Source of the DNA: Thalassovita mediterranea
GTDB taxonomy: Bacteria; Pseudomonadota; Alphaproteobacteria; Caulobacterales; Hyphomonadaceae
DNA: 64,000 nucleotides
Direction: 5' to 3'
Assembly: GCA_019448215.1 (NCBI GenBank)
Contig: CP080408.1
Span: forward strand, 1,736,001-1,800,000
In this document: positions 1 through 64,000 of the stretch, in pieces
How the letters are laid out: every line of letters begins with the position of its first letter
Numbering within the stretch: position 1 is the first letter of the stretch
The notes under the pieces: model-generated
Seen by the model: the letters and a program-made list of their open reading frames with translations, nothing else
What the model was told of the DNA's origin: nothing
Databases searched by the model: none
Program-made: the position numbers and the translations under genes

Positions 1-333
1 GCAGGCATGCACGGTCGTGCGGTTGAAGTCGTGCATTTCGCGCGCGGCATCTGCCTCCTCACGAAGGTCACTCATCATCTCGCCAGGAGCGAGCTCAACG
101 ACGCCGCATGTCTTCTCCAGCCCGGCAGACCGAAAGCAGTAGCGCGCATTGATCGGCTTCTCGCAGGCATTGGTGTAAGGGCCGGTATTCCCATCACGCG
201 AAAGGCAGTCATTGGCGCCTGCATGCGCGGAGGGATTGGTGAAGCGCGACAGGACGTTGGCGCTTATCGTGACCAGTACGACAACCAGGACGATGCGCAG
301 CCAGTTCGGTACTTTCGAGAGCAACTTTTTCAT
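1..333 (-). CDS. membrane-anchored hypothetical protein, partial (C-terminus beyond window)
   Basis: The frame opens at an ATG (333-331) and runs off the left edge without a stop, giving at least 111 codons. The start overlaps the stop of the upstream minus-strand gene as ATGA, so translation is probably coupled. The product has a short basic N-terminus, one hydrophobic segment at about residues 8-24 and a cysteine-containing extracytoplasmic part. The pattern NDCL, NACEKPINARYC and a later C-G resembles its upstream neighbour, so the two look like tandem paralogues. I do not recognise the family. Confidence 0.7.
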   Translation of the reverse strand, partial: MKKLLSKVPNWLRIVLVVVLVTISANVLSRFTNPSAHAGANDCLSRDGNTGPYTNACEKPINARYCFRSAGLEKTCGVVELAPGEMMSDLREEADAAREMHDFNRTTVHAC

Positions 334-758
334 TGGCGTGTTTCCCCCTCTGGCAGGCAGCCCTGTTTCATCCGCTTTGTATTCATATCCTCGACCATGC
401 CGGGCATGTAAGGCAGCTTGCAGGCATAGGTTTCCACTCTGAGCAGCCCGCTGAGACGCGCGAGATCGGCTTCGATCTCGGCCCGCTCGAAACCCTCATC
501 AGGCTCCAGCCGTTTTGTCTTGCAGATGTCGTCTGCTGTCCTTGAATAGAGACAGAGCTCAGCGTTGATCGGGAAGATGCAGGTATTCTGGAGCGGCGGT
601 TCGGCGTTCATGATCGGGCCGAGGCAATGGTTCACCTGCCCAAGCCGGTGTGGCTGGAAGATGAGGGTGGATATATAGCCGACGAGGAGCAGACCAAAGA
701 AAGCCCCGATCGCCCAGAGGCAACCTGGCTGCTTTGCATGTTTCTGCATATCAGGCAT
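330..758 (-). CDS. membrane-anchored hypothetical protein, paralogue of the next gene
   Basis: A 142-residue protein with one membrane segment at about residues 14-32 and the bulk predicted outside the cytoplasm. The signature NHCL, NTCIFPINAELCLYS and a further Cys matches the downstream partial gene in Cys spacing and in the PINA core. The start at 758 is followed four codons later by a second ATG (749), so the exact N-terminus is uncertain. A GAGGAG lies about 18 nt upstream of the first ATG. The stop overlaps the next ATG by 4 nt. Function is unknown; paired cysteines would suit disulfide-stabilised domains. Confidence 0.7.
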   Translation of the reverse strand: MPDMQKHAKQPGCLWAIGAFFGLLLVGYISTLIFQPHRLGQVNHCLGPIMNAEPPLQNTCIFPINAELCLYSRTADDICKTKRLEPDEGFERAEIEADLARLSGLLRVETYACKLPYMPGMVEDMNTKRMKQGCLPEGETRQ

Positions 759-823
759 CGAAGATCACCCTGCTCCTCACGGCTCCTACCAGCATTTTGC
801 CGAAAGCACAGCGGAAAGGGCCA

Positions 824-855
824 AAAGAAAAGCCCCGGCCATGTGACCGGGGCTT
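824..855 (-). terminator. rho-independent terminator of icd
   Basis: Perfect 9-bp inverted repeat (AAGCCCCGG at 830-838, CCGGGGCTT at 847-855) with an 8-nt loop. Read on the minus strand it is followed by TTTCTTTT, so it ends the icd transcript just after its stop codon. Confidence 0.85.
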
Positions 856-883
856 CGCAATGTGGTGATGGGGCGCTAGCGCC

Positions 884-2095
884 TTATGCCATCTTCTTTT
901 CGAGGTTCTCAGCCACGGCCTCGAGGAAGCCTTCGGTGGTGAGCCAGTCCTGATCTGGACCGATGAGAAGCGCGAGGTCTTTGGTCATCTTGCCGCTTTC
1001 AACGGTTTCGACGACGACCTGCTCGAGGTCTTCAGCGAACTTGGTGACCTCAGGCGTGTTGTCGAGACGGCCACGGTGGGCAAGGCCACGGGTCCAGGCG
1101 TAGATCGACGCGATCGAGTTGGTCGAGGTCGCTTCGCCCTTCTGGTGGTTGCGGTAGTGACGGGTCACCGTGCCGTGTGCGGCTTCAGCTTCGACCGTCT
1201 TGCCATCTGGCGACATCAGAACAGAGGTCATGAGGCCAAGCGAACCGAAGCCCTGGGCAACGGTGTCGGACTGGACATCGCCGTCATAGTTCTTACAGGC
1301 CCAGACATAGCCGCCGGACCATTTCATGGCTGCTGCAACCATGTCGTCGATGAGGCGGTGCTCATAGGTGCCACCGAACTCAGCGAAGGCATCGGCGAAC
1401 TCATTGTCGAACACTTCCTGGAACAGGTCCTTGAAGCGGCCATCATAGGCTTTCAGGATGGTGTTCTTGGTCGACAGGTAAACAGGCCACTTGCGCGACA
1501 GGCCGAAGTTGAACGAGGCACGTGCGAAGTCGCGGATCGACTCGTCGAGGTTGTACATGCCCATGGCGATACCGGAGGACGGCGCGTCGAACACTTCGTG
1601 CTCGATGACGGTGCCGTCCGAGCCTTCGAACTTCATCGTCAGCTTGCCCTTGCCAGGGAATTTGAAGTCGGTTGCGCGGTACTGGTCGCCGAAAGCATGA
1701 CGGCCGATGACGATTGGCTGGGTCCAGCCTGGCACCAGACGTGGCACGTTGGAAATCACGATTGGCTCACGGAAGACGACGCCGCCGAGGATGTTGCGGA
1801 TCGTGCCGTTTGGCGAACGCCACATCTTCTTCAGGCCGAATTCCTCAACGCGGGCTTCGTCTGGCGTGATGGTCGCACATTTGACGCCAACGCCATGTTC
1901 CTTGATGGCGTTTGCCGCGTCGATCGTGATCTGGTCATCGGTCGCGTCGCGGGCTTCGATGCCGAGGTCGAAATATTTGAGATCGATATCGAGGTAGGGG
2001 TGGATGAGGCGGTCCTTGATCATCTGCCAGATGATGCGGGTCATCTCATCGCCGTCGAGCTCGACGACCGGATTCTTGACCTTGATCTTTGCCAT
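884..2095 (-). CDS. icd: NADP-dependent isocitrate dehydrogenase (type II)
   Basis: 403 residues, the usual length for the dimeric eukaryote-like (type II) enzyme common in alphaproteobacteria. It oxidatively decarboxylates isocitrate to 2-oxoglutarate in the TCA cycle, making NADPH. The N-terminus ([19 protein letters not shown]), the substrate-binding [12 protein letters not shown] at about residues 94-105, and the metal/coenzyme stretch DDMVA...[13 protein letters not shown] are all present. An AGGAC precedes the ATG by about 11 nt, and a strong terminator follows. It is divergent from the secreted-protein gene at 2202 across roughly 100 nt. The assignment is firm. Confidence 0.97.
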
Positions 2096-2201
2096 CGTGT
2101 GAAAGTCCTCTTAGTTGCACTGTATCCCGGGCGGCTATAGCAGAAGGGGTCGAATGGTCAAAAGCGGTATTCGCGCCTGCAACAGCTGATTGAGCGTACC
2201 C

Positions 2202-3641
2202 ATGAAACTCACCCGACTAAGTCTTGCCGCCGCGCTGAGCCTTTGCGTGCTCGCCGTGCCTTCAAATGCGCAGTCACGACAGGCCGACAGGGACGCTTCA
2301 GCGGCCAGTGTCACGGTCGGTCCGAGAGACGATGGCAACTGGTTTGTCCGTTACAGCTTCGATGCGCCGCAGCCTGTCTATGCACTCGCGCATTCGCAGA
2401 CGGGCTACCGGTCCGCGACCTGGTCGCCTGAGACCGAAGGTGTCCGCCTTGGACGGCTGGATGGCATCGATGTGATCGTCATGGATGAACCAGTCGATGA
2501 GATCGAGTTCAGCATCATCCCCCTGACCGGGCAGCTGCCGAATGACCCGACGCCGTTTGTCACGTTTGCTGGTGGCGGCATCGCCGTGCACGACGCGCAG
2601 TTCGAACTTATCGGGTTCAAGGATATCGAAAGCGTCGAAGCGTTGGACGGCGATCTGAGTGCCCTGTCATCTGACGTGCTGCCGATGACCCTCACAGTCG
2701 AAGCGGAAGGGCCGGTCCTGACCAGCGAAGATGTGTCAGAAGACACGTTGAGCGCCCGTGTGCAGGACCAGTACATCTATATAGGGGACGGCGAGTATGA
2801 GGCTCATGACGGATTGTCGTTCCTCGCAGACCCTTACCTTCCGGAATGGCTGTCTTCGAGCTTGCCGGGCGCCATTGAAGGGTTTCTCGCTACGCTGGAA
2901 ACCAGTTGGGACGCTGAGCTGGAGCGCGATATTTCGGTAATCGTGGCCTATAAAGGCGCGCAGGCGCGCGGGCTTTCGGTTGAGGGGAGCGTGCTGGACA
3001 GCCAGATCATGCTGGAGCTTGGCGGGCAGGGCTTCTCCAATCGCAATAGCGATGCACTTGCCTATCTGCACTGGTATACGATCCGCGAACTCGTCAGCTT
3101 GTTCCAGACCCGGAACGGTGTTGTCCTTGGCGGTCCAGAAGCTGCCTGGATCCATGACGGCTTTGCCAATTCCATCGCCTACCAGCTGATCGCATCAAAG
3201 ATGGAGGCGCCGGAAGGCTTCCTGTCGTCCGTCTATCAGAATGCATTCGAGGACTGCGTCACGACCCTTGAGGGCGGTTCGCTGGAGACGGCGGTTGAGC
3301 GCGGCGCGACAAGCGGGCCCTTCGCCTGCGGCGATTTTATTGCCTTGGCGACAGATGGTTATCTGAAGCAGCGCAACCTGTTCGGGTTCTGGGACGGGCT
3401 TAGCGATTGGGCATCCCGCAGTTCTGACCGTGTCATCGATAAGCAAGTCTATTTCACGTCGCTGCAGCTGATGGGCGCGACACCGGGGCAGCGTGAACGC
3501 ATACGCGCCATCGTTGAAGATGAGCTGAGCCAGCCGCGCCGGGCGCTGCGCGAGCTTCTGCAGGATGCAGGTCTCCAGCCGCAATTTACTGCCAATGGCC
3601 AGTTCCGTTCGATGGGCTGGCCGGACTATTCAGGCGAATGA
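2202..3641 (+). CDS. secreted protein, possible degenerate gluzincin-like peptidase fold
   Basis: 479 residues from ATG 2202. An in-frame TTG at 2190 is possible, but the ATG gives a clean signal peptide (MKLTRLSLAAALSLCVLAVP, cleavage after SNA). The N-terminal two fifths look like a beta domain. Around residues 285-330 the text TIRELVSLFQ followed by WIHDGFANSIAYQ resembles the HExxH helix and downstream glutamate helix of M1/M61-type metallopeptidases, but the two zinc histidines are absent and an Asp replaces the usual Glu. It would then be a non-catalytic relative. That is inference from motif shape, and no family was recognised outright. Confidence 0.75.
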   Translation: MKLTRLSLAAALSLCVLAVPSNAQSRQADRDASAASVTVGPRDDGNWFVRYSFDAPQPVYALAHSQTGYRSATWSPETEGVRLGRLDGIDVIVMDEPVDEIEFSIIPLTGQLPNDPTPFVTFAGGGIAVHDAQFELIGFKDIESVEALDGDLSALSSDVLPMTLTVEAEGPVLTSEDVSEDTLSARVQDQYIYIGDGEYEAHDGLSFLADPYLPEWLSSSLPGAIEGFLATLETSWDAELERDISVIVAYKGAQARGLSVEGSVLDSQIMLELGGQGFSNRNSDALAYLHWYTIRELVSLFQTRNGVVLGGPEAAWIHDGFANSIAYQLIASKMEAPEGFLSSVYQNAFEDCVTTLEGGSLETAVERGATSGPFACGDFIALATDGYLKQRNLFGFWDGLSDWASRSSDRVIDKQVYFTSLQLMGATPGQRERIRAIVEDELSQPRRALRELLQDAGLQPQFTANGQFRSMGWPDYSGE

Positions 3642-3668
3642 CCGAAAAATAACTTTAAGTACGTGGTT

Positions 3669-3691
3669 ACCCTTTGGGTTGATTTTTTTTT
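3669..3691 (+). terminator. possible weak terminator
   Basis: A short ACCC-TTT-GGGT hairpin is followed by GA and nine T residues, about 30 nt after the stop of the gene ending at 3641. The stem has only four base pairs, so the T tract is the stronger part of the signal. Confidence 0.35.
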
Positions 3692-3734
3692 CCCTGTCAT
3701 GAAAGCCTATGGGCTTAACTGAAAGGGGAGGAAG

Positions 3735-4136
3735 ATGGTGAAGGAAATAATCGGAGCGTCCGCATTCTGTGTCGCTACATTCTGTGGAGCCGCCTTTGGA
3801 CAAAGTACGACAGGAGGCAGTGTCGGACTAACCGAAAGCGGATTTGCGTGTTTCGGACTTCAGTGCCCAGATGACCCATACTATGATAGTGCCATACCAA
3901 CGATGCCGAATGGAATGTCGACTTGGGGCACTTATGGTGACTGGCGGGGCCTGACGGCAGGTTTCCATATGCCGCCGGAGCATACAGTTCAGCAATGCCA
4001 CAATCACTGTTTCGACCATGCCCGGGCCGCGCAAAGCGATTGTCTTGGGAATGGTGGAACTGATGGCCCGTGCAACTCTGTTTTTCAATCGACCCTGAAT
4101 TCCTGTTCGACCCAGTGTATTGATAACGACCATTAG
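3735..4136 (+). CDS. small cysteine-rich secreted protein
   Basis: 133 residues starting at an ATG preceded by AAGGGGAGGAAG, an excellent ribosome binding site. Residues 1-22 form a signal peptide ending AAFG. The mature part carries a CxxxxC pair near the start, a CHNHC motif, and further cysteines up to CSTQC at the C-terminus, so an oxidised, disulfide-bonded fold outside the cytoplasm is likely. The base composition is less GC-rich than in neighbouring genes, which could mean recent acquisition. No family is recognised. Confidence 0.65.
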   Translation: MVKEIIGASAFCVATFCGAAFGQSTTGGSVGLTESGFACFGLQCPDDPYYDSAIPTMPNGMSTWGTYGDWRGLTAGFHMPPEHTVQQCHNHCFDHARAAQSDCLGNGGTDGPCNSVFQSTLNSCSTQCIDNDH

Positions 4137-4207
4137 GGCCATGGCCGGGTGCGAAATGCGGCTTGGTGCTTGCTCCTGAAAAGCCTGCGCGGCATAGGCT
4201 TTCGCTT

Positions 4208-4954
4208 ATGTCCACTAGGCCAATCATAATTCTCGCAGAGCCGCAGCTTGGCGAAAACATCGGCTCTACCGCTCGCGCCATGCTGAATTTCGGGCTGACC
4301 GAACTTCGCATTGCGGCGCCGCGCGATGGCTGGCCCAACCCGGCGGCTGAACCGATGTCAGCAGGCGCGTTTGAGGCAGGCGTCGAAGTCTCTGTTTTCG
4401 ACAGCGTTGAGGACGCCTGCGCCGATCTAGGCTACTTGATCGCGGCCACAGCCCGGCCGCGCGGTATGGAAAAGCCTGTGGTTACGGCGGCAGGCGCCGT
4501 GGGGCTCGTCCGCCAGCAGTCTCTGAAAACCGGCATCATGTTCGGCAATGAGGCGCAAGGCCTCCACAATGACCATGTCGCGCTCAGCGATGCGATCATG
4601 ACCTATCCGGTCAACAAGGCTTTCGCCTCTCTCAACCTGTCTCAGGCTGTCATTGTATTCGCTCATGCCTGGGGTGATGCGCTTGGTCAGGAAGGCCGCT
4701 TTGAGGGTGCCGAGGCAGGGGTCAGCGACGTTGCCAGCCGCGCCGAGCTGATCGGCATGTTCGAGCATTTCGAATATGAGCTGGAGCGCGCGGGCTATTT
4801 CTATCCGCCGGACAAGACGCCGCTCATGACCCGGAATCTACGCAACGCGTTCATTCGCGGTCAGTGGACCAGTCAGGAAGTGCGGACATTCAGGGGTGCG
4901 GTGAAGGCGCTTGCCATCGGCCGTGGCAAGGCGAGGATCAAGCGCGAGGACTAG
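4208..4954 (+). CDS. trmJ: tRNA/rRNA 2'-O-methyltransferase, SpoU superfamily (TrmJ-like)
   Basis: 248 residues from ATG 4208; an upstream TTG would add an unlikely leader. The N-terminal motif PQLGENIGSTARAMLNFGL and later MFGNEAQGLHNDH and NLSQAV are the three SpoU/TrmD-knot motifs that bind S-adenosylmethionine. Length and the motif order match TrmJ, which methylates the ribose of nucleotide 32 of some tRNAs. The C-terminal helical part is typical of TrmJ. The stop codon overlaps the stop of the convergent gene by 4 nt. Specificity (TrmJ versus another SpoU enzyme) is inferred from family resemblance. Confidence 0.87.
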   Translation: MSTRPIIILAEPQLGENIGSTARAMLNFGLTELRIAAPRDGWPNPAAEPMSAGAFEAGVEVSVFDSVEDACADLGYLIAATARPRGMEKPVVTAAGAVGLVRQQSLKTGIMFGNEAQGLHNDHVALSDAIMTYPVNKAFASLNLSQAVIVFAHAWGDALGQEGRFEGAEAGVSDVASRAELIGMFEHFEYELERAGYFYPPDKTPLMTRNLRNAFIRGQWTSQEVRTFRGAVKALAIGRGKARIKRED

Positions 4955-5394
4955 TTCTCGTTTCCGCGCGCGCTTTCGGGAAGGTTCGCCTGCACAAGCG
5001 CATTGGCGAGCCGCTCACCCGTTGAAGCATAAACCCGCTCGGCCGAAACGGCGCTGTCGTCGCAGGAGTTCCTGCGCGCGGCCTCGGCCGAATAGGCGGT
5101 GTTAAAGGCGTCGACCATCGAGGTGCGCAGACGGCCCTGGTAGGGCGCTTCGAGGCTCAGCAGATCCTGCATATAGCTGCGCCAGTACTGGTCATTGCGG
5201 CCATTACACAGCACGCGCAGAGCGTGGGCAGAGCCAAGCGTCGAAGAGAGGGCCACGACGTCGCGCAGATAGTCCTGGCTTCGGACATCTGCGTACTCTC
5301 CCTCGGCCTGATACTGGCCATGGGCGGCTTGGACTGGCAGAAAGGCCACTCCAAGCAGGCACGGGAGCGCGATTTGTACGATCTTCTTATACAT
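4951..5394 (-). CDS. TIGR02301 family secreted protein
   Basis: 147 residues from ATG 5394, which follows GGGAGAAGG. Residues 1-25 are a signal peptide (MYKKIVQIALPCLLGVAFLP). The body contains LGSAHALRVLC, QYWRSYMQDLLSLEAP and AFNTAYSAEA, which I recognise as the conserved core of the alphaproteobacterial family TIGR02301 of unknown function, with its two conserved cysteines. The gene is convergent with trmJ, and the two stop codons overlap. Confidence 0.8.
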   Translation of the reverse strand: MYKKIVQIALPCLLGVAFLPVQAAHGQYQAEGEYADVRSQDYLRDVVALSSTLGSAHALRVLCNGRNDQYWRSYMQDLLSLEAPYQGRLRTSMVDAFNTAYSAEAARRNSCDDSAVSAERVYASTGERLANALVQANLPESARGNEN

Positions 5395-5517
5395 GAAAGA
5401 ACCTTCTCCCGGCTGGAGGCGCGTCTCAAGCCGCTGGCTGAACAAATAGCGCCCCACACCTTAAACGATAGTTCGCAATTCAGGCGGCCATGGGGCAGCG
5501 AAGGGACCAAAGGTGTT

Positions 5518-6378
5518 ATTGTCTACGGCAATACGGATGCCTTTTTCAGCCCGGCGGTGCGTGACTTCGTGAAAGCCGTCTATTCCGCAGAGCGCCTTGC
5601 CTGGTTCCAGTCGGTCGCCGCAGGTCTCGATAATGAGTTTCTCCAGACGGTGGGTCAGAAGGCCGAGATCTACACCGTCAGCCATGTACAAGCCCACGCC
5701 ATCGCTGAATGGGTGCTCTGGGCCGCTTTCGACTTCTTTGGCGAAGGCGCTGCGCGCAGACGTGCTCAGGCAGAGCGAAACTGGCAGAAAGTCCCTTTTC
5801 GTGAAGTCGGCGAGACGAGATGGCTGATCTATGGTTTCGGCCATATCGGTGAGAATGTCGGTCGCAGGCTGAAAGCCCTTGGCGCGCATGTCACCGGGGT
5901 GCGCCGCTCCAGCGCGGTCTCTCCATTCGCCGATCACATGCTGCATCCAGATCAGCTGACGCCGGAAGACATAGGCCTTGCCGACGCTGTGCTTCTCTGC
6001 TGCCCGCTTACAACAGCCACGGAGAATTTGGCGAATGCTGCTTTCTTCTCTGCCATGTCTCCTGGCAGCCTGTTCCTCAATGTCGGGCGAGGACCACTGG
6101 TCGACGAAGCCGCGTTGATGGCGGCGCTGGATCAGGGTCGTCCTGCACACGCGGCGCTCGATGTTGCCCGTCAGGAGCCGCTTCCGGCTGACAGCGCGCT
6201 CTGGAAGCATCCGTCCATTACGCTCACGCCGCATACGGCGCCTACAACTGAAGGCACCGAGCGCCGCAATGACGAGCAGTTTCTTGAAAACCTGTCGAGT
6301 TTCCTGGCGGGACAGCCTTTACGTCACGAGGTCGATGCAGATGCGTTTAATGCGCAGGCAAGCGTGTTCGGTACGTGA
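5518..6378 (+). CDS. D-isomer-specific 2-hydroxyacid dehydrogenase
   Basis: Reduces 2-keto acids or oxidises D-2-hydroxy acids with NAD(P)H. The Rossmann motif GFGHIGENVGRRLKALG is followed by the catalytic set: Arg in NVGRGPLVDEAAL, Glu in ARQEPLP, and His in TPHTAPTTE. The first beta strand VIVYGNTDAF sits at the very start of the conserved part. No ATG, GTG or TTG lies in frame between the divergent gene's start (5394) and this strand. I set the start at ATT 5518, which has AAAGG just upstream, but a CTG start or an overlapping upstream ATG (5320) are alternatives. The substrate cannot be told from sequence. Confidence 0.8.
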   Translation: MVYGNTDAFFSPAVRDFVKAVYSAERLAWFQSVAAGLDNEFLQTVGQKAEIYTVSHVQAHAIAEWVLWAAFDFFGEGAARRRAQAERNWQKVPFREVGETRWLIYGFGHIGENVGRRLKALGAHVTGVRRSSAVSPFADHMLHPDQLTPEDIGLADAVLLCCPLTTATENLANAAFFSAMSPGSLFLNVGRGPLVDEAALMAALDQGRPAHAALDVARQEPLPADSALWKHPSITLTPHTAPTTEGTERRNDEQFLENLSSFLAGQPLRHEVDADAFNAQASVFGT

Positions 6379-6415
6379 CTTTTACGATCTGGGGTGAGCG
6401 AGCAGCGGCCGGGTT

Positions 6416-6721
6416 CTAACGTTCGACGGTCCAGCCGCGTGCGGTGCGGTGGGCTTCCAGCGTGATACCGCTTTCGTCGGTTTCACCGCCAGCGTATTGC
6501 GGACGACGCGGTGCTGCCTTGCCTGTCGTGAGTTTGAGCAGCACGGCAACGGCTGCGATGAACAGGCCCGCGGCAGCAGTAATCACTGCAATGACACCGG
6601 CCATGAACACGATCGCGATCGCAAGCAGGCCCTTTAGCGTCCAGCGTGCCGCCTCTTTAAAGGCGTAAGCAATCCGGCTGAGGAACAGGTCTGCTGAAAT
6701 CGGGGTGCGTGCTGATGTCAT
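6416..6721 (-). CDS. small membrane protein, hypothetical
   Basis: 101 residues with AGGAGA correctly placed before the ATG. A cytoplasmic N-terminus of about 27 residues (ending FKEAARW) precedes one long hydrophobic stretch, residues 30-62, enough for two closely spaced membrane helices. A polar tail ending in AHRTARGWTVER follows. No known domain. It lies convergent to the dehydrogenase and upstream of nothing obviously related. Confidence 0.7.
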   Translation of the reverse strand: MTSARTPISADLFLSRIAYAFKEAARWTLKGLLAIAIVFMAGVIAVITAAAGLFIAAVAVLLKLTTGKAAPRRPQYAGGETDESGITLEAHRTARGWTVER

Positions 6722-6790
6722 GTGCGTGTCTCCTGCAGACGAATGTGAAGGCTGAAAGCGCCGGAATCAATCTCTCTGCGGCGGAAACCC

Positions 6791-7492
6791 TCAGTTTGCC
6801 GCAATCAGGCCTCTTTCTGCCCGAATGCGCGCATAGGCGCCCGTGATGGCGGCAGCCTTGTCATGGGCGGCGAGCTCAAACTCGCGTGGGGCGCCATTCC
6901 CGACGATCCGGTCGGGGTGGTTATCGGCCATGAGGCGGCGATAGGCGCGGCGAATATCATCGAAGGCGGCATCATGGGCGACGCCAAGGATATGATAGGG
7001 GTCGTCGCGGTCCGGCCCGAGATGGCTCGCCCGGATGCGCCGGAACGTCGTCTCGTCAAAGCCGAAGGCCTCTGAAACCGTACGCAGATACTCCATCTCA
7101 TCGCTGGTGACCGCGCCATCAGCGCCGGCGATCATGAACAGTCCGTCGAGGACACCTTCCAGAAGGCAGGGGCGCGCGGAGTATTTCTTGCCGATCTTGC
7201 GGGCATAGGCCTCGTATCCGCGCACCGTCTGCTGGGCGATGCGGAAGACGCGCCGGACCTGTGCTTCGTCTTCGGGCGAAGCGCGGAAGATGCGCGAGAA
7301 CATCATCACTTCGGCATCACTGACCCGGCCATCCGCCGCCGCCATCTTGGCGCTGAGACCGATCACCGCTGCGGTGAAGCCGACATCATTGGGATCAGGC
7401 GCGCAGGCCTGTTCGCTCCCGACCGGCTCTTCCGGCGTATCGGGATCGAAGAGGCGTTTTCCGCCATCGATGAGCAACTGCCAAAGGCTCAT
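6791..7492 (-). CDS. TerB / J-domain co-chaperone (DjlA-like, soluble)
   Basis: 233 residues. The N-terminal half is a TerB-like helical domain (GLSAKMAAADGRVSDAEV and a second MIAGADGAVTSDEM, each with an acidic turn). The C-terminal 65 residues are a DnaJ domain (YHILGVAHDAAFDDIRRAYRRL) with the HPD motif in ADNHPDR, the part that stimulates DnaK ATPase. E. coli DjlA adds an N-terminal membrane helix, absent here, so this is a cytosolic version. It acts as a DnaK partner of unknown client. Confidence 0.85.
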   Translation of the reverse strand: MSLWQLLIDGGKRLFDPDTPEEPVGSEQACAPDPNDVGFTAAVIGLSAKMAAADGRVSDAEVMMFSRIFRASPEDEAQVRRVFRIAQQTVRGYEAYARKIGKKYSARPCLLEGVLDGLFMIAGADGAVTSDEMEYLRTVSEAFGFDETTFRRIRASHLGPDRDDPYHILGVAHDAAFDDIRRAYRRLMADNHPDRIVGNGAPREFELAAHDKAAAITGAYARIRAERGLIAAN

Positions 7493-7586
7493 TAGACTGC
7501 CAGTATAATCGGATTGGGCCGTGGGGACAGGGACCTATACTCACAAATGGCAATAATAACCATTACGAGTTCGTGAGAATTCACTG

Positions 7587-8474
7587 CTATTCGCTGGTCT
7601 TCCCGCTGCTTTCACGTTGATCGACGGCGGCGCGCACGCTGGCAATTTCCTCGCGCAGCGACGTCAGCAGCTTCAGGATCTCGTCACGCTCTTCTTCGGC
7701 GTGCTCAACGTCTTCCTCGATATCTTCCAGAAGCTCGTCGGTTGCCGCTCTCTGCTCAGCGGCGAGAGCTTCGACAACAAGGGCGATGAACAAGTTCAGG
7801 ACGGCGAAGCTGGCGATGAAGATGAAGGTGACGAAGAACAGCCAGGCCCATGGATGGCCATCATCAATAACTTTCTGAACGACTTCAAACCGCCACCCGT
7901 CCATCGTCATGACCTGAAACAGCGAGAAAGCAGAGCTCGGCAGGTCGCCGAAAAGCTGCAGCACCTCTTCATTGTCGGTATTCCCGTACATGTTGGTCGC
8001 CATGACCGCGTAGACGTAGGTCAGCAGGGCCAGGACGGCGACGATGGCGCCCATACCCGGAAGGGCTTTCAAGAGCGCTTCGGTAATACGCTTCATCATT
8101 GGAACGACGTGAAGCAACCGTAGCACCCGCAAGACGCGCAGCGCCCTCAGCACCGAGAAGGCTTGGCTTCCCGGCGCAAGCGATATGCCGACGACGATGA
8201 AATCGAACCAGTTCCAGCCGGAGCGGAAGAAAAGAAGGCGATAGACGACGAGCTTCAGGAAAATCTCGACCGCGAAGATATAAGTGATCGCCCTGTCGAT
8301 GCCGTTGAGTGAGACGACGAGCGCTGGCGGTAAGTCTTCCTGATAGGTGAGGACACCCAGTACGATCGCGTTCAGGATGATCAGCGCCGTGATCAGGTTA
8401 CGAAACCAGATGCTTTCGATGGCTGCTTCCAGCCGCGATGTATGTGTCTCAAGATCGAGCGTAGCGCGCGCCAT
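7587..8474 (-). CDS. voltage-gated-type cation channel (single-domain, six-helix)
   Basis: 295 residues with six hydrophobic segments, the layout of homotetrameric bacterial NaV channels. S4 (residues 107-120) has arginines at every third position (R110, R113, R116, R119), the voltage-sensor signature. The pore loop reads FQVMTMDGW, so the selectivity filter is TMDGW (190-194) where bacterial sodium channels usually have TLESW. After S6 a long acidic then heptad-like coiled coil (about 235-290) should hold the tetramer together. It acts in the inner membrane; Na+ versus Ca2+ preference is open. Confidence 0.88.
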   Translation of the reverse strand: MARATLDLETHTSRLEAAIESIWFRNLITALIILNAIVLGVLTYQEDLPPALVVSLNGIDRAITYIFAVEIFLKLVVYRLLFFRSGWNWFDFIVVGISLAPGSQAFSVLRALRVLRVLRLLHVVPMMKRITEALLKALPGMGAIVAVLALLTYVYAVMATNMYGNTDNEEVLQLFGDLPSSAFSLFQVMTMDGWRFEVVQKVIDDGHPWAWLFFVTFIFIASFAVLNLFIALVVEALAAEQRAATDELLEDIEEDVEHAEEERDEILKLLTSLREEIASVRAAVDQRESSGKTSE

Positions 8475-8546
8475 CCTGTCCGTCCCCCATTCATGATGCC
8501 TGCTGGCGTCTTCGCCTGTCTATGTCGAAGCGGGCGCCAAGCGCAA

Positions 8547-9017
8547 TCAGTCTGCCGAAGTCGTTGTGTCGCTGATGATCTGCCAGTCGCCGCCAATCTT
8601 GCGGAAGACAAGCGTGAAGAGGCCTGAGGGGGTGTCATTGTCGCGGGTGAGCTGCCAGCGGCCGTGAAGCACGGCGGCGTCTTTGGATAGAAGGACGGTT
8701 TCGAGCTCGGTGAATGACAACGTGCCCATCGCCTCGCGCGTGTCGTACCGCGCCTTGTAGCGCGCAAGCGTTGGCTCAAACCCGCGCGTGACAGTGCCGC
8801 CTGAAGCAAAGCGCAGTTCGGATGAACGCAGATATCCATCCATGAAAGCGTCGATATCGCCGCGATTCCAGGCGTCAGCCTGTTTCTGGATCACAGCTTC
8901 GATACGCTCGGTCTGAAGCGAAGCCGAGTTTGCAGAAGTGTCGGCGGTCATTTGTGAGGCACAGGACGCCAGAAAGAGACAGGCTGCGAGAAGTGGGGCA
9001 CGGTATGCAAGACGCAT
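8547..9017 (-). CDS. NTF2-like / SnoaL-type lipoprotein
   Basis: 156 residues from ATG 9017, preceded by GGAAAGG. An in-frame ATG 42 nt upstream lacks a signal. The signal peptide ends in LFLASC, a lipobox, so Cys19 would be lipidated. The mature protein shows an NTF2-like (DUF4440/SnoaL) pattern: IEAVIQKQADAWNRGDIDAFMDGY, then beta strands ending VFRKIGGDWQIISD. Such domains bind small molecules or act as scaffolds; no substrate is evident. Confidence 0.8.
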   Translation of the reverse strand: MRLAYRAPLLAACLFLASCASQMTADTSANSASLQTERIEAVIQKQADAWNRGDIDAFMDGYLRSSELRFASGGTVTRGFEPTLARYKARYDTREAMGTLSFTELETVLLSKDAAVLHGRWQLTRDNDTPSGLFTLVFRKIGGDWQIISDTTTSAD

Positions 9018-9129
9018 TGATTTTCCTTTCCATTCACGCGACCAGTGTAGCCGTTTCATCCCGCAAGGGAATTCGCGGCAGATATTGAGCGCCGCGCGTG
9101 AGCAGAATGCCGTTCTGGTTGGGAGTTAG

Positions 9130-10176
9130 ATGACTATGACAATGATGATTGCCCTTATCTTAGGCGGCCTGGTCCTGCTGTTTGCAGGCGGCGAATTCCT
9201 CGTTCGCGGTTCTGTCGGCGTCGCGCGCAGGCTCGGCATGTCAGAGCTGCTGATCGGCTTGACCCTGGTGGGCTTCGGCACATCGATGCCCGAGCTCGTC
9301 ACCAGCCTTCAGGCGCTGTCTGATGGGGCGACCGGACTTTCCATTGGTAATGTGATCGGGTCGAATGTCGCCAACGTGCTGCTCGTTATTGGCGCGGCCT
9401 GCGTCATTTGCCCAATCGTCACGAACCCGCGCGCGCTCGCCCGTGACGGTCTTTTCATGGTGGCTGTTACGGCGGTTTTCGCGGCTGTCATCTGGATTGA
9501 CGGCTTCACGCGGATGACGGGCCTTGCCTTCATCGGCGTCCTTCTTGTCTATCTTGTGCTTTCAGTGCTGCTCGACCGGCGCAAGGGCTCTGCCGCGAGT
9601 GAAGTCCATTCCGGCGAAGCGGAAGTGATCGAAACGAAGGAGCCACTGCTCGTCTCATTGCTGCTTGCTGTGGGCGGCATTGCAGGTGTGATCTTCGGGG
9701 CGCGTTTCCTTGTGCATGGCGGCTCTGATCTGGCGCGCATGTTCGGCATTTCGGAGACCGTCATCGGCCTGTCCATCGTTGCCGTCGGGACCAGCCTGCC
9801 AGAGCTTGTGACCTCGGTCGTGTCGGCCCTCAAGGGCAAGGCTGATGTCGCCCTTGGCAATGTCATTGGCTCGAACATCTTCAACATTCTTGGCATCATG
9901 GGTGTGTCGGCTGCGGTCTTCCCGTTCAGCCTCATGTCCACGCCAGAACCTGCTGCGGGCACGCCAGTTGACGTCAGCGCCATGGGATATGGCGAGATGA
10001 CGAGCCTCGTCACGATGCAGGACATGGGGGCGCTGGCCCTGTCCGTGTTCCTGCTCGTTCTGTTTGCATATACCGGGCGAAAGCTGGCGCGCTGGGAAGG
10101 CGCAGTGTTGCTTCTTGCCTATGCGGTCTACATGTCGCTCAGCTTCGGCATCCTGCCGCGCATCGGAGGTTTCTGA
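9130..10176 (+). CDS. calcium/sodium antiporter, CaCA family (YrbG-like)
   Basis: 348 residues with about ten membrane helices. The two inverted alpha repeats of the family are clear: GFGTSMPELVTSL with GNVIGSNVANVL near residues 55-90, and AVGTSLPELVTSV with GNVIGSNIFNIL near 218-255. The acidic residues in PEL bind the cation. It exchanges Ca2+ for Na+ or H+ across the inner membrane. GGGAG lies 7 nt upstream of the ATG. queF follows after 3 nt, so the two are probably one transcript. Confidence 0.92.
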   Translation: MTMTMMIALILGGLVLLFAGGEFLVRGSVGVARRLGMSELLIGLTLVGFGTSMPELVTSLQALSDGATGLSIGNVIGSNVANVLLVIGAACVICPIVTNPRALARDGLFMVAVTAVFAAVIWIDGFTRMTGLAFIGVLLVYLVLSVLLDRRKGSAASEVHSGEAEVIETKEPLLVSLLLAVGGIAGVIFGARFLVHGGSDLARMFGISETVIGLSIVAVGTSLPELVTSVVSALKGKADVALGNVIGSNIFNILGIMGVSAAVFPFSLMSTPEPAAGTPVDVSAMGYGEMTSLVTMQDMGALALSVFLLVLFAYTGRKLARWEGAVLLLAYAVYMSLSFGILPRIGGF

Positions 10177-10179
10177 TCC

Positions 10180-10644
10180 ATGAGCGATAGTATCTATACC
10201 GGCCTTGAACAGCTTGGCGGATCGAGCGCTATTCCCGCTTCGCCTGAAGCTGCAGAGCTCGAGCGTGTGAAGAACCCGCATGCGGGAACGCTTTATCTGG
10301 CGCGCTTTACCGTGCCGGAGTTCACGTCGCTGTGCCCCGTTACAGGTCAGCCGGACTTTGCGCACATCGTCATCGACTATGCACCGGGCGAGTGGCTGGT
10401 CGAGAGCAAGAGCCTGAAGCTCTACATGACCTCATTCCGAAATCACGGCGCCTTCCACGAGGACTGTACCGTTGCCATCGGCAAGCGCCTGCAAGACCTA
10501 CTGGACCCGACCTGGATGCGGATCTGTGGCTACTGGTATCCGCGCGGCGGTATCCCGATTGATGTCTTCTGGCAGACAGGACGCCCGCCAGAAGACCTTA
10601 TCGTTCCGGACACAGGTGTGCCGACATATCGCGGCCGCGGCTAG
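10180..10644 (+). CDS. queF: NADPH-dependent 7-cyano-7-deazaguanine reductase
   Basis: 154 residues, the short (unimodular) QueF. It reduces preQ0 to preQ1 in queuosine synthesis. The catalytic Cys52 lies in [13 protein letters not shown], with Asp59 as the proton donor, and the QueF signature [14 protein letters not shown] is intact. GGAGGT at 10165-10170 inside the previous gene's end serves as the ribosome binding site. No other queuosine genes are nearby. Its stop codon overlaps the stop of the convergent phoD gene. Confidence 0.95.
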
Positions 10645-12350
10645 GCCCGTTCAAGCGCCGTCATGCCGTCGTCGGTACGCGCCGCGCGGAAGCGGGCGAT
10701 AGACCCTGTCGTGTAGGACTGGTCGCGAATGCCAGAGACTTCGACATATTCCGAGGTCACATCGTCCGCGGTCAGCGTCACCAGCGTATAGCCGTGGCCG
10801 TCCACCTTGTACCAGTTCACATCCTCATTGGCGGCCGCAAACTGGTTGCCAAGGTCCGGTACGTCCTTGATGTAGGTGCCAAGGCCGGGTGAGGTGACCG
10901 AGGTGCAGCCAAATTCGACCCCGCGAGGCGCGCCGGCGCTGTCATGCAGCGTATTGGCCCAGGCAGTGTGGGTATCGCCGGTCAGGGTCACAAGCCGTGC
11001 ATTTGACGCCGCCGCCGATGCGTAGAGGCGCTCACGTGCGGCAGGGAAGCCATCCCAGGCATCGAGGTTGAAGGGCAGACCAAGCTGGCTGAACGGGATC
11101 ATCTGGGCGACGTATCCGCTCTGCGCGGCTTTCTGCGCATCGGTCAGCGTTTCCATCAGGTTTGGCGGGCGTACGCGGGCCATGATGACCTGATTGGCGA
11201 GGACCTGCCATGTCTTGCCGCCTGCGACAGAGGACTGCAGCTCGCTATCAAGCCATTCTTCCTGAACCCGGCCGAGCATGGTGCGGCTCTCATCTCTGAC
11301 GCGCCCCATGACTTCCTGCGCCTTGGCCGGGATAGCGTCAGGGGCAACCCCAGCCAGTTCTGCACCCCAAGAGATTTCGTCTGAGCGGCCTGTCAGGCGC
11401 GATTCCAGGCAGAAGACGCTGGCAGTGTCGCCGAAGCTGAAGGTGCGGTAGATGCCGCCAGTGGCGCGTCCGGCTTCGGGGTCGCGAACTGGCATCCATT
11501 CCAGATAGGCTTGAACGGCCGCCTGCTTGCGGTCGGTCCAGTTGCCTTCGGTTTCCGGCTGATGGTTTTCAGCGCCCGTCCGGTAGGAATTGTTGGTGCT
11601 TTCGTGGTCGTCCCAAGTGCAGATCCAGGGGGCAGCAGCGTGGGCGGCCTGAAGCATCGGGTCGCGCTTGTACTGGGCGTGCCGGGTCCGGTAGTCGCCG
11701 AGCGAGACGATTTCCATCGGCGGCTCGTGGTTGCGGTCGATCTCCTGACCAGCCTGTCCGCCATACCCATCGACGCCGTACTCATAAAGATAGTCACCAA
11801 GATGGATGACGGCGTCGAGGTCTGTGCGCTTGGAAATGGCGTCATAGACATTGAAATAGCCGAACGGGAAATTCGAGCAGGAGACAACGGCGAAGGTTAC
11901 AGGCGGCTTGCCTGAGGCAGGGGCGGTCTTCGTCCGCCCGACGGGGGAAACGACATCGCCGGATGTCGTGCGGGCCGTGAACTGGTAGAAGTATTCAGTG
12001 TCGGCCTGCAGACCCTGAATGTCCGCCTTGAGCGTAAAATCGCGCGCGGACGTGGCGTTGAGCTGGGTTTCTGCTGCGAGCAGGCTCATCGCTTCATCGC
12101 GGTAGAGGCGGACGGTCACTGGCACTGGTGACTGAGTATCCTCATCGGCCGGTGTGACGCGTGACCAGACGATAACGCCATCGCTGAGCGGGTCGCCAGA
12201 TGCGACGCCATGGTCAAAGCTCACTTCGCCTGCGAATGCAGCGCGGTTGTCGACGAGCGGCGTATTGCCGGTGGTTTCGGTGGCGCAGGCAGCAAGACCC
12301 GCGGCGCCCGCGCTGAACCCTAGAAAGTGACGTCTGGAAATCTTGCTCAT
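10641..12350 (-). CDS. phoD: PhoD-family alkaline phosphatase / phosphodiesterase
   Basis: 569 residues from ATG 12350, behind GAGGAG. The N-terminus has a twin-arginine signal ([18 protein letters not shown]) that also contains a lipobox-like LAAC. The N-terminal PhoD domain ([23 protein letters not shown]) precedes the metallophosphatase core with [35 protein letters not shown] and LTGDTHTAW. These ligands build the Fe/Ca site that hydrolyses phosphomono- and diesters in the periplasm. It lies 4 kb from the pst-pho cluster, which fits a phosphate-starvation role. I saw no convincing Pho box upstream. Confidence 0.93.
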
Positions 12351-12436
12351 TGTAGCCCGCTCCTCAGGAATCGATTTTCGCCTGTCTACAGCGCGATCAT
12401 GACGACTCCGCGAAACAAGGTCTATAAGCTGTCTCA

Positions 12437-13444
12437 ATGAACACACTCACTGCCACCGCGGCGGATACGGACAAGGGAACGAGACTCGACCGCTTCCTGT
12501 CCGAAGCATTGCCGGAACTTTCACGGTCTCGCGCGAAGACGCTCATCAAGGAGGGCGCCGTCAGCCTCAACGGCAGGACCGCCGATGACCCGAAGGCGGG
12601 CGTGTCGCCCGGCGATACCTACACGCTCGACATGCCGGACCCGGTGCCAGCGACGCCAGAGCCTGAAGACATCCCGCTCGATATTCTTTTCGAGGACGAG
12701 CACCTCATCCTGGTGAACAAGCCTGCGGGGATGGCGGTCCATCCCGCGCCGGGCAGCTGGCAGGGCACGCTTGTGAACGCCCTGTTGCATCATTGCGCTG
12801 GAGAATTGCCCGGTATCGGCGGCGTTGAACGCCCCGGGATCGTGCACCGGATCGACAAGGGCACCACAGGCGTCCTCGTCGTTGCCAAAACCGAGCCTGC
12901 CCATGCAGGCCTGTCGAAGCTTTTCAAGACGCACGATATTGACCGAACCTATCTCGCCATCACGCGCGGGGCGCCGCGCCCGCTGGTCGGCACCGTGGAC
13001 ATGCGCATTGCTCGCTCCACCAGTGACCGCAAGAAAATGGCCGTCATTCGCGATGAGGAGAGTGAAGACGGGCGTCACGCTGTGACCCACTACAAGGCCA
13101 AAGAGACTTTCGGTGAACTCGACAAGGGCGTTGGCCTTCCAGCCGCGGCCTTGATCGAATGTCGTCTGGAGACCGGACGAACGCATCAGATACGGGTGCA
13201 TCTGGCGCATATAGGTGCGCCGCTCATTGGCGATCCAACCTATGGCCGCCAGCGCGGTATCAAGGCGTATGGGTCGGGTGAGGCCTTCATCGACGCCACG
13301 ACGCGCGCACGGCAGTTCGACAGGCAGGCCCTGCATGCCGCCAGCCTCGGCTTCGTTCATCCAGTGACAGGAGAAGACGTCTTCGCCGAAGCGCCGCTGC
13401 CTCCCGATATGGACGGGCTATTGTCGGCGCTTCGGAAGATCTGA
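12437..13444 (+). CDS. rluD: 23S rRNA pseudouridine synthase, RluD type
   Basis: 335 residues. An N-terminal S4 RNA-binding domain (RLDRFLSEALPELSRSRAKT) is joined to a RluA-superfamily catalytic domain with the active-site Asp in GIVHRIDKGTTG and the later RTHQIRVHLAHIG motif. Length and S4 domain match RluD, which makes the pseudouridines of helix 69 in 23S rRNA. It is divergent from phoD across about 86 nt. RluC cannot be strictly excluded from sequence alone. Confidence 0.9.
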   Translation: MNTLTATAADTDKGTRLDRFLSEALPELSRSRAKTLIKEGAVSLNGRTADDPKAGVSPGDTYTLDMPDPVPATPEPEDIPLDILFEDEHLILVNKPAGMAVHPAPGSWQGTLVNALLHHCAGELPGIGGVERPGIVHRIDKGTTGVLVVAKTEPAHAGLSKLFKTHDIDRTYLAITRGAPRPLVGTVDMRIARSTSDRKKMAVIRDEESEDGRHAVTHYKAKETFGELDKGVGLPAAALIECRLETGRTHQIRVHLAHIGAPLIGDPTYGRQRGIKAYGSGEAFIDATTRARQFDRQALHAASLGFVHPVTGEDVFAEAPLPPDMDGLLSALRKI

Positions 13445-13451
13445 CGCGGGT

Positions 13452-14573
13452 CTAGCCTTTAGGTTTGAACCAGTCCGGCAGCTTGTAGGTCATGCCGAGG
13501 TCCTGAGCGACCTGTTCATGCGTGATGTGGCCTTCGGCCACGGTCAGGCCATTGGCGAGGTGCGCATTGGAGTTCAGCGCCTCATGCGTGCCCTTGTTCG
13601 CGATCTGCAGAACGAAAGGCAGGGTGGCGTTGTTCAGCGCGTAGGTCGAGGTACGCGGCACCGCGCCCGGCATGTTCGCCACGCAGTAGTGCAGGATGCC
13701 GTCGACATCATAGATCGGGTCTTCGTGCGTGGTCGGCTTCGACGTCTCGAAACAGCCGCCCTGGTCGATGGCAATGTCGACGAGCACGGCGCCCGGCTTC
13801 ATCGTCTTCAGCTGCTCGCGGGAGATCAGCTTAGGGGCAGATGCGCCCGGGATCAGGACGGCGCCGATCACGAGGTCAGCTTCCTTCACGGCCGCATCGA
13901 GCGCGGCCTTGGTGGAATACATCGTCTTGACCAGACCGTTGAACTGGGCGTCGAGCTCAGCGAGGCGGTTATTGTTGCGGTCGAAGACGGTAACGTCTGC
14001 GCGCATGCCGACAGCAATCTCAGCAGCATTGGTGCCTGAAACACCGCCGCCAACAATGATGACCTTGGCAGGCTGGGTGCCAGGAACGCCGCCCAGCAGA
14101 AGGCCGCGGCCACGCTTTGTGCGCATCAGGGCCCAGGCAGCAACCTGCATGGACATACGACCGGCAACCTGGCTCATCGGGCGCAGGAGCGGCAGGCCGC
14201 CGGCAGGCTCGGTGACGGTTTCATAGGCGATGGCGGTACAGCCAGATTCGATCAGGCCTTTTGCCTGAACCGGATCGGGAGCGAGGTGCAGATAGGTGAA
14301 GAGCGTGTGCTCAGGCGTGAGGCGCGCGGTTTCCTCTGGCTGAGGCTCCTTCACCTTCACGATCAGCTCGGCAGACTTGAACACCGCGTCTGCATCCGCG
14401 ACGATTTTCGCGCCCACATCGGTGTAGGCTTCGTCGGCAAAGCCGGAGCCGAGGCCAGCACCTTGCTGGACGAAAACTTCGTGGCCGGAATTGATGAGGT
14501 CGCCAACGCTCTCTGGCGTCAGGCCGACACGCGATTCCTGCTTCTTGATTTCAGTCGGCACACCAATGCGCAT
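13452..14573 (-). CDS. ald: alanine dehydrogenase
   Basis: 373 residues, the normal length. It reversibly converts alanine plus NAD+ to pyruvate, ammonia and NADH. The N-terminus MRIGVPTEIKKQESRVGLTP is the family hallmark. The Rossmann motif VIIVGGGVSGTNAAEIA and the second signature near DLVIGAVLIPGASAPKLI are present. It is convergent with the RluD-type gene, 7 nt apart, and appears monocistronic. Confidence 0.96.
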   Translation of the reverse strand: MRIGVPTEIKKQESRVGLTPESVGDLINSGHEVFVQQGAGLGSGFADEAYTDVGAKIVADADAVFKSAELIVKVKEPQPEETARLTPEHTLFTYLHLAPDPVQAKGLIESGCTAIAYETVTEPAGGLPLLRPMSQVAGRMSMQVAAWALMRTKRGRGLLLGGVPGTQPAKVIIVGGGVSGTNAAEIAVGMRADVTVFDRNNNRLAELDAQFNGLVKTMYSTKAALDAAVKEADLVIGAVLIPGASAPKLISREQLKTMKPGAVLVDIAIDQGGCFETSKPTTHEDPIYDVDGILHYCVANMPGAVPRTSTYALNNATLPFVLQIANKGTHEALNSNAHLANGLTVAEGHITHEQVAQDLGMTYKLPDWFKPKG

Positions 14574-14699
14574 CGTCAGTCTCCTGCATAAGATTTCGCG
14601 GACGGTATGCGCTGTCAGGCGGTAAGTCTTGCCAATTCACATCGGCGCAGGAACACGTCGCGACAATAATTTCCCCGGCTTGGCGGGTCAGGCAGAAGC

Positions 14700-15386
14700 C
14701 TAATTCGATCGCAGGGAATAACCAGCCGCGCGCACGGTGCGGATCGGGTCCTCGCCGCCCTTGCTCATCAATGCCTTGCGGAGCCGGCCGACATGCACGT
14801 CGACGGTTCGGACCTCGACATAGACGTCCGATCCCCAGACACCATCAAGGAGTTGCTCTCGTGAAAAAACGCGGCCCGGATGCTGGATGAAGTAGTCAAG
14901 CAGGCGGAATTCGGTTGGTCCGAGATGGATCTCTTCGCCGTTGCGGCTGACCGTGTGGGTCGTCCGGTCGATGGAGATGTCGCCGACGGTGACGCGGTCA
15001 TCAACGAGGGCAGGGCGGATGCGGCGCAGAACCGCCCGTACGCGGGCCATCAGCTCCGTCGTCGAGAATGGCTTGGTGACATAATCGTCTGCGCCAGTAT
15101 CGAGGCCGCGAATACGGTCACTTTCTTCTGAGCGGGCCGTCAGCATGATCACGGGCAGATTGGCGGTTTCAGACTTCGAGCGGATGCGGCGGCACACTTC
15201 GATGCCGGGCACCTTTGGCAACATCCAGTCGAGCAGGACGAGATCTGGCAGGCGCTCCTCGAGCAGGAGCATCGCCTCGTCCCCATCAGGGGCGACGGCA
15301 GTGTCGTAACCTTCACGTTCCAGATTGTAGCGGAGCAGTTCGGCGACTGCTTTCTCGTCTTCAGCAATCAGGACGAATGGCTTCAA
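14700..15386 (-). CDS. phoB: phosphate regulon response regulator PhoB
   Basis: 228 residues: a receiver domain with phospho-acceptor Asp53 (LVLLDWMLP), the Thr and Lys105 switch residues (VTKPF), then an OmpR-type winged helix ending RTVRAAGYSLRS. It binds Pho boxes when phosphorylated by PhoR. The ATG overlaps the phoU stop as ATGA, so it is the last gene of the pstC-pstA-pstB-phoU-phoB operon. Confidence 0.95.
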   Translation of the reverse strand: MKPFVLIAEDEKAVAELLRYNLEREGYDTAVAPDGDEAMLLLEERLPDLVLLDWMLPKVPGIEVCRRIRSKSETANLPVIMLTARSEESDRIRGLDTGADDYVTKPFSTTELMARVRAVLRRIRPALVDDRVTVGDISIDRTTHTVSRNGEEIHLGPTEFRLLDYFIQHPGRVFSREQLLDGVWGSDVYVEVRTVDVHVGRLRKALMSKGGEDPIRTVRAAGYSLRSN

Positions 15387-16087
15387 CGCTGCTCTCCCTC
15401 GTCATTGGCAAGCCGGGATTCGACCTTGGCGCCCGTCGTCGCCTCGCCGGTGACCATGTAGTAGACGGCCTTGGCGATATTGGTGGCGTGGTCGCCGATC
15501 CGCTCAAGGTTCTTGGCCATGAAGATCAGATGGGTGTTCGAGCCGATCTGGCGCGGGTCTTCCATCATATAGGTCAGCGTCTCGCGGAAGAGCGAGGTGT
15601 AGTGGTCGTCGATATCGTCATCCATATCGAGCACCATCTTCGCCGCTTCGATATCCTGGCGGAGGTAGCAGTCCAGCGCCATCTGAAGCTGGTGGGACAC
15701 GGCGCGCGACATGCGCTCAATGCCTTTGACGGCGGCGCGGTTTTCGTCACCGGTCAGTTCAAGGCAGCGCTTCGCGATATTCTTGCAGAGGTCGCCAATA
15801 CGTTCGATGTCGCCAGCGAGTTTCATGGCGCCGAGCACAGCGCGCAGGTCGCCCGCCATAGGATGGCGAAGGGCGATCAGGCGGATAATTGCGCGTTCAG
15901 CTTCGACTTCAAGCTCGTCGATGGAGCGGTCGCGCTTGATGACGTCGCGGGCAAGCTCAAGGTCGAACGTCGCAACGGCGCGGCTGGCATCCATGATCAT
16001 GCTCTCGGCAAGACCGCCCATGCGCAGGAGGTTCGCCGAAAGATGCTCAAGCTCATCGGTAAAGGCTGTAACAATATGGTCAGGCAT
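15383..16087 (-). CDS. phoU: phosphate signalling regulator PhoU
   Basis: 234 residues made of two PhoU repeats, each with the acidic metal-binding pattern (RDRSIDELEVEAERAI with ALRHPMAGDLRAVLGAMKLAGDIERIGD, and a second ending LIFMAKNLERIGDHATNIA). PhoU couples the Pst transporter to PhoR and represses the Pho response when phosphate is ample. It follows pstB by 20 nt and overlaps phoB by 4 nt. Confidence 0.95.
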   Translation of the reverse strand: MPDHIVTAFTDELEHLSANLLRMGGLAESMIMDASRAVATFDLELARDVIKRDRSIDELEVEAERAIIRLIALRHPMAGDLRAVLGAMKLAGDIERIGDLCKNIAKRCLELTGDENRAAVKGIERMSRAVSHQLQMALDCYLRQDIEAAKMVLDMDDDIDDHYTSLFRETLTYMMEDPRQIGSNTHLIFMAKNLERIGDHATNIAKAVYYMVTGEATTGAKVESRLANDEGEQR

Positions 16088-16107
16088 ATCGGGTGTCTCT
16101 CTGCCGC

Positions 16108-16929
16108 TTAACCGAAGCGGCCAGTGATATAGTCTTGTGTGCGGCTATGCTCAGGATTGGTGAAAATCCGTTCGGTATCACCGTATTCAATGAGCTTGCC
16201 GAGGTGGAAGAAGGCCGTCTTCTGCGAGACGCGAGCGGCCTGTTGCATGGAGTGGGTGACGATCACGATACAGTAGCGCTCACGCAGTTCGTCGATCAGC
16301 TCCTCGATCTTGGCGGTCGCAATCGGGTCGAGTGCCGAGCAAGGCTCGTCCATCAGAATGACTTCTGGGCTGACAGCGATGGCGCGCGCGATACAGAGGC
16401 GTTGCTGCTGGCCGCCGGAGAGACCGGTGCCGGGCGCCTGCAGGCGGTCTTTCACTTCTTCCCAGAGACCTGCCTTGCGAAGCGAGTTCTCCACGACCTC
16501 GTCCATCTCTGCCTTGCCGGAGGCAAGGCCATGGATGCGCGGCCCGTAGGCGATATTGTCGTAGATCGATTTCGGGAACGGGTTCGGCTTCTGGAACACC
16601 ATGCCGACGCGCGAGCGAAGCAGGACCGGGTCAATGGCCGGGTCATTGATGTTCGCGCCGTCCATGAAGATCTTGCCGGTGACCTTTGCCGACTCGATCG
16701 TGTCATTCATGCGGTTCATGCAGCGCAGGAAGGTCGACTTGCCACAGCCCGAGGGGCCGATGAAGGCGGTCACAGACCGGTCTTCGATCTCAAGCGAGAT
16801 GTCTTCGATCGCGCGTTTGTCGCCATAGTAGACGTCGATGTGCTGGCAATCGACTTTGATCGGCGCAGAGGCGGTGTCTGCACGAGCGGCGGATTTGGTC
16901 TGGGTGAAGTGTTCCATATTTCCGTCCAT
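16108..16929 (-). CDS. pstB: phosphate ABC transporter ATP-binding protein PstB
   Basis: Walker [10 protein letters not shown], signature [14 protein letters not shown], Walker [14 protein letters not shown] and the switch His ([12 protein letters not shown]) identify the PstB ATPase that powers phosphate import. I chose ATG 16929 because AGGAG then sits 12 nt upstream; the ATG at 16941 directly abuts that AGGAG and overlaps the pstA stop. A polar N-terminal extension of about 25 residues precedes the conserved [12 protein letters not shown]. Confidence 0.95.
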
Positions 16930-16934
16930 GGTGA

Positions 16935-18536
16935 CTACCATCTCCTTTCAAAGCGGCGTCTGAGAATGATCGCGATCAAGTTCATGAGAATGAGGAAGAT
17001 GAGCAGCACGATAATCGCGGCTGCCGTCTGCGGTTCCCATGCGCGTTCTGCACCCGTCGACCACTTATAGATCAGAACGGGCAATACCGTCGACTCGTCC
17101 ATCGGGCCGTCGGGGACTTCTGCAACGAAGGCGACCATGCCAATGAGCAGAAGCGGGGCGGTTTCGCCGAGGGCGCGGGCCATGCCGATAATGGCCCCCG
17201 TCATGATGCCCGGCGCGGCAAGCGGCAGCACGTGATGGAAAACCGACTGGGTCTTCGAAGCCCCAACACCGAGCGCTGCCGTCCGGATGGAAGGGGGCAC
17301 CGCCGTCAGCGCAGCGCGCGACGCGATGATCACCGTCGGCAGGACCAGAAGGCCAAGCACGAGACCACCGACCAGCGGCACAGAGCGCGGCAGCCCCATG
17401 AAGTTGATGAAGACAGCTGCGCCAAGCAGGCCGAACACGATCGATGGCACCGCGGCAAGATTGTTGATGTTGACCTCGATCAGCGATGTCAGGCGGTTCT
17501 TCGGTGCGAACTCTTCAAGGTAAACCGCTGCAAAGATGCCGACCGGAATGGCGAGGAGCGCGGTGACCAGCATGGTCAGAAGCGAACCGACGATAGCTGC
17601 GGCCGTACCGGCGAGCTCCGGATAGGTGCTGTCTGAATTGGTGAACAGGCTGGTGTTCAGCACCGATTTGATGCGGCCCTGGGATTGCAGGATCCTGGTC
17701 CAGGCGATCTGACGGTCAGTGACCGTGCGGTTTTCCTGGCTCTGCGCAAGAACGAGGGCCTCCATATCGGCGCCTTCTGCCGGCAGCGCGCGCGGACCGG
17801 CGAGATAGGTCAGCGAGAGGTCCCGGCCTTCGGAAGCTTCCATCCGGTACCAAGTGTTTCCAGCCTTGATCAGGGCGACGGCCGGGGCATCATCGACATC
17901 GCTCCGGGTGAGTTCGGTAAGCGCTGCGTCGAGCTTTTCAGCAGCGTCCTGCGAGGCCATCGTCAGCGTCACGCCATCCTCGGTTGAGCCTTCTCCGGCT
18001 GCAACAGTGCCAATCTCGACGGATTTACGGGCGCTGACGCCGCCCTTGAGGAAGAGATCAATATCGTCGGCAAGCGCGACATTGAAGATCTGCTCGGATC
18101 CAATGGTCTCAGGGGATTCGGCGGTTGCGTGCGCGATGGGCAGGACGGCAAGGCGGGTAAACATGCCATAAAGCTCGCGCTGAATATTCCGGTCGGCGTC
18201 ATCGGAGAGAAACTCGTCGGCGAGCTGGTCCTGCAGCATGAGGTTAAAGCCGCTGACATTACGGGCGATCGCTTCGGGGTCACGCGTGCCATCCGGGTCG
18301 ACATAGCTCGCCTCTATGTTGAGGTCATAGCTCAGCACATAGCGCGAGAAGGCGCTGCTTGCCTGACCGAAGATCGAGATAAGCAGGGTCACGAGCGCGA
18401 CAATCGCGATGCCGATCGCAAGCTGCCCATACAGCTTGAAACGCGCCTCGGCGCCGTGGCGTTTCTTCAGGCGCTGCAGCGCTTCTTCGGTAACGAAGGT
18501 GCCAGTGTTCGCTGTGCCTTCAGTCGGGCTACTCAT
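16935..18536 (-). CDS. pstA: phosphate ABC transporter permease PstA (extended)
   Basis: 533 residues, against about 280-300 for E. coli PstA. The extra N-terminal part holds one membrane helix (about 38-62) and a periplasmic domain of about 200 residues, as in the DUF3333-containing PstA of alphaproteobacteria. The C-terminal half carries the permease helices and the cytoplasmic EAA loop ([21 protein letters not shown]). It overlaps the pstC stop by 8 nt and is followed by pstB within a few nucleotides. Confidence 0.93.
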
Positions 18537-19935
18537 ATTTTTCCCTGTACTTCTTGACCACGCGAAGCGCGATGAGATTGAAGATCAGCGTGACGATGAA
18601 CAGCACGAAGCCGAGCGCGAATGCTGACAGCGTCTTGGCGCTGTCGAACTCTGTATCACCCGTTAGCAGCGCGACGATCTGAACCGTGATGGTCGTCAGG
18701 TCAGCGGTCGGGTCGGGCGTGATCTGGGCACGCTGGCCCGCAGCCATAACGACGATCATCGTCTCACCAATGGCACGCGAGACCGCGAGCAGCAGGGCTG
18801 CAATCACGCCCGGTAGGGCAGCTGGCATGACGACCTGCTTGACCGTCTCGGACTTGGTCGCGCCCATCGCATAAGCGCCATCGCGCAGGGTCTGCGGCAC
18901 GGCATTGATCACGTCATCGGACAGAGACGACACGAACGGGATGATCATGATGCCCATGACGAGGCCGGCGGCGAGCGCGCTGGTTGGCTGCGCAGCCAGG
19001 AAACCGTCCGGAATGAAGGGGAGGCCGTTGATCCAGGTGGCGCTTGCGCGGACGATCGGGGCGACGAATTGCAGCGCGAAGAAGCCATAGACCACGGTCG
19101 GGATGCCGGCGAGCAGCTCGAGGATCGGCTTGACGATGCTGCGGACGCGCGGGCTGGCATATTCCGACAGGTAGATCGCCGAGAAGAGGCCGATCGGCGC
19201 GGCGACCAACATCGCAAAGAATGCGATCAGGAAGGTGCCGAAGAAGAGCGGGATGGCGCCGAAATCTGCACCCGTCTGCGCATTCCACTCTGTACCGAAA
19301 AGGAAGCTGAAGATGTTGACGCGTGAGAAGAAGCGAAGCGCTTCAAACAGAAGGCTCGCCACAATGCCGATCGTGGTCAGGATGGCGATTGCGGCGCAGA
19401 GGAAAAGCAGGAATTTGATGCCGTCTTCGACACGCGCCCGCGCACGGAAGTCGCCGCTGAGGCGGCTGCGGCCAAAGAAGAAACCTCCGGTCGCTGCCAG
19501 AACGGCGAGCAGGATAGCGGCGATGCGCGAAAGGCCAACGAGGTCGGTGTAACGGTCGGATGCTGCGTCGAACAAGGCATTGCCCGTTGCCGTCGCATCG
19601 CGGCGTGTCGCGTGCTCTGAAATCCGGTCGATATACTGGCTGAGCTCCAGATCACCGAGCGCGCGGATACGCTCCGGAAGTTCACTTGCGAACTGGGCGC
19701 GCACCAGCGATTCGCCAAACATCATGTAGAGAAGGAGGATGACTGCCGCCGGCGCGATGGTCGCCATCGCAACGAAATAGCCATGATAGTTCGGCTGCGA
19801 ATTCAGCTGTGAGGTATACCCACGGGCAATGCCCACGGCCTGCGTGCGGCCTATATAGAAGGCCATGAAAGCAGCCGCGGCGAGCACTGCAAAGAGCAGC
19901 CAAGCGACGGGCAGATGTCCGAAAGTTTCCAGCAT
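18529..19935 (-). CDS. pstC: phosphate ABC transporter permease PstC (extended)
   Basis: 468 residues from ATG 19935 (an in-frame GTG at 19947 is the alternative). Like its partner it is longer than the E. coli protein, with an N-terminal extension containing two or three extra helices before the permease core. The core shows the EAA loop DGAYAMGATKSETVKQVVMPAALPG. It opens the pst operon and is preceded by a Pho box with a matched -10. pstS, the binding protein, is not beside it and must lie elsewhere. Confidence 0.93.
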   Translation of the reverse strand: MLETFGHLPVAWLLFAVLAAAAFMAFYIGRTQAVGIARGYTSQLNSQPNYHGYFVAMATIAPAAVILLLYMMFGESLVRAQFASELPERIRALGDLELSQYIDRISEHATRRDATATGNALFDAASDRYTDLVGLSRIAAILLAVLAATGGFFFGRSRLSGDFRARARVEDGIKFLLFLCAAIAILTTIGIVASLLFEALRFFSRVNIFSFLFGTEWNAQTGADFGAIPLFFGTFLIAFFAMLVAAPIGLFSAIYLSEYASPRVRSIVKPILELLAGIPTVVYGFFALQFVAPIVRASATWINGLPFIPDGFLAAQPTSALAAGLVMGIMIIPFVSSLSDDVINAVPQTLRDGAYAMGATKSETVKQVVMPAALPGVIAALLLAVSRAIGETMIVVMAAGQRAQITPDPTADLTTITVQIVALLTGDTEFDSAKTLSAFALGFVLFIVTLIFNLIALRVVKKYREKYE

Positions 19936-19968
19936 TCCGCTGCGCACCCAATAGTCGTCTTTGGGGCC

Positions 19969-20004
19969 TCATAACGTCGCTGATTGACACATATGTGACA
20001 CATA
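19969..20004 (-). promoter_or_regulatory. Pho box and -10 upstream of pstC
   Basis: On the minus strand TATGTGTCA occurs twice with an exact 11-bp period (TGACACATA on plus at 19985-19993 and 19996-20004). This is the direct-repeat layout bound by PhoB. Ten nucleotides further downstream lies TTATGA (19974-19969), a plausible -10, the usual spacing where PhoB replaces the -35 contact. Confidence 0.8.
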
Positions 20005-20041
20005 CTGATCACAAGCGCGCGAGACGGCTGGAAGCTACCGC

Positions 20042-20698
20042 CTAGAATGCGGCAGTGCTCTGAAACTGCAGGATTTCATCTGATTCAGCATGCTTGAACA
20101 TAAGACTGCTGGCATGCAGGCAAAGCCGTCCAGCACTCGATTCTTCGCCATAGAGCCTGTCACCCAGAATCGGGTGGCCAATCGACGCCATGTGAAGCCT
20201 CAGCTGATGTGTCCTTCCGGTCAGCGGTTGCAGTCTGACATGAGCATGAGTGGCTGATTGCGTCTCAAGCTTCCAAAGTGTTCTCGAGGGTTTGCCTGAG
20301 CTCGTGTCGATACAGCGACGCGGCCGGTCATCCCAATCGCGTCCGATCGGCAGGTCGATTTCTCCCGAACTGCCATCCATCGTGCCGCTCACCAGTGCAT
20401 CATAGACTTTTATGACGTCGCGGCTGGCAAACTGGCGGGCGATTTCTGACTGGGCTGCCTTCGTGCGTGCCATCACGATAAGGCCCGATGTATCGAGGTC
20501 GAGCCGATGAATATCGAAGACGGATCCATAGGCGTTAGACAGGTAGGTGCGCACGCTTGGATGCTTGAGGCTGCCACGGCCTGGCACCGATAAAAGGCCT
20601 CGCGGCTTGTCTACGACGATCAGGGCTTCATCAATATAGACGATATGCAGGCTGTCTGGACCAGGCGGGACATAGTCCGGTTCTGGCGGAGCAGGCAT
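20042..20698 (-). CDS. rluA: RluA-family pseudouridine synthase (no S4 domain)
   Basis: 218 residues with the catalytic Asp in DIHRLDLDTSGLIVMA and the RTHQLRLHMASIGHPILGD motif. Lack of an S4 domain and the short length match RluA, which modifies 23S rRNA U746 and tRNA U32. The ATG is 3 nt after the phoR stop, so it is probably translated from the phoR transcript. Its position between phoR and the pst operon is unusual. Target specificity is inferred. Confidence 0.88.
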   Translation of the reverse strand: MPAPPEPDYVPPGPDSLHIVYIDEALIVVDKPRGLLSVPGRGSLKHPSVRTYLSNAYGSVFDIHRLDLDTSGLIVMARTKAAQSEIARQFASRDVIKVYDALVSGTMDGSSGEIDLPIGRDWDDRPRRCIDTSSGKPSRTLWKLETQSATHAHVRLQPLTGRTHQLRLHMASIGHPILGDRLYGEESSAGRLCLHASSLMFKHAESDEILQFQSTAAF

Positions 20699-20701
20699 GC
20701 T

Positions 20702-22075
20702 TCAACTTTTCGGAGCGGCGTGGCTTTCGAGGCAAGGAAGCCAGACGCCGAAGCAGGTGCCCTCCTGCTCCTTGCTGGCCACTGCAAGGCCGCCTCTATG
20801 GCGGGCCATGATGTGCTTGACGATGGCGAGGCCAAGACCCGTGCCCTCAATGTCGCCGCCTCGGCTTTCGTCTACTCGGTAGAAGCGTTCGCCCAGCCTA
20901 GAGAGGTGCTGGCGAGCAATGCCAACCCCGTGATCGCTCACGCTGATCCAGGCCGCCGCCGCTTCGGAGGACGCGCGCGGCTGCAGGAGGATCGATCTCG
21001 TCGCCTGTTCATTCGAGCCGGTCGCGAGTTTTCCCGCATCCGTCATGCTGCGCGCCGTGCCAATGGAAACTGTGACCCGGCCGCCTCTCGGGGAATATTT
21101 CATCGCATTGCTGATGAGGTTCTGGATGACCTGGGCGAGTTCGTCCCATTTGGCGGTCACGCGGATTTCCCGTCCGAGCCCATCGATGGAGAGTTCGATG
21201 GCGCGTTCGGCTGCCAGGGGCTGGAGCGCGAGTACCGTCTGGCTGAGAACATCGCTGAGATCGATGACAGTGTCAGGTGCGCGATGTTCACTGAATTCGA
21301 TGCGCGACAAGGAGAGAAGGTCGGAAACGAGGTGGCGCATCCGGTCGGTCTGCTTGTGCATGATCTCGAGAAAGCCATCCCAGGATTCGCGGTCATCGCG
21401 CGCAGGGCCTCTCATCGTCTCGATGAAACCGGCAAGGGCAGTGAGCGGCGTGCGAAGTTCATGGCTGGCATTGGCAAGGAAGTCTGCGCGTGCCCGCTCA
21501 GCCCGGTGTACGGCCGTGCGGTCTTCGAAAACGACGAATACGCTTTCCGGTTCTGGGCCCGGGGTCAGGTGGGCCAGCCATAGCTCGTCGCCATCGATCG
21601 CCATGAACTCAACCCGTTCACCAGCGCGGCTGCGGGAGACGCGGTCGGTCGCGGCAAGCACGTCTGGCTGCCTGATGATGACAGACTTGAGGGCGCCTTC
21701 GATATGATTGATCCGAAAGAGATCGGAAATCTTCTTGTTGGCGGAATCGATGCGGTCCTCGCCTGAAATGTAACAGGCTGGAAAAGGGAGTGCATGAATA
21801 AGCGAGCGTACGGACGATTTCATCGCCTCGTCACTGGCCTGGATGTCATCGACCGGAGCAAGATCAATCGCAGGCGGAGCCGAGCCAACGAAATAGGCGA
21901 GCGCTCCCAGAGATAGCACGATGATCGCTGTGATGCCTTCAAAGAAACCTAGTGCGCCGGTCAGCACCATGAAGCCAAGCAAGCCGCTGGCTGAAATGCC
22001 GAGCACGACGAAATCCCGGATTCGTTCCGCCCGGCGTAGAGCCAATTGCTTAGGGTGCTTGCGCGCGCTTGCCAT
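20702..22075 (-). CDS. phoR: phosphate regulon sensor histidine kinase PhoR
   Basis: 457 residues from ATG 22075, behind GGAGAAG. Two N-terminal membrane helices (about 25-65) are followed by a PAS-like segment (FPACYISGEDRIDSANKKI), the H box FLANASHELRTPLTALAGF, and the N, G1 and G2 boxes of the ATPase domain (NLISNAMKYSP, SDHGVGIARQHL, GTGLGLAIVKH). The architecture fits PhoR, which has a short periplasmic part and senses phosphate through PstSCAB-PhoU. Closeness to phoB and phoU supports the name. Confidence 0.93.
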   Translation of the reverse strand: MASARKHPKQLALRRAERIRDFVVLGISASGLLGFMVLTGALGFFEGITAIIVLSLGALAYFVGSAPPAIDLAPVDDIQASDEAMKSSVRSLIHALPFPACYISGEDRIDSANKKISDLFRINHIEGALKSVIIRQPDVLAATDRVSRSRAGERVEFMAIDGDELWLAHLTPGPEPESVFVVFEDRTAVHRAERARADFLANASHELRTPLTALAGFIETMRGPARDDRESWDGFLEIMHKQTDRMRHLVSDLLSLSRIEFSEHRAPDTVIDLSDVLSQTVLALQPLAAERAIELSIDGLGREIRVTAKWDELAQVIQNLISNAMKYSPRGGRVTVSIGTARSMTDAGKLATGSNEQATRSILLQPRASSEAAAAWISVSDHGVGIARQHLSRLGERFYRVDESRGGDIEGTGLGLAIVKHIMARHRGGLAVASKEQEGTCFGVWLPCLESHAAPKS

Positions 22076-22172
22076 TCTTCTCCAAACCAAGAAAACGGGT
22101 GTGCGGCAAGTCGCCTGAGCTGTATCGCGGCTGAAAAGACAGCTGTTTTCGCCATATTTCGAGTTGCTGCGA

Positions 22173-22229
22173 ATGATTATTGAAATTCGATAATCATTTG
22201 TTGACAGTCGAGTAGTCGGGGCGTAGAGC
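22173..22229 (+). promoter_or_regulatory. promoter with palindromic operator of the RND efflux operon
   Basis: ATGATTAT (22173-22180) and ATAATCAT (22190-22197) form an exact 8-bp inverted repeat with a 9-nt centre. Three bases later comes a consensus -35, TTGACA (22201-22206), then a 17-nt spacer and TAGAGC (22224-22229) as a weak -10. The palindrome abuts the -35, so it is a likely repressor or iron-regulator operator. The protein that binds it is unknown. Confidence 0.6.
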
Positions 22230-22254
22230 TGCGATCACATCAAGTGAGGATGGA

Positions 22255-23679
22255 ATGAAGTTCGAAGGCCTGATCATCGCTGCCGTAGCGCTTGCTGGAT
22301 GTAGCAGCATGCCGAACGTCGAGAGCCTGGCCGGAGAGCCTGTTGCCATGTTCCCTGCGGCGCCTGACGCCCCCAAGACGTGGGCGAAAAGCGGCGTTTC
22401 CGGCAAGCTGCCGACGGGTGACTGGATCTCCCAATTCGGCGATCCGGTCATGGAGACGCTGGTTGCCGAAGCGCTTGCGGCAAACCCTGACCTTCGCTCG
22501 CAATATGCAATCGTGCAGGCAAGCCGGGCGCAGGCGCGCTCTGTTTATGGCCGTTCGCTTCCGAACGTTTCGGTCTCCGGTTCAGCAGGTGTCAATTCGA
22601 CCTACAGCGAGCCCCTGGACGAACGTTTCACCGACCCAGCCTATGGTCTTGGCGTTGATGCGAGCTGGACCGCCGACCTCTGGGGACGGATCCAGGCCGC
22701 CGTTGACGCTGCAGAAGCTGATCTCGCTGCGAGTGAGGCCGATCTCGCATCGCTGCGCCTTACCCTCGCTGCGCAGACGGCCATTGCATGGACCGATCTG
22801 AACGAAGCGCTCGCGCAGGAGCGTCTTGCCATTGCCACTTTTGAGGCCCGCGACCGCATCGTGACGCTGACGGAGAGACGCTTCTCGCGCGGCCTGTCAA
22901 GCGCGCTCGACGTTCGTCTGGCCCGCAGTGCGCGCGCTACGGCGGAAGCGGCAATCGCTGCCCGTCAGCAGGCACTTGGCAACGCAACGCGCCGGCTTGA
23001 AATTCTTGTGGGACGCTATCCTGCCGACGAAATCGAAGCGCCGGGTCTGCTCCCGGAGCTGGCACCTATCGAAGCGGCCGGAACGCCAGTGCTTCTCCTG
23101 TCGCGTCGCCCGGATATTGCAGCTTCAGAGGCACGTCTGACGGCCGCTGGGCTTCGGGCCGAACAGGCACGCCTGGCATTGCTCCCGACGCTCAGCCTGA
23201 GTGGGTCGCTGAGAACAAACCAGACTGAATTCGCCGACCTGTTCGACCCGGTCCGCATCGCCGCGAATGCCATCGCGAGCCTGTCCCAGCCCGTGTTCAA
23301 CGGGGGCGCTCTGCGTGCAGACCGCGACGCGGCCATCGCTTTTGCTGAAAGCGCGCTGGCGAACTATGCTGGCGACGTCCTGCAGGCCTGGCGTGAGGTC
23401 GAGGATGCGCTGGCCGCCGATGAGTTTCTGGCAACGCAGGTGGAGGCTCAACGGCGCGCTCTGGAAGAAGCGACTGTGGCGGAAGAGATCGCTACGCGTC
23501 AGTACTCCAGTGGCCTTGTGTCGATCTTTAATCTGATCGACGCGCAGACACGTAGACTAAACGCAGAGAGTAATCTGATCGCAACCCGGTCAGCCCGCGT
23601 TTCCAACCGTATTTCCTTCCATCTCGCGATAGGTGGTGCGGTCAGCGAGGAGGCTTTGGCCTCTGAACCAGAAATATAG
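22255..23679 (+). CDS. outer membrane efflux lipoprotein, NodT family
   Basis: 474 residues. The lipobox LAGC gives a lipidated Cys17, and two OEP repeats follow (each with a long coiled coil: DAAEADLAASEADLASLRLTLAAQT and the C-terminal ATRQYSSGLVSIFNLIDAQTRRLNAES). It forms the trimeric outer membrane tunnel of a tripartite pump. GAGGATGG precedes the ATG. It is the first gene of an operon with the adaptor (24 nt later) and the RND transporter. Confidence 0.92.
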   Translation: MKFEGLIIAAVALAGCSSMPNVESLAGEPVAMFPAAPDAPKTWAKSGVSGKLPTGDWISQFGDPVMETLVAEALAANPDLRSQYAIVQASRAQARSVYGRSLPNVSVSGSAGVNSTYSEPLDERFTDPAYGLGVDASWTADLWGRIQAAVDAAEADLAASEADLASLRLTLAAQTAIAWTDLNEALAQERLAIATFEARDRIVTLTERRFSRGLSSALDVRLARSARATAEAAIAARQQALGNATRRLEILVGRYPADEIEAPGLLPELAPIEAAGTPVLLLSRRPDIAASEARLTAAGLRAEQARLALLPTLSLSGSLRTNQTEFADLFDPVRIAANAIASLSQPVFNGGALRADRDAAIAFAESALANYAGDVLQAWREVEDALAADEFLATQVEAQRRALEEATVAEEIATRQYSSGLVSIFNLIDAQTRRLNAESNLIATRSARVSNRISFHLAIGGAVSEEALASEPEI

Positions 23680-23703
23680 AAGACGTCGAAACAGAGACCT
23701 CCC

Positions 23704-24981
23704 ATGAAGCGTATCATCACAATCCTGCTGCCAGTCATCGTCCTCGTTGGCATCGTCGGGGCCGGCTTTGTCCTGACCCAACTGTTCAAGCCTCCGGTGG
23801 AGCGTGCCGAAGAGCAGCCTCGCGGTCTCTCGGTCTTTGCTGAAGTCGCAGAAGAGACAGATCTGGACCTCAAGGTCCGCGCGCAGGGTGAAGTTCGTCC
23901 CAAGCGGCAGATCATCGTCGCGCCTCAGATCGCAGGGCGTATCTCTTACGTATCTCCAGATTTCGTCGACGGTGGCTTTATCCGCCAGGGACAGGTGCTC
24001 GTTCGCCTTGAAGCGGCCGACTATGAGCTGGCCGTGACGCGCGCCCGGTCTGGCGTCGCTTCAGCCCAGCAGGCACTGGCACGAGAGCGCGCTGAGGCTG
24101 ATCTTGCCGAGCAGGACCTTGCAGACCTTGGTATTGAGGATGCAAGCCCACTTGCCCGCCGCGAGCCACAACTCGCCGAAGCGCAAGCCAATCTCGACTC
24201 TGCGAAAGCGCTACTCGCCGACGCGCAGCTCGCTCTCAACCGGACCGCGGTGACCGCGCCTTTCTCTGGCCGTGTGCGTGAGCGAAGCGCCGACCTTGGC
24301 CAGTTCGTGAGCCCGGGCCAGACGCTCGGCACGATTTTCGCAACCGATGTCGTCGAAGTTTCCCTGCCGCTTTCCGATGATGAGCTTGGCCGCACGGGTC
24401 TTCCGCTCGCCTTTGCTGAGACAGCAGATAATCCGGGGCCGCGCGTGGTCTTCACGACCAATGTCGCCGGCGAGCCGCGCGAGTGGGTTGGCCGTGTGAA
24501 GCGCACTGCAGCGGCTCTCAACCCGCAGACCCGCCTTATCAACGTGATCGCAGAGCTCGAAGACCCTTATGGCACGGGCGCCGATGACGGTGTGCCGATG
24601 GCGCCAGGGCTTTTTGTCGATGCTGAGATTGATGGACGCCGGCTAGAAAACGTCGTCCGCGTACCCCGCTCGGCCCTGCGCGGCGTCGATCAGGTCTTCA
24701 TTGGCGATGGTCCTGAAGGAAAGCTGCATATCCGTACTGTCGACGTGGTCTACAGCACCGATGATGGGGCCTTTGTCGCCAGCGGTGTTGAAGATGGTGA
24801 GCTGGCTGTCGTTTCGCCGATCCAGGCTGCTTTCGATGGCATGAGCATCCAGGTTGTCGAGCGCATGCCCGACGGCTCGCTCGTTCCGCGCACCCCGCGC
24901 AAGTCATCCGCCGATGAGAACGAAGAAGAGGACACCGCCGCTGCACAGGTTGCCGGTGAAACTGAAGGAGCTACCCAATGA
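23704..24981 (+). CDS. RND efflux periplasmic adaptor (membrane fusion protein)
   Basis: 425 residues: an N-terminal membrane anchor (residues 4-25), a lipoyl/barrel-sandwich domain split by a coiled-coil hairpin (AQQALARERAEADLAEQDLADL and LAEAQANLDSAKALLADAQLAL), then beta-barrel and membrane-proximal domains. It bridges the RND pump and the outer membrane factor. The C-terminal 30 residues are acidic and low-complexity. Its stop overlaps the next ATG (ATGA), which couples translation. Confidence 0.92.
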   Translation: MKRIITILLPVIVLVGIVGAGFVLTQLFKPPVERAEEQPRGLSVFAEVAEETDLDLKVRAQGEVRPKRQIIVAPQIAGRISYVSPDFVDGGFIRQGQVLVRLEAADYELAVTRARSGVASAQQALARERAEADLAEQDLADLGIEDASPLARREPQLAEAQANLDSAKALLADAQLALNRTAVTAPFSGRVRERSADLGQFVSPGQTLGTIFATDVVEVSLPLSDDELGRTGLPLAFAETADNPGPRVVFTTNVAGEPREWVGRVKRTAAALNPQTRLINVIAELEDPYGTGADDGVPMAPGLFVDAEIDGRRLENVVRVPRSALRGVDQVFIGDGPEGKLHIRTVDVVYSTDDGAFVASGVEDGELAVVSPIQAAFDGMSIQVVERMPDGSLVPRTPRKSSADENEEEDTAAAQVAGETEGATQ

Positions 24982-27900
24982 GCGGTCTTGTCGCCTGGTG
25001 GGCCAGAAATGGCATTGCTGCCAACCTTCTGATGGTCGTCGCCTTCATTGGCGGCACCTTCGGCTTCCTCAGTCTTGAGAAAGAAGCCTTCCCCGCAGGC
25101 GACTGGAATGGCGCCAGCGTCTCTATCGCATGGCCCGGCGCGTCCCCACAGGATGTTGAGGACCAGATTGTCGTACGCCTTGAAGAAGTTGTTGCCGATA
25201 TCGATGGCCTGAAGCGACTGACCGGCGTCGCACGTGAGGGTGTTGGCTACGTCAACCTGCAGACCGAGCTTGATATCGACGTCGACGAATTCGTCGATGA
25301 AGTGAAGCGCCGTGTCGATACGATTTCGAACCTGCCGCAATCTTCCTTCCCGCCCCAGGTAAGCCGATGGAGCGCGAACAACCAGTTCATGGGGCTGGCG
25401 CTTCACGGCAATGTCGATCCGGCGACGCTGGACTATTATGCAGATGAGATGCGCGACCGGATTGCGCTGCTTGAGGGCGGCGAGCTGGCGCAGGTTCAGG
25501 GAACGCTCGGCGAAGAAGTCTCCATCGAAGTCTCAGAAGCGGCTCTGCGCCGCTACAACATGACGTTTGCCGAAGTCGCCAATGCGGTTCGCAGCTCCTC
25601 GATCAACTCCTCGGGCGGCACGGTCCGCACCGAAACCGGCACCGTGGCGATCCAGGCCCGTCAGCTTGCTGATACGCGTGAAGACTTCGAGAATATCGTC
25701 ATTCGCCAGAGCGCAGAGTTCGGCACCATCCGCATTCGCGACGTTGCAAACGTCGTTGATGGATTTGTCGATGGCGAGCTGGACGCCACCTTCAATGGCG
25801 AACCGACCGCCTTCATCATGGTGAACCAACCAGAGAAGATGGACATCGTTCTCTACTCCAACAACATCAAGGACTTCATTGAACGCGCCAATAGCGGCCG
25901 CGGACAGGATGCTCTGCCTGAAGGCCTGAAGCTCGACCTGCTGTTCGACATGTCGGAGGTCTATGAAGGCCGTATGGACACGATCAGCTCTGCAGCCGTG
26001 CAGGGTATGGCGCTCGTTCTTATCATCCTGATCCTCTTCCTGCGCCCTATCGTGGCGTTCTGGGTGACGATCGGTATCGGTACTGCCTTTGCCGGCGGGA
26101 TCATGATCCTGCCGCTTTTCGGCGTGTCGCTGAACTTCCTCTCTCTCTTTGCAGTTCTTCTCGTGATTGGCGTGGTGGTGGACGACGCGATTGTCGTTGG
26201 CGAGAATATCCACAAAGAGGTCGAGAGCGGACGAAGAGAAGGGCTTGGTGCTGCGACTGTCGGCACGCAGCTCGTGCTCAAGCCGGTTATCTTCGGCGTT
26301 CTTACAACGATGATCATGTTTGCGCCGTGGGCATTCATCCCCGGCCCTGAACGCCAGTTCACTGCGCAGATCACCTATGTCGTTGTTGCGGCGCTGGCAT
26401 TCTCTCTCATCGAGTCGATGTTCATCCTGCCATCGCACCTCGGCCATATGGAGCCGCAAAAGTTTGACGGCCCACTCGGCAAGCTGATGCGCCTTCAGCA
26501 GACGATCGCTGACAGCCTGATCACGTTTGCAAACCGGGTCTACAAGCCGCTGCTCGAATACGCGGTGAAGTTTCGGTACGTCACGGTTGCGATTTTCACG
26601 GCGCTCTTTGTGCTCGCGATCATGCTGGTGCAATCGAACATCGTGCCGTTCCGCTTCATGCCTCAGATCGAAGATGACCTTGTTCAGGTCCGCATTGACC
26701 TGCCCGATGGTTCGCCGCAATCGCGTTCGCTTCAAGTGCGTGACCAGCTGCGACTTGCGGTGGAGCAGGCGCGCCAGACATTCGATGAGCGCTACCCGGA
26801 ACTGGGCGGCGACCACATGATCCGCGACATTTCGATCGTCGCGACGGAGGGCGACGTCCAGTCGTGGATTGGCCTGATCCCGCCGCAGGACCGGCCGGAC
26901 GGCGTGTCGACCAAGGAAATCGCTGACGAGATCCGCGCCAATTTCGGTGAAGTCCCGGACGCTGAGGAAGTGAACTTCCAGTTCACGATCAACAATGCCG
27001 ACAATTCCATCCGCTACGCGCTGAACAATGATGATCTCGACGTTCTGCGTCAGGCTGCCGACGATGTGAAAGCTCAGCTCGCAACCTATGAGCAGGCCTT
27101 CGACATTGGCGACAACCTCTCCTCTGCGGCCCAGGAAATTCGCATCGACCTCAAGCCTGGTGCGACATCGCTTGGTGTAACGCTCGGTGATGTGACCTCG
27201 CAGGTTCGCGCTGCCTATTACGGTATCGAAGCCCAGCGCCTTCCGCGTGATGGCGATGATGTCCGCGTCATGGTTCGCTATCCGAAGGAAACCCGCGAAT
27301 CCGTAGATAGCCTCCGCGACCTTCGTATCCGCACCAATGACGGCCGCGAGATCCCGCTCGAACAGGTCGCAGAGATTTCCTTTGCTCCTGGTATCGACCG
27401 GATCCAGCGCCGTGAGCGGATGCGCTCGGTGACCGTCTTCGCTGATCTTGTTGGCGACAGCACGCGGGCGACCATCTTTGCCGACATGGAGCAGAACTTC
27501 TGGCCTGAGTTTGCCAAGAAGTACCCAACGGTCACGCGGGGTGCGGTCGGCGATATCGAGAGCGAACAGGAGTTCGTGCAGGATATTACGAGGCTGTACA
27601 TCATCGCCTTCGTGTCGATGTACATCCTGCTTGCCATCGCCTTCCAGTCCTACTCCCAGCCGCTTCTTCTCATGCTGGCCATCCCGTTTGGCTATGCTGG
27701 CGCAGTGTTCGGTCACTTTGGTTTCGATACACCAATGGCGCTCTTCTCGATGTTTGGCATCGGGGCGGCCGCTGGCGTCGTCATCAACGATAACCTCGTC
27801 CTGGTGGACTATATAAACCGACGGCGAGAGGAAGGGGCAGGTGCGCTCCAGGCCATCGTCGATGCAGGTGTGTCCCGCTTCCGCCCGGTGCTTCTGACGT

Positions 27901-28196
27901 CTGTCACCACCTTTGTCGGTATTCTGCCGATGATTGCGCAGAAGTCGGTGCAGGCCCAATTCCTGAAGCCAATGGTGGTATCGCTTGGTTCTGCGGTGGC
28001 ATTCGCGCTGTTTGTGTCGCTTCTTCTCGTTCCGGCTTTCTACGCCGTTGGATGCGAAGTTGGCCGCATCTTCCGCTGGACGTGGGGCGGCATGCCCTAT
28101 CGCAAGATTGGCGACTCCTATGAGGGTGAAGCTAATATTGATGAGGAAGAACTCATTGGCACCAGCCGCGGTGCGCGCCCTCACCCGGCAGAATAA
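24978..28196 (+). CDS. RND-superfamily efflux pump
   Basis: 1072 residues with the duplicated six-helix plus periplasmic loop layout of hydrophobe/amphiphile exporters. TM4 carries the acidic proton-relay pair in VIGVVVDDAIVVGENIHKE. The second half repeats the helix set (ASMFGIGAAAGVVINDNLVLVDYINRR), where the pair is IND rather than DD. It uses the proton gradient to expel substrates through the adaptor and the NodT tunnel. Substrates cannot be told. The C-terminus is hydrophilic and acidic. Confidence 0.92.
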   Translation: MSGLVAWWARNGIAANLLMVVAFIGGTFGFLSLEKEAFPAGDWNGASVSIAWPGASPQDVEDQIVVRLEEVVADIDGLKRLTGVAREGVGYVNLQTELDIDVDEFVDEVKRRVDTISNLPQSSFPPQVSRWSANNQFMGLALHGNVDPATLDYYADEMRDRIALLEGGELAQVQGTLGEEVSIEVSEAALRRYNMTFAEVANAVRSSSINSSGGTVRTETGTVAIQARQLADTREDFENIVIRQSAEFGTIRIRDVANVVDGFVDGELDATFNGEPTAFIMVNQPEKMDIVLYSNNIKDFIERANSGRGQDALPEGLKLDLLFDMSEVYEGRMDTISSAAVQGMALVLIILILFLRPIVAFWVTIGIGTAFAGGIMILPLFGVSLNFLSLFAVLLVIGVVVDDAIVVGENIHKEVESGRREGLGAATVGTQLVLKPVIFGVLTTMIMFAPWAFIPGPERQFTAQITYVVVAALAFSLIESMFILPSHLGHMEPQKFDGPLGKLMRLQQTIADSLITFANRVYKPLLEYAVKFRYVTVAIFTALFVLAIMLVQSNIVPFRFMPQIEDDLVQVRIDLPDGSPQSRSLQVRDQLRLAVEQARQTFDERYPELGGDHMIRDISIVATEGDVQSWIGLIPPQDRPDGVSTKEIADEIRANFGEVPDAEEVNFQFTINNADNSIRYALNNDDLDVLRQAADDVKAQLATYEQAFDIGDNLSSAAQEIRIDLKPGATSLGVTLGDVTSQVRAAYYGIEAQRLPRDGDDVRVMVRYPKETRESVDSLRDLRIRTNDGREIPLEQVAEISFAPGIDRIQRRERMRSVTVFADLVGDSTRATIFADMEQNFWPEFAKKYPTVTRGAVGDIESEQEFVQDITRLYIIAFVSMYILLAIAFQSYSQPLLLMLAIPFGYAGAVFGHFGFDTPMALFSMFGIGAAAGVVINDNLVLVDYINRRREEGAGALQAIVDAGVSRFRPVLLTSVTTFVGILPMIAQKSVQAQFLKPMVVSLGSAVAFALFVSLLLVPAFYAVGCEVGRIFRWTWGGMPYRKIGDSYEGEANIDEEELIGTSRGARPHPAE

Positions 28197-28207
28197 TATT
28201 TCCTTTT

Positions 28208-28247
28208 CGCGGCAAGCTACGGGGTGGATTTCCCGCAACTTGCCGCG
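28208..28247. repeat. intercistronic inverted repeat
   Basis: CGCGGCAAG (28208-28216) and CTTGCCGCG (28239-28247) pair perfectly; inside, CGGG and CCCG add a further short helix. No T tract follows on either strand, so it may stabilise the pump mRNA or attenuate read-through into the peptidase gene rather than terminate fully. Confidence 0.5.
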
Positions 28248-28282
28248 CTATCAAGAATAAAACCTGATGGAGACCCCCAAAG

Positions 28283-30466
28283 ATGAAATATCTGATGTCC
28301 GGCGTTGCTGCCGCAGCTCTTCTCGGCGCGTGTGCCACTACTGATCAGACCGCGGACGTTTCTACGCCGCCAGAAACGAGCCAGACAGCCGACGCTCAGC
28401 GTGTCGTGGAAACCACTTCGCCTGACTATTGGGGGAGCTGGGGTATCGATACCGGTCTGATGGACCGCGATGTCCAGCCGGGCGACAATTTCTTCATGTA
28501 CACAAGCGGCGAGTGGTTCGACAATTTCGAACTTCCAGCCGACAAGACCCGCTACGGCGCGTTCGATCTTCTTCGTGAGAAATCCGAGCAGCAGACCCGC
28601 TTCATCATCGAAGATCTTGCAGCTGAAGAGCCGCCAATCGACACCGCTGAAGGCAAGGTAGCCGCGTTCTACAATGCCTATATGGGCACCGACGCGATCG
28701 AGGCAGCAGGCCTGGCGCCAGCCCAGCCTTATCTTGACCAGATCGCAGCCATCGACAGCCGCGAGGCGCTGGCACGCGTCTTCATGTCGCCGGGTTTCTC
28801 ATCGCCGATCAATGGCTTCGTCTGGGTCGATGACAAGAATCCGGACGACTATATCTTCCAGATGTCGATGGGCGGCCTCGGCCTGCCGGACCGCGAATAC
28901 TATCTCAAGGACGACGAGAAATCGGTTGAGATCCGCGCGAAGTATGAAGAGCTGCTGACCTTCTTCCTTGAGAAGGCTGGCTATGAGGATGCGGCAGCAA
29001 AGGCGGCCGACGTTCTGGCGCTTGAAACCCAGCTTGCTCAGGCTGACTGGGACCGCGCCGTCAGCCGCAACCCGGAAATCACCTACAACAAGCTGACGCG
29101 CGATGAGCTGATCGCCCTTGCTGGCGATTTCCCGCTAGCAACCGCGCTGGAACAGCTTGGTGTCATGGGCGAGGAAGAGTTCCTCGTCACCGAAGTCCCG
29201 CCAACGGCAGAAGAAATCGCTTCTGCTGGTCTCTCGCAGGAAGATGTCGATAAGCTCGGCGCTGGCATCCCGGCGGCATTCGAGCTGGCAAACACCGCTG
29301 ATCTCGATACGTGGAAAGCCTATCTCGCCGCCCACATGCTGTCGAACTTCGCATCGGTTCTGCCATCGGAAATCGATGACGCAAACTTCGCCTTCTACGG
29401 CACCACACTCAGCGGTCAGCCCGAGCAACGCCCTCGCTGGAAGCGCGCCGTGTCTGCCGTGTCGGGTACGCTTGGTGAGGCCATTGGCGAAGTCTATGTC
29501 AGCCGTCACTTCCCGGCGGAAAACAAGGAGCGGATGGATGAGCTGGTCGCGAACCTGCGCACAGCCATGCACGCCAATCTCGAAGACCTCGAATGGATGG
29601 GTGAAGAGACCCGTGAGCGCGCACGCGAGAAGCTCGACAAGTTCAATCCGAAAATCGGCTATCCGGGCGAGTTCGAGACCTATGAAACGCTCGAAATCAC
29701 TGACAACGCCTTCCAGAATGCTGTGAACGCAGCCGTCTGGGGCATGGAAGACAACCTCTCCCGCCTGAACGAGCAGCCTGACCGCAATGAGTGGTTCATG
29801 ACGCCGCAGACGGTCAACGCCTATTACAATCCAGGCTATAACGAGATCGTCTTCCCGGCTGCTATCCTTCAGCCGCCTTTCTTCAACATCAGCGCTGATC
29901 CAGCCGTCAATTACGGCGCCATCGGCGGCGTGATCGGCCACGAAATGGGCCACGGCTTTGACGACCAGGGCTCCAAGTACAATGGTGACGGCGTCCTCGC
30001 CAACTGGTGGACCGAAAGCGACCGTAGCGCATTTGATGAGCTGACCTCGGCTCTGGTTGCCCAGTACAACCAGTACTGTCCGCTCGGCGAAGGCGACCCA
30101 TGCGTTAATGGCCGTCTGACACTTGGCGAGAATATCGGTGACCTCGGCGGTCTGTCGCTGGCTTACCGCGCCTATCAGATCAGCCTCGACGCAAATGGTG
30201 ACGGCGTCGTTAGTGAGGATGAGCAGGCGCCGATCCTCGACGGCTATACCGGTGACCAGCGCTTCTTCATGGCATGGGCGCAGGTCTGGCGCTCGAAGTA
30301 TCGCGATGAAGCAAAGCGTAACCAGCTTCTGACCGATCCGCATTCGCCGCCAGAGTACCGCGTCAACGGTATCGTTCGTAACTTTGACGAATGGTACGAA
30401 GCCTTCGACGTGGCAGATACCGATGAGCTCTACCTTCCGCCGGAAGAGCGTATCCGCATCTGGTAA
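28283..30466 (+). CDS. M13-family zinc metallopeptidase (neprilysin-like) lipoprotein
   Basis: 727 residues. The signal peptide ends in LLGAC (lipidated Cys). The large N-terminal M13_N domain is followed by the catalytic domain with the zinc motif IGHEMGHGFDDQGS (about residue 550), the downstream ligand in ENIGDLGGLSLAYRAY (about 615), and the substrate-binding NAYYNPGYNEIVFPAAILQPP. Such enzymes cut oligopeptides in the periplasm or at the cell surface. A strong terminator follows 30 nt downstream. Confidence 0.95.
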   Translation: MKYLMSGVAAAALLGACATTDQTADVSTPPETSQTADAQRVVETTSPDYWGSWGIDTGLMDRDVQPGDNFFMYTSGEWFDNFELPADKTRYGAFDLLREKSEQQTRFIIEDLAAEEPPIDTAEGKVAAFYNAYMGTDAIEAAGLAPAQPYLDQIAAIDSREALARVFMSPGFSSPINGFVWVDDKNPDDYIFQMSMGGLGLPDREYYLKDDEKSVEIRAKYEELLTFFLEKAGYEDAAAKAADVLALETQLAQADWDRAVSRNPEITYNKLTRDELIALAGDFPLATALEQLGVMGEEEFLVTEVPPTAEEIASAGLSQEDVDKLGAGIPAAFELANTADLDTWKAYLAAHMLSNFASVLPSEIDDANFAFYGTTLSGQPEQRPRWKRAVSAVSGTLGEAIGEVYVSRHFPAENKERMDELVANLRTAMHANLEDLEWMGEETRERAREKLDKFNPKIGYPGEFETYETLEITDNAFQNAVNAAVWGMEDNLSRLNEQPDRNEWFMTPQTVNAYYNPGYNEIVFPAAILQPPFFNISADPAVNYGAIGGVIGHEMGHGFDDQGSKYNGDGVLANWWTESDRSAFDELTSALVAQYNQYCPLGEGDPCVNGRLTLGENIGDLGGLSLAYRAYQISLDANGDGVVSEDEQAPILDGYTGDQRFFMAWAQVWRSKYRDEAKRNQLLTDPHSPPEYRVNGIVRNFDEWYEAFDVADTDELYLPPEERIRIW

Positions 30467-30495
30467 CACGCAGCAGATCTTGCTGAGTAATCGTG

Positions 30496-30527
30496 AAAGG
30501 GCAGGCCGTCAGGTCTGCCCTTTTTCC
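30496..30527 (+). terminator. rho-independent terminator of the M13 peptidase gene
   Basis: A 12-bp stem with one G-U pair (AAAGGGCAGGCC, loop GTCA, GGTCTGCCCTTT) runs straight into a five-T tract. Confidence 0.9.
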
Positions 30528-30646
30528 GTTCCGACTGCGATTATAGAGGTGTTTCCTGCGTGCTGGCCCTTTCCAGCGTGCCAAAGGTCTGGCTTCTAGG
30601 ATGCCTTCTTGCCTTAACGGCAAGCGGGGTGATCCTGGAGGGTAGA

Positions 30647-30997
30647 ATGCCTTTGCCATTGGCGGTCAGCGCCTATTTCGACAGGCTTTCCGGGCCGGTG
30701 AAGGAGATCGCGCTGGAGCTGTCGCGCGTCATACCTTCGCGTGGGCCGAGACTTATCGCGACGATGGCTTACGCTTCACCTTGCTGGACGGGTCATGACC
30801 GTGTCGTCTCGATCATCGCGCATTCCAGACACTGCAACCTCCAGCTCTGGCAGGGGGCGCAGTTGGAGTCGAGTTTCTATGGGCGGATCGAAGGCAGCGG
30901 TAAGTCGCTTCGTCATGTGAAGATCCGAAGCCTCGATGAAATTGATGACGAATTGCTCGACATCATCGACAGGGCGATCGCGCTCGACGCAGCCTGA
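30647..30997 (+). CDS. DUF1801 domain protein
   Basis: 116 residues from ATG 30647, with GGAGGG 6-12 nt upstream; longer upstream starts lack support. The pattern VSAYFDRLSGPVKEIALELSRVI, then TMAYASPCWTGHDRVVSIIAHSRHCNLQLWQGAQL, fits the DUF1801/YdhG-like fold, small cytosolic proteins of unknown role. The C-terminal helices (RHVKIRSLDEIDDELLDIIDRAI) complete the domain. Confidence 0.75.
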   Translation: MPLPLAVSAYFDRLSGPVKEIALELSRVIPSRGPRLIATMAYASPCWTGHDRVVSIIAHSRHCNLQLWQGAQLESSFYGRIEGSGKSLRHVKIRSLDEIDDELLDIIDRAIALDAA

Positions 30998-31081
30998 GCT
31001 TGGCTGTCACCGCTAATAACGCCGTTGGATTTGTGTCGACGCGTGGTAGCCTTCGCGCATCGATCAGACAGGAGCGCGAAG

Positions 31082-31495
31082 TTGCGCCAATATTTGTTTC
31101 TCGCCGCCATTTCTCTCGTCGCCGCTCAGGCCGCAGCTGCTCAGACGGCAACGGTTCAGGCCGCGCCTCCCATAGACACGCTATACTTCGTGGTTCGCGA
31201 TGGCATCGTGATGTCCACGCAGGGGCACACCATGGTCATCGACTATAATGACGATGGCACATTCACTGGCGATGTGAGCGGGACGGCGTTTCAGGGCACT
31301 TACCGTCTGGACGGTGCGCGCCTCTGCGCCACGTCGAGCCTTGCAGCCTCCGAAACCTGCACGACCTATCCGGAAGGCATGGCTTCGGGCGACACGTTTG
31401 ATGTTACGAGCCCGGCTCTAGGGGGCGTGCGCGTTCACATACGCACGCCCGAAGAGAACCGCGCTGCAGCTGCCGTCGCTCAGGCGGGCAACTGA
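31082..31495 (+). CDS. small secreted protein, TTG start
   Basis: 137 residues if read from TTG 31082, which has AGGAG 7 nt upstream. The product then begins with a typical signal peptide (RQYLFLAAISLVAAQAAAAQ). An upstream start would place about 20 polar residues before the signal, which is unlikely. The mature part is beta-rich with two cysteines (LCATSSLAASETC) and resembles small periplasmic lipocalin-like or stress proteins, but no family is recognised. Confidence 0.65.
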   Translation: MRQYLFLAAISLVAAQAAAAQTATVQAAPPIDTLYFVVRDGIVMSTQGHTMVIDYNDDGTFTGDVSGTAFQGTYRLDGARLCATSSLAASETCTTYPEGMASGDTFDVTSPALGGVRVHIRTPEENRAAAAVAQAGN

Positions 31496-31499
31496 CCGC

Positions 31500-32636
31500 T
31501 TAAAGCGTCGGGTTGATGAGGAATTTCTCCCCTGTGCGCTTCGCGTTGTAGTTCTGAAGCGTTTCCGGATCGAGCGCTTCGGCCAGCGAAATCTCGTCGG
31601 TATAGTGGCTTGCGAAGGTCGTCTTCAGCTCAGCCATGACGCGCTTGCGCAGCTTCTCGCGGCCTTCAGCGCCGATCTTCTGCAGGAAGTAGGTCAGCAG
31701 ATAGCCACCTGCGCTCCACGCCATGCCGACGCCCGGCGGGATGGTGGTCGGCGACAGGTCGAGACGTCCATAGATATAGACGTGCTTCGGATCGGCTGAG
31801 CCATAACGGCTATACTCAGCGCCAATATTGGCCGCCGCTTCCATTGCCGTGAGGAGCTGACCGGCGAGCGGGCCACCGCCAACAGCATCAAAGGCCAGCG
31901 TCGCCTTGGTTTCTACGATCGCCTTGATCAGGTCTTCCATGAAGGTGTCGCTCGACGAGTTCACGACATGCTGCGCGCCGAGGTCACGGAGGATCTGTTC
32001 CTGCTCCGGCTTGCGCACGACGTTCACCAGCGGCACGCCGTCAGCGATACAGATCTTGTTGAGCATCTGGCCGAGGTTGGACGCAGCGGCGGTATGGATG
32101 AGGCCTTTGTGGCCTTCCATGCGCATCGTTTCCGGGAAGGAGAGCGCGGTCAGCGGATTGACGAAGCATGACGCGCCGTCGCGGGCTGTTGCGCCCTCTG
32201 GCAGTTCCATGACCTGCGCGACGTTCAGCATGCGGTATTCGCCATAGAACTCGCCGCCAAGGCCGGTCACTGTCTTGCCCATCAGCGCCTGAGCTGCATC
32301 GGACGAGCCAGCGGCGACGACCGTGCCTGCGCCTTCATTACCAACGGCAAGGGACTGGCCAAGGCGGGCCTGCATGGCGCGCATGCCAGCGCCCGGAATA
32401 TCTGCGACCAGCTTCGGATTGTCCTTTGTGCCCTCATTGCGCAGCGTCGACAGATTGCCTGCACCGACCAGCAGGCCGAGGTCAGAAGGGTTGATTGGCG
32501 TGGCCTCCACGCGGATGACGATATCAGTGTCGCCCGGCGTCGGCATTTTCACGTCGGCAAGGGAAAGCTCAAGCTTGCTATCCTCTGTCACGAGCGTGCG
32601 AAGCTGTTTGAATGTGTCTGGAAGTCCTGAAGCCAT
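31500..32636 (-). CDS. zinc-binding-type (MDR superfamily) alcohol dehydrogenase / quinone oxidoreductase-like
   Basis: 378 residues: a GroES-like N-terminal domain (DTDIVIRVEATPINPSDLGLL, SLAVGNEGAGTVVAAG) and a Rossmann domain starting LIHTAAASNLGQMLNKI. The catalytic zinc Cys-His set of true alcohol dehydrogenases is not seen, so a quinone- or enone-reductase type reaction with NADPH is more likely. GGAGG precedes the ATG closely. The region is ordinary, and the substrate is unknown. Confidence 0.85.
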   Translation of the reverse strand: MASGLPDTFKQLRTLVTEDSKLELSLADVKMPTPGDTDIVIRVEATPINPSDLGLLVGAGNLSTLRNEGTKDNPKLVADIPGAGMRAMQARLGQSLAVGNEGAGTVVAAGSSDAAQALMGKTVTGLGGEFYGEYRMLNVAQVMELPEGATARDGASCFVNPLTALSFPETMRMEGHKGLIHTAAASNLGQMLNKICIADGVPLVNVVRKPEQEQILRDLGAQHVVNSSSDTFMEDLIKAIVETKATLAFDAVGGGPLAGQLLTAMEAAANIGAEYSRYGSADPKHVYIYGRLDLSPTTIPPGVGMAWSAGGYLLTYFLQKIGAEGREKLRKRVMAELKTTFASHYTDEISLAEALDPETLQNYNAKRTGEKFLINPTL

Positions 32637-32718
32637 TTCGCTTTCCTCCTTGCGGGCTCATTTTCGTTCGCACCGACATGGAGGCAGCCGATGGCGGACG
32701 CAAGGCAAAGACGAAAAC

Positions 32719-34050
32719 TTAAGCTGGCCTTGGAAACAGGCAGCGCACTTCCAGACCCGGCTCCAGCTTCCTGAGCTGAAGCTCCGCGCCGTGATGGCGA
32801 GCAATGCTGGCTGCAAGGCTGAGGCCGAGCCCGGACCCGGCCGTCGTACGGCTCCGGTCCAGCCTGTGAAAAGGCTTGATCGCGTTCTCTAGTTCACCTT
32901 CCGGTATGCCAACACCATTGTCGCGTACGAGCAGCTGCGCCGCGCCTTCACGCGTGCTGACACCCACTTCGACATGCACACTCGGCTGATTATGGCGCAA
33001 GGCATTCTCCACCAGGTTGACCAGCATCTGGGTGATCAGCTGCGCGTCTCCGACAACGTACACCGGCTCTGCGCTCACCAGCGAAATCGACTTGTTTTCC
33101 GCTTCAGCGACGGCAGCGAAGGTCGAAACGACGCGCCCGGCAATGTCTGAAAGCTCGACCGTTTCAGCGGCAATAGGTGTGGACCGACTTTCAAGCTCAG
33201 CGATTTTCAATAGGGCGGCGAACGTGGCGAGGACTTCGTCGAGCAGGGCTGTCGTTTCCGCCAGCTCATGACGCTGGGCCGGTGTGTCTGCCGTTTCGAC
33301 GAGGTGTTCGAGGCGCTGGCGCAGATGTCCAAGCGGGGTCCGGAGGTCATGCGCGATGCTGGCAGAGACATAGCGCACGTCCCGCACCAGTGCCTCGATG
33401 CGGTCGAGCATCTGGTTGATCGTGCCTGCGAGGCTGTCAAACTCATCGCCCGAAGGCGAGACGGGCATCCGGGCGCTCAGCGATTCCCGCCCGACAGCCT
33501 CTGCGGTCGATTTCATATTCTCTACCCGGGCCAGGAAGCGGCGGCTCACAAGCAGGCCTGCGATGAGGCTGAGCATTAGGGCCGGGATCACCACAACCAG
33601 CATGGCGTGGCGCAGCGCCCTTGCGGCCTCACCGACGATCCGCGTATCGGCGCCGATACCAAGCCTGTACCCGTCATCGAGGGGCGTCGTCAGGACGATG
33701 AGGTCGCTCGCTCCTTCCTGCTTCAGCCTGCTCCAGCCGCCTCTCTCGGGCAATTCGATGCGATCAAAGATGGATACCCCGCCCGAATTGGTCAGCGTAT
33801 ATCGCAGCCGATTTCCGGGGTGGCGTTCGAGCCGTTCGCTGATGTCGTGGCGCAGCTCTTCCAGCCCGTCATCATTATAGTCGCCCATCAACTGGCTGGT
33901 TTCATTGCGGATCTGCGCGCGCAGCTGGTCTTCCATGTCGTCGCGCAGGCCGAGATAGATGAGGATGCAGAGCGCCAGCGTGCAGGCCGCAAAAAGCCCT
34001 GCGGCCATGGCCGTCAGCCTGAAGCCTGATGAGCTCAGCATCCTATCCAT
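32719..34050 (-). CDS. sensor histidine kinase (OmpR-family partner)
   Basis: 443 residues from ATG 34050, overlapping the response regulator stop by 8 nt. TM1 (about 12-35), a periplasmic sensor of about 110 residues and TM2 (148-169) are followed by HAMP, then the H box SASIAHDLRTPLGH (His234) and N, G1 and G2 boxes (NLVENALRHNQ, RDNGVGIPEGEL, GSGLGLSLAASIA). The gene order PepSY protein, regulator, kinase suggests the PepSY protein is its target or an accessory. The signal is unknown. Confidence 0.92.
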   Translation of the reverse strand: MDRMLSSSGFRLTAMAAGLFAACTLALCILIYLGLRDDMEDQLRAQIRNETSQLMGDYNDDGLEELRHDISERLERHPGNRLRYTLTNSGGVSIFDRIELPERGGWSRLKQEGASDLIVLTTPLDDGYRLGIGADTRIVGEAARALRHAMLVVVIPALMLSLIAGLLVSRRFLARVENMKSTAEAVGRESLSARMPVSPSGDEFDSLAGTINQMLDRIEALVRDVRYVSASIAHDLRTPLGHLRQRLEHLVETADTPAQRHELAETTALLDEVLATFAALLKIAELESRSTPIAAETVELSDIAGRVVSTFAAVAEAENKSISLVSAEPVYVVGDAQLITQMLVNLVENALRHNQPSVHVEVGVSTREGAAQLLVRDNGVGIPEGELENAIKPFHRLDRSRTTAGSGLGLSLAASIARHHGAELQLRKLEPGLEVRCLFPRPA

Positions 34051-34720
34051 CGTCTGACAGCCTGTAGCCGGCCCCGCGAACCGTGTGGATGAGCGGGCGA
34101 TCAAACCCCTTGTCGATCTTCGAGCGAAGCCGGCTGATATGGGTTTCGACAATGTTGGTGCGCGGGTCGAAATTGAAGTCCCACACATTCTCCAGCAGCA
34201 TGGTGCGGGTCACGACACGGCCTTCATGCCGCATCAGGTATTCAAGCAGCCGAAATTCCACGGGCTGAAGGCTGATCACTTCTCCATCGCGTTCTACGGT
34301 ACGCTTGAGCCGATCAAGGCAGAGACCTGCCAGTGCGTAGGTCGTCTGCGGTGCATCGCTCGGGGCAGCAGACCTCACCAGTACGCCGACACGGGCGTGA
34401 AGCTCCGCGAAGGCGAAGGGCTTTACAAGGTAGTCTTCCGCGACCTGAAGGCCCTCTACACGGTCTTCGATCCCGCCAATGGCGGTCAGGAAGATGGCCG
34501 GTGTCTGGTTGCCGCCTGCACGCAACATATTGAGCAGTTTCAGGCCATCGATACCGGGCAGCATGCGGTCGATGATGAGTGCGTCATAGTTTGCATCGGT
34601 CGCCATCATCAGGCCGTCCTGGCCATTGGCGGCGTGATCGACGACATCGCCATGCTCACGAAAGCCGCGGCTCACATAGTCGGCCGTTTCCCTGTCATCT
34701 TCTACCAGCAGGTATCGCAA
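34043..34720 (-). CDS. OmpR-family response regulator, TTG start
   Basis: 225 residues. Translation begins at TTG 34720, 8 nt after GGAGAG, giving MRYLLVEDDRE. Phospho-acceptor Asp51 lies in ALIIDRMLPGIDG and switch Lys100 in YLVKPF. Between beta-4 and beta-5 the usual GLDAGADDY reads GLQVAEDY, one residue shorter than the consensus. The C-terminal winged helix ends HTVRGAGYRLSDDG. The gene lies downstream of the PepSY gene but behind a strong hairpin terminator, so it needs read-through or its own promoter. Confidence 0.92.
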   Translation of the reverse strand: MRYLLVEDDRETADYVSRGFREHGDVVDHAANGQDGLMMATDANYDALIIDRMLPGIDGLKLLNMLRAGGNQTPAIFLTAIGGIEDRVEGLQVAEDYLVKPFAFAELHARVGVLVRSAAPSDAPQTTYALAGLCLDRLKRTVERDGEVISLQPVEFRLLEYLMRHEGRVVTRTMLLENVWDFNFDPRTNIVETHISRLRSKIDKGFDRPLIHTVRGAGYRLSDDG

Positions 34721-34736
34721 GCGTGTTCTCTCCAGA

Positions 34737-34769
34737 AAAAATGCCCTGCCGCAGGATATGCGGCAGGGC
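34737..34769 (-). terminator. rho-independent terminator after the PepSY gene
   Basis: Perfect 11-bp stem GCCCTGCCGCA (34743-34753) / TGCGGCAGGGC (34759-34769) with a 5-nt loop. On the minus strand the hairpin is followed by ATTTTTTC. It separates the PepSY gene from the two-component genes and could act as partial attenuation. Confidence 0.88.
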
Positions 34770-34793
34770 GGGGGAATTTACAGGGGGCGTGCC

Positions 34794-35096
34794 CTAGTCA
34801 TCGCGGTCTTCGCGCGTGCTGGTCACTTCGCCCGTGACGCCATCGACGATGACGTCATAGATCTTGCCGTCTGCAACCACGGAGACTTCAAACTCCGGCG
34901 AGAAGGAATCATCCTCGATCTGGGCGTCAAAAGCCTTGCCCTGTGTTGCGCCTTCAGCTGCGACGATTGCATCGACGAGCGAGATGTCGGCGTCGCTCAG
35001 TGCGCGGGCATCTTCGACGTCGGCGATGGCGACGCCTGCGGTGGCGGCACCACCAATGACAGCGGCAGCGGCGAGGGTGCGAATTGGAAGTTTCAT
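34794..35096 (-). CDS. PepSY-domain periplasmic protein
   Basis: 100 residues from ATG 35096, preceded by AGGAGA. Signal peptide residues 1-25 (LAAAAVIGGAATAGVAIA), then a PepSY domain: SLVDAIVAAEGATQGKAFDAQIE and FEVSVVADGKIYDVIVDGVTGEV. PepSY modules inhibit peptidases or regulate extracytoplasmic signalling. Being next to a sensor kinase system is common for such proteins and suggests regulation by it. Confidence 0.85.
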   Translation of the reverse strand: MKLPIRTLAAAAVIGGAATAGVAIADVEDARALSDADISLVDAIVAAEGATQGKAFDAQIEDDSFSPEFEVSVVADGKIYDVIVDGVTGEVTSTREDRDD

Positions 35097-35315
35097 CAGG
35101 TTTCTCCTAAGCGTTTTCAGTGTTCCAGAACTTTCTGGATGACTGGACCTTCGCACACGGCACCTGAAAGGGATTTTGCCGGAACTATACAGTTTCCCAA
35201 TGTTGCACTGCACGCATGGAGGCGTGGCAGAGGCCGGTTAAGGGCTTGACGCTGCGTCGCCTGAGGCGCATCTCTTCGCACACGCAAAAGACGACAAAAT
35301 AGCCCGGAGGAAAAG

Positions 35316-36494
35316 ATGGCTCATGATCCCGTAGTAATCGTAGGTATGTCCCGCACGCCCATGGGCGGTCTGCTGGGCGACCTCGCTGGCATGTCCGCAA
35401 ATGAGCTTGGCGCCATTGCTGTGAAAGCAGCGTCAGAAGAGGCCAAGCTATCTGAGACGGACGTCAACGAGATCATCATGGGCAATTGCCTGCCTGCAGG
35501 TCAGGGTCAGGCCCCGGCGCGTCAGGCCGCCATCAAGGCCGGTCTCGACAAGGGCACTGAAGCCACCACCATCAACAAGATGTGTGGCTCCGGCCTTCAG
35601 GCGGCTGTGATGGGCGCGAACGCCATTGCAGCTGGCAATGCGAACATCGTGGTCGCAGGTGGCATGGAGTCGATGACCAACGCGCCGCACCTCGTTGACC
35701 TGCGCAAGGGCCACAAATACGGCGCTGCCGGCATGAAAGACCACATGGCGACCGACGGTCTCGAAGACGCCTATGAAGGCGGCCCGATGGGCAACTTCGC
35801 CGACATGATCGCCCGCGAATACCAGTTCACGCGTGAGCAGCAGGACGCCTATGCGCTTGAGACGCTCGCCCGCGCCCAGAAGGCGACCAAGGAAGGCAAG
35901 TTCAAGCGCGAGATCGTTCCTGTCACGATGAAGACCCGCAAGGGCGATGTGACGGTCGACACGGATGAGCTTCCACGCACCGCGATGCCGGACAAGATCC
36001 CGAGCCTTCGCCCGGCCTTCAACAAGGACGGCACCGTGACCGCAGCAAACGCATCGGCCATCTCTGACGGCGCGGCGGCTCTGGTCCTGATGAAACAGTC
36101 CGAAGCTGAAAAGCGCGGCCTGAAGCCAATCGCCAAGATCGTGTCTTCCTCCAGCCATGCGCATGAGCCGAAATACTTCACCACGGCGCCCGTGCCCGCG
36201 ATGAAGAAAGCCCTCGAAAAGGCTGGCTGGTCCAAAGACGATGTCGGCCTCTGGGAAATCAACGAAGCCTTTGCTGTCGTTCCGATGATCGCCATGAAAG
36301 AGCTCGGCCTCTCGCATGACATCGTCAACGTGAATGGCGGCGCCTGCGCCATGGGTCACCCAATCGGTGCGTCTGGCGCGCGTATTCTCGTCACGCTGCT
36401 CGCTGCGATGGAAGACCGCGATGTGAAGAAGGGCGTTGCTTCGCTCTGCATCGGCGGCGGCGAAGGCATCGCCATGTGCGTTGAGCGCGTCTAG
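35316..36494 (+). CDS. acetyl-CoA acetyltransferase (thiolase)
   Basis: 392 residues behind GGAGGAAAAG. The nucleophilic Cys90 lies in NKMCGSGLQA, the catalytic His in NGGACAMGHPIGASGAR, and the second Cys in CIGGGEGIAMCVE. It condenses or cleaves acetyl-CoA units (acetoacetyl-CoA formation for PHB or ketone metabolism, or degradation). Sequence features favour the biosynthetic thiolase type (AtoB/PhaA). No phaB or other PHB gene is next to it, so I leave the symbol open. Confidence 0.95.
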   Translation: MAHDPVVIVGMSRTPMGGLLGDLAGMSANELGAIAVKAASEEAKLSETDVNEIIMGNCLPAGQGQAPARQAAIKAGLDKGTEATTINKMCGSGLQAAVMGANAIAAGNANIVVAGGMESMTNAPHLVDLRKGHKYGAAGMKDHMATDGLEDAYEGGPMGNFADMIAREYQFTREQQDAYALETLARAQKATKEGKFKREIVPVTMKTRKGDVTVDTDELPRTAMPDKIPSLRPAFNKDGTVTAANASAISDGAAALVLMKQSEAEKRGLKPIAKIVSSSSHAHEPKYFTTAPVPAMKKALEKAGWSKDDVGLWEINEAFAVVPMIAMKELGLSHDIVNVNGGACAMGHPIGASGARILVTLLAAMEDRDVKKGVASLCIGGGEGIAMCVERV

Positions 36495-36503
36495 GCGCCA
36501 GGC

Positions 36504-37580
36504 TTGCTAGGCGAGACAATTATCCCGGCCCATTTCCGCGAACAGGCGGAATGGTGCCGGACTTTGGGCTCGTCATTCACGGCAGACCTCTGTCTTGCCT
36601 TTGCAGAAGATTTCGAGGCCGGCGGTATCATCGCCGGCCTTGTTTCTGACTGGCCGACCAATCCCCGCAAGGATGCGCTGGCGCTCCGGCTAGCCGGTTG
36701 CCTCCATCACGCGGTGCTGACGGGCCGTGCGCCCGAACTGGCGCGTACCTATCCAGCGTCGGATCCTGACTGGAAGATGAGCAACGTCTGGCCGCTCGCC
36801 CGCGACTGGCTGGCGGCACACCGCGACTGGGTCAACGCTTTCCTCGAGAGTCCGCCGCAGACCAATGAGACACGGCGCTGCATTGCCCTCCTGCCCGGGT
36901 TTCTGGAGCTGGCGGACCGTTTCGATATGCCGATGCATCTTCTGGAGCTGGGTGCTAGCGCGGGTCTGAATCAGAAATGGGATCGCTACAGCTATTCGAC
37001 CGCCAGCTGGCAGCGCCTGCAACGGCCCGAAACCGGCGTCACGATCACCACCGACTGGCAGCTTGATCCGCCCCGTTACCTGGATGCCCATCCGCGCATC
37101 GAAAGCAGGGCGGCTTGCGACCTCTCACCCTTCGATCTCAGCGACCCTGAACAGGTCATGCGCCTGAAATGCTACACTTGGCCCGATCAGGAAGAGCGCC
37201 TGTCGCGCCTCGATGCGGCAGTCAGCCTGGCCCAGCAGACGGGCATAAGCGTGGACAAGGCGGACGCTGCTGACTGGCTCACCAATAAGCTTGAGGCGCG
37301 CCCGGCAAAAGGGCTCACCGTCGTCTTTCACTCCGTCTTCCTGATCTATCCGCCGCGCGATGTGATCGGACAGATCATGAGCACGATCGCCGCGCATGGC
37401 GAACGCGCGACGCCGGACGCGCCGCTGGCCTGGCTATCCTATGAATCTGAAGCGCTTTTCGGCGGCAACACCGATACGCCGATGATGGAAACGCGCCTGC
37501 AGTTCTGGCCAGGTGGCGAGGCACGCACGCTCAACCGCTCAAACGGCCACGTCACGCAGGTGGTCGCGCCGCTGGTATAA
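36504..37580 (+). CDS. DUF2332 family protein
   Basis: 358 residues read from TTG 36504, 9 nt after the thiolase stop. The N-terminal FREQAEWCRTLGSSFTADLC, the central LLELGASAGLNQKWDRYSY and the later VVFHSVFLIYPP and APLAWLSYESE are characteristic of DUF2332. The LGASAGLN element looks like a methyltransferase glycine loop, so an SAM-dependent fold is conceivable (inference). Probably cotranscribed with the thiolase; function unknown. Confidence 0.82.
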   Translation: MLGETIIPAHFREQAEWCRTLGSSFTADLCLAFAEDFEAGGIIAGLVSDWPTNPRKDALALRLAGCLHHAVLTGRAPELARTYPASDPDWKMSNVWPLARDWLAAHRDWVNAFLESPPQTNETRRCIALLPGFLELADRFDMPMHLLELGASAGLNQKWDRYSYSTASWQRLQRPETGVTITTDWQLDPPRYLDAHPRIESRAACDLSPFDLSDPEQVMRLKCYTWPDQEERLSRLDAAVSLAQQTGISVDKADAADWLTNKLEARPAKGLTVVFHSVFLIYPPRDVIGQIMSTIAAHGERATPDAPLAWLSYESEALFGGNTDTPMMETRLQFWPGGEARTLNRSNGHVTQVVAPLV

Positions 37581-37612
37581 CTGTCAGGCCAGTTCGGCCG
37601 CGGACGGAGACC

Positions 37613-38890
37613 CTACTCCGCTGCGCGCAGCGTTTCGCCGCTCCCTTCCATGATCAGCGCCTTCTGCTTGTGCGTGAAGGCGTGGAGCTTGTTCATATAG
37701 TCGAGGCGGCCATAGTCGCGTCCGACGCCGTGCATCTTGTCGAACCAGTCATCCTCGCCCAGCATCTCGCCAAGGCGCGGGGCGTTGCGAGCCATCATCT
37801 GCGGGTCAACTTTCTTGGGCTCAAGGCTTCGCAGGATGCCGCGATTGAAATGCCAGTGCAGCGTCACTCTCTCGCCCGGCTCTGTGCGGTCGCCCTGCCA
37901 GTGCCAGACCCCATGCGTGAAGAAGACGACCGAGCCTTTCGGCATTTCGACGGGCACGCCCTGGTCCAGCCCTTCACCGGGCCTTGGTGCGCGGCGCATC
38001 TTGTGGCTGCCGGGCACAATGACGGTTGGCCCTGACGCTTCGGTCCAGTCTTCGAAGGCCCAGACGCCGACGCCCGTCATGGCGAACTCCGGATAGGGCT
38101 CCGGCACATGCGCATAGTCGGTGTGCATGGGGATCGTACCCGGTCCTGTCCCCCTTATGATCGCCGAGAGTGACCCGATAACGGCCCCGCGCCCAAGAGA
38201 CGCATCAATCAGGGTCATCAGCTGCGGGTGCTGTGCCAACAGCTCAAACTCACGCCCATGGTAGAGCATCCATTGCAGCGCGAACCGGTGATACGGCGCT
38301 GTCGCCCTGAAGACGGCCTCACGGATCTCGTCGGCGAAATCGTCTGAAATCGCATTCTCGATGATGGTGTAGCCGTTCTCCTCCATCTCACGCACCTTGC
38401 CGAGCAGGCCCTGACGCGCTGCGCGATGGTGGAGGTCCGGATTCTCGACGGTCATGGTGCCCATATGGTCGTGCAGCATGGTCAGCAGCATCTGAGCCTC
38501 GTCGCCCGCTATAGCGCCTTTGACCCGAACGCAGTCCTTTCCGAACATCTGGCGTGCTTCGCGCCACATATGCTCTCTCGCCCCCGGCGCGAGCAGGCCG
38601 ACATGCTGCGCCATGGTCAGCGCCGCCTGATAGTCACCCTCAACAAGGCAGTCGGCATTTTCGTTGGCGCCGCGTGCCACGCTGATACTGTCGCCATCAA
38701 AGCTCGCCTGCCAGGATGCGACATTGCCGGGAAGATTGAGGTGAGGCGGTGCGTCGGTGAACACGCCGCTGATCGAGAAAGGCCCCGACAGCCGTGTCTT
38801 TCGTTCAGCGGTTTCGCGCTCCAGCCAGGACTTCGCTTCAGATAGCCAGGCGCCCGAAAGAAACTCTACGTGATGGGGTAGTGTGATCAT
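37613..38890 (-). CDS. SCP2-like / phytanoyl-CoA dioxygenase-family fusion protein
   Basis: 425 residues from ATG 38890, which follows CAGGAGG. The first 145 residues look like a sterol-carrier (SCP2-type) lipid-binding domain (DCLVEGDYQAALTMAQ, CVRVKGAIAGDEAQMLLTML). From about 165 onward it is a PhyH-family Fe(II)/2-oxoglutarate oxygenase: the metal His and Asp in MHTDYAHVPEPYPEF, and the distal His and 2-oxoglutarate Arg near HWQGDRTEPGERVTLHWHF. A lipid-like substrate held by the first domain is an attractive reading, but inferred. Confidence 0.82.
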   Translation of the reverse strand: MITLPHHVEFLSGAWLSEAKSWLERETAERKTRLSGPFSISGVFTDAPPHLNLPGNVASWQASFDGDSISVARGANENADCLVEGDYQAALTMAQHVGLLAPGAREHMWREARQMFGKDCVRVKGAIAGDEAQMLLTMLHDHMGTMTVENPDLHHRAARQGLLGKVREMEENGYTIIENAISDDFADEIREAVFRATAPYHRFALQWMLYHGREFELLAQHPQLMTLIDASLGRGAVIGSLSAIIRGTGPGTIPMHTDYAHVPEPYPEFAMTGVGVWAFEDWTEASGPTVIVPGSHKMRRAPRPGEGLDQGVPVEMPKGSVVFFTHGVWHWQGDRTEPGERVTLHWHFNRGILRSLEPKKVDPQMMARNAPRLGEMLGEDDWFDKMHGVGRDYGRLDYMNKLHAFTHKQKALIMEGSGETLRAAE

Positions 38891-39063
38891 GCCAATCCTC
38901 CTGTGCGGCGCTTCTCGCGGCCGGGAATTGAGTGGCAAGACCCAGCGTCTACGGGCGCTTTGGCAGGAGGTTCAACCGAAGAGATAAAACGGTCAAGCAT
39001 GACGCAGCGTCGGCAGGGCCGCCGCGCGGAAAGCTTAGATGGCTACTCTGGCGAAGGTTCAGA

Positions 39064-40203
39064 CTAGTTGTCGGGCGACGAAAGGCGGCGTTCTATCCGG
39101 CCGACGAGCTCACCCACTGCTTGAATCGTTGCGTCGGTGTAGAGGTTCGTATTCACGATCAGGACTGTGTCTTCCTGCGGTACCAGCTCAACATGCGACA
39201 GCCACATCGTGTTGGAGCCGCGATGGGCGTAGACCCGGCCAAGCTCGTCGCGGCTACCGATGCCCCAGCCCATGGCGTAATCGGCGTCTTCATCCGGCCA
39301 CGGCGCTAGCAGCTTCTCGCGCGTGCCCAAGGTCATGAGGTCGCTTTCCTCGTCCATGAACGTGGCAAGCAGTCGAAGGTGGCTGTCTATCGTGGCGTGC
39401 GCCGTGCCTGCAGGTCCAAGCGCCGGCGGATTGTCTGCCCCGCTGCCCCGGCCGGCGGAGACCTTGAAGCCGAACACGGTATTATGTCCGACCGGCCCCG
39501 ACTGCGGCGCGCCGAAGCCCCAGCCATCAGCCCAGTCGCTGCCTTCGGCTTCAAAGACCATCTCGCGGATCGCATCTTCCCAGCTCATGCCTGTGATCAC
39601 TTCGATAGCCGACCCGGCAATGATGTAATTGAGATTGCTGTACTCGAACGTCCCAATTTCTCCGGGTGGAGGTTCGGCAAGCCGTGCGCGGACAGTTTCC
39701 AGTCGCTGCTCTGTCAGAGGGCTATCATCGCTGGCGCGAGACAGCAGCCAGACCGGGCCGACCTGACCGGCGCCGGAACGGTGCGCGAAGAGGTCTTCAA
39801 TGGTGACGTCGGTCCAAGCCGGATCAATCGAGCTCGCCTGACCCTCAAACAGCGAAGCGACAGATGCGCCCCATTCGGCCTGTCCCTCTTCCACGAGGCG
39901 CGCATAGAGAAGGGCTGTCAGCGCCTTGGTGTTGGAGCCTATGTGCCAGGCAGCGTCTTTCGTGATGGACGTGTCTGAATTCGAGCTTTCCGTTCCTGCG
40001 AGGGCAATGACCGGCTCGTTGCCAACCTCAAGGACACCCGCGCCAAGGGCGATCAGGCCGTACTCCTTGTGGATCTCGGTGACCTGCTCATCCAGCCAGT
40101 CTTGCGTGACCGGCGCGGCCAGGGCTGGGGCGGATAAAAGGCTGAGCGCGCCAGCGAGGGCTGCGAACTTTCGGAGTGGAAAGGGCAGGGTGCGCCCCGC
40201 CAT
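39064..40203 (-). CDS. serine hydrolase, beta-lactamase (class C)-like
   Basis: 379 residues. A signal peptide (about 1-30, ending SAPALAAP) directs export. The SxxK motif SNTK lies in HIGSNTKALTALL, the YxN motif in YSNLNYI, and a HRGSNT stretch near the C-terminus replaces KTG. These are the elements of the family that includes AmpC, esterases and D-aminopeptidases. The ATG shares one base with the stop of the Lrp-type gene (TGATG), so it is translated with it. Substrate unknown. Confidence 0.88.
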   Translation of the reverse strand: MAGRTLPFPLRKFAALAGALSLLSAPALAAPVTQDWLDEQVTEIHKEYGLIALGAGVLEVGNEPVIALAGTESSNSDTSITKDAAWHIGSNTKALTALLYARLVEEGQAEWGASVASLFEGQASSIDPAWTDVTIEDLFAHRSGAGQVGPVWLLSRASDDSPLTEQRLETVRARLAEPPPGEIGTFEYSNLNYIIAGSAIEVITGMSWEDAIREMVFEAEGSDWADGWGFGAPQSGPVGHNTVFGFKVSAGRGSGADNPPALGPAGTAHATIDSHLRLLATFMDEESDLMTLGTREKLLAPWPDEDADYAMGWGIGSRDELGRVYAHRGSNTMWLSHVELVPQEDTVLIVNTNLYTDATIQAVGELVGRIERRLSSPDN

Positions 40204-40697
40204 CAGCTTGCCGGAACGTAGTCGCTGACGAGGCCGAGCGGTAGGGCGGTGGTGCGCTTGGCAATATTGATCACGATGCGCGACTGCACGTCCGAAACAA
40301 GGCCGGACCCAAGCAGCTTCTCACGCAGGAACGTGTCGTAGGCATGCATGTCGGTCGTCGTGATGCGGATCACATAGTCGACAGCGCCCGTTACCGTCAT
40401 ACATTCAAGAACCTCGGCCCATTTGAGGACGAGGGCTTCGAACTTGGCGAGGTTTTCCTTGCTCGGCAGCGCCAGCTTCACGCTCGCGACGACTTCGAAG
40501 CCAAGACCCAGAGCGTCGCGGTCGAGCAGGGTGACGCGGCCACGGATGATGCCCGCTTCTTCCATGCGCTTGATGCGGCGCCAGCAGGGAGACGACGACA
40601 GACCCACACGGTCTGCGATCTCGGCGACAGAGAGGGCGGCGTCTTTCTGAATCAGGTCCAGAATCTTTGCGTCGATGGCGTCAAGTGATTGGGGCAA
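40203..40697 (-). CDS. Lrp/AsnC family transcriptional regulator, TTG start
   Basis: 164 residues from TTG 40697, 5 nt after GGGAG. An N-terminal helix-turn-helix (LIQKDAALSVAEIADRVGLSSSPCWRRIKRMEEAGII) is followed by the RAM/AsnC ligand domain (LECMTVTGAVDYVIRITTTDMHAYDTFLREKL). Lrp-type proteins sense amino acids. It is divergent from the indolepyruvate:ferredoxin oxidoreductase gene, an aromatic amino acid catabolic enzyme, and is its probable regulator. Confidence 0.93.
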   Translation of the reverse strand: MPQSLDAIDAKILDLIQKDAALSVAEIADRVGLSSSPCWRRIKRMEEAGIIRGRVTLLDRDALGLGFEVVASVKLALPSKENLAKFEALVLKWAEVLECMTVTGAVDYVIRITTTDMHAYDTFLREKLLGSGLVSDVQSRIVINIAKRTTALPLGLVSDYVPAS

Positions 40698-40769
40698 TTT
40701 TTCTCCCTATGCGCGCTCTAAAATGGAACAACTTGCCTGTTCTTACGCTATATACGGCAATATGGGCAA

Positions 40770-40789
40770 GCATTTTCGGCGAAAAATGC
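40770..40789. promoter_or_regulatory. palindrome between the Lrp gene and the oxidoreductase gene
   Basis: GCATTTT (40770-40776) and AAAATGC (40783-40789) form a 7-bp inverted repeat with a 6-nt centre inside the A/T-rich 129-nt divergent intergenic region. It fits a binding site of the Lrp-type regulator encoded alongside. Binding is inferred. Confidence 0.5.
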
Positions 40790-40826
40790 AAATAATATAG
40801 CTTCAAAGCTTTATGGGAGCCGTTCT

Positions 40827-43800
40827 TTGGAACACCGCGAAGTCACGCTGAACGATAAATACGATCTTGTCGAGGGTCATGCCTACATGACGGGTATCCA
40901 GGCGCTGGTGCGCCTGCCGCTTGATCAGAAGCGCCTCGACCTTGAGGCCGGGCACAATACGGCCGGCTTTATTTCCGGCTATCGCGGCTCGCCGCTCGGT
41001 GGCTATGACCAGCAGCTTCGCGCTGCCGGCAAGTGGCTGGACAAGTATGAGATCGAGTTCTGGGAAGGTCTCAATGAGGACCTAGGCGCAACGGCTGTCT
41101 GGGGCTCGCAGCAGCTTGGTCTTTTCCCGGGTGCGAAGCGCGACGGCCTGTTCGGCATCTGGTACGGCAAGGCGCCGGGCGTTGACCGCACGGGCGACGC
41201 TTTCAAGCACGCCAACGCAGCCGGCACCTCCCGTCTCGGCGGTGTCCTCGCCATCTGCGGCGACGACCACACCTGCAAATCATCCACGCTTCCATCGCAG
41301 TCTGAATATGCGATGCGCGACGCGGAAATCCCTGTCCTGAACCCGGCCTCCATTCAGGATGTGCTGGACTACGGCATTCACGGCTGGGCGATGAGCCGCT
41401 TCTCCGGTGCATGGACCTCCCTGATCGCGCTCGCCGATACGATGGACTCCGGCGCGGTCGTCGATGTCACGCTGAACCGCCTCAACCTTATCAAGCCGGA
41501 CTTCGAATTCCCCGAAAGCGGCGTCCACATGCGCCGCGGCGACAATCCGATCGAGAAAGAGCGCCGCCTTCGCGAGGTGAAACTGCCAGCGGCACAGGCC
41601 TGGGTCCGCGCAAACCAGCTCGACCATGTGCTCGTCCCGTCGCCAAAGCCGCGCGTCGGTATCATCACCACAGGTCAGGCTGCCCGCGACATCTTCGAGG
41701 CGCTTGCCGCGATTGGCATCACGCCAGAAGAAGCTGGCCGTCTCGGCATCAGCGTCTTCAAGGTTGCGATGCCTTGGCCGCTGGAGCCGACCCGTATCCG
41801 TGAATTCTGTAAGGGCCTCGAGCGCGTTCTCGTGATCGAGCACAAGCGCCCGCTGATCGAAGAGCAGCTTCGCTCCGTTCTCTACAGCCTGCCCGACAAT
41901 GAGCGTCCTTTCATCGAAGGCAAGCAGGACCGTTTCGGCAAGCCGCTGCTCAGCCAGGTGTCTTCCATTCCGGTCCCGGAAATGGCGCATGCGCTCGTCG
42001 GCGCTGTGCCTGGCGAATGGGACAAGTCCGCCGCAGACCGCTACTTCCAGCGCGTCGGCGCCGCCGGTCAGGCCGCGCAGTCGAATGCGTCGCCAACTGT
42101 CCGCACGCCGCACTATTGTTCGGGCTGCCCGCACAATACGTCGACCACCGTGCCGGAAGGCTCGCGCGCGCTTGCCGGTATCGGCTGCCACTACATGGCG
42201 AACTTCATGCCGGACCGTAAGACCGACATGACCAGCCAGATGGGCGGCGAAGGCGTTGCCTGGATCGGCCAGTATTTCGCGACCGACGAAGACCACATGT
42301 TCGTCAATCTCGGCGATGGCACCTATTCGCACTCTGGTTCGCTTGCCATTCGCGCTGCGGTGACCTCCGGCGCGAACATGACCTACAAGATCCTCTACAA
42401 TGACGCCGTCGCGATGACGGGCGGCCAGACCGTCGAGTCCGGCCAGACCCCGGTCGATATCGCCCAACAGGTCGAGGCCGAAGGCGTGAAGACGATCGTC
42501 GTCGTGACCGAGGACCCGACCCGTTATGCAGGCGTAAAAGGCCTGCCGCGTTCGGTGAAGATCTATGACCGCGAAGAGCTCGATGACGTGCAGAAAATGC
42601 TGCGCGACACCAAGGGCGTCTCCGTCATGATCTATGACCAGGTCTGCGCAACCGAGAAGCGCCGCCGCTCCAAGCGCGGCCTGCGTGAACCGGACCGCGT
42701 GCGCGTGATGATCAACCAGGAAGTCTGCGAAGGCTGCGGTGACTGCTCGATCAAGTCCAACTGTCTCTCAGTTGAGCCGGTCGAGACTGAACTTGGGCGC
42801 AAGCGCCGCATCAACCAGTCGACCTGTAACACTGACCTTTCCTGCCTCCGCGGCTTCTGCCCGAGCTTTGTAACCATCAAGGATGCACACTTCGCAGCTG
42901 AAGACGCACCGGTTCTCGATGTAGATGCATCGAACCTGCCGCTGCCGGACCTGCCACCTGTCGCCCAGCCATGGAACATCCTGTTCACCGGCGTCGGCGG
43001 CACGGGCGTTACGACCGTGGCGGCTGTGCTCGCCATGGCGGCGCATGTTGACGGCAATGCAGCCTCATCGCTCGACATGACCGGCCTTGCCCAGAAGGGC
43101 GGCCCTGTGCTCTCGCATCTTCGCTTTGCGCGTGAGCCGGACATGATCTCGACAGGCCGCGTGCCACCGGCTTCCGCCGATGCCATCATCGGCTGCGACC
43201 TTGTCGTGGCGGCTGGCGGCGACGCCATCTCGCTCATGGATGTCAGCCGGACGCATGTGACGGCAAACGCTGACGTGACGCCGACCAGCGAGTTCATCCG
43301 CGACCGGTCCAAGACCTTTGAAAGCCAGCTTCTCGCCGCCCGCGTGAAGCGTCAGGCCAAGGATTTTGGCTCTATCGACGCTGAATCGCTCGCCCTCGGC
43401 TATCTCAACGACGCGATCTACACGAACATGATCATGGTCGGTTACGCCTGGCAGAAGGGCCTCGTGCCCGTCTCGCTTCGCGGTCTCTACCGCGCCATCA
43501 AGCTCAATGGCGTGAAGATCGAAGAGAACATGAAGGCCTTCGACGTTGGCCGGATTGCAGCTGTTGACCCGGACCGTCTTGAGCAGACCTCGGACCCTCG
43601 CGGCGATGTCGCCCCGATGACGCTGGACCAGATCATCGAGAACCGCGCAGAGCGCCTGACGGCCTACCAGAACGAAGCCTATGCGCAGAAGTATCGCGAC
43701 CTCGTTGCAAAAGTCCGCAAGGACGAAGAAGCAGCAGGCCTTGGCGAGGGCTTCACTGCAGCCGTTGCGAAATTCGCCTTCAAGCTCATGGCCTATAAGG

Positions 43801-44285
43801 ATGAGTATGAAGTCGCGCGTCTCTACACTGACGGCTCGTTCGAGAAGAAGCTTCGCGAAACCTTCCACGGTGGCAAGATCAGCTATCTGATGGCGCCGCC
43901 GCTGATCGCGAAGAAGGACTCCAACGGTCATCTCAAGAAAAAGCCGTTCGGCCCATGGATGAAAACGGTCTTCAGTATGATGCGCCGCTTCAAGGGTCTT
44001 CGCGGCACGGCCTTCGACCCGTTCGGCTATACCGAGGAGCGCAAGATGGAGCGCGGTCTCCGCGACACCTATCTTGAGCGCGTCGCCGACATGTCAGGCA
44101 AGCTGACCAAGAAGAACCATGAGCTTGCCATCGCGATTGCGTCCATCCCGGACGAGATCCGCGGCTATGGCCACGTCAAGGAAGCTTCCGTCGAAGCGGC
44201 AAAAGGCCATGAGGCAGAGCTTCTGCAGAACTGGCCGGAAGGCGGCATGCCGAAGCAGAAGAAGACGCTGATCGCGGCTGAATAA
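40827..44285 (+). CDS. indolepyruvate ferredoxin oxidoreductase, fused large enzyme
   Basis: 1152 residues from TTG 40827, 8 nt after GGGAG. Domain order: pyrimidine-binding N-terminal part (TGIQALVRLPLDQ), the thiamine diphosphate domain (YCSGCPHNTSTTVPEGS and GDGTYSHSG), a 4Fe-4S ferredoxin-like region (NQEVCEGCGDCSIKSNC, CNTDLSCLRGFCPSF), and the gamma domain (NILFTGVGGTGVTTVAAVLA). It oxidatively decarboxylates aryl-2-keto acids to acyl-CoA with ferredoxin as acceptor, in aromatic or branched amino acid breakdown. Such alpha/gamma fusions are known in proteobacteria. A strong terminator follows. Confidence 0.93.
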   Translation: MEHREVTLNDKYDLVEGHAYMTGIQALVRLPLDQKRLDLEAGHNTAGFISGYRGSPLGGYDQQLRAAGKWLDKYEIEFWEGLNEDLGATAVWGSQQLGLFPGAKRDGLFGIWYGKAPGVDRTGDAFKHANAAGTSRLGGVLAICGDDHTCKSSTLPSQSEYAMRDAEIPVLNPASIQDVLDYGIHGWAMSRFSGAWTSLIALADTMDSGAVVDVTLNRLNLIKPDFEFPESGVHMRRGDNPIEKERRLREVKLPAAQAWVRANQLDHVLVPSPKPRVGIITTGQAARDIFEALAAIGITPEEAGRLGISVFKVAMPWPLEPTRIREFCKGLERVLVIEHKRPLIEEQLRSVLYSLPDNERPFIEGKQDRFGKPLLSQVSSIPVPEMAHALVGAVPGEWDKSAADRYFQRVGAAGQAAQSNASPTVRTPHYCSGCPHNTSTTVPEGSRALAGIGCHYMANFMPDRKTDMTSQMGGEGVAWIGQYFATDEDHMFVNLGDGTYSHSGSLAIRAAVTSGANMTYKILYNDAVAMTGGQTVESGQTPVDIAQQVEAEGVKTIVVVTEDPTRYAGVKGLPRSVKIYDREELDDVQKMLRDTKGVSVMIYDQVCATEKRRRSKRGLREPDRVRVMINQEVCEGCGDCSIKSNCLSVEPVETELGRKRRINQSTCNTDLSCLRGFCPSFVTIKDAHFAAEDAPVLDVDASNLPLPDLPPVAQPWNILFTGVGGTGVTTVAAVLAMAAHVDGNAASSLDMTGLAQKGGPVLSHLRFAREPDMISTGRVPPASADAIIGCDLVVAAGGDAISLMDVSRTHVTANADVTPTSEFIRDRSKTFESQLLAARVKRQAKDFGSIDAESLALGYLNDAIYTNMIMVGYAWQKGLVPVSLRGLYRAIKLNGVKIEENMKAFDVGRIAAVDPDRLEQTSDPRGDVAPMTLDQIIENRAERLTAYQNEAYAQKYRDLVAKVRKDEEAAGLGEGFTAAVAKFAFKLMAYKDEYEVARLYTDGSFEKKLRETFHGGKISYLMAPPLIAKKDSNGHLKKKPFGPWMKTVFSMMRRFKGLRGTAFDPFGYTEERKMERGLRDTYLERVADMSGKLTKKNHELAIAIASIPDEIRGYGHVKEASVEAAKGHEAELLQNWPEGGMPKQKKTLIAAE

Positions 44286-44310
44286 GCCTGGCCAACCAAA
44301 CCAATATGAG

Positions 44311-44345
44311 AAGGCCGCTTCCGGTAGATGGAGGCGGCCTTTTTC
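44311..44345 (+). terminator. rho-independent terminator of the oxidoreductase gene
   Basis: A 12-bp stem with one wobble pair (AAGGCCGCTTCC with GGAGGCGGCCTT) is followed by a T tract (TTTTTC). Confidence 0.9.
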
Positions 44346-44351
44346 TTTCGG

Positions 44352-44741
44352 TCAGCTCGCGACGCTGACGATGACTTCGAGCACATTAGCGCTGCTCTCC
44401 AGCGCCGCAAGTTCTGCGTAGAGCGACGCGGCGGCAATGTCCTTGCTGATCGCGCTGACCTGCCCGGCCGCGTTCAGCGTCATGATGGTCAGCGTCAGCA
44501 CCCGCGCAGATGTATCAAGAACACCGTCAGCCACCTCGATCGGAAACTTGCCGACATGGTAGGCGCCTTTACCGACGGCGTATGCGCCGCGCCCGGTATA
44601 GTAGAGGCCTGTGCCAGCCGCGCGCGTCCCGTGATAGGCGCCCTTGAAGGGCAGGGCGGCTGCTTCGCCTGTTACCTTGGCCACCGTGCAGCCTGATGTC
44701 AGTCCTGCGCCGACCAATACCGATGCGATCAGTCCCCTCAT
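44352..44741 (-). CDS. small lipoprotein, paralogue of the upstream gene
   Basis: 129 residues with a lipobox ending in GLTSGC. The middle has a glycine-tyrosine pattern TGLYYTGRGAYAVGKGAYHVG, and the C-terminus reads LAALESSANVLEVIVSVAS. The upstream lipoprotein has the same YYTGKGA element and the same type of ending (LDALSERDDVLDVYVD). The pair therefore looks like a tandem duplication downstream of lysS. It is convergent with the oxidoreductase gene. Function unknown. Confidence 0.7.
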   Translation of the reverse strand: MRGLIASVLVGAGLTSGCTVAKVTGEAAALPFKGAYHGTRAAGTGLYYTGRGAYAVGKGAYHVGKFPIEVADGVLDTSARVLTLTIMTLNAAGQVSAISKDIAAASLYAELAALESSANVLEVIVSVAS

Positions 44742-44836
44742 GCGCTTGCCCCCTCATTGCCCGCATGAAAACTGGCAGAAAGGTCTTCAGGCAGGCCTCG
44801 GAGATAGGCAGGTTTTATTGGTTAACCGGTGAGGGA

Positions 44837-45196
44837 TCAGGGCCTGTCGACATAGACGTCGAGGACATCGTCGCGCTCCGACAGGGCGTCCAGTTCGTCT
44901 TCCAGGGCGCGCGCCGGGATGATCCGGTCGCTGACATACATGTCGCCGCGATCGCGAAACCGCACGGTCAGCTTCAGCCGCCCGCGCTCCATATTGCCGA
45001 TATCATCGGCGACAGTGACGGGAACGCCATCGCCGCCCGAGACGAGGCCGACAGCGCCCTTGCCGGTATAGTAAACCGTCTTCCCGGCTAGTTCGACGCC
45101 GGACCCGATTGCCCCCACAGTCGCACCAGCGACACTGGCGGCAAGGCAGCCAGACAGGGCAAGAATAGCTAGCGGGGCAAGGATGAGCGCTTTCAT
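44837..45196 (-). CDS. small lipoprotein
   Basis: 119 residues from ATG 45196. The signal peptide ends in LALSGC. A glycine-rich segment (ASVAGATVGAIGSGVELAGKTVYYTGKGAVG) is followed by a beta-rich domain and the ending LDALSERDDVLDVYVDRP. It starts 10 nt after the lysS stop, so it probably shares the lysS transcript. It is a paralogue of the next gene downstream. No family recognised. Confidence 0.72.
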   Translation of the reverse strand: MKALILAPLAILALSGCLAASVAGATVGAIGSGVELAGKTVYYTGKGAVGLVSGGDGVPVTVADDIGNMERGRLKLTVRFRDRGDMYVSDRIIPARALEDELDALSERDDVLDVYVDRP

Positions 45197-45206
45197 GCGC
45201 TCAGTC

Positions 45207-46808
45207 TCAAGCCGATTCCGTGTCGCGCGCCAGCGCACCCTTGATCAGCCTTGCCGTCTCGTGGACGCCGTAGAGGGCTGCAAAGCCGCCAAAGCGCGGC
45301 CCCTGGCTCTGGCCCAGCAGCACCTCGTAAAGCGCCTTGAACCAGTCACGAAGGTTCTCGAATTCATGCGTCTTGCCGATTTCGAAGGTCAGGTTCTGGA
45401 GCGTCTCGGCATCGGCTTCGCCCTCAAGGGACGACAGGCGATTGGCGAGGTCCTCCATCGCGGCGCGCTCTTTCTCGTCAGGCGCACGGTAGACCTTCGT
45501 CGGCTTCACGAAGTCCTCGTAATAGCGGATCGCATAACCAGCGAGCTTGTCGAGGAAGGGATGGCTCTCAGGGCTGGCCTCAGGCGCATAGCGCGAGATG
45601 AAGTCCCAGAGCTGTTCCTTGGTCTCAGTGTTTGCGGCGCTGACGAGGTTGAGCAGCAGCGCGAAGGACACAGGCGTATCGCCTTCCGGCGGATTGCCGG
45701 AATGGATATGCCAGACAGGGTTCTCGATCTGGCGCGCTGCCTCTTCTTCCGGGTATTTCGACAGGAAGGTCAGATACTCATCGACCGCCTTCGGAATGAC
45801 GTCGAAATAGAGCTTCTTCGCAACGCGTGGCTTCTGGAACTGGAAGAGTGACAGGCTCTCCTGCGGCGCATAGGCCAGCCAGTCCTCGACCGAGATGCCA
45901 TTGCCCTTGGTCTTGGAAATCTTCTCGCCCTTCTCATCGAGGAAGAGCTCATAGACATATTGCTGCGGCGGCTGGCTGCCGAGGATCTTGCAGATCTTTG
46001 AATAGATCGGCGCATTGTCCTGGTGGTCCTTGCCGAACATCTCGAAGTCGACGCCGAGCGCGGCCCAGCGCATGCCGAAATCCGGCTTCCATTGCAGCTT
46101 GGTGGCGCCGCCCGTGACCGGGATGGTGACGTCTGTGCCGTCTTCATCCTCGAAAGTGATGGTGCCAGCCTTCGCGTCCGTAGCCTTCATTGGCACATAG
46201 AGCACGCGGCCCGTCGACGGTGAGATCGGTAGGAAGGGCGAGTAGGTCGCCTGACGCTCAGCGCCGAGCGTCGGCAGCATGACCGCCATGATCTCATCGA
46301 ACTTTTCGAGGGCCCGCAGCAGCGCCTCATCGAACACGCCGGTCTTGTAGAGCGTCGTCGCTGACTTGAACTCGTAGTCAAAACCGAAGCTGTCGAGGAA
46401 GGCGCAGAGGCGCGCGCCCATATGCGCGCCATAGCTTTCATGCGTGCCGAACGGGTCCGGCACCGCCGTCAGCGGCATCTGCATGTAGGCTTCAAGGTCT
46501 TTCGGGTTCGGCACCGTCGGCGGCACCTTGCGCATGCCGTCCATATCATCGGACACGCAGATCATGCGCGTTTCATACTTGCCGTCGGTCAGAGTCTCGA
46601 AGGCCGTGCGCACCATCGTCGTACGGACGACTTCACCGAACGTGCCGATATGAGGAAGGCCGGACGGGCCATAGCCGGTCTCGAACGTGACCGGGCCCTC
46701 TTTGGGTTTGCCCGCACGCTCCATATTCTCGAGCCGTTTCAGCAGCGCACGTGCCTGTTCAAAAGGCCAGGCCTTCGCCGTGTCTGCAAGCTCTGGAAGC
46801 GTGCTCAT
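45207..46808 (-). CDS. lysS: lysyl-tRNA synthetase, class I
   Basis: 533 residues from ATG 46808, behind GGAG. The class I signatures are intact: the HIGH motif as HIGT in [14 protein letters not shown] and KMSKS as KISKTKGNG. This is the archaeal-type LysRS found in most alphaproteobacteria, unrelated to the class II enzyme of E. coli. The Rossmann domain is followed by an alpha-helical anticodon-binding part. It charges tRNA-Lys in the cytosol. Confidence 0.97.
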
Positions 46809-46897
46809 GATATCTCCACTCAAACCGGTGTTAAACTGTGGCGGAGGTAGAAGGGCAGGGACGTGCGGTCAAGCTGGCGCCGGCGTGGACGTGCAGG

Positions 46898-47677
46898 TCA
46901 GGCGGCCTTGTAGACCTTCACCTGATTGCGCCCGGACCCTTTGGCCTCATAGAGGCTGCGGTCGGCCTGCGACATCATCATGCTCGTGTCACGGGCAAGG
47001 TCACCTGTCGCGAGGCCTACGCTGGCCGTAATGCGCCGGGCGATACCGCCGCGTGGATAGAAGGCGATGCGCGCAATGTTCAGGCAAATACGGTCAGCGA
47101 CCTGCCGTCCAGCGTCGAGGCCTTCAGACGCGACGAAGACGCCAAACTCCTCACCGCCCAACCGGCCCGTAATATCGCCCTCATTCACTGCGCCCCGAAT
47201 GGCGTCGGAGATCAGCTTCAGGGCCTCATCGCCGGTGGCATGGCCCCACGTGTCGTTGATCGATTTGAAGTGATCGACATCGATCATCAGCATCGAGCCG
47301 CGTAGGCCTTCAGCTTTGAGGGCTTCTACGTCCGCGAGAAAAGCTTCTCGATTACGAAGTTGCGTCAGCGCATCGATGCGCGAAGAGCGCGCGAGTTCAG
47401 CATGAGCATCCTCAAGCTGCGTTAGTGCGCGGGCGAGCTTCAGCCGTTCGCGCTGCAGGATGACTGCGACAGGGAATGACACGCATGTGGGGACAAGGGT
47501 GGCGATCACCCAGGTCGAGACCAGGATTTCCTCGGCGACAGCTGGCGGGACCGGATCGATCCAGAAGGCGAACCCCGTCATGACCCAGGTCACAATCACG
47601 GATATCACCGCGATCAGGGCTGCCCGCAGGTAATTCACCTTGATGGGCGCCATATCCGAGAGGAGGCGTTCTGACAT
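46898..47677 (-). CDS. membrane-bound diguanylate cyclase (GGDEF)
   Basis: 259 residues preceded by AAGGAGG. Two N-terminal helices (about 18-38 and 50-74) and a short coiled coil (about 80-98) lead to a GGDEF domain with the active-site GGEEF at 174-178 and the metal Asp in MIDVDHFKSINDTWGH. It should make cyclic di-GMP. The inhibitory I-site RxxD expected just before the active site is not present (NEGD instead), so product feedback may be absent. The sensing part is minimal. Confidence 0.9.
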   Translation of the reverse strand: MSERLLSDMAPIKVNYLRAALIAVISVIVTWVMTGFAFWIDPVPPAVAEEILVSTWVIATLVPTCVSFPVAVILQRERLKLARALTQLEDAHAELARSSRIDALTQLRNREAFLADVEALKAEGLRGSMLMIDVDHFKSINDTWGHATGDEALKLISDAIRGAVNEGDITGRLGGEEFGVFVASEGLDAGRQVADRICLNIARIAFYPRGGIARRITASVGLATGDLARDTSMMMSQADRSLYEAKGSGRNQVKVYKAA

Positions 47678-47794
47678 GACTCGCCTCCTTACATTCAGGC
47701 GATGGAAATTCCGCGAAAGCCAGTTCGAAAATTTCTATCAAATTTTACGGTAAACAGCCCGGCTACACGCTGTGACTCAAATCACTTCTTTTGA

Positions 47795-47823
47795 TTGACA
47801 ATCATTCTCAAACTTGCTAATTG
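47795..47823 (+). promoter_or_regulatory. Fur-box-like operator and promoter of bfd
   Basis: A 17-bp site at 47795-47811 is a perfect dyad of form TTGA-N-AAT-N-ATT-N-TCAA, close to Fur-box half-sites. Its first six bases are TTGACA, a consensus -35; TAATTG at 47818 after 17 nt is a weak -10. If that -10 is used, the bfd transcript would be almost leaderless (ATG at 47830). Confidence 0.7.
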
Positions 47824-47829
47824 AGAACC

Positions 47830-48030
47830 ATGATCATTTGCATTTGCAGGCGCATTAACGATTCCGGCATCCGCGACGCCGTCGATGCTGGTGCACGCAG
47901 CCCCGAAGCGGTTCAGGCTCACCATGGCTGCGCCTTCAATTGCGGCAAGTGCAGAACGACGATCGGTGAGATGATTTCCGAGCGTGTCGAGGCGACGGCG
48001 CTTGAGCCACTCCAGGCCGCTGCAGAATAA
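47830..48030 (+). CDS. bfd: bacterioferritin-associated ferredoxin
   Basis: 66 residues. The [2Fe-2S] ligands Cys4, Cys6 (MIICICRRIND) and Cys38, Cys41 (NCGKC) match the family exactly; Cys34 is extra. Bfd passes electrons to bacterioferritin so that stored Fe(III) is reduced and released. A Fur-like site overlaps its promoter, and bfr lies 187 nt downstream on the same strand, which fits an iron-starvation release system. Confidence 0.93.
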   Translation: MIICICRRINDSGIRDAVDAGARSPEAVQAHHGCAFNCGKCRTTIGEMISERVEATALEPLQAAAE

Positions 48031-48102
48031 TCGTCAGGCGTCAGCAACGCCGGTCCAAGACAAACTCAAATTAAAACAGCCGCTTCGGGCATTGCATCCG
48101 TG

Positions 48103-48131
48103 CAATTGCTTCTCACTATCATAAGCAATTG
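48103..48131. promoter_or_regulatory. dyad in the bfd-bfr intergenic region
   Basis: CAATTGCTT (48103-48111) and AAGCAATTG (48123-48131) are exact inverted copies separated by 11 nt. A T-rich stretch with seven T residues begins about 12 nt later. It could end the bfd transcript or be an operator for bfr; the sequence does not decide. Confidence 0.5.
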
Positions 48132-48216
48132 ATTTTATACAATTTTTTTGCTTGAAACGCCGCCTTTCGGTGATATTTCGGACAGTAGACGAAACCTTCG
48201 ACCTCAGGAGTGCACC

Positions 48217-48711
48217 ATGAAGGGCGACCCGAAAGTCATCGAATTCCTGAACGCCTGTCTCAAGAATGAGCTGACGGCGATCAATCAGTACTTCCTCCAT
48301 TCGCGCATGCTGATGGACTGGGGTGTCTCCATCCTGGGCGAGCACGAGTACAAGGAATCGATCGAGGAGATGGAGCATGCCGACTGGCTCATTCAGCGCA
48401 TCCTTTTCCTTGGCGGCCTGCCAAACCTGCAGGACCTCGGCAAACTGAAGATCGGCGAGACGGTCGAGGAAATCCTCGCCAGCGACCTCGAGCTTGAGCG
48501 TGAGGCCTGCCCGGTCCTTCGTGACGGCATGGAGCAGGCTGAAAAGGTCCGCGACTATGTCAGCCGCGATCTCTTCCTCAAGATCCTCGCGAGCGAAGAA
48601 GAGCATATCGACTATCTGGAAACCCAGATGGAACTCGTCGACCGGATCGGCATCCAGAACTACATCCAGCTCCAGTCCGAGCCGAACAAGACGCTCGACC
48701 CGGCCCCATAA
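48217..48711 (+). CDS. bfr: bacterioferritin
   Basis: 164 residues from ATG 48217, behind CAGGAG. All diiron ferroxidase ligands are in the canonical positions (Glu18, Glu51, His54, Glu94, Glu127, His130), and Met52, the axial ligand of the shared heme, is present. It forms a 24-subunit iron-storage shell. The upstream 187 nt hold a dyad and an A/T-rich tract. With bfd it forms an iron storage-and-release pair. Confidence 0.96.
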
Positions 48712-48714
48712 GCC

Positions 48715-49377
48715 TTACGCGTAGGCGTAAGGCCCGCCGCGTTCCAGCGCCCGCTTATAGGCGGGCCGCTCATGGATGCGGGTCAGGAAGCCTGAGATAT
48801 TCGGGTATTGCCCGGCATCGCTTCGGCTCGCAGCGGCCTCCAGTGGAAAACTCATGATAATGTCGGCAGCGGTAAACTCGCTGCCGGCAAACCATCCCGT
48901 CGGCGCGAGCGAGCTCTCCCAGAACTCGATATGCTCCTTCAGGCGCGGGTCGATGAAGCCATTCTCCGCGCGCGACGTGATCGCCTTCACGACAGGCCGC
49001 ATCAGCGCATTGGCATTCTGCGGCAGCATCTGGAACACCAGCTTCATCAGAAGCGGTGGCATCGCAGACCCTTCGGCATAGTGCATCCAGTAGGTCCAGG
49101 CGCGCTGTTCGCTCGTGCCGGCCGCGGGTTTCAGGCGCCCGGCGCCATGCGTGTCGATGACGTACTCGATGATAGCGCCCGTCTCTGCGACAATGACATC
49201 GCCTTCTTCCAGAACAGGCGATTTGCCGAGCGGGTGGATAGCGCGCAGTGCGTCCGGCGCGAGCCTCGTTTGCGGATCGCGTTCATATCGGATGACCTCA
49301 TAGTCGAGGCCAAGTTCTTCCAGCAGCCACAGGATACGCTGTGAGCGGCTGTCTTCGAGGTGGTGGATCTTGATCAT
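48715..49377 (-). CDS. glutathione S-transferase family protein
   Basis: 220 residues. The thioredoxin-like N-terminal domain (MIKIHHLEDSRSQRILWLLEELGLDYEVI) carries the G-site Ser, and VLEEGDVIVAETGAIIEYV holds the cis-proline strand and the glutathione-binding ET pair. The C-terminal part is helical. Detoxifying conjugation or thiol chemistry; substrate unknown. It is convergent with bfr, 3 nt apart. Confidence 0.88.
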   Translation of the reverse strand: MIKIHHLEDSRSQRILWLLEELGLDYEVIRYERDPQTRLAPDALRAIHPLGKSPVLEEGDVIVAETGAIIEYVIDTHGAGRLKPAAGTSEQRAWTYWMHYAEGSAMPPLLMKLVFQMLPQNANALMRPVVKAITSRAENGFIDPRLKEHIEFWESSLAPTGWFAGSEFTAADIIMSFPLEAAASRSDAGQYPNISGFLTRIHERPAYKRALERGGPYAYA

Positions 49378-49455
49378 GTCGCGGCCCCCTGCCGTCCGGC
49401 AGCTGCGCAGGATGCGTCTGGCCGGTGCGAGTGATCTGGAGCGCCAGGGCGTTGT

Positions 49456-50403
49456 TTAAAGGCCTGACGTCGCGAGCAGCTGATCGAACCCGTCCCAGAA
49501 CTGCTCGCGGTAGACATCCTGCTCCATCAGGATCTCATGACGTGCGCCCTTGATCGTGATGTGCGTACAGCTCGGAATATGCTTTGCGACCTTCGCGTGC
49601 GCCTTGTTGTCGACGAGCTGTTCGTCCCCGGCGCTCGCGACAAAGACGGGGCAGTCAACGCCGCGCAAAAGTGCCGGTTTTCGCGTCTCGTTCAGAATGT
49701 CGAGCGAAGCGCCAAGCCAGCCCCAGGTCATCGGGCCGACTTCCAATTCCGGCACGGCGGCGATCAGGTCGCGCTGCAGCTGCCAACGATCACGGTCATG
49801 CGTGACGATGTTGTTCTCGAAGGTTTCAGGCGGTCCGGGCTGGCGGGCATAATCGCCGTCGCGGCCAACGGCGCGCATTGCCCAAATGATATAGCGCACC
49901 GCCAGATTGACCGGCAGGCCCCACATCGGCGCAGAAAACGCGGCAGCATCCACCCGCACCAGTTTTCGCGCCATGGCTGCGAGCGCGATCGCGCCGCCCA
50001 TGGAGTGCGCCACACAGACATAAGGCCGGGGCAAGTCTCCCGGCATGGCGTCCAACCCATTTCGAAGGGCGCTCATGAAGGTCTCGAACCGGTCGATATG
50101 GCCTTTTTTGGGGTCTTCCAGCAGCCGGTCTGAAAGGCCCTGACCGGGCCAGTCCAGAATGACGATGGCAAAGCCGCGCGCCTGCAGGTCGCGTGCGGTC
50201 TCGAAATACTTCTCGATGAATTCGGTACGGCCGGGACATATAATGGCAGTCCCGCGCGGCTTGGCGTGCGTCGATGGGGCGAGACAGGCCCGCAGGCTGC
50301 GCCCGGCCATGCCTTCAAACCAGACCAGCTCTGCACCCTCGGGCGGAGGGTTCTTGTCCAGTAGGACAAAACTGCTCCGGCGGTCTCTGTCTTCCTGGTC
50401 CAT
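49456..50403 (-). CDS. alpha/beta hydrolase, serine aminopeptidase/lysophospholipase type
   Basis: 315 residues from ATG 50403 (a TTG 15 nt upstream is less likely). The oxyanion region (AIICPGRTEFIEKYFETARDLQARGFAIVILDWPGQGLSD) precedes the nucleophile elbow VAHSMGGA (GxSxG with Ser). The late Asp (VFVASAGDEQLVDN) and His (GARHEILME) complete the triad. It resembles PldB/monoacylglycerol lipase-like S33 proteins. No signal peptide, so cytosolic or membrane-peripheral. Confidence 0.88.
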   Translation of the reverse strand: MDQEDRDRRSSFVLLDKNPPPEGAELVWFEGMAGRSLRACLAPSTHAKPRGTAIICPGRTEFIEKYFETARDLQARGFAIVILDWPGQGLSDRLLEDPKKGHIDRFETFMSALRNGLDAMPGDLPRPYVCVAHSMGGAIALAAMARKLVRVDAAAFSAPMWGLPVNLAVRYIIWAMRAVGRDGDYARQPGPPETFENNIVTHDRDRWQLQRDLIAAVPELEVGPMTWGWLGASLDILNETRKPALLRGVDCPVFVASAGDEQLVDNKAHAKVAKHIPSCTHITIKGARHEILMEQDVYREQFWDGFDQLLATSGL

Positions 50404-50508
50404 ACGCTTGCCTAGCAAAGAAAAAAAGGCGCTGGCAGCAAACTCGCCGCTCAGCGCCTTTAAACTGGTGTGGCAGCAGGCCGTGACCAGCCCGTCTGCC
50501 CTGCAAAC

Positions 50509-50811
50509 CTAGCTGAATTTCTTCATCAGGCCTTGAAGCTGCATGGCAACCGACATGTCGCCCAGCACTTTCAGCTTGCCTTGCATGAAGGCCATCGTCG
50601 GGTCGAGCTGACCAGCGACGAGCTTCTGGAAGTCGTCCCAGTCGACCTTTACCGTCGCATCAGCCTCGCTGTCGGAATTGTCGGCTTTGCCATTCGCGCC
50701 GTCGATGAACAGCTTGCCGGCATCGCCGAAGTCAAATTTCACCTTTTTGGTGAAATCACCGCCAGCAGACACTGCTTCATTTGCTTTTGCAGTGAGAGTT
50801 GCGAGATCCAT
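50509..50811 (-). CDS. SCP2 sterol-binding domain protein
   Basis: 100 residues from ATG 50811, behind GAGGAGG. The whole protein is one SCP2 fold: VKFDFGDAGKLFIDGANGKADNSDSEADATVKVDWDDFQKLVAGQLDPTMAFMQGKLKVLGD, a classic pattern ending in GKLKVLGDMSVAMQL. Such proteins bind fatty acyl or sterol-like lipids. It is followed downstream by the hydrolase gene about 105 nt away. Confidence 0.92.
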   Translation of the reverse strand: MDLATLTAKANEAVSAGGDFTKKVKFDFGDAGKLFIDGANGKADNSDSEADATVKVDWDDFQKLVAGQLDPTMAFMQGKLKVLGDMSVAMQLQGLMKKFS

Positions 50812-50940
50812 GAACGCCTCCTCGAATTGGACTCCGATGGGATAAAGCAGGCTGGGTATCACTCTGGCAAGAGGCAAAGGCGAAAGAATGACGGCTGTGT
50901 CATCCAGACCGCAGGCACCGTGCAGGAAACGCGTTCAGAG

Positions 50941-51408
50941 CTAGCCGCGAAAAGCCGCCTCCAGCGCCGCGATATTGAATTTTCTCATTTTCATCATCGC
51001 CGCGCGTGCCCGACCAGCCGCTGCCTTGTCGTCACTCTCCATCATGGATGGAAGGACCGACGGCACGACCTGCCAGGAGACACCGAACCGGTCGACGACC
51101 CAGCCGCACATGCTTTCTTTGCCGCCATCTTTCGTGAGCGCGTCCCAAAGCCGGTCGATCTCGGACTGGTCATCGGCCAGCACGGATATAGAGGCGGCGG
51201 GCGAATGCTCGAACATCGGTCCGCCATTCAGCACCATATAGGGGGCTCCCGCGAGGGTAAACTCGACCACGAGCGCAGGCTTGTCGGGCTCTGGATAGGA
51301 GCGGCTCTCGATATGGCTGCCCGGCAGGAGCGTGGTATAGAACTCGGCGGCTTCTTCGCCGCGTCCATCGAACCAGAGGCAGGTGCGCACTTTTGATGTG
51401 TAGGCCAT
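50941..51408 (-). CDS. VOC-superfamily protein (PhnB / 3-demethylubiquinone methyltransferase-like)
   Basis: 155 residues. The start KVRTCLWFDGRGEEAAEFYTTLLPGS and the end CGWVVDRFGVSWQVVPSVLP match the PhnB-like group of vicinal-oxygen-chelate proteins. It is the third gene of a TetR-AHSA1-VOC operon with an 11-nt gap before it. The reaction is not predictable. Confidence 0.87.
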   Translation of the reverse strand: MAYTSKVRTCLWFDGRGEEAAEFYTTLLPGSHIESRSYPEPDKPALVVEFTLAGAPYMVLNGGPMFEHSPAASISVLADDQSEIDRLWDALTKDGGKESMCGWVVDRFGVSWQVVPSVLPSMMESDDKAAAGRARAAMMKMRKFNIAALEAAFRG

Positions 51409-51419
51409 GTCTGCTCCCT

Positions 51420-51926
51420 TCAGGCCGTTAGCCGCGCGGACGCGATAGACTTGGCCGTTTCCTCAAGCTGCTCGACGCAGATGTTCCAGCCATCAAGCAT
51501 GCCCATGTCGAGGTGTCGCTGAACGGCCTCGGCATTCCTGTGGCGCGCGCCCCAGACAAGGCGGGTTTTCCCGTCCGGCATGTCGGAAAGTTCGACAAAG
51601 CCAGTCATGAAGCCCTCGCCCTGTGGCACAAAGCCTTCGGTATAGAAGTCGGTGAAGGTGAGGCGCTCTTCCGAAACGATTTCGAGCCAGATCCCCTCAT
51701 TCTCCATCCGCTCACCGTCCGGACCAAGGAAGACGGTGTTGAACCGCCCTCCAGGCCGTAGGTCGAATTCGGCTTCCGGCACCGACCAGGGCTTCGGGCA
51801 ATACCATTGCTTGAGAAGGGCCTCCTCCGTCCAGCACCTCCAGACGGCGCTTCGCGGCGCGTCGATGACACGGCCAATGACGACTTCGAGCGTGTTGCGA
51901 GGTTCTACATCTATCGGGGTTGCCAT
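51420..51926 (-). CDS. SRPBCC family protein (AHSA1-like)
   Basis: 168 residues. VIGRVIDAPRSAVWRCWTEEALLKQWYCPKPW is the hallmark N-terminus of activator-of-Hsp90-homologue START-like domains; the fold forms a hydrophobic pocket. It lies 5 nt after the TetR gene and 11 nt before the VOC gene, so the three form an operon of a kind often seen with TetR control in bacteria. Confidence 0.88.
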   Translation of the reverse strand: MATPIDVEPRNTLEVVIGRVIDAPRSAVWRCWTEEALLKQWYCPKPWSVPEAEFDLRPGGRFNTVFLGPDGERMENEGIWLEIVSEERLTFTDFYTEGFVPQGEGFMTGFVELSDMPDGKTRLVWGARHRNAEAVQRHLDMGMLDGWNICVEQLEETAKSIASARLTA

Positions 51927-51931
51927 CGGCT

Positions 51932-52552
51932 TTATGCCTCCTGTGCTGGCGGTCGGTGAAAGAGAGAGCGGACATAGCGTGACAGGTGGTCGACCATGTC
52001 GCGCGCCACCTCCCTGTCAGAGCTGGCCTTGGCCAGGATGAAGGCGCCCTGAAGCACAGCCTGGCTGTGCAGGGCGAGGCTTTTGGCGGTCCAGTCCGGT
52101 GAGAGGCCATAGGCGGCAATCGCCGCGCTGATATCTGCTTCCAGCGTGGCGGCATGGCCGAATATGGAATCGCGGCAGGCCGTACGGATATCTTCGCTTG
52201 CGCCAAACTGTTCCTGAACCATGGTTCCGGCGACGCAGGTAAACTCAGCCGGCTCACCTTCGAGTAGCGATTTGCGCAGCTCAATATATCCCAGCACCCG
52301 GGCCAGCGGGTCGGTCTCGCGGTGGTAGTCAGCCGCGGCGAACATCGCGCCGGTAACCTCGCTCCAGTGGTTGGCGGCGGCTGCGCCCAGCGCTTCCTTG
52401 CTCTCGAAATGGTGGAAGAAAGCCCCCTTGGTGACACCAGCGGCCTGGCAAAGCTCATCGACGCTGGTCGCGCTGAAGCCCTTCTCCCGGATCAGGGTGA
52501 GCGCGGCATCGAGGAGTTTCGTGCGGGCAGGGGCGGGTCTGGTCGAAGGCAT
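51932..52552 (-). CDS. TetR-family transcriptional regulator
   Basis: 206 residues. The helix-turn-helix is TKLLDAALTLIREKGFSATSVDELCQAAGVTKGAFFHHFESKEAL; the C-terminal helical domain is of the TetR_C type with VLQGAFILAKASSD. A perfect 20-bp palindrome lies 8 nt before its start codon, so it probably represses its own operon with the AHSA1 and VOC genes. Ligand unknown. Confidence 0.93.
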   Translation of the reverse strand: MPSTRPAPARTKLLDAALTLIREKGFSATSVDELCQAAGVTKGAFFHHFESKEALGAAAANHWSEVTGAMFAAADYHRETDPLARVLGYIELRKSLLEGEPAEFTCVAGTMVQEQFGASEDIRTACRDSIFGHAATLEADISAAIAAYGLSPDWTAKSLALHSQAVLQGAFILAKASSDREVARDMVDHLSRYVRSLFHRPPAQEA

Positions 52553-52560
52553 TGAGTATA

Positions 52561-52580
52561 CATACCAACCGGTTGGTATG
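52561..52580. promoter_or_regulatory. perfect 20-bp palindromic operator of the TetR operon
   Basis: CATACCAACCGGTTGGTATG is fully self-complementary. It sits 8-27 nt upstream of the TetR gene start, where it would overlap the promoter or transcription start. This is a typical TetR-type operator length. Confidence 0.85.
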
Positions 52581-52642
52581 TTGTCGAGTCAAACGAGATT
52601 GCGCCTCCTGACAGGGTGCGATCTTTGCCTTCTCAGAAGCTG

Positions 52643-53515
52643 CTAGTAGCGTTTGCCGACGGGCGGGGAGGCCGTGATCGGGCCGATGTTCCAGATGCCG
52701 TTATAGCGGGAATCGCGGTCAGTAAGCATGAGGCCGTCTTCATACGGGCGCGACTTGTCATCGACCGGCATCGGGCCACAGCCCTCGGCGCCGCACATAT
52801 GCGACGTGCCGCCCGTATGGGCGATATTGAAGCTCAGCACTTCGCCATCTGGCAGGTGCATGGCCATCGGGTCAAAGCCGGGCCGGTCGCCGAGTTCCGG
52901 GTAGGGCTCAAGGCGGGCGTGGAGATTGCCGACCAGCACCATGATGCGGGCATCTGGGTTACGTGCGCTGGCACGCTGAAGCTCACCGGCGAGCGCCTTT
53001 TCATAAGGTGTCTGGCTGCCTTCGCCGACAATACGGGTCGACGTGAAGCCGATCATGCGGATGTCGGCGCCTTGTGATTTCAGCTCCTGCATCCGCACGA
53101 ATAGGTCCAGGAATGCCTGGCTCGACAGGCCCCAGTCGGTGCCGTCGAAAAAGCCACGAAGCAGATTGAAGCGGGCATCATCACTGCCATCGCTGTCGAC
53201 AAATGTCTGCATCGCGCGGGTCAGGTTCGCCGGGCGCTCAATACCGACGACGACAGGGCCCTGTTTTGCGGCCTCACAGATGATCTCGCCAAAGGCGCGC
53301 GGCGCTTCGCGCGTTCCATGGATTTCACCGAAGATAAGATAGGTCTCATCGTTCTCGGAGAGGACCTGCTCTGTGCCCGCAAGCGCCTTGCAGTCGAGGC
53401 CCTCAAGGCCGTCTTCTGAAGCGCTGTCCTGCGCACAAGCCATGAATGAGACAGCCGACATGCAGGCTGCGCCAAGAAACGTTTTGCGAAGCAAGGATCT
53501 CATCATCATGGCCAT
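52643..53515 (-). CDS. Tiki/ChaN-like domain lipoprotein
   Basis: 290 residues from ATG 53515; three further ATGs follow immediately, so the first residues are uncertain. The signal peptide ends in SFMAC, a lipobox. The mature part contains the GEIHGTREAPRAF strand with Glu and His, VVVGIERP, and the later VLVGNLHARLE with a second His. These are the features of the erythromycin esterase/ChaN/TraB-Tiki superfamily, which includes haem-binding and metal-dependent hydrolase members. Role unknown. Confidence 0.75.
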   Translation of the reverse strand: MAMMMRSLLRKTFLGAACMSAVSFMACAQDSASEDGLEGLDCKALAGTEQVLSENDETYLIFGEIHGTREAPRAFGEIICEAAKQGPVVVGIERPANLTRAMQTFVDSDGSDDARFNLLRGFFDGTDWGLSSQAFLDLFVRMQELKSQGADIRMIGFTSTRIVGEGSQTPYEKALAGELQRASARNPDARIMVLVGNLHARLEPYPELGDRPGFDPMAMHLPDGEVLSFNIAHTGGTSHMCGAEGCGPMPVDDKSRPYEDGLMLTDRDSRYNGIWNIGPITASPPVGKRY

Positions 53516-53601
53516 CTGGTTGCAAAATTCGAGCCAGCGCGAGCGCCCAATTCGATATCGGCTCTTGACCTGACACTGGGGCACATCGTCTAGCTGTACC
53601 C

Positions 53602-55149
53602 ATGTCTTGGGAGAAGTCGATAGAAGAGCTTCGCCGGCGGGAACGCATGGCGGAAAAGATGGGCGGCGAAGAGCCGGTCTCGCGGCAACGCGGCCGGGGC
53701 AAGCTCACCGTCCGCGAGCGCGTGTCCTTTCTGGTCGATCCGGGAAGCTTTCACGAAATTGGCAAGATCGCCGGTGTCGCAACCTATGATGAGGATGAGA
53801 AGCTAGACAGCTTCATGGCATCCAATTCCGTCGTTGGCCGGGCGACACTGGATGGCCGCCCGACCATGGTGCTGGGCGACGATTTCACCGTGCGCGGTGG
53901 CGCGGCAGATGCTTCGATCCGGGGCAAGACCGTCATCGCGCTGAAACAGGCCGTCGAATACCGGATGCCTTTAGTCCAGCTCATTGATGGCACGGGCGGC
54001 GGCGGCTCCATCAAGATGTTCCTGAAGGATCCGCGCACCTACATTCCAGAGACGCCCAGCTGGGAACTGATCGTCGATGGCATGGGAGAGATCCCGATGG
54101 TCTCGCTCGCGCTCGGGCCTTGTGCGGGCCTCGGCGCAGGCCGCGTTGGCGCCAGCCATTATTCGGTGATGGTGAAAGAGCTGTCGCAAGTCTTCGTGGC
54201 CGGCCCACCGGTGGCGATCGCCATCGGCGAGGACGTCTCGAAGGAAGAGCTGGGCGGCTGGGAAATTCAGGCCAAGAACGGCACCGTCGACGATGTGGTC
54301 GAGACCGAAGCCGACGCCTTCAAGGCGGCCAAGCGCTTCCTCTCCTATCTGCCATCCTCGGTGCATGAGTTGCCGCCGGTCACCGAGCCGACGGACGATC
54401 CGGATCGCCGCGAGGAAAGCCTCATCTCCATCGTGCCGGAAGACGGAAAGACGCCCTACAAACCGCAGAAGATCATCGAGGCCTCTGTCGACAAGGGCAG
54501 CTTCTTCGAGATTGGTCGCCAGTGGGGCAGGGGCATCGTGACGGGCCTTGCCCGCATTGACGGTCACCCCGTCGGCATCATGGCGGGCAACCCGTTCTTC
54601 CTGGACGGCGCATGGACGGCAGATGTCTGCGACAAGGTCATGCGCCACATGGACCTCTGCTCGACCTTCCATCTGCCGGTCGTGCACTTTGTTGATTGCG
54701 CCGGCTTCGCTGTTGGCGTGCGCCATGAAACAGCAGGCGTGACCCGCAAGGGCGTGCGCGCCATGGCGGCGGTGTATCAGGCCACCGTGCCTGTCTGCGC
54801 GGTCGTGATCCGCAAGGCCTATGGGCTTGCAGGGTCTGCGATGATGAACCCGACCAAGGCGAAATGGCGCTATTGCTGGCCATCCGGCAATTGGGGCTCA
54901 CTGCCGATGGCGGGCGGTATCGAAGCGGCATTCCGGAAAGAACTGTCCGAGACCGACGACAAGGAAGCGCTGCTTGCCAGTCTCTACAAGAAGTTCGAGG
55001 CGATGGAGGATCCGTTCCGCACGGCTGAGGCCTTCTTTGCGGAAGAAATCATCGACCCACGCGATACGAGGCCGCTCCTTGTCGACTTCGTGCACCATGC
55101 GCGCAGGCGTCTGGAACCTGGAAAGACGGTTTTCGGACCAAGGCCCTGA
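53602..55149 (+). CDS. acyl-CoA carboxylase, carboxyltransferase (beta) subunit
   Basis: 515 residues with N- and C-terminal crotonase-like halves. The N-half has GKLTVRERVSFLVDPGSFHEIG and the oxyanion LGAGRVGASHYS; the C-half has GIMAGNPFFLDGAWTADVCDK, VHFVDCAGFAVGVRHE and AYGLAGSAMMNPTKAKWRYCWPSGNWGS. It moves CO2 from biotin to acyl-CoA (propionyl-, methylcrotonyl- or a similar CoA). The biotin carboxylase subunit is not next to it, so the substrate stays open. Confidence 0.9.
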   Translation: MSWEKSIEELRRRERMAEKMGGEEPVSRQRGRGKLTVRERVSFLVDPGSFHEIGKIAGVATYDEDEKLDSFMASNSVVGRATLDGRPTMVLGDDFTVRGGAADASIRGKTVIALKQAVEYRMPLVQLIDGTGGGGSIKMFLKDPRTYIPETPSWELIVDGMGEIPMVSLALGPCAGLGAGRVGASHYSVMVKELSQVFVAGPPVAIAIGEDVSKEELGGWEIQAKNGTVDDVVETEADAFKAAKRFLSYLPSSVHELPPVTEPTDDPDRREESLISIVPEDGKTPYKPQKIIEASVDKGSFFEIGRQWGRGIVTGLARIDGHPVGIMAGNPFFLDGAWTADVCDKVMRHMDLCSTFHLPVVHFVDCAGFAVGVRHETAGVTRKGVRAMAAVYQATVPVCAVVIRKAYGLAGSAMMNPTKAKWRYCWPSGNWGSLPMAGGIEAAFRKELSETDDKEALLASLYKKFEAMEDPFRTAEAFFAEEIIDPRDTRPLLVDFVHHARRRLEPGKTVFGPRP

Positions 55150-55213
55150 TCCCGCCTTAATTTTGCCGTGAGTAAACGCTCACATATGTGTTCCTTATTG
55201 TGGAGGGATGCAA

Positions 55214-56143
55214 ATGTTGAAGAAGATCAGTCCAGCCTTCATCGCGCTGGCACTTGTCGCAGGCTGTGGTGGTCCGGGCAGCGAAAGCGCAGCAGACTAT
55301 GACAGGCCAATGGAGGCGCCGGTTCAGGAGGTCGCCGTCAGCGGAAGCCGCATGGCGATGTCTGACGAGAGCTATGCAGAGCCATCGCCAGCGCCGGACC
55401 GCCCAGACGTCGAACCCGGCGCGCAGCAATATATCGCCTATAGCCACTCGCTTGGCCTGCGCCTTCCAAAAGGCAGCGTGGAGCCGATGCTGCAGGGTCA
55501 TGTCGAGGATTGCCGCACAGCAGGCACCGAGACCTGCATCGTGATCAATTCGAACGTCTACAATTCGAATGAGGACTATGTCTCTGGCAATGTCTCCATT
55601 CGGGCGACACCTGACTGGATCGAGACGTTTCTGGGCGATGTCGAGGCTGAAACCGAAGCGGCGGATGGCGAAATCACATCACGCTCTACCCGGGCAGAAG
55701 ACCTGACCCGCTCAATCATTGACACAGGCGCGCGTCTCGATGCGCAGCGGACATTGCGCTCGCGGCTCGAAGGCCTTCTGGAGCGGCGCGATGGCACGCT
55801 TGGCGACCTGCTCCAGATCGAGCGTGAGCTGGCGCGGGTGATTGGAGAGATCGAGTCGACCGAGGCCCAGCTTCGTGCGCTTCGGCTTCGGGTGTCGATG
55901 TCGTCGCTGGATGTCTCATACGAGACAAAAGTCCCCGCCTTCTCAGGCTCGAGATCGAACCCTCTGGGCGAAGCGATTGGCGACTTTTTCTATAATCTTT
56001 CCAGCGCGATAGCTGCTGTCATCACGGCTTTCGCCGTGGGGCTGCCCTGGCTGGTCCTGATCGGGATTTTCCTCTGGATCTGGCTGAAGCTTTTCTGGCC
56101 CTGGATCCGCCGGAAGCGCCCGACAAAGGCTTCGAAGCCTTGA
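55214..56143 (+). CDS. DUF4349 domain lipoprotein
   Basis: 309 residues from ATG 55214, with GGAGGG 6 nt upstream; the ATG at 55208 directly abuts that site. The signal peptide ends in LVAGC. A beta-rich segment is followed by long coiled-coil helices (SRTRAEDLTRSIIDTGARLDAQRTLRSRLEGLLERRDGTLGDLLQIERELARVIGEIESTEAQLRAL) and a C-terminal membrane helix with a basic end. This is the DUF4349 layout. Its last 122 nt overlap the 3' end of the convergent RluB/F gene. Confidence 0.87.
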   Translation: MLKKISPAFIALALVAGCGGPGSESAADYDRPMEAPVQEVAVSGSRMAMSDESYAEPSPAPDRPDVEPGAQQYIAYSHSLGLRLPKGSVEPMLQGHVEDCRTAGTETCIVINSNVYNSNEDYVSGNVSIRATPDWIETFLGDVEAETEAADGEITSRSTRAEDLTRSIIDTGARLDAQRTLRSRLEGLLERRDGTLGDLLQIERELARVIGEIESTEAQLRALRLRVSMSSLDVSYETKVPAFSGSRSNPLGEAIGDFFYNLSSAIAAVITAFAVGLPWLVLIGIFLWIWLKLFWPWIRRKRPTKASKP

Positions 56144-56894
56144 TCAAGGCGGCGCGCTCTTCACTGGTAAGGGCGCGCCATTTGCCTTCTGGCAGTTTGT
56201 CCAGCTGAAGCGGGCCAATGCGCGTGCGAAAAAGGTCAACAACAACAAGGCCAACAAGCTCGCACATCCGTCGGATCTGGCGGTTGCGTCCCTCACGCAG
56301 GACAAAGCGCAAGCGACCGGGGGAGACGAGGTCGACCTTGGCGGCTTTCAGCCTCCGACCATCAAGAGAGAGGCCGTGACGGAGCTTTCCGATGATTGGG
56401 TCGGTGATCTGGCCCTGAACAGTGACGAGATATTCCTTGTCGAGGGCGGAGTCCGGGCCGATCACGGCCTTTGCGAGCACACCGTCTTCGGAGAGCAGCA
56501 AGAGGCCGCGCGAGTCCATATCCAGTCGCCCAAGCGGCGCAAAGTTTGGGTTACGGCCCGGAATCTTGGGCGCTTTTCCAAGCAAATTATCCTTGCTTGC
56601 CAGGCGGATTGCCGGGATTTGCTCGCCTTCTGGCTGGGCGGAGACGTAGCCCACAGGCTTGTGCAGGACGATGGTGAGCTGGTCGTCGAGGGCCTTGGTC
56701 GCCTTGCCGGCAAGGGTCATGGTCTGGCCGGGCTCTATCTTGTGACCCGGTTCGCTGACCTTGGCGCCCTCGACCGTCACAGAGCCTTGAGAAATAAGCG
56801 TTTCTGCCTCTCGGCGCGAACAGATGCCGAGACTGGCCATCCATTTGTTGAGCCTGACCGGCTCTGTTCCGTCATAGGTATAGGTGTTCGACAT
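56022..56894 (-). CDS. pseudouridine synthase, RsuA/RluB/RluF family
   Basis: 290 residues from ATG 56894. An S4 domain (RLNKWMASLGICSRREAETLISQGSVTVEG) precedes the catalytic core with Asp in LGRLDMDSRGLLLLSEDG and the GRNRQIRRMCELVG motif. The last 40 residues are a basic, low-complexity tail (SRARKASARSRGKSRSGPAR). That tail is encoded antisense to the end of the DUF4349 gene. It modifies 23S rRNA; RluB versus RluF cannot be settled. Confidence 0.9.
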   Translation of the reverse strand: MSNTYTYDGTEPVRLNKWMASLGICSRREAETLISQGSVTVEGAKVSEPGHKIEPGQTMTLAGKATKALDDQLTIVLHKPVGYVSAQPEGEQIPAIRLASKDNLLGKAPKIPGRNPNFAPLGRLDMDSRGLLLLSEDGVLAKAVIGPDSALDKEYLVTVQGQITDPIIGKLRHGLSLDGRRLKAAKVDLVSPGRLRFVLREGRNRQIRRMCELVGLVVVDLFRTRIGPLQLDKLPEGKWRALTSEERAALIKASKPLSGASGGSRARKASARSRGKSRSGPARAAPRRKP

Positions 56895-57153
56895 CGCGCT
56901 TGTGCCTAGCAGACCGCGCCCGGCCTGGCGATGTGGGATGGTTGGCAAATTTCCATGAAAACTTCGGTGCACTGACGGTGTAGTGGCGGTGTTTCTGCCG
57001 TTTTCCACAGAAAAGAAAGTTTCCCACCGGAAGGGCGCCCCAGCGCATAGTCCCGGGTCATTGCCAGCAGTGGGCAATGCCGGGCGACGGGATCAAAACG
57101 TAAAGACGGGCGTTAGCCGACAGAATAAACCGGTCCAGAACCAGAGATACGCA

Positions 57154-57792
57154 ATGAAACCCAACGTGCCGAAATCAGGCTTCTTCTCGCGCATCATCAT
57201 CGCCGCAGCCTTGTCGCTGATGGCGGCTTGCAGCCCGGAGAGCGCAGAACCGGAAACTACACCAGAGGCCGCGCCCGGCACATCTGACCCAGTTGCCCCC
57301 GTCGAGGAGAGCAATGAGAGCGAAGCGGATAATGCCCAGCAGCAGACAACTGATGGCGCGCGTCCTGAAAACTACAGTGCCGCCGAGGCCGATCTCGCGC
57401 CAGACGGCGAGCTTGCGTCTCTCGAACTTACTGATGGCGAGTGGTTCATGAATGGCGGTGAAGCCATGTTCGGCCCGCCAGAGTCAGAGGCGATTTTCAC
57501 CATAGGCTGCGACCCGCAAGCCGGTGAGATTATCATGACCCGCTCTATCGACCTCACCGGGAACCGCCAGGCGCGCCTCGGTGTCTTCACTGATGAGGGC
57601 GCGGCAGGCGGCTATTGGCGCGATGCTGGCGACGTCATGCCGATCGCGATTGCAAGGCTGCCAATGGATGCCTCAATCTTTGGCGATATCGTCTCTTCGG
57701 AACGGTTCGCTGTGGCGGCGGAAGGAAGTGCCCTTCTGGTGATGCCGGTGAATGAAGGCGTTCGCGCTGTGATCGATGAATGCGCTGCCTAA
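57154..57792 (+). CDS. lipoprotein, hypothetical
   Basis: 212 residues from ATG 57154. A signal peptide with lipobox LMAAC is followed by an acidic, Pro/Glu/Ala-rich linker of about 50 residues. Then comes a beta-rich domain (SLELTDGEWFMNGGEAMFGPPESEAIFTIGCD) with two cysteines, one at the C-terminal end. Such linkers tether a periplasmic domain to a membrane. No family is recognised. Its stop overlaps the stop of the convergent gene. Confidence 0.72.
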   Translation: MKPNVPKSGFFSRIIIAAALSLMAACSPESAEPETTPEAAPGTSDPVAPVEESNESEADNAQQQTTDGARPENYSAAEADLAPDGELASLELTDGEWFMNGGEAMFGPPESEAIFTIGCDPQAGEIIMTRSIDLTGNRQARLGVFTDEGAAGGYWRDAGDVMPIAIARLPMDASIFGDIVSSERFAVAAEGSALLVMPVNEGVRAVIDECAA

Positions 57793-58247
57793 TCGCTCGC
57801 TTCGACTTTTTTGCGCCCCTTAAGGGCGTAGCGAGCTGCGAGGATTGCGGACCCAAAAAGCCAGACCAGAGCGAGCAGCATGCCGATACGGGTCATTGAA
57901 ATCATGAAACCCGGCATACGCGGCGATGCCTCGAACCACTCATTCATCGCCTCTGTAACCTGAATGCCCGCCGTCAATAGTCCCACCAGGAAGACGAGGC
58001 CAGATAGCGCATTGGTGACGCGCGCATGCCAGCCGGGCGCCCGTCCGGCAACAAGGGCGCCGCCAGCAAAGATCAGCAGACAGCAGATGAATGTGACGAA
58101 CCCCGCAGCATTCGCAAAGGCGAGGTGGGCACGGGCCTCTCCCATATCGGCATAGGGCCAGACGGCGCCGCTAAAGCTCAAGATCGCAATCTCGAAGGCG
58201 CCCGTCGCAACAATCATCAGAAAACTGAATTTTACCGGTCCGTCCAT
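57789..58247 (-). CDS. four-helix membrane protein, hypothetical
   Basis: 152 residues with four hydrophobic segments at about residues 7-27, 45-65, 80-100 and 118-142. A charged C-terminus (RKKVEASD) stays in the cytoplasm. The spacing resembles DoxX or DUF4149-like small membrane proteins, but I cannot assign one. Convergent with the lipoprotein gene, with stop codons overlapping by 4 nt. Confidence 0.7.
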   Translation of the reverse strand: MDGPVKFSFLMIVATGAFEIAILSFSGAVWPYADMGEARAHLAFANAAGFVTFICCLLIFAGGALVAGRAPGWHARVTNALSGLVFLVGLLTAGIQVTEAMNEWFEASPRMPGFMISMTRIGMLLALVWLFGSAILAARYALKGRKKVEASD

Positions 58248-58436
58248 GACGTCCCCCCGCGTCTGCCGAAGGCGCGATCATTACAGTCATCGGAACCGCG
58301 TCAAGTCAGACCCGTTTCAAAAGCGTCGACCTGCCGTGACAATACGCATGGCAAACGCGGCCATTAAGGGCTTGGAAAGCGACGGCAAGTTACCTATTTC
58401 GCAGGTGCAGCATAAATTATTGAGCAGGTGCAGCAA

Positions 58437-59045
58437 ATGACAAGAGATATCTTGATCGAGACACTCGACGGAGAGCCTGTGCGCCTGCGCCCGATGGTGC
58501 CCGCCGATGAAGACGCACTGCGCCATGCGATCAGCCAGCTATCGAACCGTTCGCGCTATCTGCGCTTCTTCAATGGCGCGGCAACCCTGCCTGACCATGT
58601 GGTGCACCGTCTTTCGGACGTGGACGGCGCCAAGCATATTGCCTGGGTCGCCATTGACGAGAGTAAGGACGACAAGCCGATCATCGGGGCCGTTCATGCC
58701 CAGCGCGGCAATGAGACCGACAAGCGCGGCGACTTTTCCATCGGCCTGCTGGACGCCTGGCATAGCAAGGGCCTCGCCCGCCTGCTCATCGCGCTTCTGG
58801 CGGCTGACTCCAGAAAAGCCGGTTTCGATGAGCTGATCGCCGACGTTCTTTGGGAGAACAAGAAAGGCCGCGCGCTGTTCGGCGCGATCGGCGCGAAAAG
58901 CATGGGCAGCGATGGCTCCACGATCCAGTTCCGTATGGTGCTGGATGAGGTGATCGCCAAACTTGGCGAGAAACACCTCGGCCCTGCCATGGACAAGGTC
59001 CTCGCGGCGATCCAGGGCAAGAATTTTTTTGAAAGCGCCGCCTGA
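58437..59045 (+). CDS. GNAT-family N-acetyltransferase
   Basis: 202 residues from ATG 58437 (GTG 58428 is the alternative). The acetyltransferase fold shows EPVRLRPMVPADEDALRHAISQLSNRSRYLRFF at the start and the acetyl-CoA pocket around GLLDAWHSKGLARLLIALL. The 12-base string GCAGGTGCAGCA occurs twice just upstream (58401, 58424), the second covering the ribosome binding site. Substrate unknown. Resembles acetyltransferases that modify proteins or small amines. Confidence 0.85.
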   Translation: MTRDILIETLDGEPVRLRPMVPADEDALRHAISQLSNRSRYLRFFNGAATLPDHVVHRLSDVDGAKHIAWVAIDESKDDKPIIGAVHAQRGNETDKRGDFSIGLLDAWHSKGLARLLIALLAADSRKAGFDELIADVLWENKKGRALFGAIGAKSMGSDGSTIQFRMVLDEVIAKLGEKHLGPAMDKVLAAIQGKNFFESAA

Positions 59046-59067
59046 AGACGCGCGCACTTCGGGTTGG

Positions 59068-59562
59068 CTACAGGGCTCTCGCGTAAAACCGGACGGCATA
59101 GTCCGCGCGGTAGCGGTGGTCTCCAAGGGCTTTAAAACCCAGCCGCTGATGAAAGCGGTGTGAGCCCGGATTATCGGGGTGGGTGTTTACCTCACAGCAG
59201 AGGAAGGCGTTTGGCTTTGCCGCCTCGAATGCGGCGCGATAGAGCGCTTCGCCGACGCCCTGTCCCCGCGCGGTTTCGCCAATCGCGATCCGGTCGACAT
59301 AATGGGCGCTGACCTCTTCACGGGCGATCCAGTCCTCAATCCATCGCAGATTGTCGCTTTCGTAAGCGGTTGTGCCAGGCGCGACGAGGTTGATGAAGCC
59401 GAGCGGTGCGCCGTTCTCAGCGGCGGCTACAAAGCAGGTCCCCATCTCGATGAGTTTGTCGAGGTCATTTGCTGTCTCTGCATGCCCGACGCCAGGTACA
59501 CCGGCCTGATTGATGACATGGAGCGCGGCGAGGTCTTCGGGCTGGAAGAGGCGTATCTGCAT
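59068..59562 (-). CDS. GNAT-family N-acetyltransferase
   Basis: 164 residues. The N-terminal MQIRLFQPEDLAALHVINQAGVPGVG and the acetyl-CoA loop IAIGETARGQGVGEALYRAA (the Q/RxxGxG/A motif) identify a GNAT acetyltransferase; HRFHQRLGFKALGDHRY is the terminal beta-bulge region. Convergent with the preceding GNAT gene, with 22 nt between them. Downstream of its start begins the repeat-rich stretch of the window. Confidence 0.86.
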   Translation of the reverse strand: MQIRLFQPEDLAALHVINQAGVPGVGHAETANDLDKLIEMGTCFVAAAENGAPLGFINLVAPGTTAYESDNLRWIEDWIAREEVSAHYVDRIAIGETARGQGVGEALYRAAFEAAKPNAFLCCEVNTHPDNPGSHRFHQRLGFKALGDHRYRADYAVRFYARAL

Positions 59563-59634
59563 GGGCGGCTAGATGCGCCGGTTGGTGAGAGGCGTCAATG
59601 TTGGGGGGGCGGCCATAGCTTTTGCCGCGAAGGG

Positions 59635-59723
59635 CCCCACCCCGACCCTCCCCGCTGGGCGGGGAGGGGGTGCAGGTGGCAGCGTGTTTTGCTCCCTCCC
59701 CTTTGGGGAGGGTCGGGGTGGGG
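59635..59723. repeat. long inverted repeat, REP-like element
   Basis: Outer arms of 19 bp (starting CCCCACCCCGACCC at 59635-59653, inverse at 59705-59723) match perfectly. Between them lie two further G/C hairpins (CCCCGCTGGGCGGGG and CCCTCCCCTTTGGGGAGGG). Together they form a nested, strongly folding intergenic repeat of the kind scattered through alphaproteobacterial genomes. Confidence 0.85.
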
Positions 59724-59753
59724 TCTGCAACACGCAAGAGGTGCGTACCGCCC

Positions 59754-59781
59754 GCGTGGTTCGACTTCGCCGACCATGCGG
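59754..59781. repeat. repeat unit TGGTTCGACTTCGC-type, copy 1
   Basis: GCGTGGTTCGACTTCGCCGA and following CCATGCGG recur almost unchanged at 61901-61928 and, inverted, at 61952-61976. This copy lacks an inverted partner next to it. Confidence 0.8.
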
Positions 59782-59804
59782 GCTGCTGCGGGCCGGCCGC
59801 TATG

Positions 59805-59826
59805 GATACCTGCCTGCGCAGGTATC
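59805..59826. repeat. small hairpin repeat
   Basis: GATACCTGC (59805-59813), loop CTGC, GCAGGTATC (59818-59826): a perfect 9-bp stem in the same intergenic cluster. It is not followed by a T tract, so it is more likely a repeat element than a terminator. Confidence 0.7.
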
Positions 59827-59886
59827 TTCGGAAGCGGTGAGGGGTCTGGGTCACCCGGGTTATGGTGTTCTCAAGGCTCGCGGAGG

Positions 59887-60312
59887 CTAATCGCCCTCAT
59901 ACTCGGTCCAGATCTGCGTCTGGCAGATCGGGCCGACACAGCCTTTCAGCTCGAGGTCGCCATCTTCGAGGCGCTTGATGCGCGCGGCGTAGGTCTTGTC
60001 GTTTTCCGGGTCATAGATTGTGCCGCCCCTCCAGTCGCTTCGCTTCTGTTCGAAGCCTTCGAGGATGAGGAGGCCGAGCACGGGGTCGCCGGCCTTGGTG
60101 CGAAGGTCCTCGGGTGTCGTTCCTGGCTCAAGCACGTTCGGATTGATCGCGCTGACACGGCCGCACGGGCTGCCATCGCCGCAGTCTTCAATAGTGACGC
60201 GGGAGGTTCCTGCGGCCGTGTAGAACGTGCCGAAGACGTCGTGGTTTGCAGGCTCTGCCGCGGCGGGCAGGGCGAGGGCGAGGATGGCGATGGAAGCAGG
60301 GATGAGACGCAT
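59887..60312 (-). CDS. DUF2147 domain secreted protein
   Basis: 141 residues. The signal peptide (residues 1-19, ending PAAAE) is followed by a beta-barrel-like domain: FGTFYTAAGTSRVTIEDCGDGSPCGRVSAINPN, then GGTIYDPENDKTYAARIKRLEDGDLELKGCVGPICQTQIW. This is the DUF2147 pattern (GKIYDPENGKTY, ELKGCLG). Four cysteines suggest disulfides in the periplasm. Function unknown; it sits within the repeat cluster. Confidence 0.85.
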   Translation of the reverse strand: MRLIPASIAILALALPAAAEPANHDVFGTFYTAAGTSRVTIEDCGDGSPCGRVSAINPNVLEPGTTPEDLRTKAGDPVLGLLILEGFEQKRSDWRGGTIYDPENDKTYAARIKRLEDGDLELKGCVGPICQTQIWTEYEGD

Positions 60313-60393
60313 GGGCAGGCTCCGGGTGTGGGGATGCCCATGATTATGCGCGCTTTGGGCCGGAGCTGTCGATCAATGATTTTGGCGACGGGA

Positions 60394-60426
60394 GATGGAC
60401 CCCGTGGTCAGGCCACGGGGAGGCGC
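60394..60426 (+). repeat. 33-nt hairpin repeat, copy A
   Basis: Flanks GATGGA and AGGCGC enclose a hairpin CCCCGTGG, loop TCAGG, CCACGGGG. Compared with copy B, all differences within the stem are paired changes, so the fold rather than the sequence is kept. Confidence 0.85.
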
Positions 60427-60442
60427 TGCATGCGACTGCTGA

Positions 60443-60745
60443 TCAATAGGTGAGTAGCGAAGACGTCAGGTCATCCCAATGCGGATTGCTTTTCTCAATC
60501 AGCTCGATCTTCCAACGGCGTTTCCACTCCTTCATTCGCCGTTCTGCGCGAAGGGCGGGCTCCATTTCGGGAAAATGCTCAAACCAGACGAGACGATGAA
60601 CCTCATATTTGGCCGTAAATACCGAGCCTTTGCGACTTTTGTGCTGGTCCATTCTCGTCGGCAAGTCGGATGTCGAGCCGACATACAGCGTGCCGTTCTT
60701 GCGATTTGCGAGCAGATAGACTGCGATGAAATCGTACCTGGCCAT
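60443..60745 (-). CDS. single-domain GIY-YIG nuclease
   Basis: 100 residues from ATG 60745; an ATG at 60790 would start inside the hairpin repeat and is less likely. The fold is complete: AVYLLANRKNGTLYVGSTSDLPTRMDQHK (the GIY and YIG strands as VYL and YVG, with catalytic Arg), then KYEVHRLVWFE, the helix RRMKEWKRRWKIELIE and NPHWDDLT. This is the small YhbQ/YhgK-like group. Such proteins nick or cut DNA. It stands between inverted repeat copies. Confidence 0.92.
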   Translation of the reverse strand: MARYDFIAVYLLANRKNGTLYVGSTSDLPTRMDQHKSRKGSVFTAKYEVHRLVWFEHFPEMEPALRAERRMKEWKRRWKIELIEKSNPHWDDLTSSLLTY

Positions 60746-60755
60746 CTGCCTGTAT

Positions 60756-60788
60756 GCGCCTCCCCGCGACTTGATCGCGGGGTCCATC
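60756..60788 (-). repeat. 33-nt hairpin repeat, copy B
   Basis: On the minus strand: GATGGA, hairpin CCCCGCGA, loop TCAAG, TCGCGGGG, then AGGCGC. It is inverted relative to copy A and lies just before the GIY-YIG gene, partly in what would be its leader. Confidence 0.85.
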
Positions 60789-60844
60789 ATCAGCGCTTGT
60801 CCGGTACACGCAAGGCCAGAAAGAACGAAAGCGGGCGGGCGAGC

Positions 60845-60973
60845 CTAGAGCTCGCCCGGTTTCTTGGTCGACTGGCGGATGAACCAGATCGTGATGCCAA
60901 GGACGATGGCGACGAGGGTGCCAAAGCCTGCAAGCGCGGCGATGGCCAGCGGATCCACTGTCAGTTTGCCCAT
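60845..60973 (-). CDS. 42-residue single-span membrane protein
   Basis: A very short gene with GGGAGG about 10 nt before ATG 60973. Residues 7-31 (DPLAIAALAGFGTLVAIVLGITIWF) form one membrane helix, with a basic tail RQSTKKPGEL. It follows the second tRNA-like RNA by about 100 nt on the same strand. Too short for family recognition; coding is supported by the signal and the clean hydrophobic segment. Confidence 0.6.
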   Translation of the reverse strand: MGKLTVDPLAIAALAGFGTLVAIVLGITIWFIRQSTKKPGEL

Positions 60974-61075
60974 GTATCCCGCGCCTCCCACTCGCGCCCA
61001 TTGTTTCGGGCGAGGATGCGGCCGGGCAATGGCGCAGGCTATACGTGATATTGCGTACTGGCCGGGACGGGAGAC

Positions 61076-61166
61076 TGGACGGCCGCCGGGGAATTGAACC
61101 CCATTACCCTGCCACTCCACTTTGGATAGGGACCGCGTTTGCAGCGCGGCATGGAGGCGGCGGCCG
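61076..61166 (-). ncRNA. tRNA-like RNA with GCA (Cys) anticodon loop, D-arm-less
   Basis: 91 nt ending in an encoded CCA. Acceptor CGGCCGCC pairs with GGCGGCCG (8 bp, perfect) followed by discriminator U, as expected for tRNA-Cys. T arm: GGGG, loop TTCAATT, CCCC. Anticodon loop CTGCAAA (GCA) on a 5-6 bp stem. Only eight nucleotides separate the acceptor from the anticodon stem, too few for a D arm. A segment CTCCA there can pair with TGGAG in the long variable region, whose ends CCCT/AGGG form another stem. It begins 6 nt after the stop of the gene at 61173. Confidence 0.72.
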
Positions 61167-61172
61167 GTTTGG

Positions 61173-61550
61173 TCAGTTCTGTCTTGTCGGACGAGGGATG
61201 GCGGCGACCTGCCAGCCATCCTCGTAGATTACGAGACCGGGATCAGACGTTTTGCGGACGCTGATCCAGTAGCCATACGGCTCTATCAGGCTTTTCATCT
61301 GCCAAATTCGGCTGATCGGCTCACGTGCGGCGGGCTTGAACCAGCATATGGCGCGCTTGTTCGCTTCAAGGCTCAGCTGCTTTGGGCCATCGAGGTTTTC
61401 GGTGAACCATTTGAGCAGATGAGTGAGTGCGTTCGCATCGTCGAGACGCGTGGCGTCGGCGTCGCGCAGGCGGTACGCGATCTGGAAGATGCCGAGACGG
61501 CTGGAGGCGCCCGCATAGGGCACCTGGCTTTCGAAACGTATGTATCGCAT
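61173..61550 (-). CDS. hypothetical protein between two tRNA-like RNAs
   Basis: 125 residues; AAGGGA precedes the ATG by about 7 nt. No signal peptide or membrane segment, so cytosolic. N-terminus MRYIRFESQVPYAGASSRLG, a middle helical part (NALTHLLKWFTENLD), the well-defined block RAICWFKPAAREPISRIWQM and the ending DPGLVIYEDGWQVAAIPRP look like a conserved small domain, but I cannot name it. It starts about 42 nt after RNA 1 and ends 6 nt before RNA 2, so the three are probably one transcript. A role tied to the RNAs is plausible. Confidence 0.72.
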   Translation of the reverse strand: MRYIRFESQVPYAGASSRLGIFQIAYRLRDADATRLDDANALTHLLKWFTENLDGPKQLSLEANKRAICWFKPAAREPISRIWQMKSLIEPYGYWISVRKTSDPGLVIYEDGWQVAAIPRPTRQN

Positions 61551-61592
61551 GGGGCGTCCCTTGCGTGGCTCACAAGCCGATGGCGTGCCCGC

Positions 61593-61687
61593 TGGTGGGC
61601 TGCCGAGGAATCGAACCTCTCACCGTGGCCACTCCCGGTCTTGGTGAACGGGGCCGCGTTTACAGCGCGGCTGGGAGCAAGCAGCCC
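61593..61687 (-). ncRNA. tRNA-like RNA with GUA (Tyr) anticodon loop, D-arm-less
   Basis: 95 nt ending in ACCA. Acceptor GGGCTGC pairs with GCAGCCC (7 bp, with a further U-G), discriminator A and G1-C72 as in bacterial tRNA-Tyr. T arm: GAGG, loop TTCGATT, CCTC. Anticodon loop CTGTAAA (GUA) on a 5-6 bp stem. No D arm fits: the 10 nt before the anticodon stem include CTCCC, which pairs with GGGAG in the long variable region. The variable region is closed by TCACC/GGTGA. It is alignable with the Cys-type RNA along most of its length. Confidence 0.72.
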
Positions 61688-61739
61688 GGATCAGGGGTCA
61701 GCAATCGATTGTGAGGATTTCAGACAATAAGGCTCAGGT

Positions 61740-61759
61740 CGCGCCACCAGAGGGGCGCG
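61740..61759. repeat. small hairpin upstream of the tRNA-like locus
   Basis: CGCGCC (61740-61745) and GGCGCG (61754-61759) form a 6-bp stem with an 8-nt loop. It lies in the region that should contain the promoter of the locus on the minus strand. A TTGACA on that strand at 61843-61838 has no good -10 at the usual distance. Confidence 0.35.
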
Positions 61760-61850
61760 TCAGGGTGCTATGAACAGCAACAATAATAGAGCGTCATATT
61801 GATCATGGAGCGGGGGACTAACGGCGCAGGCGGAGAGTGTCAACTGTCCG

Positions 61851-61873
61851 GGTCCCCGGCCTTCGCCGGGGTG
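61851..61873. repeat. small hairpin repeat CCCCGGC-CTTC-GCCGGGG
   Basis: A perfect 7-bp stem (61854-61860, 61865-61871) with tetraloop CTTC, followed by TGA; a repeat type very common between genes in alphaproteobacteria. Confidence 0.7.
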
Positions 61874-61900
61874 AGCGGATCTGGGGAGGTGATGAAAGCC

Positions 61901-61976
61901 GCGTGGTTCGACTTCGCTCACCATGCGGCATCCAACAGCGTTCGAATACGCCCGCATGGTGAGCGAAGTCGAACCA
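61901..61976. repeat. inverted pair of the TGGTTCGACTTCGC-type repeat (copies 2 and 3)
   Basis: Copy 2 (61901-61928) and copy 3 (61952-61976, inverted) share a perfect 25-bp inverted match with a 23-nt spacer between them. With copy 1 at 59754 this repeat occurs three times within 2.2 kb. The rest of the gap 61688-62039 holds no convincing gene. Confidence 0.85.
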
Positions 61977-62039
61977 TCGGGCGTTGCAAGGCGACTGATC
62001 TGTTTTAGCCCCTCAGGGCAGAGCCGCTGCGCGGCGCCG

Positions 62040-63278
62040 CTAGTTCTTTCCCGCCTTTTTGTCGCGTCCCGCCAGTAGCCTCAACCGCAGTGCATTCAGC
62101 TTGATGAAGCCTTCGGCGTCTTTCTGGTCATAGGCGCCGTGGTCGTCCTCGAAGGTGACGATCTTCTCGCTGTAGAGCGAGTAAGGCGATGAGCGGCCCA
62201 CCAGGATGACATTGCCCTTGTAGAGCTTGAGGCGGACCTCGCCTTCGACATAGCGCTGGGAATGGTCGATGGCGGCCTGGAGCATTTCGCGCTCCGGGCT
62301 CCACCAGAAGCCGTTATAGATCAGCTCTGCATATTTTGGCATCAGCTCATCCTTGAGGTGGGCCGAGCCCTTGTCGAGGCAGGCCTGTTCGATGCCGCGA
62401 TGGGCCGTGAGCAGGATGGTGCCGCCCGGGGTCTCATACATGCCGCGTGACTTCATGCCGACGAAGCGGTTTTCCAGAAGGTCGAGACGGCCAATGCCGT
62501 GCTTGCGGCCATACTCGTTGAGGGCGGTGAGAAGCGTCGCCGGGCTCATCGCTTCGCCATTGATGGCGATGGGGTCGCCCTTCTCGAACTGGACGGTGAT
62601 GTATTCCGGCTGGTCCGGCGCGTCTTCCGGGGAGACGGTGCGCTGGTAGACAAAATCTGGGGTCTCGACGGCTGGATCCTCGAGCGCCTTGCCCTCTGAG
62701 GAGGTGTGCAGCAGGTTCGCATCGATCGAGAAAGGCGCTTCGCCGCGCTTGTCCTTGGCGATCGGAATGTCGTGCTCTTCGGCGAAGGCGATAAGGTCGG
62801 AGCGGGACTTGAAGCTCCAGTCGCGCCACGGGGCGATCACCTTGATGTCCGGGTTGAGGCCGTAATAGCCAAGCTCGAAGCGGACCTGGTCATTGCCCTT
62901 GCCGGTCGCGCCATGACAGACGGCATCGGCGCCGGTGATGTCTGCAATCTCGATCTGGCGCTTGGCGATCAGCGGACGGGCAATCGAGGTGCCGAGCAGG
63001 TAGACGCCTTCATAGACGGCATTGGCGCGGAACATCGGGAAGACATAGTCGCGGACGAAGTCCTCGCGCACATCCTCGATGAAGATGTTTTCCGGCTTGA
63101 TGCCGAGCTTCAGCGCCTTTTCGCGGGCTGGCTCCAGCTCTTCGCCCTGACCAAGATCTGCGGTGAAGGTCACGACTTCTGCGCCAAACTCGGTCTGCAG
63201 CCATTTCAGGATGATCGAGGTGTCGAGGCCGCCGGAATAGGCGAGGACGACTTTCTTCGGCGCGTGCTTGGTAGCCAT
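62040..63278 (-). CDS. argG: argininosuccinate synthase
   Basis: 412 residues from ATG 63278, which has GGAG 9-10 nt upstream; the ATG at 63293 is also in frame. The PP-loop [12 protein letters not shown] binds [21 protein letters not shown] and [12 protein letters not shown]-type blocks bind citrulline and aspartate. It joins citrulline and aspartate in arginine synthesis. No other arg gene is in the window. Confidence 0.97.
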
Positions 63279-63364
63279 GGCTGTTTGCTCCATTGGGGCA
63301 GGGGGTCGGTCTGGCGCGCAACATATTCAAGTGCGCCTGCGGAGCAAGAGGATTGGGCTGAAGC

Positions 63365-63398
63365 CACAAAAAAGCCCCGGCGTCCGGGCCGGGGCTTT
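63365..63398 (-). terminator. rho-independent terminator after the GlsB-type gene
   Basis: AAAGCCCCGGC (63371-63381) and GCCGGGGCTTT (63388-63398), an 11-bp perfect stem with a 6-nt loop. On the minus strand it runs into TTTTTTGTGG. Confidence 0.9.
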
Positions 63399-63422
63399 GT
63401 CGGTTTGTGTCTGCTGACCAGA

Positions 63423-63674
63423 TCAGGCGCGTTTTACGAGGCTGATCAGGAAGAGCAGGATACAGGCGCCGAGGAAGGCACCGATCAGATTTCCGATTAT
63501 ACCGCTAAAGCCAATGCCAAGCAGGCCGAAGATCAGGCCGCCGAGTACTGCGCCGACTATACCGACAATGATGTTGCCGAGGAGGCCAAAGCCGCCGCCG
63601 CGCATGACCTTGCCAGCGAGCCAACCTGCGACTGCGCCGATGATGAGCCAGATGAGAATTCCAACAATATCCAT
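63423..63674 (-). CDS. GlsB/YeaQ/YmgE-family stress membrane protein
   Basis: 83 residues from ATG 63674, behind AAAGGA. Three glycine-rich membrane helices: MDIVGILIWLIIGAVAGWLAGKVMRGGGFGLLGNIIVGIVGAVLGGLIFGLLG and a C-terminal helix ending VKRA. GWLAGKVMRGGGFGLLGNIIVGIVGA is the family signature (transglycosylase-associated protein). Induced by envelope stress in other bacteria; role unknown. Confidence 0.92.
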   Translation of the reverse strand: MDIVGILIWLIIGAVAGWLAGKVMRGGGFGLLGNIIVGIVGAVLGGLIFGLLGIGFSGIIGNLIGAFLGACILLFLISLVKRA

Positions 63675-63883
63675 TTCGCGTATCCTTTCTTGCCAGTTGT
63701 TCATGAAGAACACGCTGCAACCGGGACGAGTTCCGGCCGCCTCGAATTTGTCGGACGCCCGGCCTGCCCGAAGATCACCCCCTGATCACCGCGAAGCTGC
63801 CCCTTCATGGCCGCATTTGCGGGTGAGCTTCTGCTCCATCGGACTCCGGGGTGGGGTCCAAGGTCACTGGAGGAGATGATCGC

Positions 63884-64000
63884 ATGTTGAGAAAAGCGTT
63901 CCTGAGCGCGGCCCTGGTCGCAGGTTTTGCATTCGCTGCGTGCGCTGCACGTCCAGCCCCCGCGCCAGATACACCGCCAGAGCCGGAAGCGCCGAAGGCG
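63884..64000 (+). CDS. lipoprotein, partial (cut by right edge)
   Basis: 39 codons are visible, with no stop before the window ends. GGAGGAG 8 nt upstream of the ATG gives a strong start. The signal peptide MLRKAFLSAALVAGFAFAAC ends in a lipobox-like FAAC. After the Cys a proline-rich stretch (RPAPAPDTPPEPEAPKA) begins, as in many tethered periplasmic proteins. The rest is unseen. Confidence 0.75.
   Translation, partial: MLRKAFLSAALVAGFAFAACAARPAPAPDTPPEPEAPKA

Follow-up and report, generated by a model that had tools for sequence, protein, structure and literature searches.

What are the two tRNA-like RNAs that tightly flank a small gene downstream of argG in Thalassovita mediterranea? The window, a stretch of 64,000 nucleotides of contig CP080408.1, had previously been read from its letters only, and that reading described two related D-arm-less RNAs of Tyr and Cys type, forming an operon with the protein encoded between them. 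Their relatedness and type were borne out, and both RNAs lie on the minus strand with encoded CCA ends (ACCA in RNA1, UCCA in RNA2) and GUA and GCA anticodons. Behind argG, the minus strand carries a short open reading frame (ORF), RNA1, the gene for a 125-aa protein and RNA2, in this order (Table 1); the gene starts 42 nt after RNA1 and ends 6 nt before RNA2, exactly as claimed. Ordinary tRNA-Tyr and tRNA-Cys genes are present in the genome as well.

Table 1. Features of the locus, with positions in the window
Feature	Position	Strand	Remarks
RNA1, pseudoknotted tRNA-like RNA, anticodon GUA (Tyr type)	61593..61687	-	95 nt; G1-C72, A73; 104.4 bits, model R1
RNA1 anticodon GUA	61661..61663	-	
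RNA1 D-type helix, 5' strand CTCCC	61673..61677	-	5' of anticodon arm
RNA1 D-type helix, 3' strand GGGAG	61632..61636	-	
RNA1 D-loop-like UGG	61629-61631	-	directly after GGGAG
RNA1 crossing helix, 5' strand CCGT	61648..61651	-	directly 3' of anticodon stem
RNA1 crossing helix, 3' strand ACGG	61623..61626	-	
RNA2, pseudoknotted tRNA-like RNA, anticodon GCA (Cys type)	61076..61166	-	91 nt; C1-G72, U73; 98.6 bits, model R1
RNA2 anticodon GCA	61140..61142	-	
RNA2 D-type helix, CTCCA / TGGAG	61152..61156 / 61115-61119	-	
RNA2 crossing helix, CCCT / AGGG	61128..61131 / 61107-61110	-	
Gene for 125-aa protein	61173..61550	-	no known family
Leader ORF MINMTLYYCCCS*	61768..61806	-	Tyr-Tyr-Cys-Cys-Cys; start codon close behind promoter-like site
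Promoter-like TTGACA and weak -10 TTAGTC	61838-61843 and 61816-61821	-	read by eye
P1 5' strand (CAATA ... GCTC)	61789..61801	-	within leader ORF
P1 3' strand (GAGC ... TATTG)	61725..61735	-	
G+C-rich hairpin	61740..61759	-	between leader stop and P1 3' strand

Neither RNA was recognised by the available models. ARAGORN found no tRNA in the window. Rfam gave no match in the window at gathering scores. The RNAs are not among the 43 RF00005 places of the genome, and no RF00005 match was reported at them in an output that does not display weaker overlapping clan matches. At lax limits, both matched only tRNA-Sec (RF01852), scoring 26.5 and 25 bits where the threshold is 47. They share the long acceptor with tRNA-Sec, their best Rfam match, but have no D arm at the place where tRNA-Sec has it and no UCA anticodon. 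A relationship to tRNA-Sec was rejected for the whole class described below, which scores 22-36 bits against 47 and has the five anticodons GUA, GCA, UCU, CCU and UAU but not UCA.

Fold, D-loop-like element and tRNA identity

The chain starts with an 8-bp acceptor, two nucleotides, a D-helix strand CTCCM, the anticodon arm, one strand of a crossing (V) helix and a loop, and continues with the D partner KGGRG, UGG or AGG resembling a D loop, the second V strand, a 4-bp T arm, the acceptor and NCCA. The 8/4 split between acceptor and T helices, preferred by the sequence-only reading, was confirmed by the formation of 8/8 acceptor pairs in the first six sequences; among 36 RNAs, the acceptor (helix 1) is paired in 99.0% and the T stem (helix 4) in 99.3% of cells. 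Pairing of CTCCC with GGGAG and of CTCCA with TGGAG across the anticodon arm is real and covaries in sets of 6, 15 and 36 sequences. The D-type helix varies in step among members (CCCAC/GTGGG, CCAGC/GCTGG, CCAAC/GTTGG, CCTGC/GCAGG). Of the two stems proposed to close the variable regions, CCCT/AGGG of RNA2 stood, whereas TCACC/GGTGA of RNA1 gave way to the conserved helix CCGT/ACGG. Because the D-type and V helices cross, the core is a pseudoknot, as had been suggested.

Homologues with compensatory changes were found in large number. In six sequences, 98.6% of cells are paired and 8/23 pairs show double changes. The corresponding values are 96.8% and 13/23 for 15 sequences, and 98.4% of 814 base-pair cells and 20/23 for 36 RNAs including viral ones, both of these alignments having been built with a covariance model, which favours its own pairs. 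The 36 RNAs contain 215 double-changed cells compared with 56.9±5.9 in shuffles, and 0/500 shuffles were as high by any measure. This set omits the chromosomal RNAs of G004, G019 and G021 and the decayed-looking one of G091 (L051-L054), as well as L194, which fell below the score limit. The V helix was included in no model. At fixed positions in 15 distinct RNAs from IMG/VR it covaries, V2 being G-C in 8 and C-G in 7, and V3 C-G in 8, G-C in 5 and U-A in 2. With the D and V helices included, 99.5% of the cells of these 15 RNAs are paired and 79 are double-changed (shuffle maximum 36), the T arm being preset by the search pattern. A best-helix search in the 18 chromosomal RNAs gave, among others, CCGT/ACGG, CCCT/AGGG, CCTT/AAGG and GCTGTAA/TTACAGC; for G091 the frame was mis-set by the script, and three pairs are left by eye. 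We regard the pseudoknotted fold of this RNA class as very probable.

The same data bear on the idea that the RNAs are decayed or chimeric tRNA copies without function. G091 (C33, UCA end) and G004, whose acceptor is spoiled, do look decayed, and tRNA finders leave the RNAs unreported. As a general account, however, this explanation is refuted by the covariation over 36 sequences, which 0/500 shuffles match, and we give it hardly any weight. Since the window RNAs covary with their relatives and stand beside an ordinary tRNA-Tyr and tRNA-Cys in the genome, they are not mere decayed copies.

The description as D-arm-less did not hold. Between acceptor and anticodon arm, at the canonical place of the D arm, there are too few bases, and the D-type strands flank the anticodon arm instead. 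A conserved GGAGUGGY lies 3' of the anticodon arm; the GGAG within it forms a helix with CTCC on the 5' side. By eye, GGAGUGGY resembles the D loops of the genome's tRNA-Cys (GCGGAGTGGTGACGC) and tRNA-Tyr (GCCGAGTGGTTAAAGGC), and the D arm therefore seems moved rather than missing: the D loop, together with one strand of the D stem, appears to have been transferred behind the anticodon arm. The GG of the element, kept in 34/36 rows, may correspond to G18 and G19 meeting the T loop. The members G121 and L122 have deviating T loops and are without the GG.

Other features are those of tRNAs. U33 is found in 36/36 rows (G091, outside the set, has C33), CCA in 35/36 and the T loop TTCRATT in 32/36, the last being preset by the pattern for most viral members. 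The discriminators noted earlier, A with GUA and U with GCA, were recovered throughout, with A73 and G1-C72 in 13/13 GUA rows and U73 and C1-G72 in 4/4 GCA rows and likewise in three left-out GCA RNAs. Judged by these elements, both window RNAs can probably be charged. In the UCU RNAs position 73 is G, A or U, so that ArgRS identity is less tidy.

To our knowledge, functional tRNAs are commonly taken to have an invariant order of acceptor, D, anticodon and T. In circularly permuted tRNA genes the permutation is confined to the gene and the mature tRNA is normal. These genes resemble the present RNAs in the changed order of tRNA parts, but here the two acceptor ends keep their usual order and it is an internal segment of the RNA itself that has changed place. 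The allo-tRNA group retains its D arm on the 5' side of the anticodon arm and mostly has Ser, His, Cys or Sec identity. With the present class, allo-tRNAs and other 8/4 or 9/3 tRNAs share a 12-bp acceptor/T stack divided 8/4 and a place outside the usual cloverleaf set; the parts of PMC7609411 consulted describe none with a D element behind the anticodon arm in a pseudoknot. In metazoan mitochondrial D-arm-less tRNAs the acceptor is likewise followed by the anticodon arm without an intervening D arm, but according to the same parts of that source they lack it altogether, whereas here it is seemingly moved and pseudoknotted (PMC7609411). No tRNA with this arm order was met in open-licence literature including the parts consulted of PMC7609411, PMC11555353 and PMC12851939; prior work elsewhere is possible. 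We conclude that the RNAs probably belong to an unrecognised structural class of tRNA. As the class breaks the arm order but retains the anticodon loop, elbow-type bases, CCA and synthetase identity elements, it offers a test of which parts translation needs.

Distribution on chromosomes and in phages

A covariance-model search, proposed in the sequence-only reading, was carried out with model R1 built from six RNAs. It gave 15 places with at least 48.8 bits in 105 genomes of the family; the next match among those listed has 33 bits, and the 15 are therefore more than chance. The weaker matches are as long as tRNAs, and two of these, located in the window genome (G000), are RF00005 tRNAs. Beyond the family, members occur in G631 and G670 (another family of the same order) and in G344 (another family of the same class), which brings the total to 16 alphaproteobacterial genomes with 18 RNAs: 10 GUA, 7 GCA and the GCA RNA of G091. 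A lone Cys-type RNA is present in G004, G019, G020, G021 and G022, and a Cys-type and a Tyr-type RNA stand in tandem in G010. In genus g1, the RNA lies at most about 2 kb downstream of argG in 10/10 member-bearing genomes, with variable insert genes in the gap.

In larger genome draws, matches were found in 2/385 genomes of the class, 14/398 of the order and 2/398 of the phylum, the own genome included in each; 10-11 candidates per genome were fully scored, so that misses are possible. The second match of the phylum draw, G1013 with 39.1 bits, is 77 nt long like a canonical tRNA and was not counted. Besides the own genome and G1013, model R3 with strict filters detected no member in 396 genomes of the phylum-wide draw. 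The class is rare on chromosomes.

Some further observations were made around argG. The gap behind it (window 61830-62040; L060-L083) is variable in the genus, insert genes differing between close relatives and by eye looking membrane, HNH-like or HEPN-like. A small membrane protein MGKLTVDPLAIAALAGFGTLVAIVLGITIWFIRQSTKKPGEL is encoded at 60845-60973 (minus strand) of the window, and by eye similar membrane proteins lie downstream in G004, G012, G017, G018, G019, G020 and G021. An inverted repeat around GGTTCGACTTCGCTCACCATG at 61900-61980, with a similar stretch near 59.76 kb, probably belongs to an extragenic repeat family. In G018 (L068), a promoter-like site and flanking leader pieces follow argG without leader ORF and RNA, by eye a relic.

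Among viral sequences, a pattern scan of IMG/VR yielded two GUA members on stretches with 11 and 5 ARAGORN tRNAs, and weak blastn pieces (E 0.3-0.9) in phage records led to two unannotated RNAs with anticodons CCU and UCU in Aeromonas phage AhSzw-1 and to a member in Nitrincola phage 1M3-16. With a T-arm pattern, 27 IMG/VR loci were selected, and 24 such RNAs (39-56 bits) were found in 23 of them, 0/24 being reported by ARAGORN. Ordinary ARAGORN tRNAs were present on the fetched stretch in 9/23 of these loci and absent in 14/23, so the company of tRNAs is not general. A viral scan with GAGTGG yielded at least 120 stretches. Of the 126 pattern places taken from L161-L286, 12 pass the fold test, with seven distinct sequences. 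UAU (Ile) members were found in L253 and, as one identical sequence, at four places (L194, L198, L205 and one more). The anticodons met with in phages and viral contigs are UCU, CCU, UAU and GUA.

Among the sequences scored, model R3 separates members (at least 61 bits) from ordinary tRNAs (about 39 bits at most). The fold was confirmed by model in five named phages, AhSzw-1, Arash, Av-05, PG07 and ME3, the last four with 77-87 bits in R3. Nitrincola phage 1M3-16 scores 34.8 bits with R2 and 62.5 with R3. Matches in phages PM1 (L125) and Silvergun (L126, 37.5 bits with R3) were left out of the counts; in both, an unannotated stretch with an 8/4-like end (L125 2474-2527, L126 1429-1529) lies just before a normal tRNA. 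On two viral contigs with pseudoknotted Arg RNAs, ARAGORN also reports a tRNA-Stop (UUA; L132 6822-6906) and a tRNA-Pyl (CUA; L140 5296-5370), possibly suppressor tRNAs.

Used as a blastn query, one IMG/VR RNA matched 347 of 50,697 phage records, and in 334 the match covers at least 80% of the RNA; 307 of them are Vibrio phages, many from one sampling series. A second query matched 343 phage records, mostly of the same hosts. Among 40 of the 347 matches that were listed, none was annotated as tRNA, which suggests that phage tRNA counts are too low. A member was also found in a planctomycete, a Bythopirellula MAG (the L005 genome), where a GUA RNA (47.9 bits with R2, 64.6 with R3) ending in ACUU without CCA lies on an 8,954-base contig within an array of 18 ARAGORN tRNAs, none of them Tyr. 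In the planctomycete tRNA array of L122 (2498-8902), three similar MRDH.KLRAFELADQ genes were noticed and, by eye, another odd Cys-like RNA near 7765-7865 (minus strand). Plasmids gave no match for the protein or the DNA.

The phage versions mostly read AGA and some read AGG and AUA, codons that are rare in many hosts. These RNAs would act as an extra tRNA supply for the phage. It may also be that codon supply is all there is to the class, its members being ordinary extra tRNAs by function and the odd core a neutral by-product. The codons read by the phage versions agree with this explanation, but the core is kept across very divergent sequences and the chromosomal versions duplicate tRNAs that the genome already has; we consider it a possibility of limited weight.

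Leader ORF, neighbouring protein and possible role

In 12/16 chromosomal genomes, the RNA is preceded by an ORF that is 9-12 codons long and in which Tyr or Cys codons stand in tandem; the window's copy of this ORF and the helix enclosing its codons are absent from the sequence-only reading. The peptides are MINMTLYYCCCS (window), MIHMTLYYCCS, MFNMTLYYCSCS, MFNMQLYYCS, MFNKPLYYCT, MRNRTLHHYYCT, MMNSTLFYYCCT, MTLTLYYYS, MNNQLYYLS, MHALIYYYCS, MTLMTLYYCCC and MTKPLHTCCCL (G020). YY or CCC occurs in 12/12, which is not an independent count, since the leaders were picked by eye and recognised partly by these codons. They stand close behind a promoter-like site, with an exact TTGACA in 8/12. The only leader without Tyr, that of G020, precedes a locus with only a Cys RNA. 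Leader Cys codons without a Cys RNA occur in G012, G095, G016, G028 and G344, G091 has only its decayed-looking RNA, and G019 keeps the leader YY though its Tyr RNA is lost. A longer candidate leader in G121 with two separate Tyr codons was not counted, the leader of G021 is spoiled, and none was seen upstream of the RNA in G004 and G022.

The 5' part of the leader pairs with the strand preceding the RNA to form helix P1. In seven leaders, P1 and the small stop-codon hairpin comprise 12 pairs, which form in 97.6% of 84 cells, and 3/5 outer P1 pairs change on both sides. Counted in register, 2/500 shuffles reach the paired share and covariation score and 9/500 the number of double-changed pairs. 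Duplex energies were less informative: in 12 genomes, between 0 and 130 of 500 shuffles equal or exceed the native duplex, swapped partners often do equally well, and most P1 duplexes do not clearly exceed shuffles. Support for P1 thus comes from the in-register count and the folds, not from duplex energies. In folding calculations, the probability of P1 is 0.71-1.00 without ribosome in 10/12 loci (inner pairs only for eight) and zero with a ribosome on the first Tyr or Cys codon, as a consequence of masking. Since P1 is predicted to form without a ribosome in most of these loci and to be lost under it, a coupling between codon reading and RNA output is plausible. We rather favour a control of RNA output by leader translation, with the sign either way.

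Leader-peptide attenuators of amino-acid operons combine a short ORF, tandem codons and alternative helices. In the present loci, too, a tiny ORF with a tandem repeat of codons for a single amino acid lies near putative alternative RNA helices, but the gene that follows encodes a tRNA of matching identity, and antitermination is putative. In G670 and G631, an intrinsic terminator is predicted before the RNA with a probability of 0.86-0.94 at any ribosome position while that of P1 is 0.00-0.01; folding did not support P1 as antiterminator in these two, the terminator being predicted in all states. By eye, no intrinsic terminator was seen in the other loci. The idea that the Tyr RNA reads through the UAG of the leader was considered and dropped, as the frames past the stop are by eye not conserved. 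If true, placing a tRNA gene under a leader peptide that contains the codons read by this tRNA would represent a new way of controlling tRNA supply. In L092 (G044), about 3930-4000, a divergent homologue of the 125-aa protein has an upstream short ORF MRQMIFKLPPPCLCETRR, perhaps another leader, and a hairpin, and no tRNA-like RNA.

Taken together, the RNAs represent a real structural class of tRNA-like genes in phages and some chromosomes, most likely working tRNAs, and the window holds a chromosomal Tyr/Cys pair. Such RNAs would fold into an L shape with the usual 12-bp acceptor/T stack, be charged by TyrRS, CysRS, ArgRS or IleRS, and then decode. From the conserved tRNA elements, it seems quite probable that the class is charged and used on ribosomes. 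One might instead regard them as charged or synthetase-binding mimics that do not decode and act as regulators, sensing or buffering TyrRS and CysRS, or Tyr and Cys. Tight identity elements combined with an altered core, a leader reading the same codons, and the small protein following the RNA in eight genomes are compatible with mimics; against them stand U33 in 36/36 rows, the five different anticodons, and members accompanied by ordinary tRNAs in the planctomycete array and in 9/23 IMG/VR stretches. A sensor would presumably not need Arg and Ile versions either, and we consider mimicry unlikely.

For working tRNAs, the Tyr and Cys RNAs of the window would be located behind a very short, probably leaderless ORF of Tyr and Cys codons. 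A ribosome paused on this leader would cover one strand of P1, so RNA output would probably follow the speed at which UAY and UGY are read. The cell might hold these Tyr and Cys tRNAs in reserve, their altered core allowing them to evade enzymes by which normal tRNAs are attacked or recognised. By analogy with phage tRNAs, which according to the parts of PMC11555353 consulted rescue tRNA-Tyr depletion, a reserve against tRNA attack is the most likely single use, though we propose it only tentatively. Phage tRNAs that evade tRNA-attacking defence resemble the present class as a phage tRNA supply that includes tRNA-Tyr, but those in the sources consulted are ordinary in shape (PMC11555353) or variants of the anticodon loop. 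If the altered core does evade tRNA nucleases, this would partly answer why phages carry tRNAs. The full proposal is a second tRNA topology with a transposed, pseudoknotted D arm and at least five anticodons, spread by phages and acquired by alphaproteobacterial chromosomes, which keep it as a leader-gated Tyr/Cys reserve that tRNA-attacking enzymes do not recognise; as a whole it is speculative.

The 125-aa protein was found in 6/61 genomes (own and relatives) and on seven genome contigs. In the loci of the window genome, G012, G016, G028 and L002, the five closest, a GUA RNA precedes its gene. The association expected by the sequence-only reading holds in part: the protein follows the RNA in 8/16 chromosomal genomes (G000, G012, G016, G028, G091, G095, G631, G670) and is not adjacent in the other eight, being encoded elsewhere in G121 and not found in G004, G010, G019, G020, G021, G022 and G344. 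In tblastn searches of 288 loci with four members of the family, it was detected in 0/164 viral or phage loci. Homologues outside the alphaproteobacteria (L003, L005-L008) have no RNA adjacent according to model R2; one of these genomes has an RNA on another contig. An obligate pair of RNA and protein was rejected on these three grounds, and the protein is not supported as a partner that the RNAs require. In place of the operon, we propose a tRNA architecture accompanied here by a leader peptide and, in many cases, by the neighbouring gene.

It could further be supposed that the charged RNA is a substrate of the protein in tRNA-dependent chemistry off the ribosome. A protein gene directly 3' of the RNA in half of the chromosomal genomes, in two families, would fit, but RNAs without adjacent protein in 8/16 genomes, detection of the protein by tblastn in 0/164 viral or phage loci, protein genes without adjacent RNA in planctomycetes and a gammaproteobacterium, and the absence of a PDB fold match for the protein make this quite improbable. 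Family searches with the protein gave no convincing family. Its AlphaFold2 model has a mean pLDDT of 88.5; the best E value in a PDB fold search was 0.47, i.e. no match, and BFVD returned one uncharacterised phage protein (E 5.1e-6, TM 0.73). A gammaproteobacterial homologue (L007 4722-4817) lies about 180 nt after a tRNA-Sec gene.
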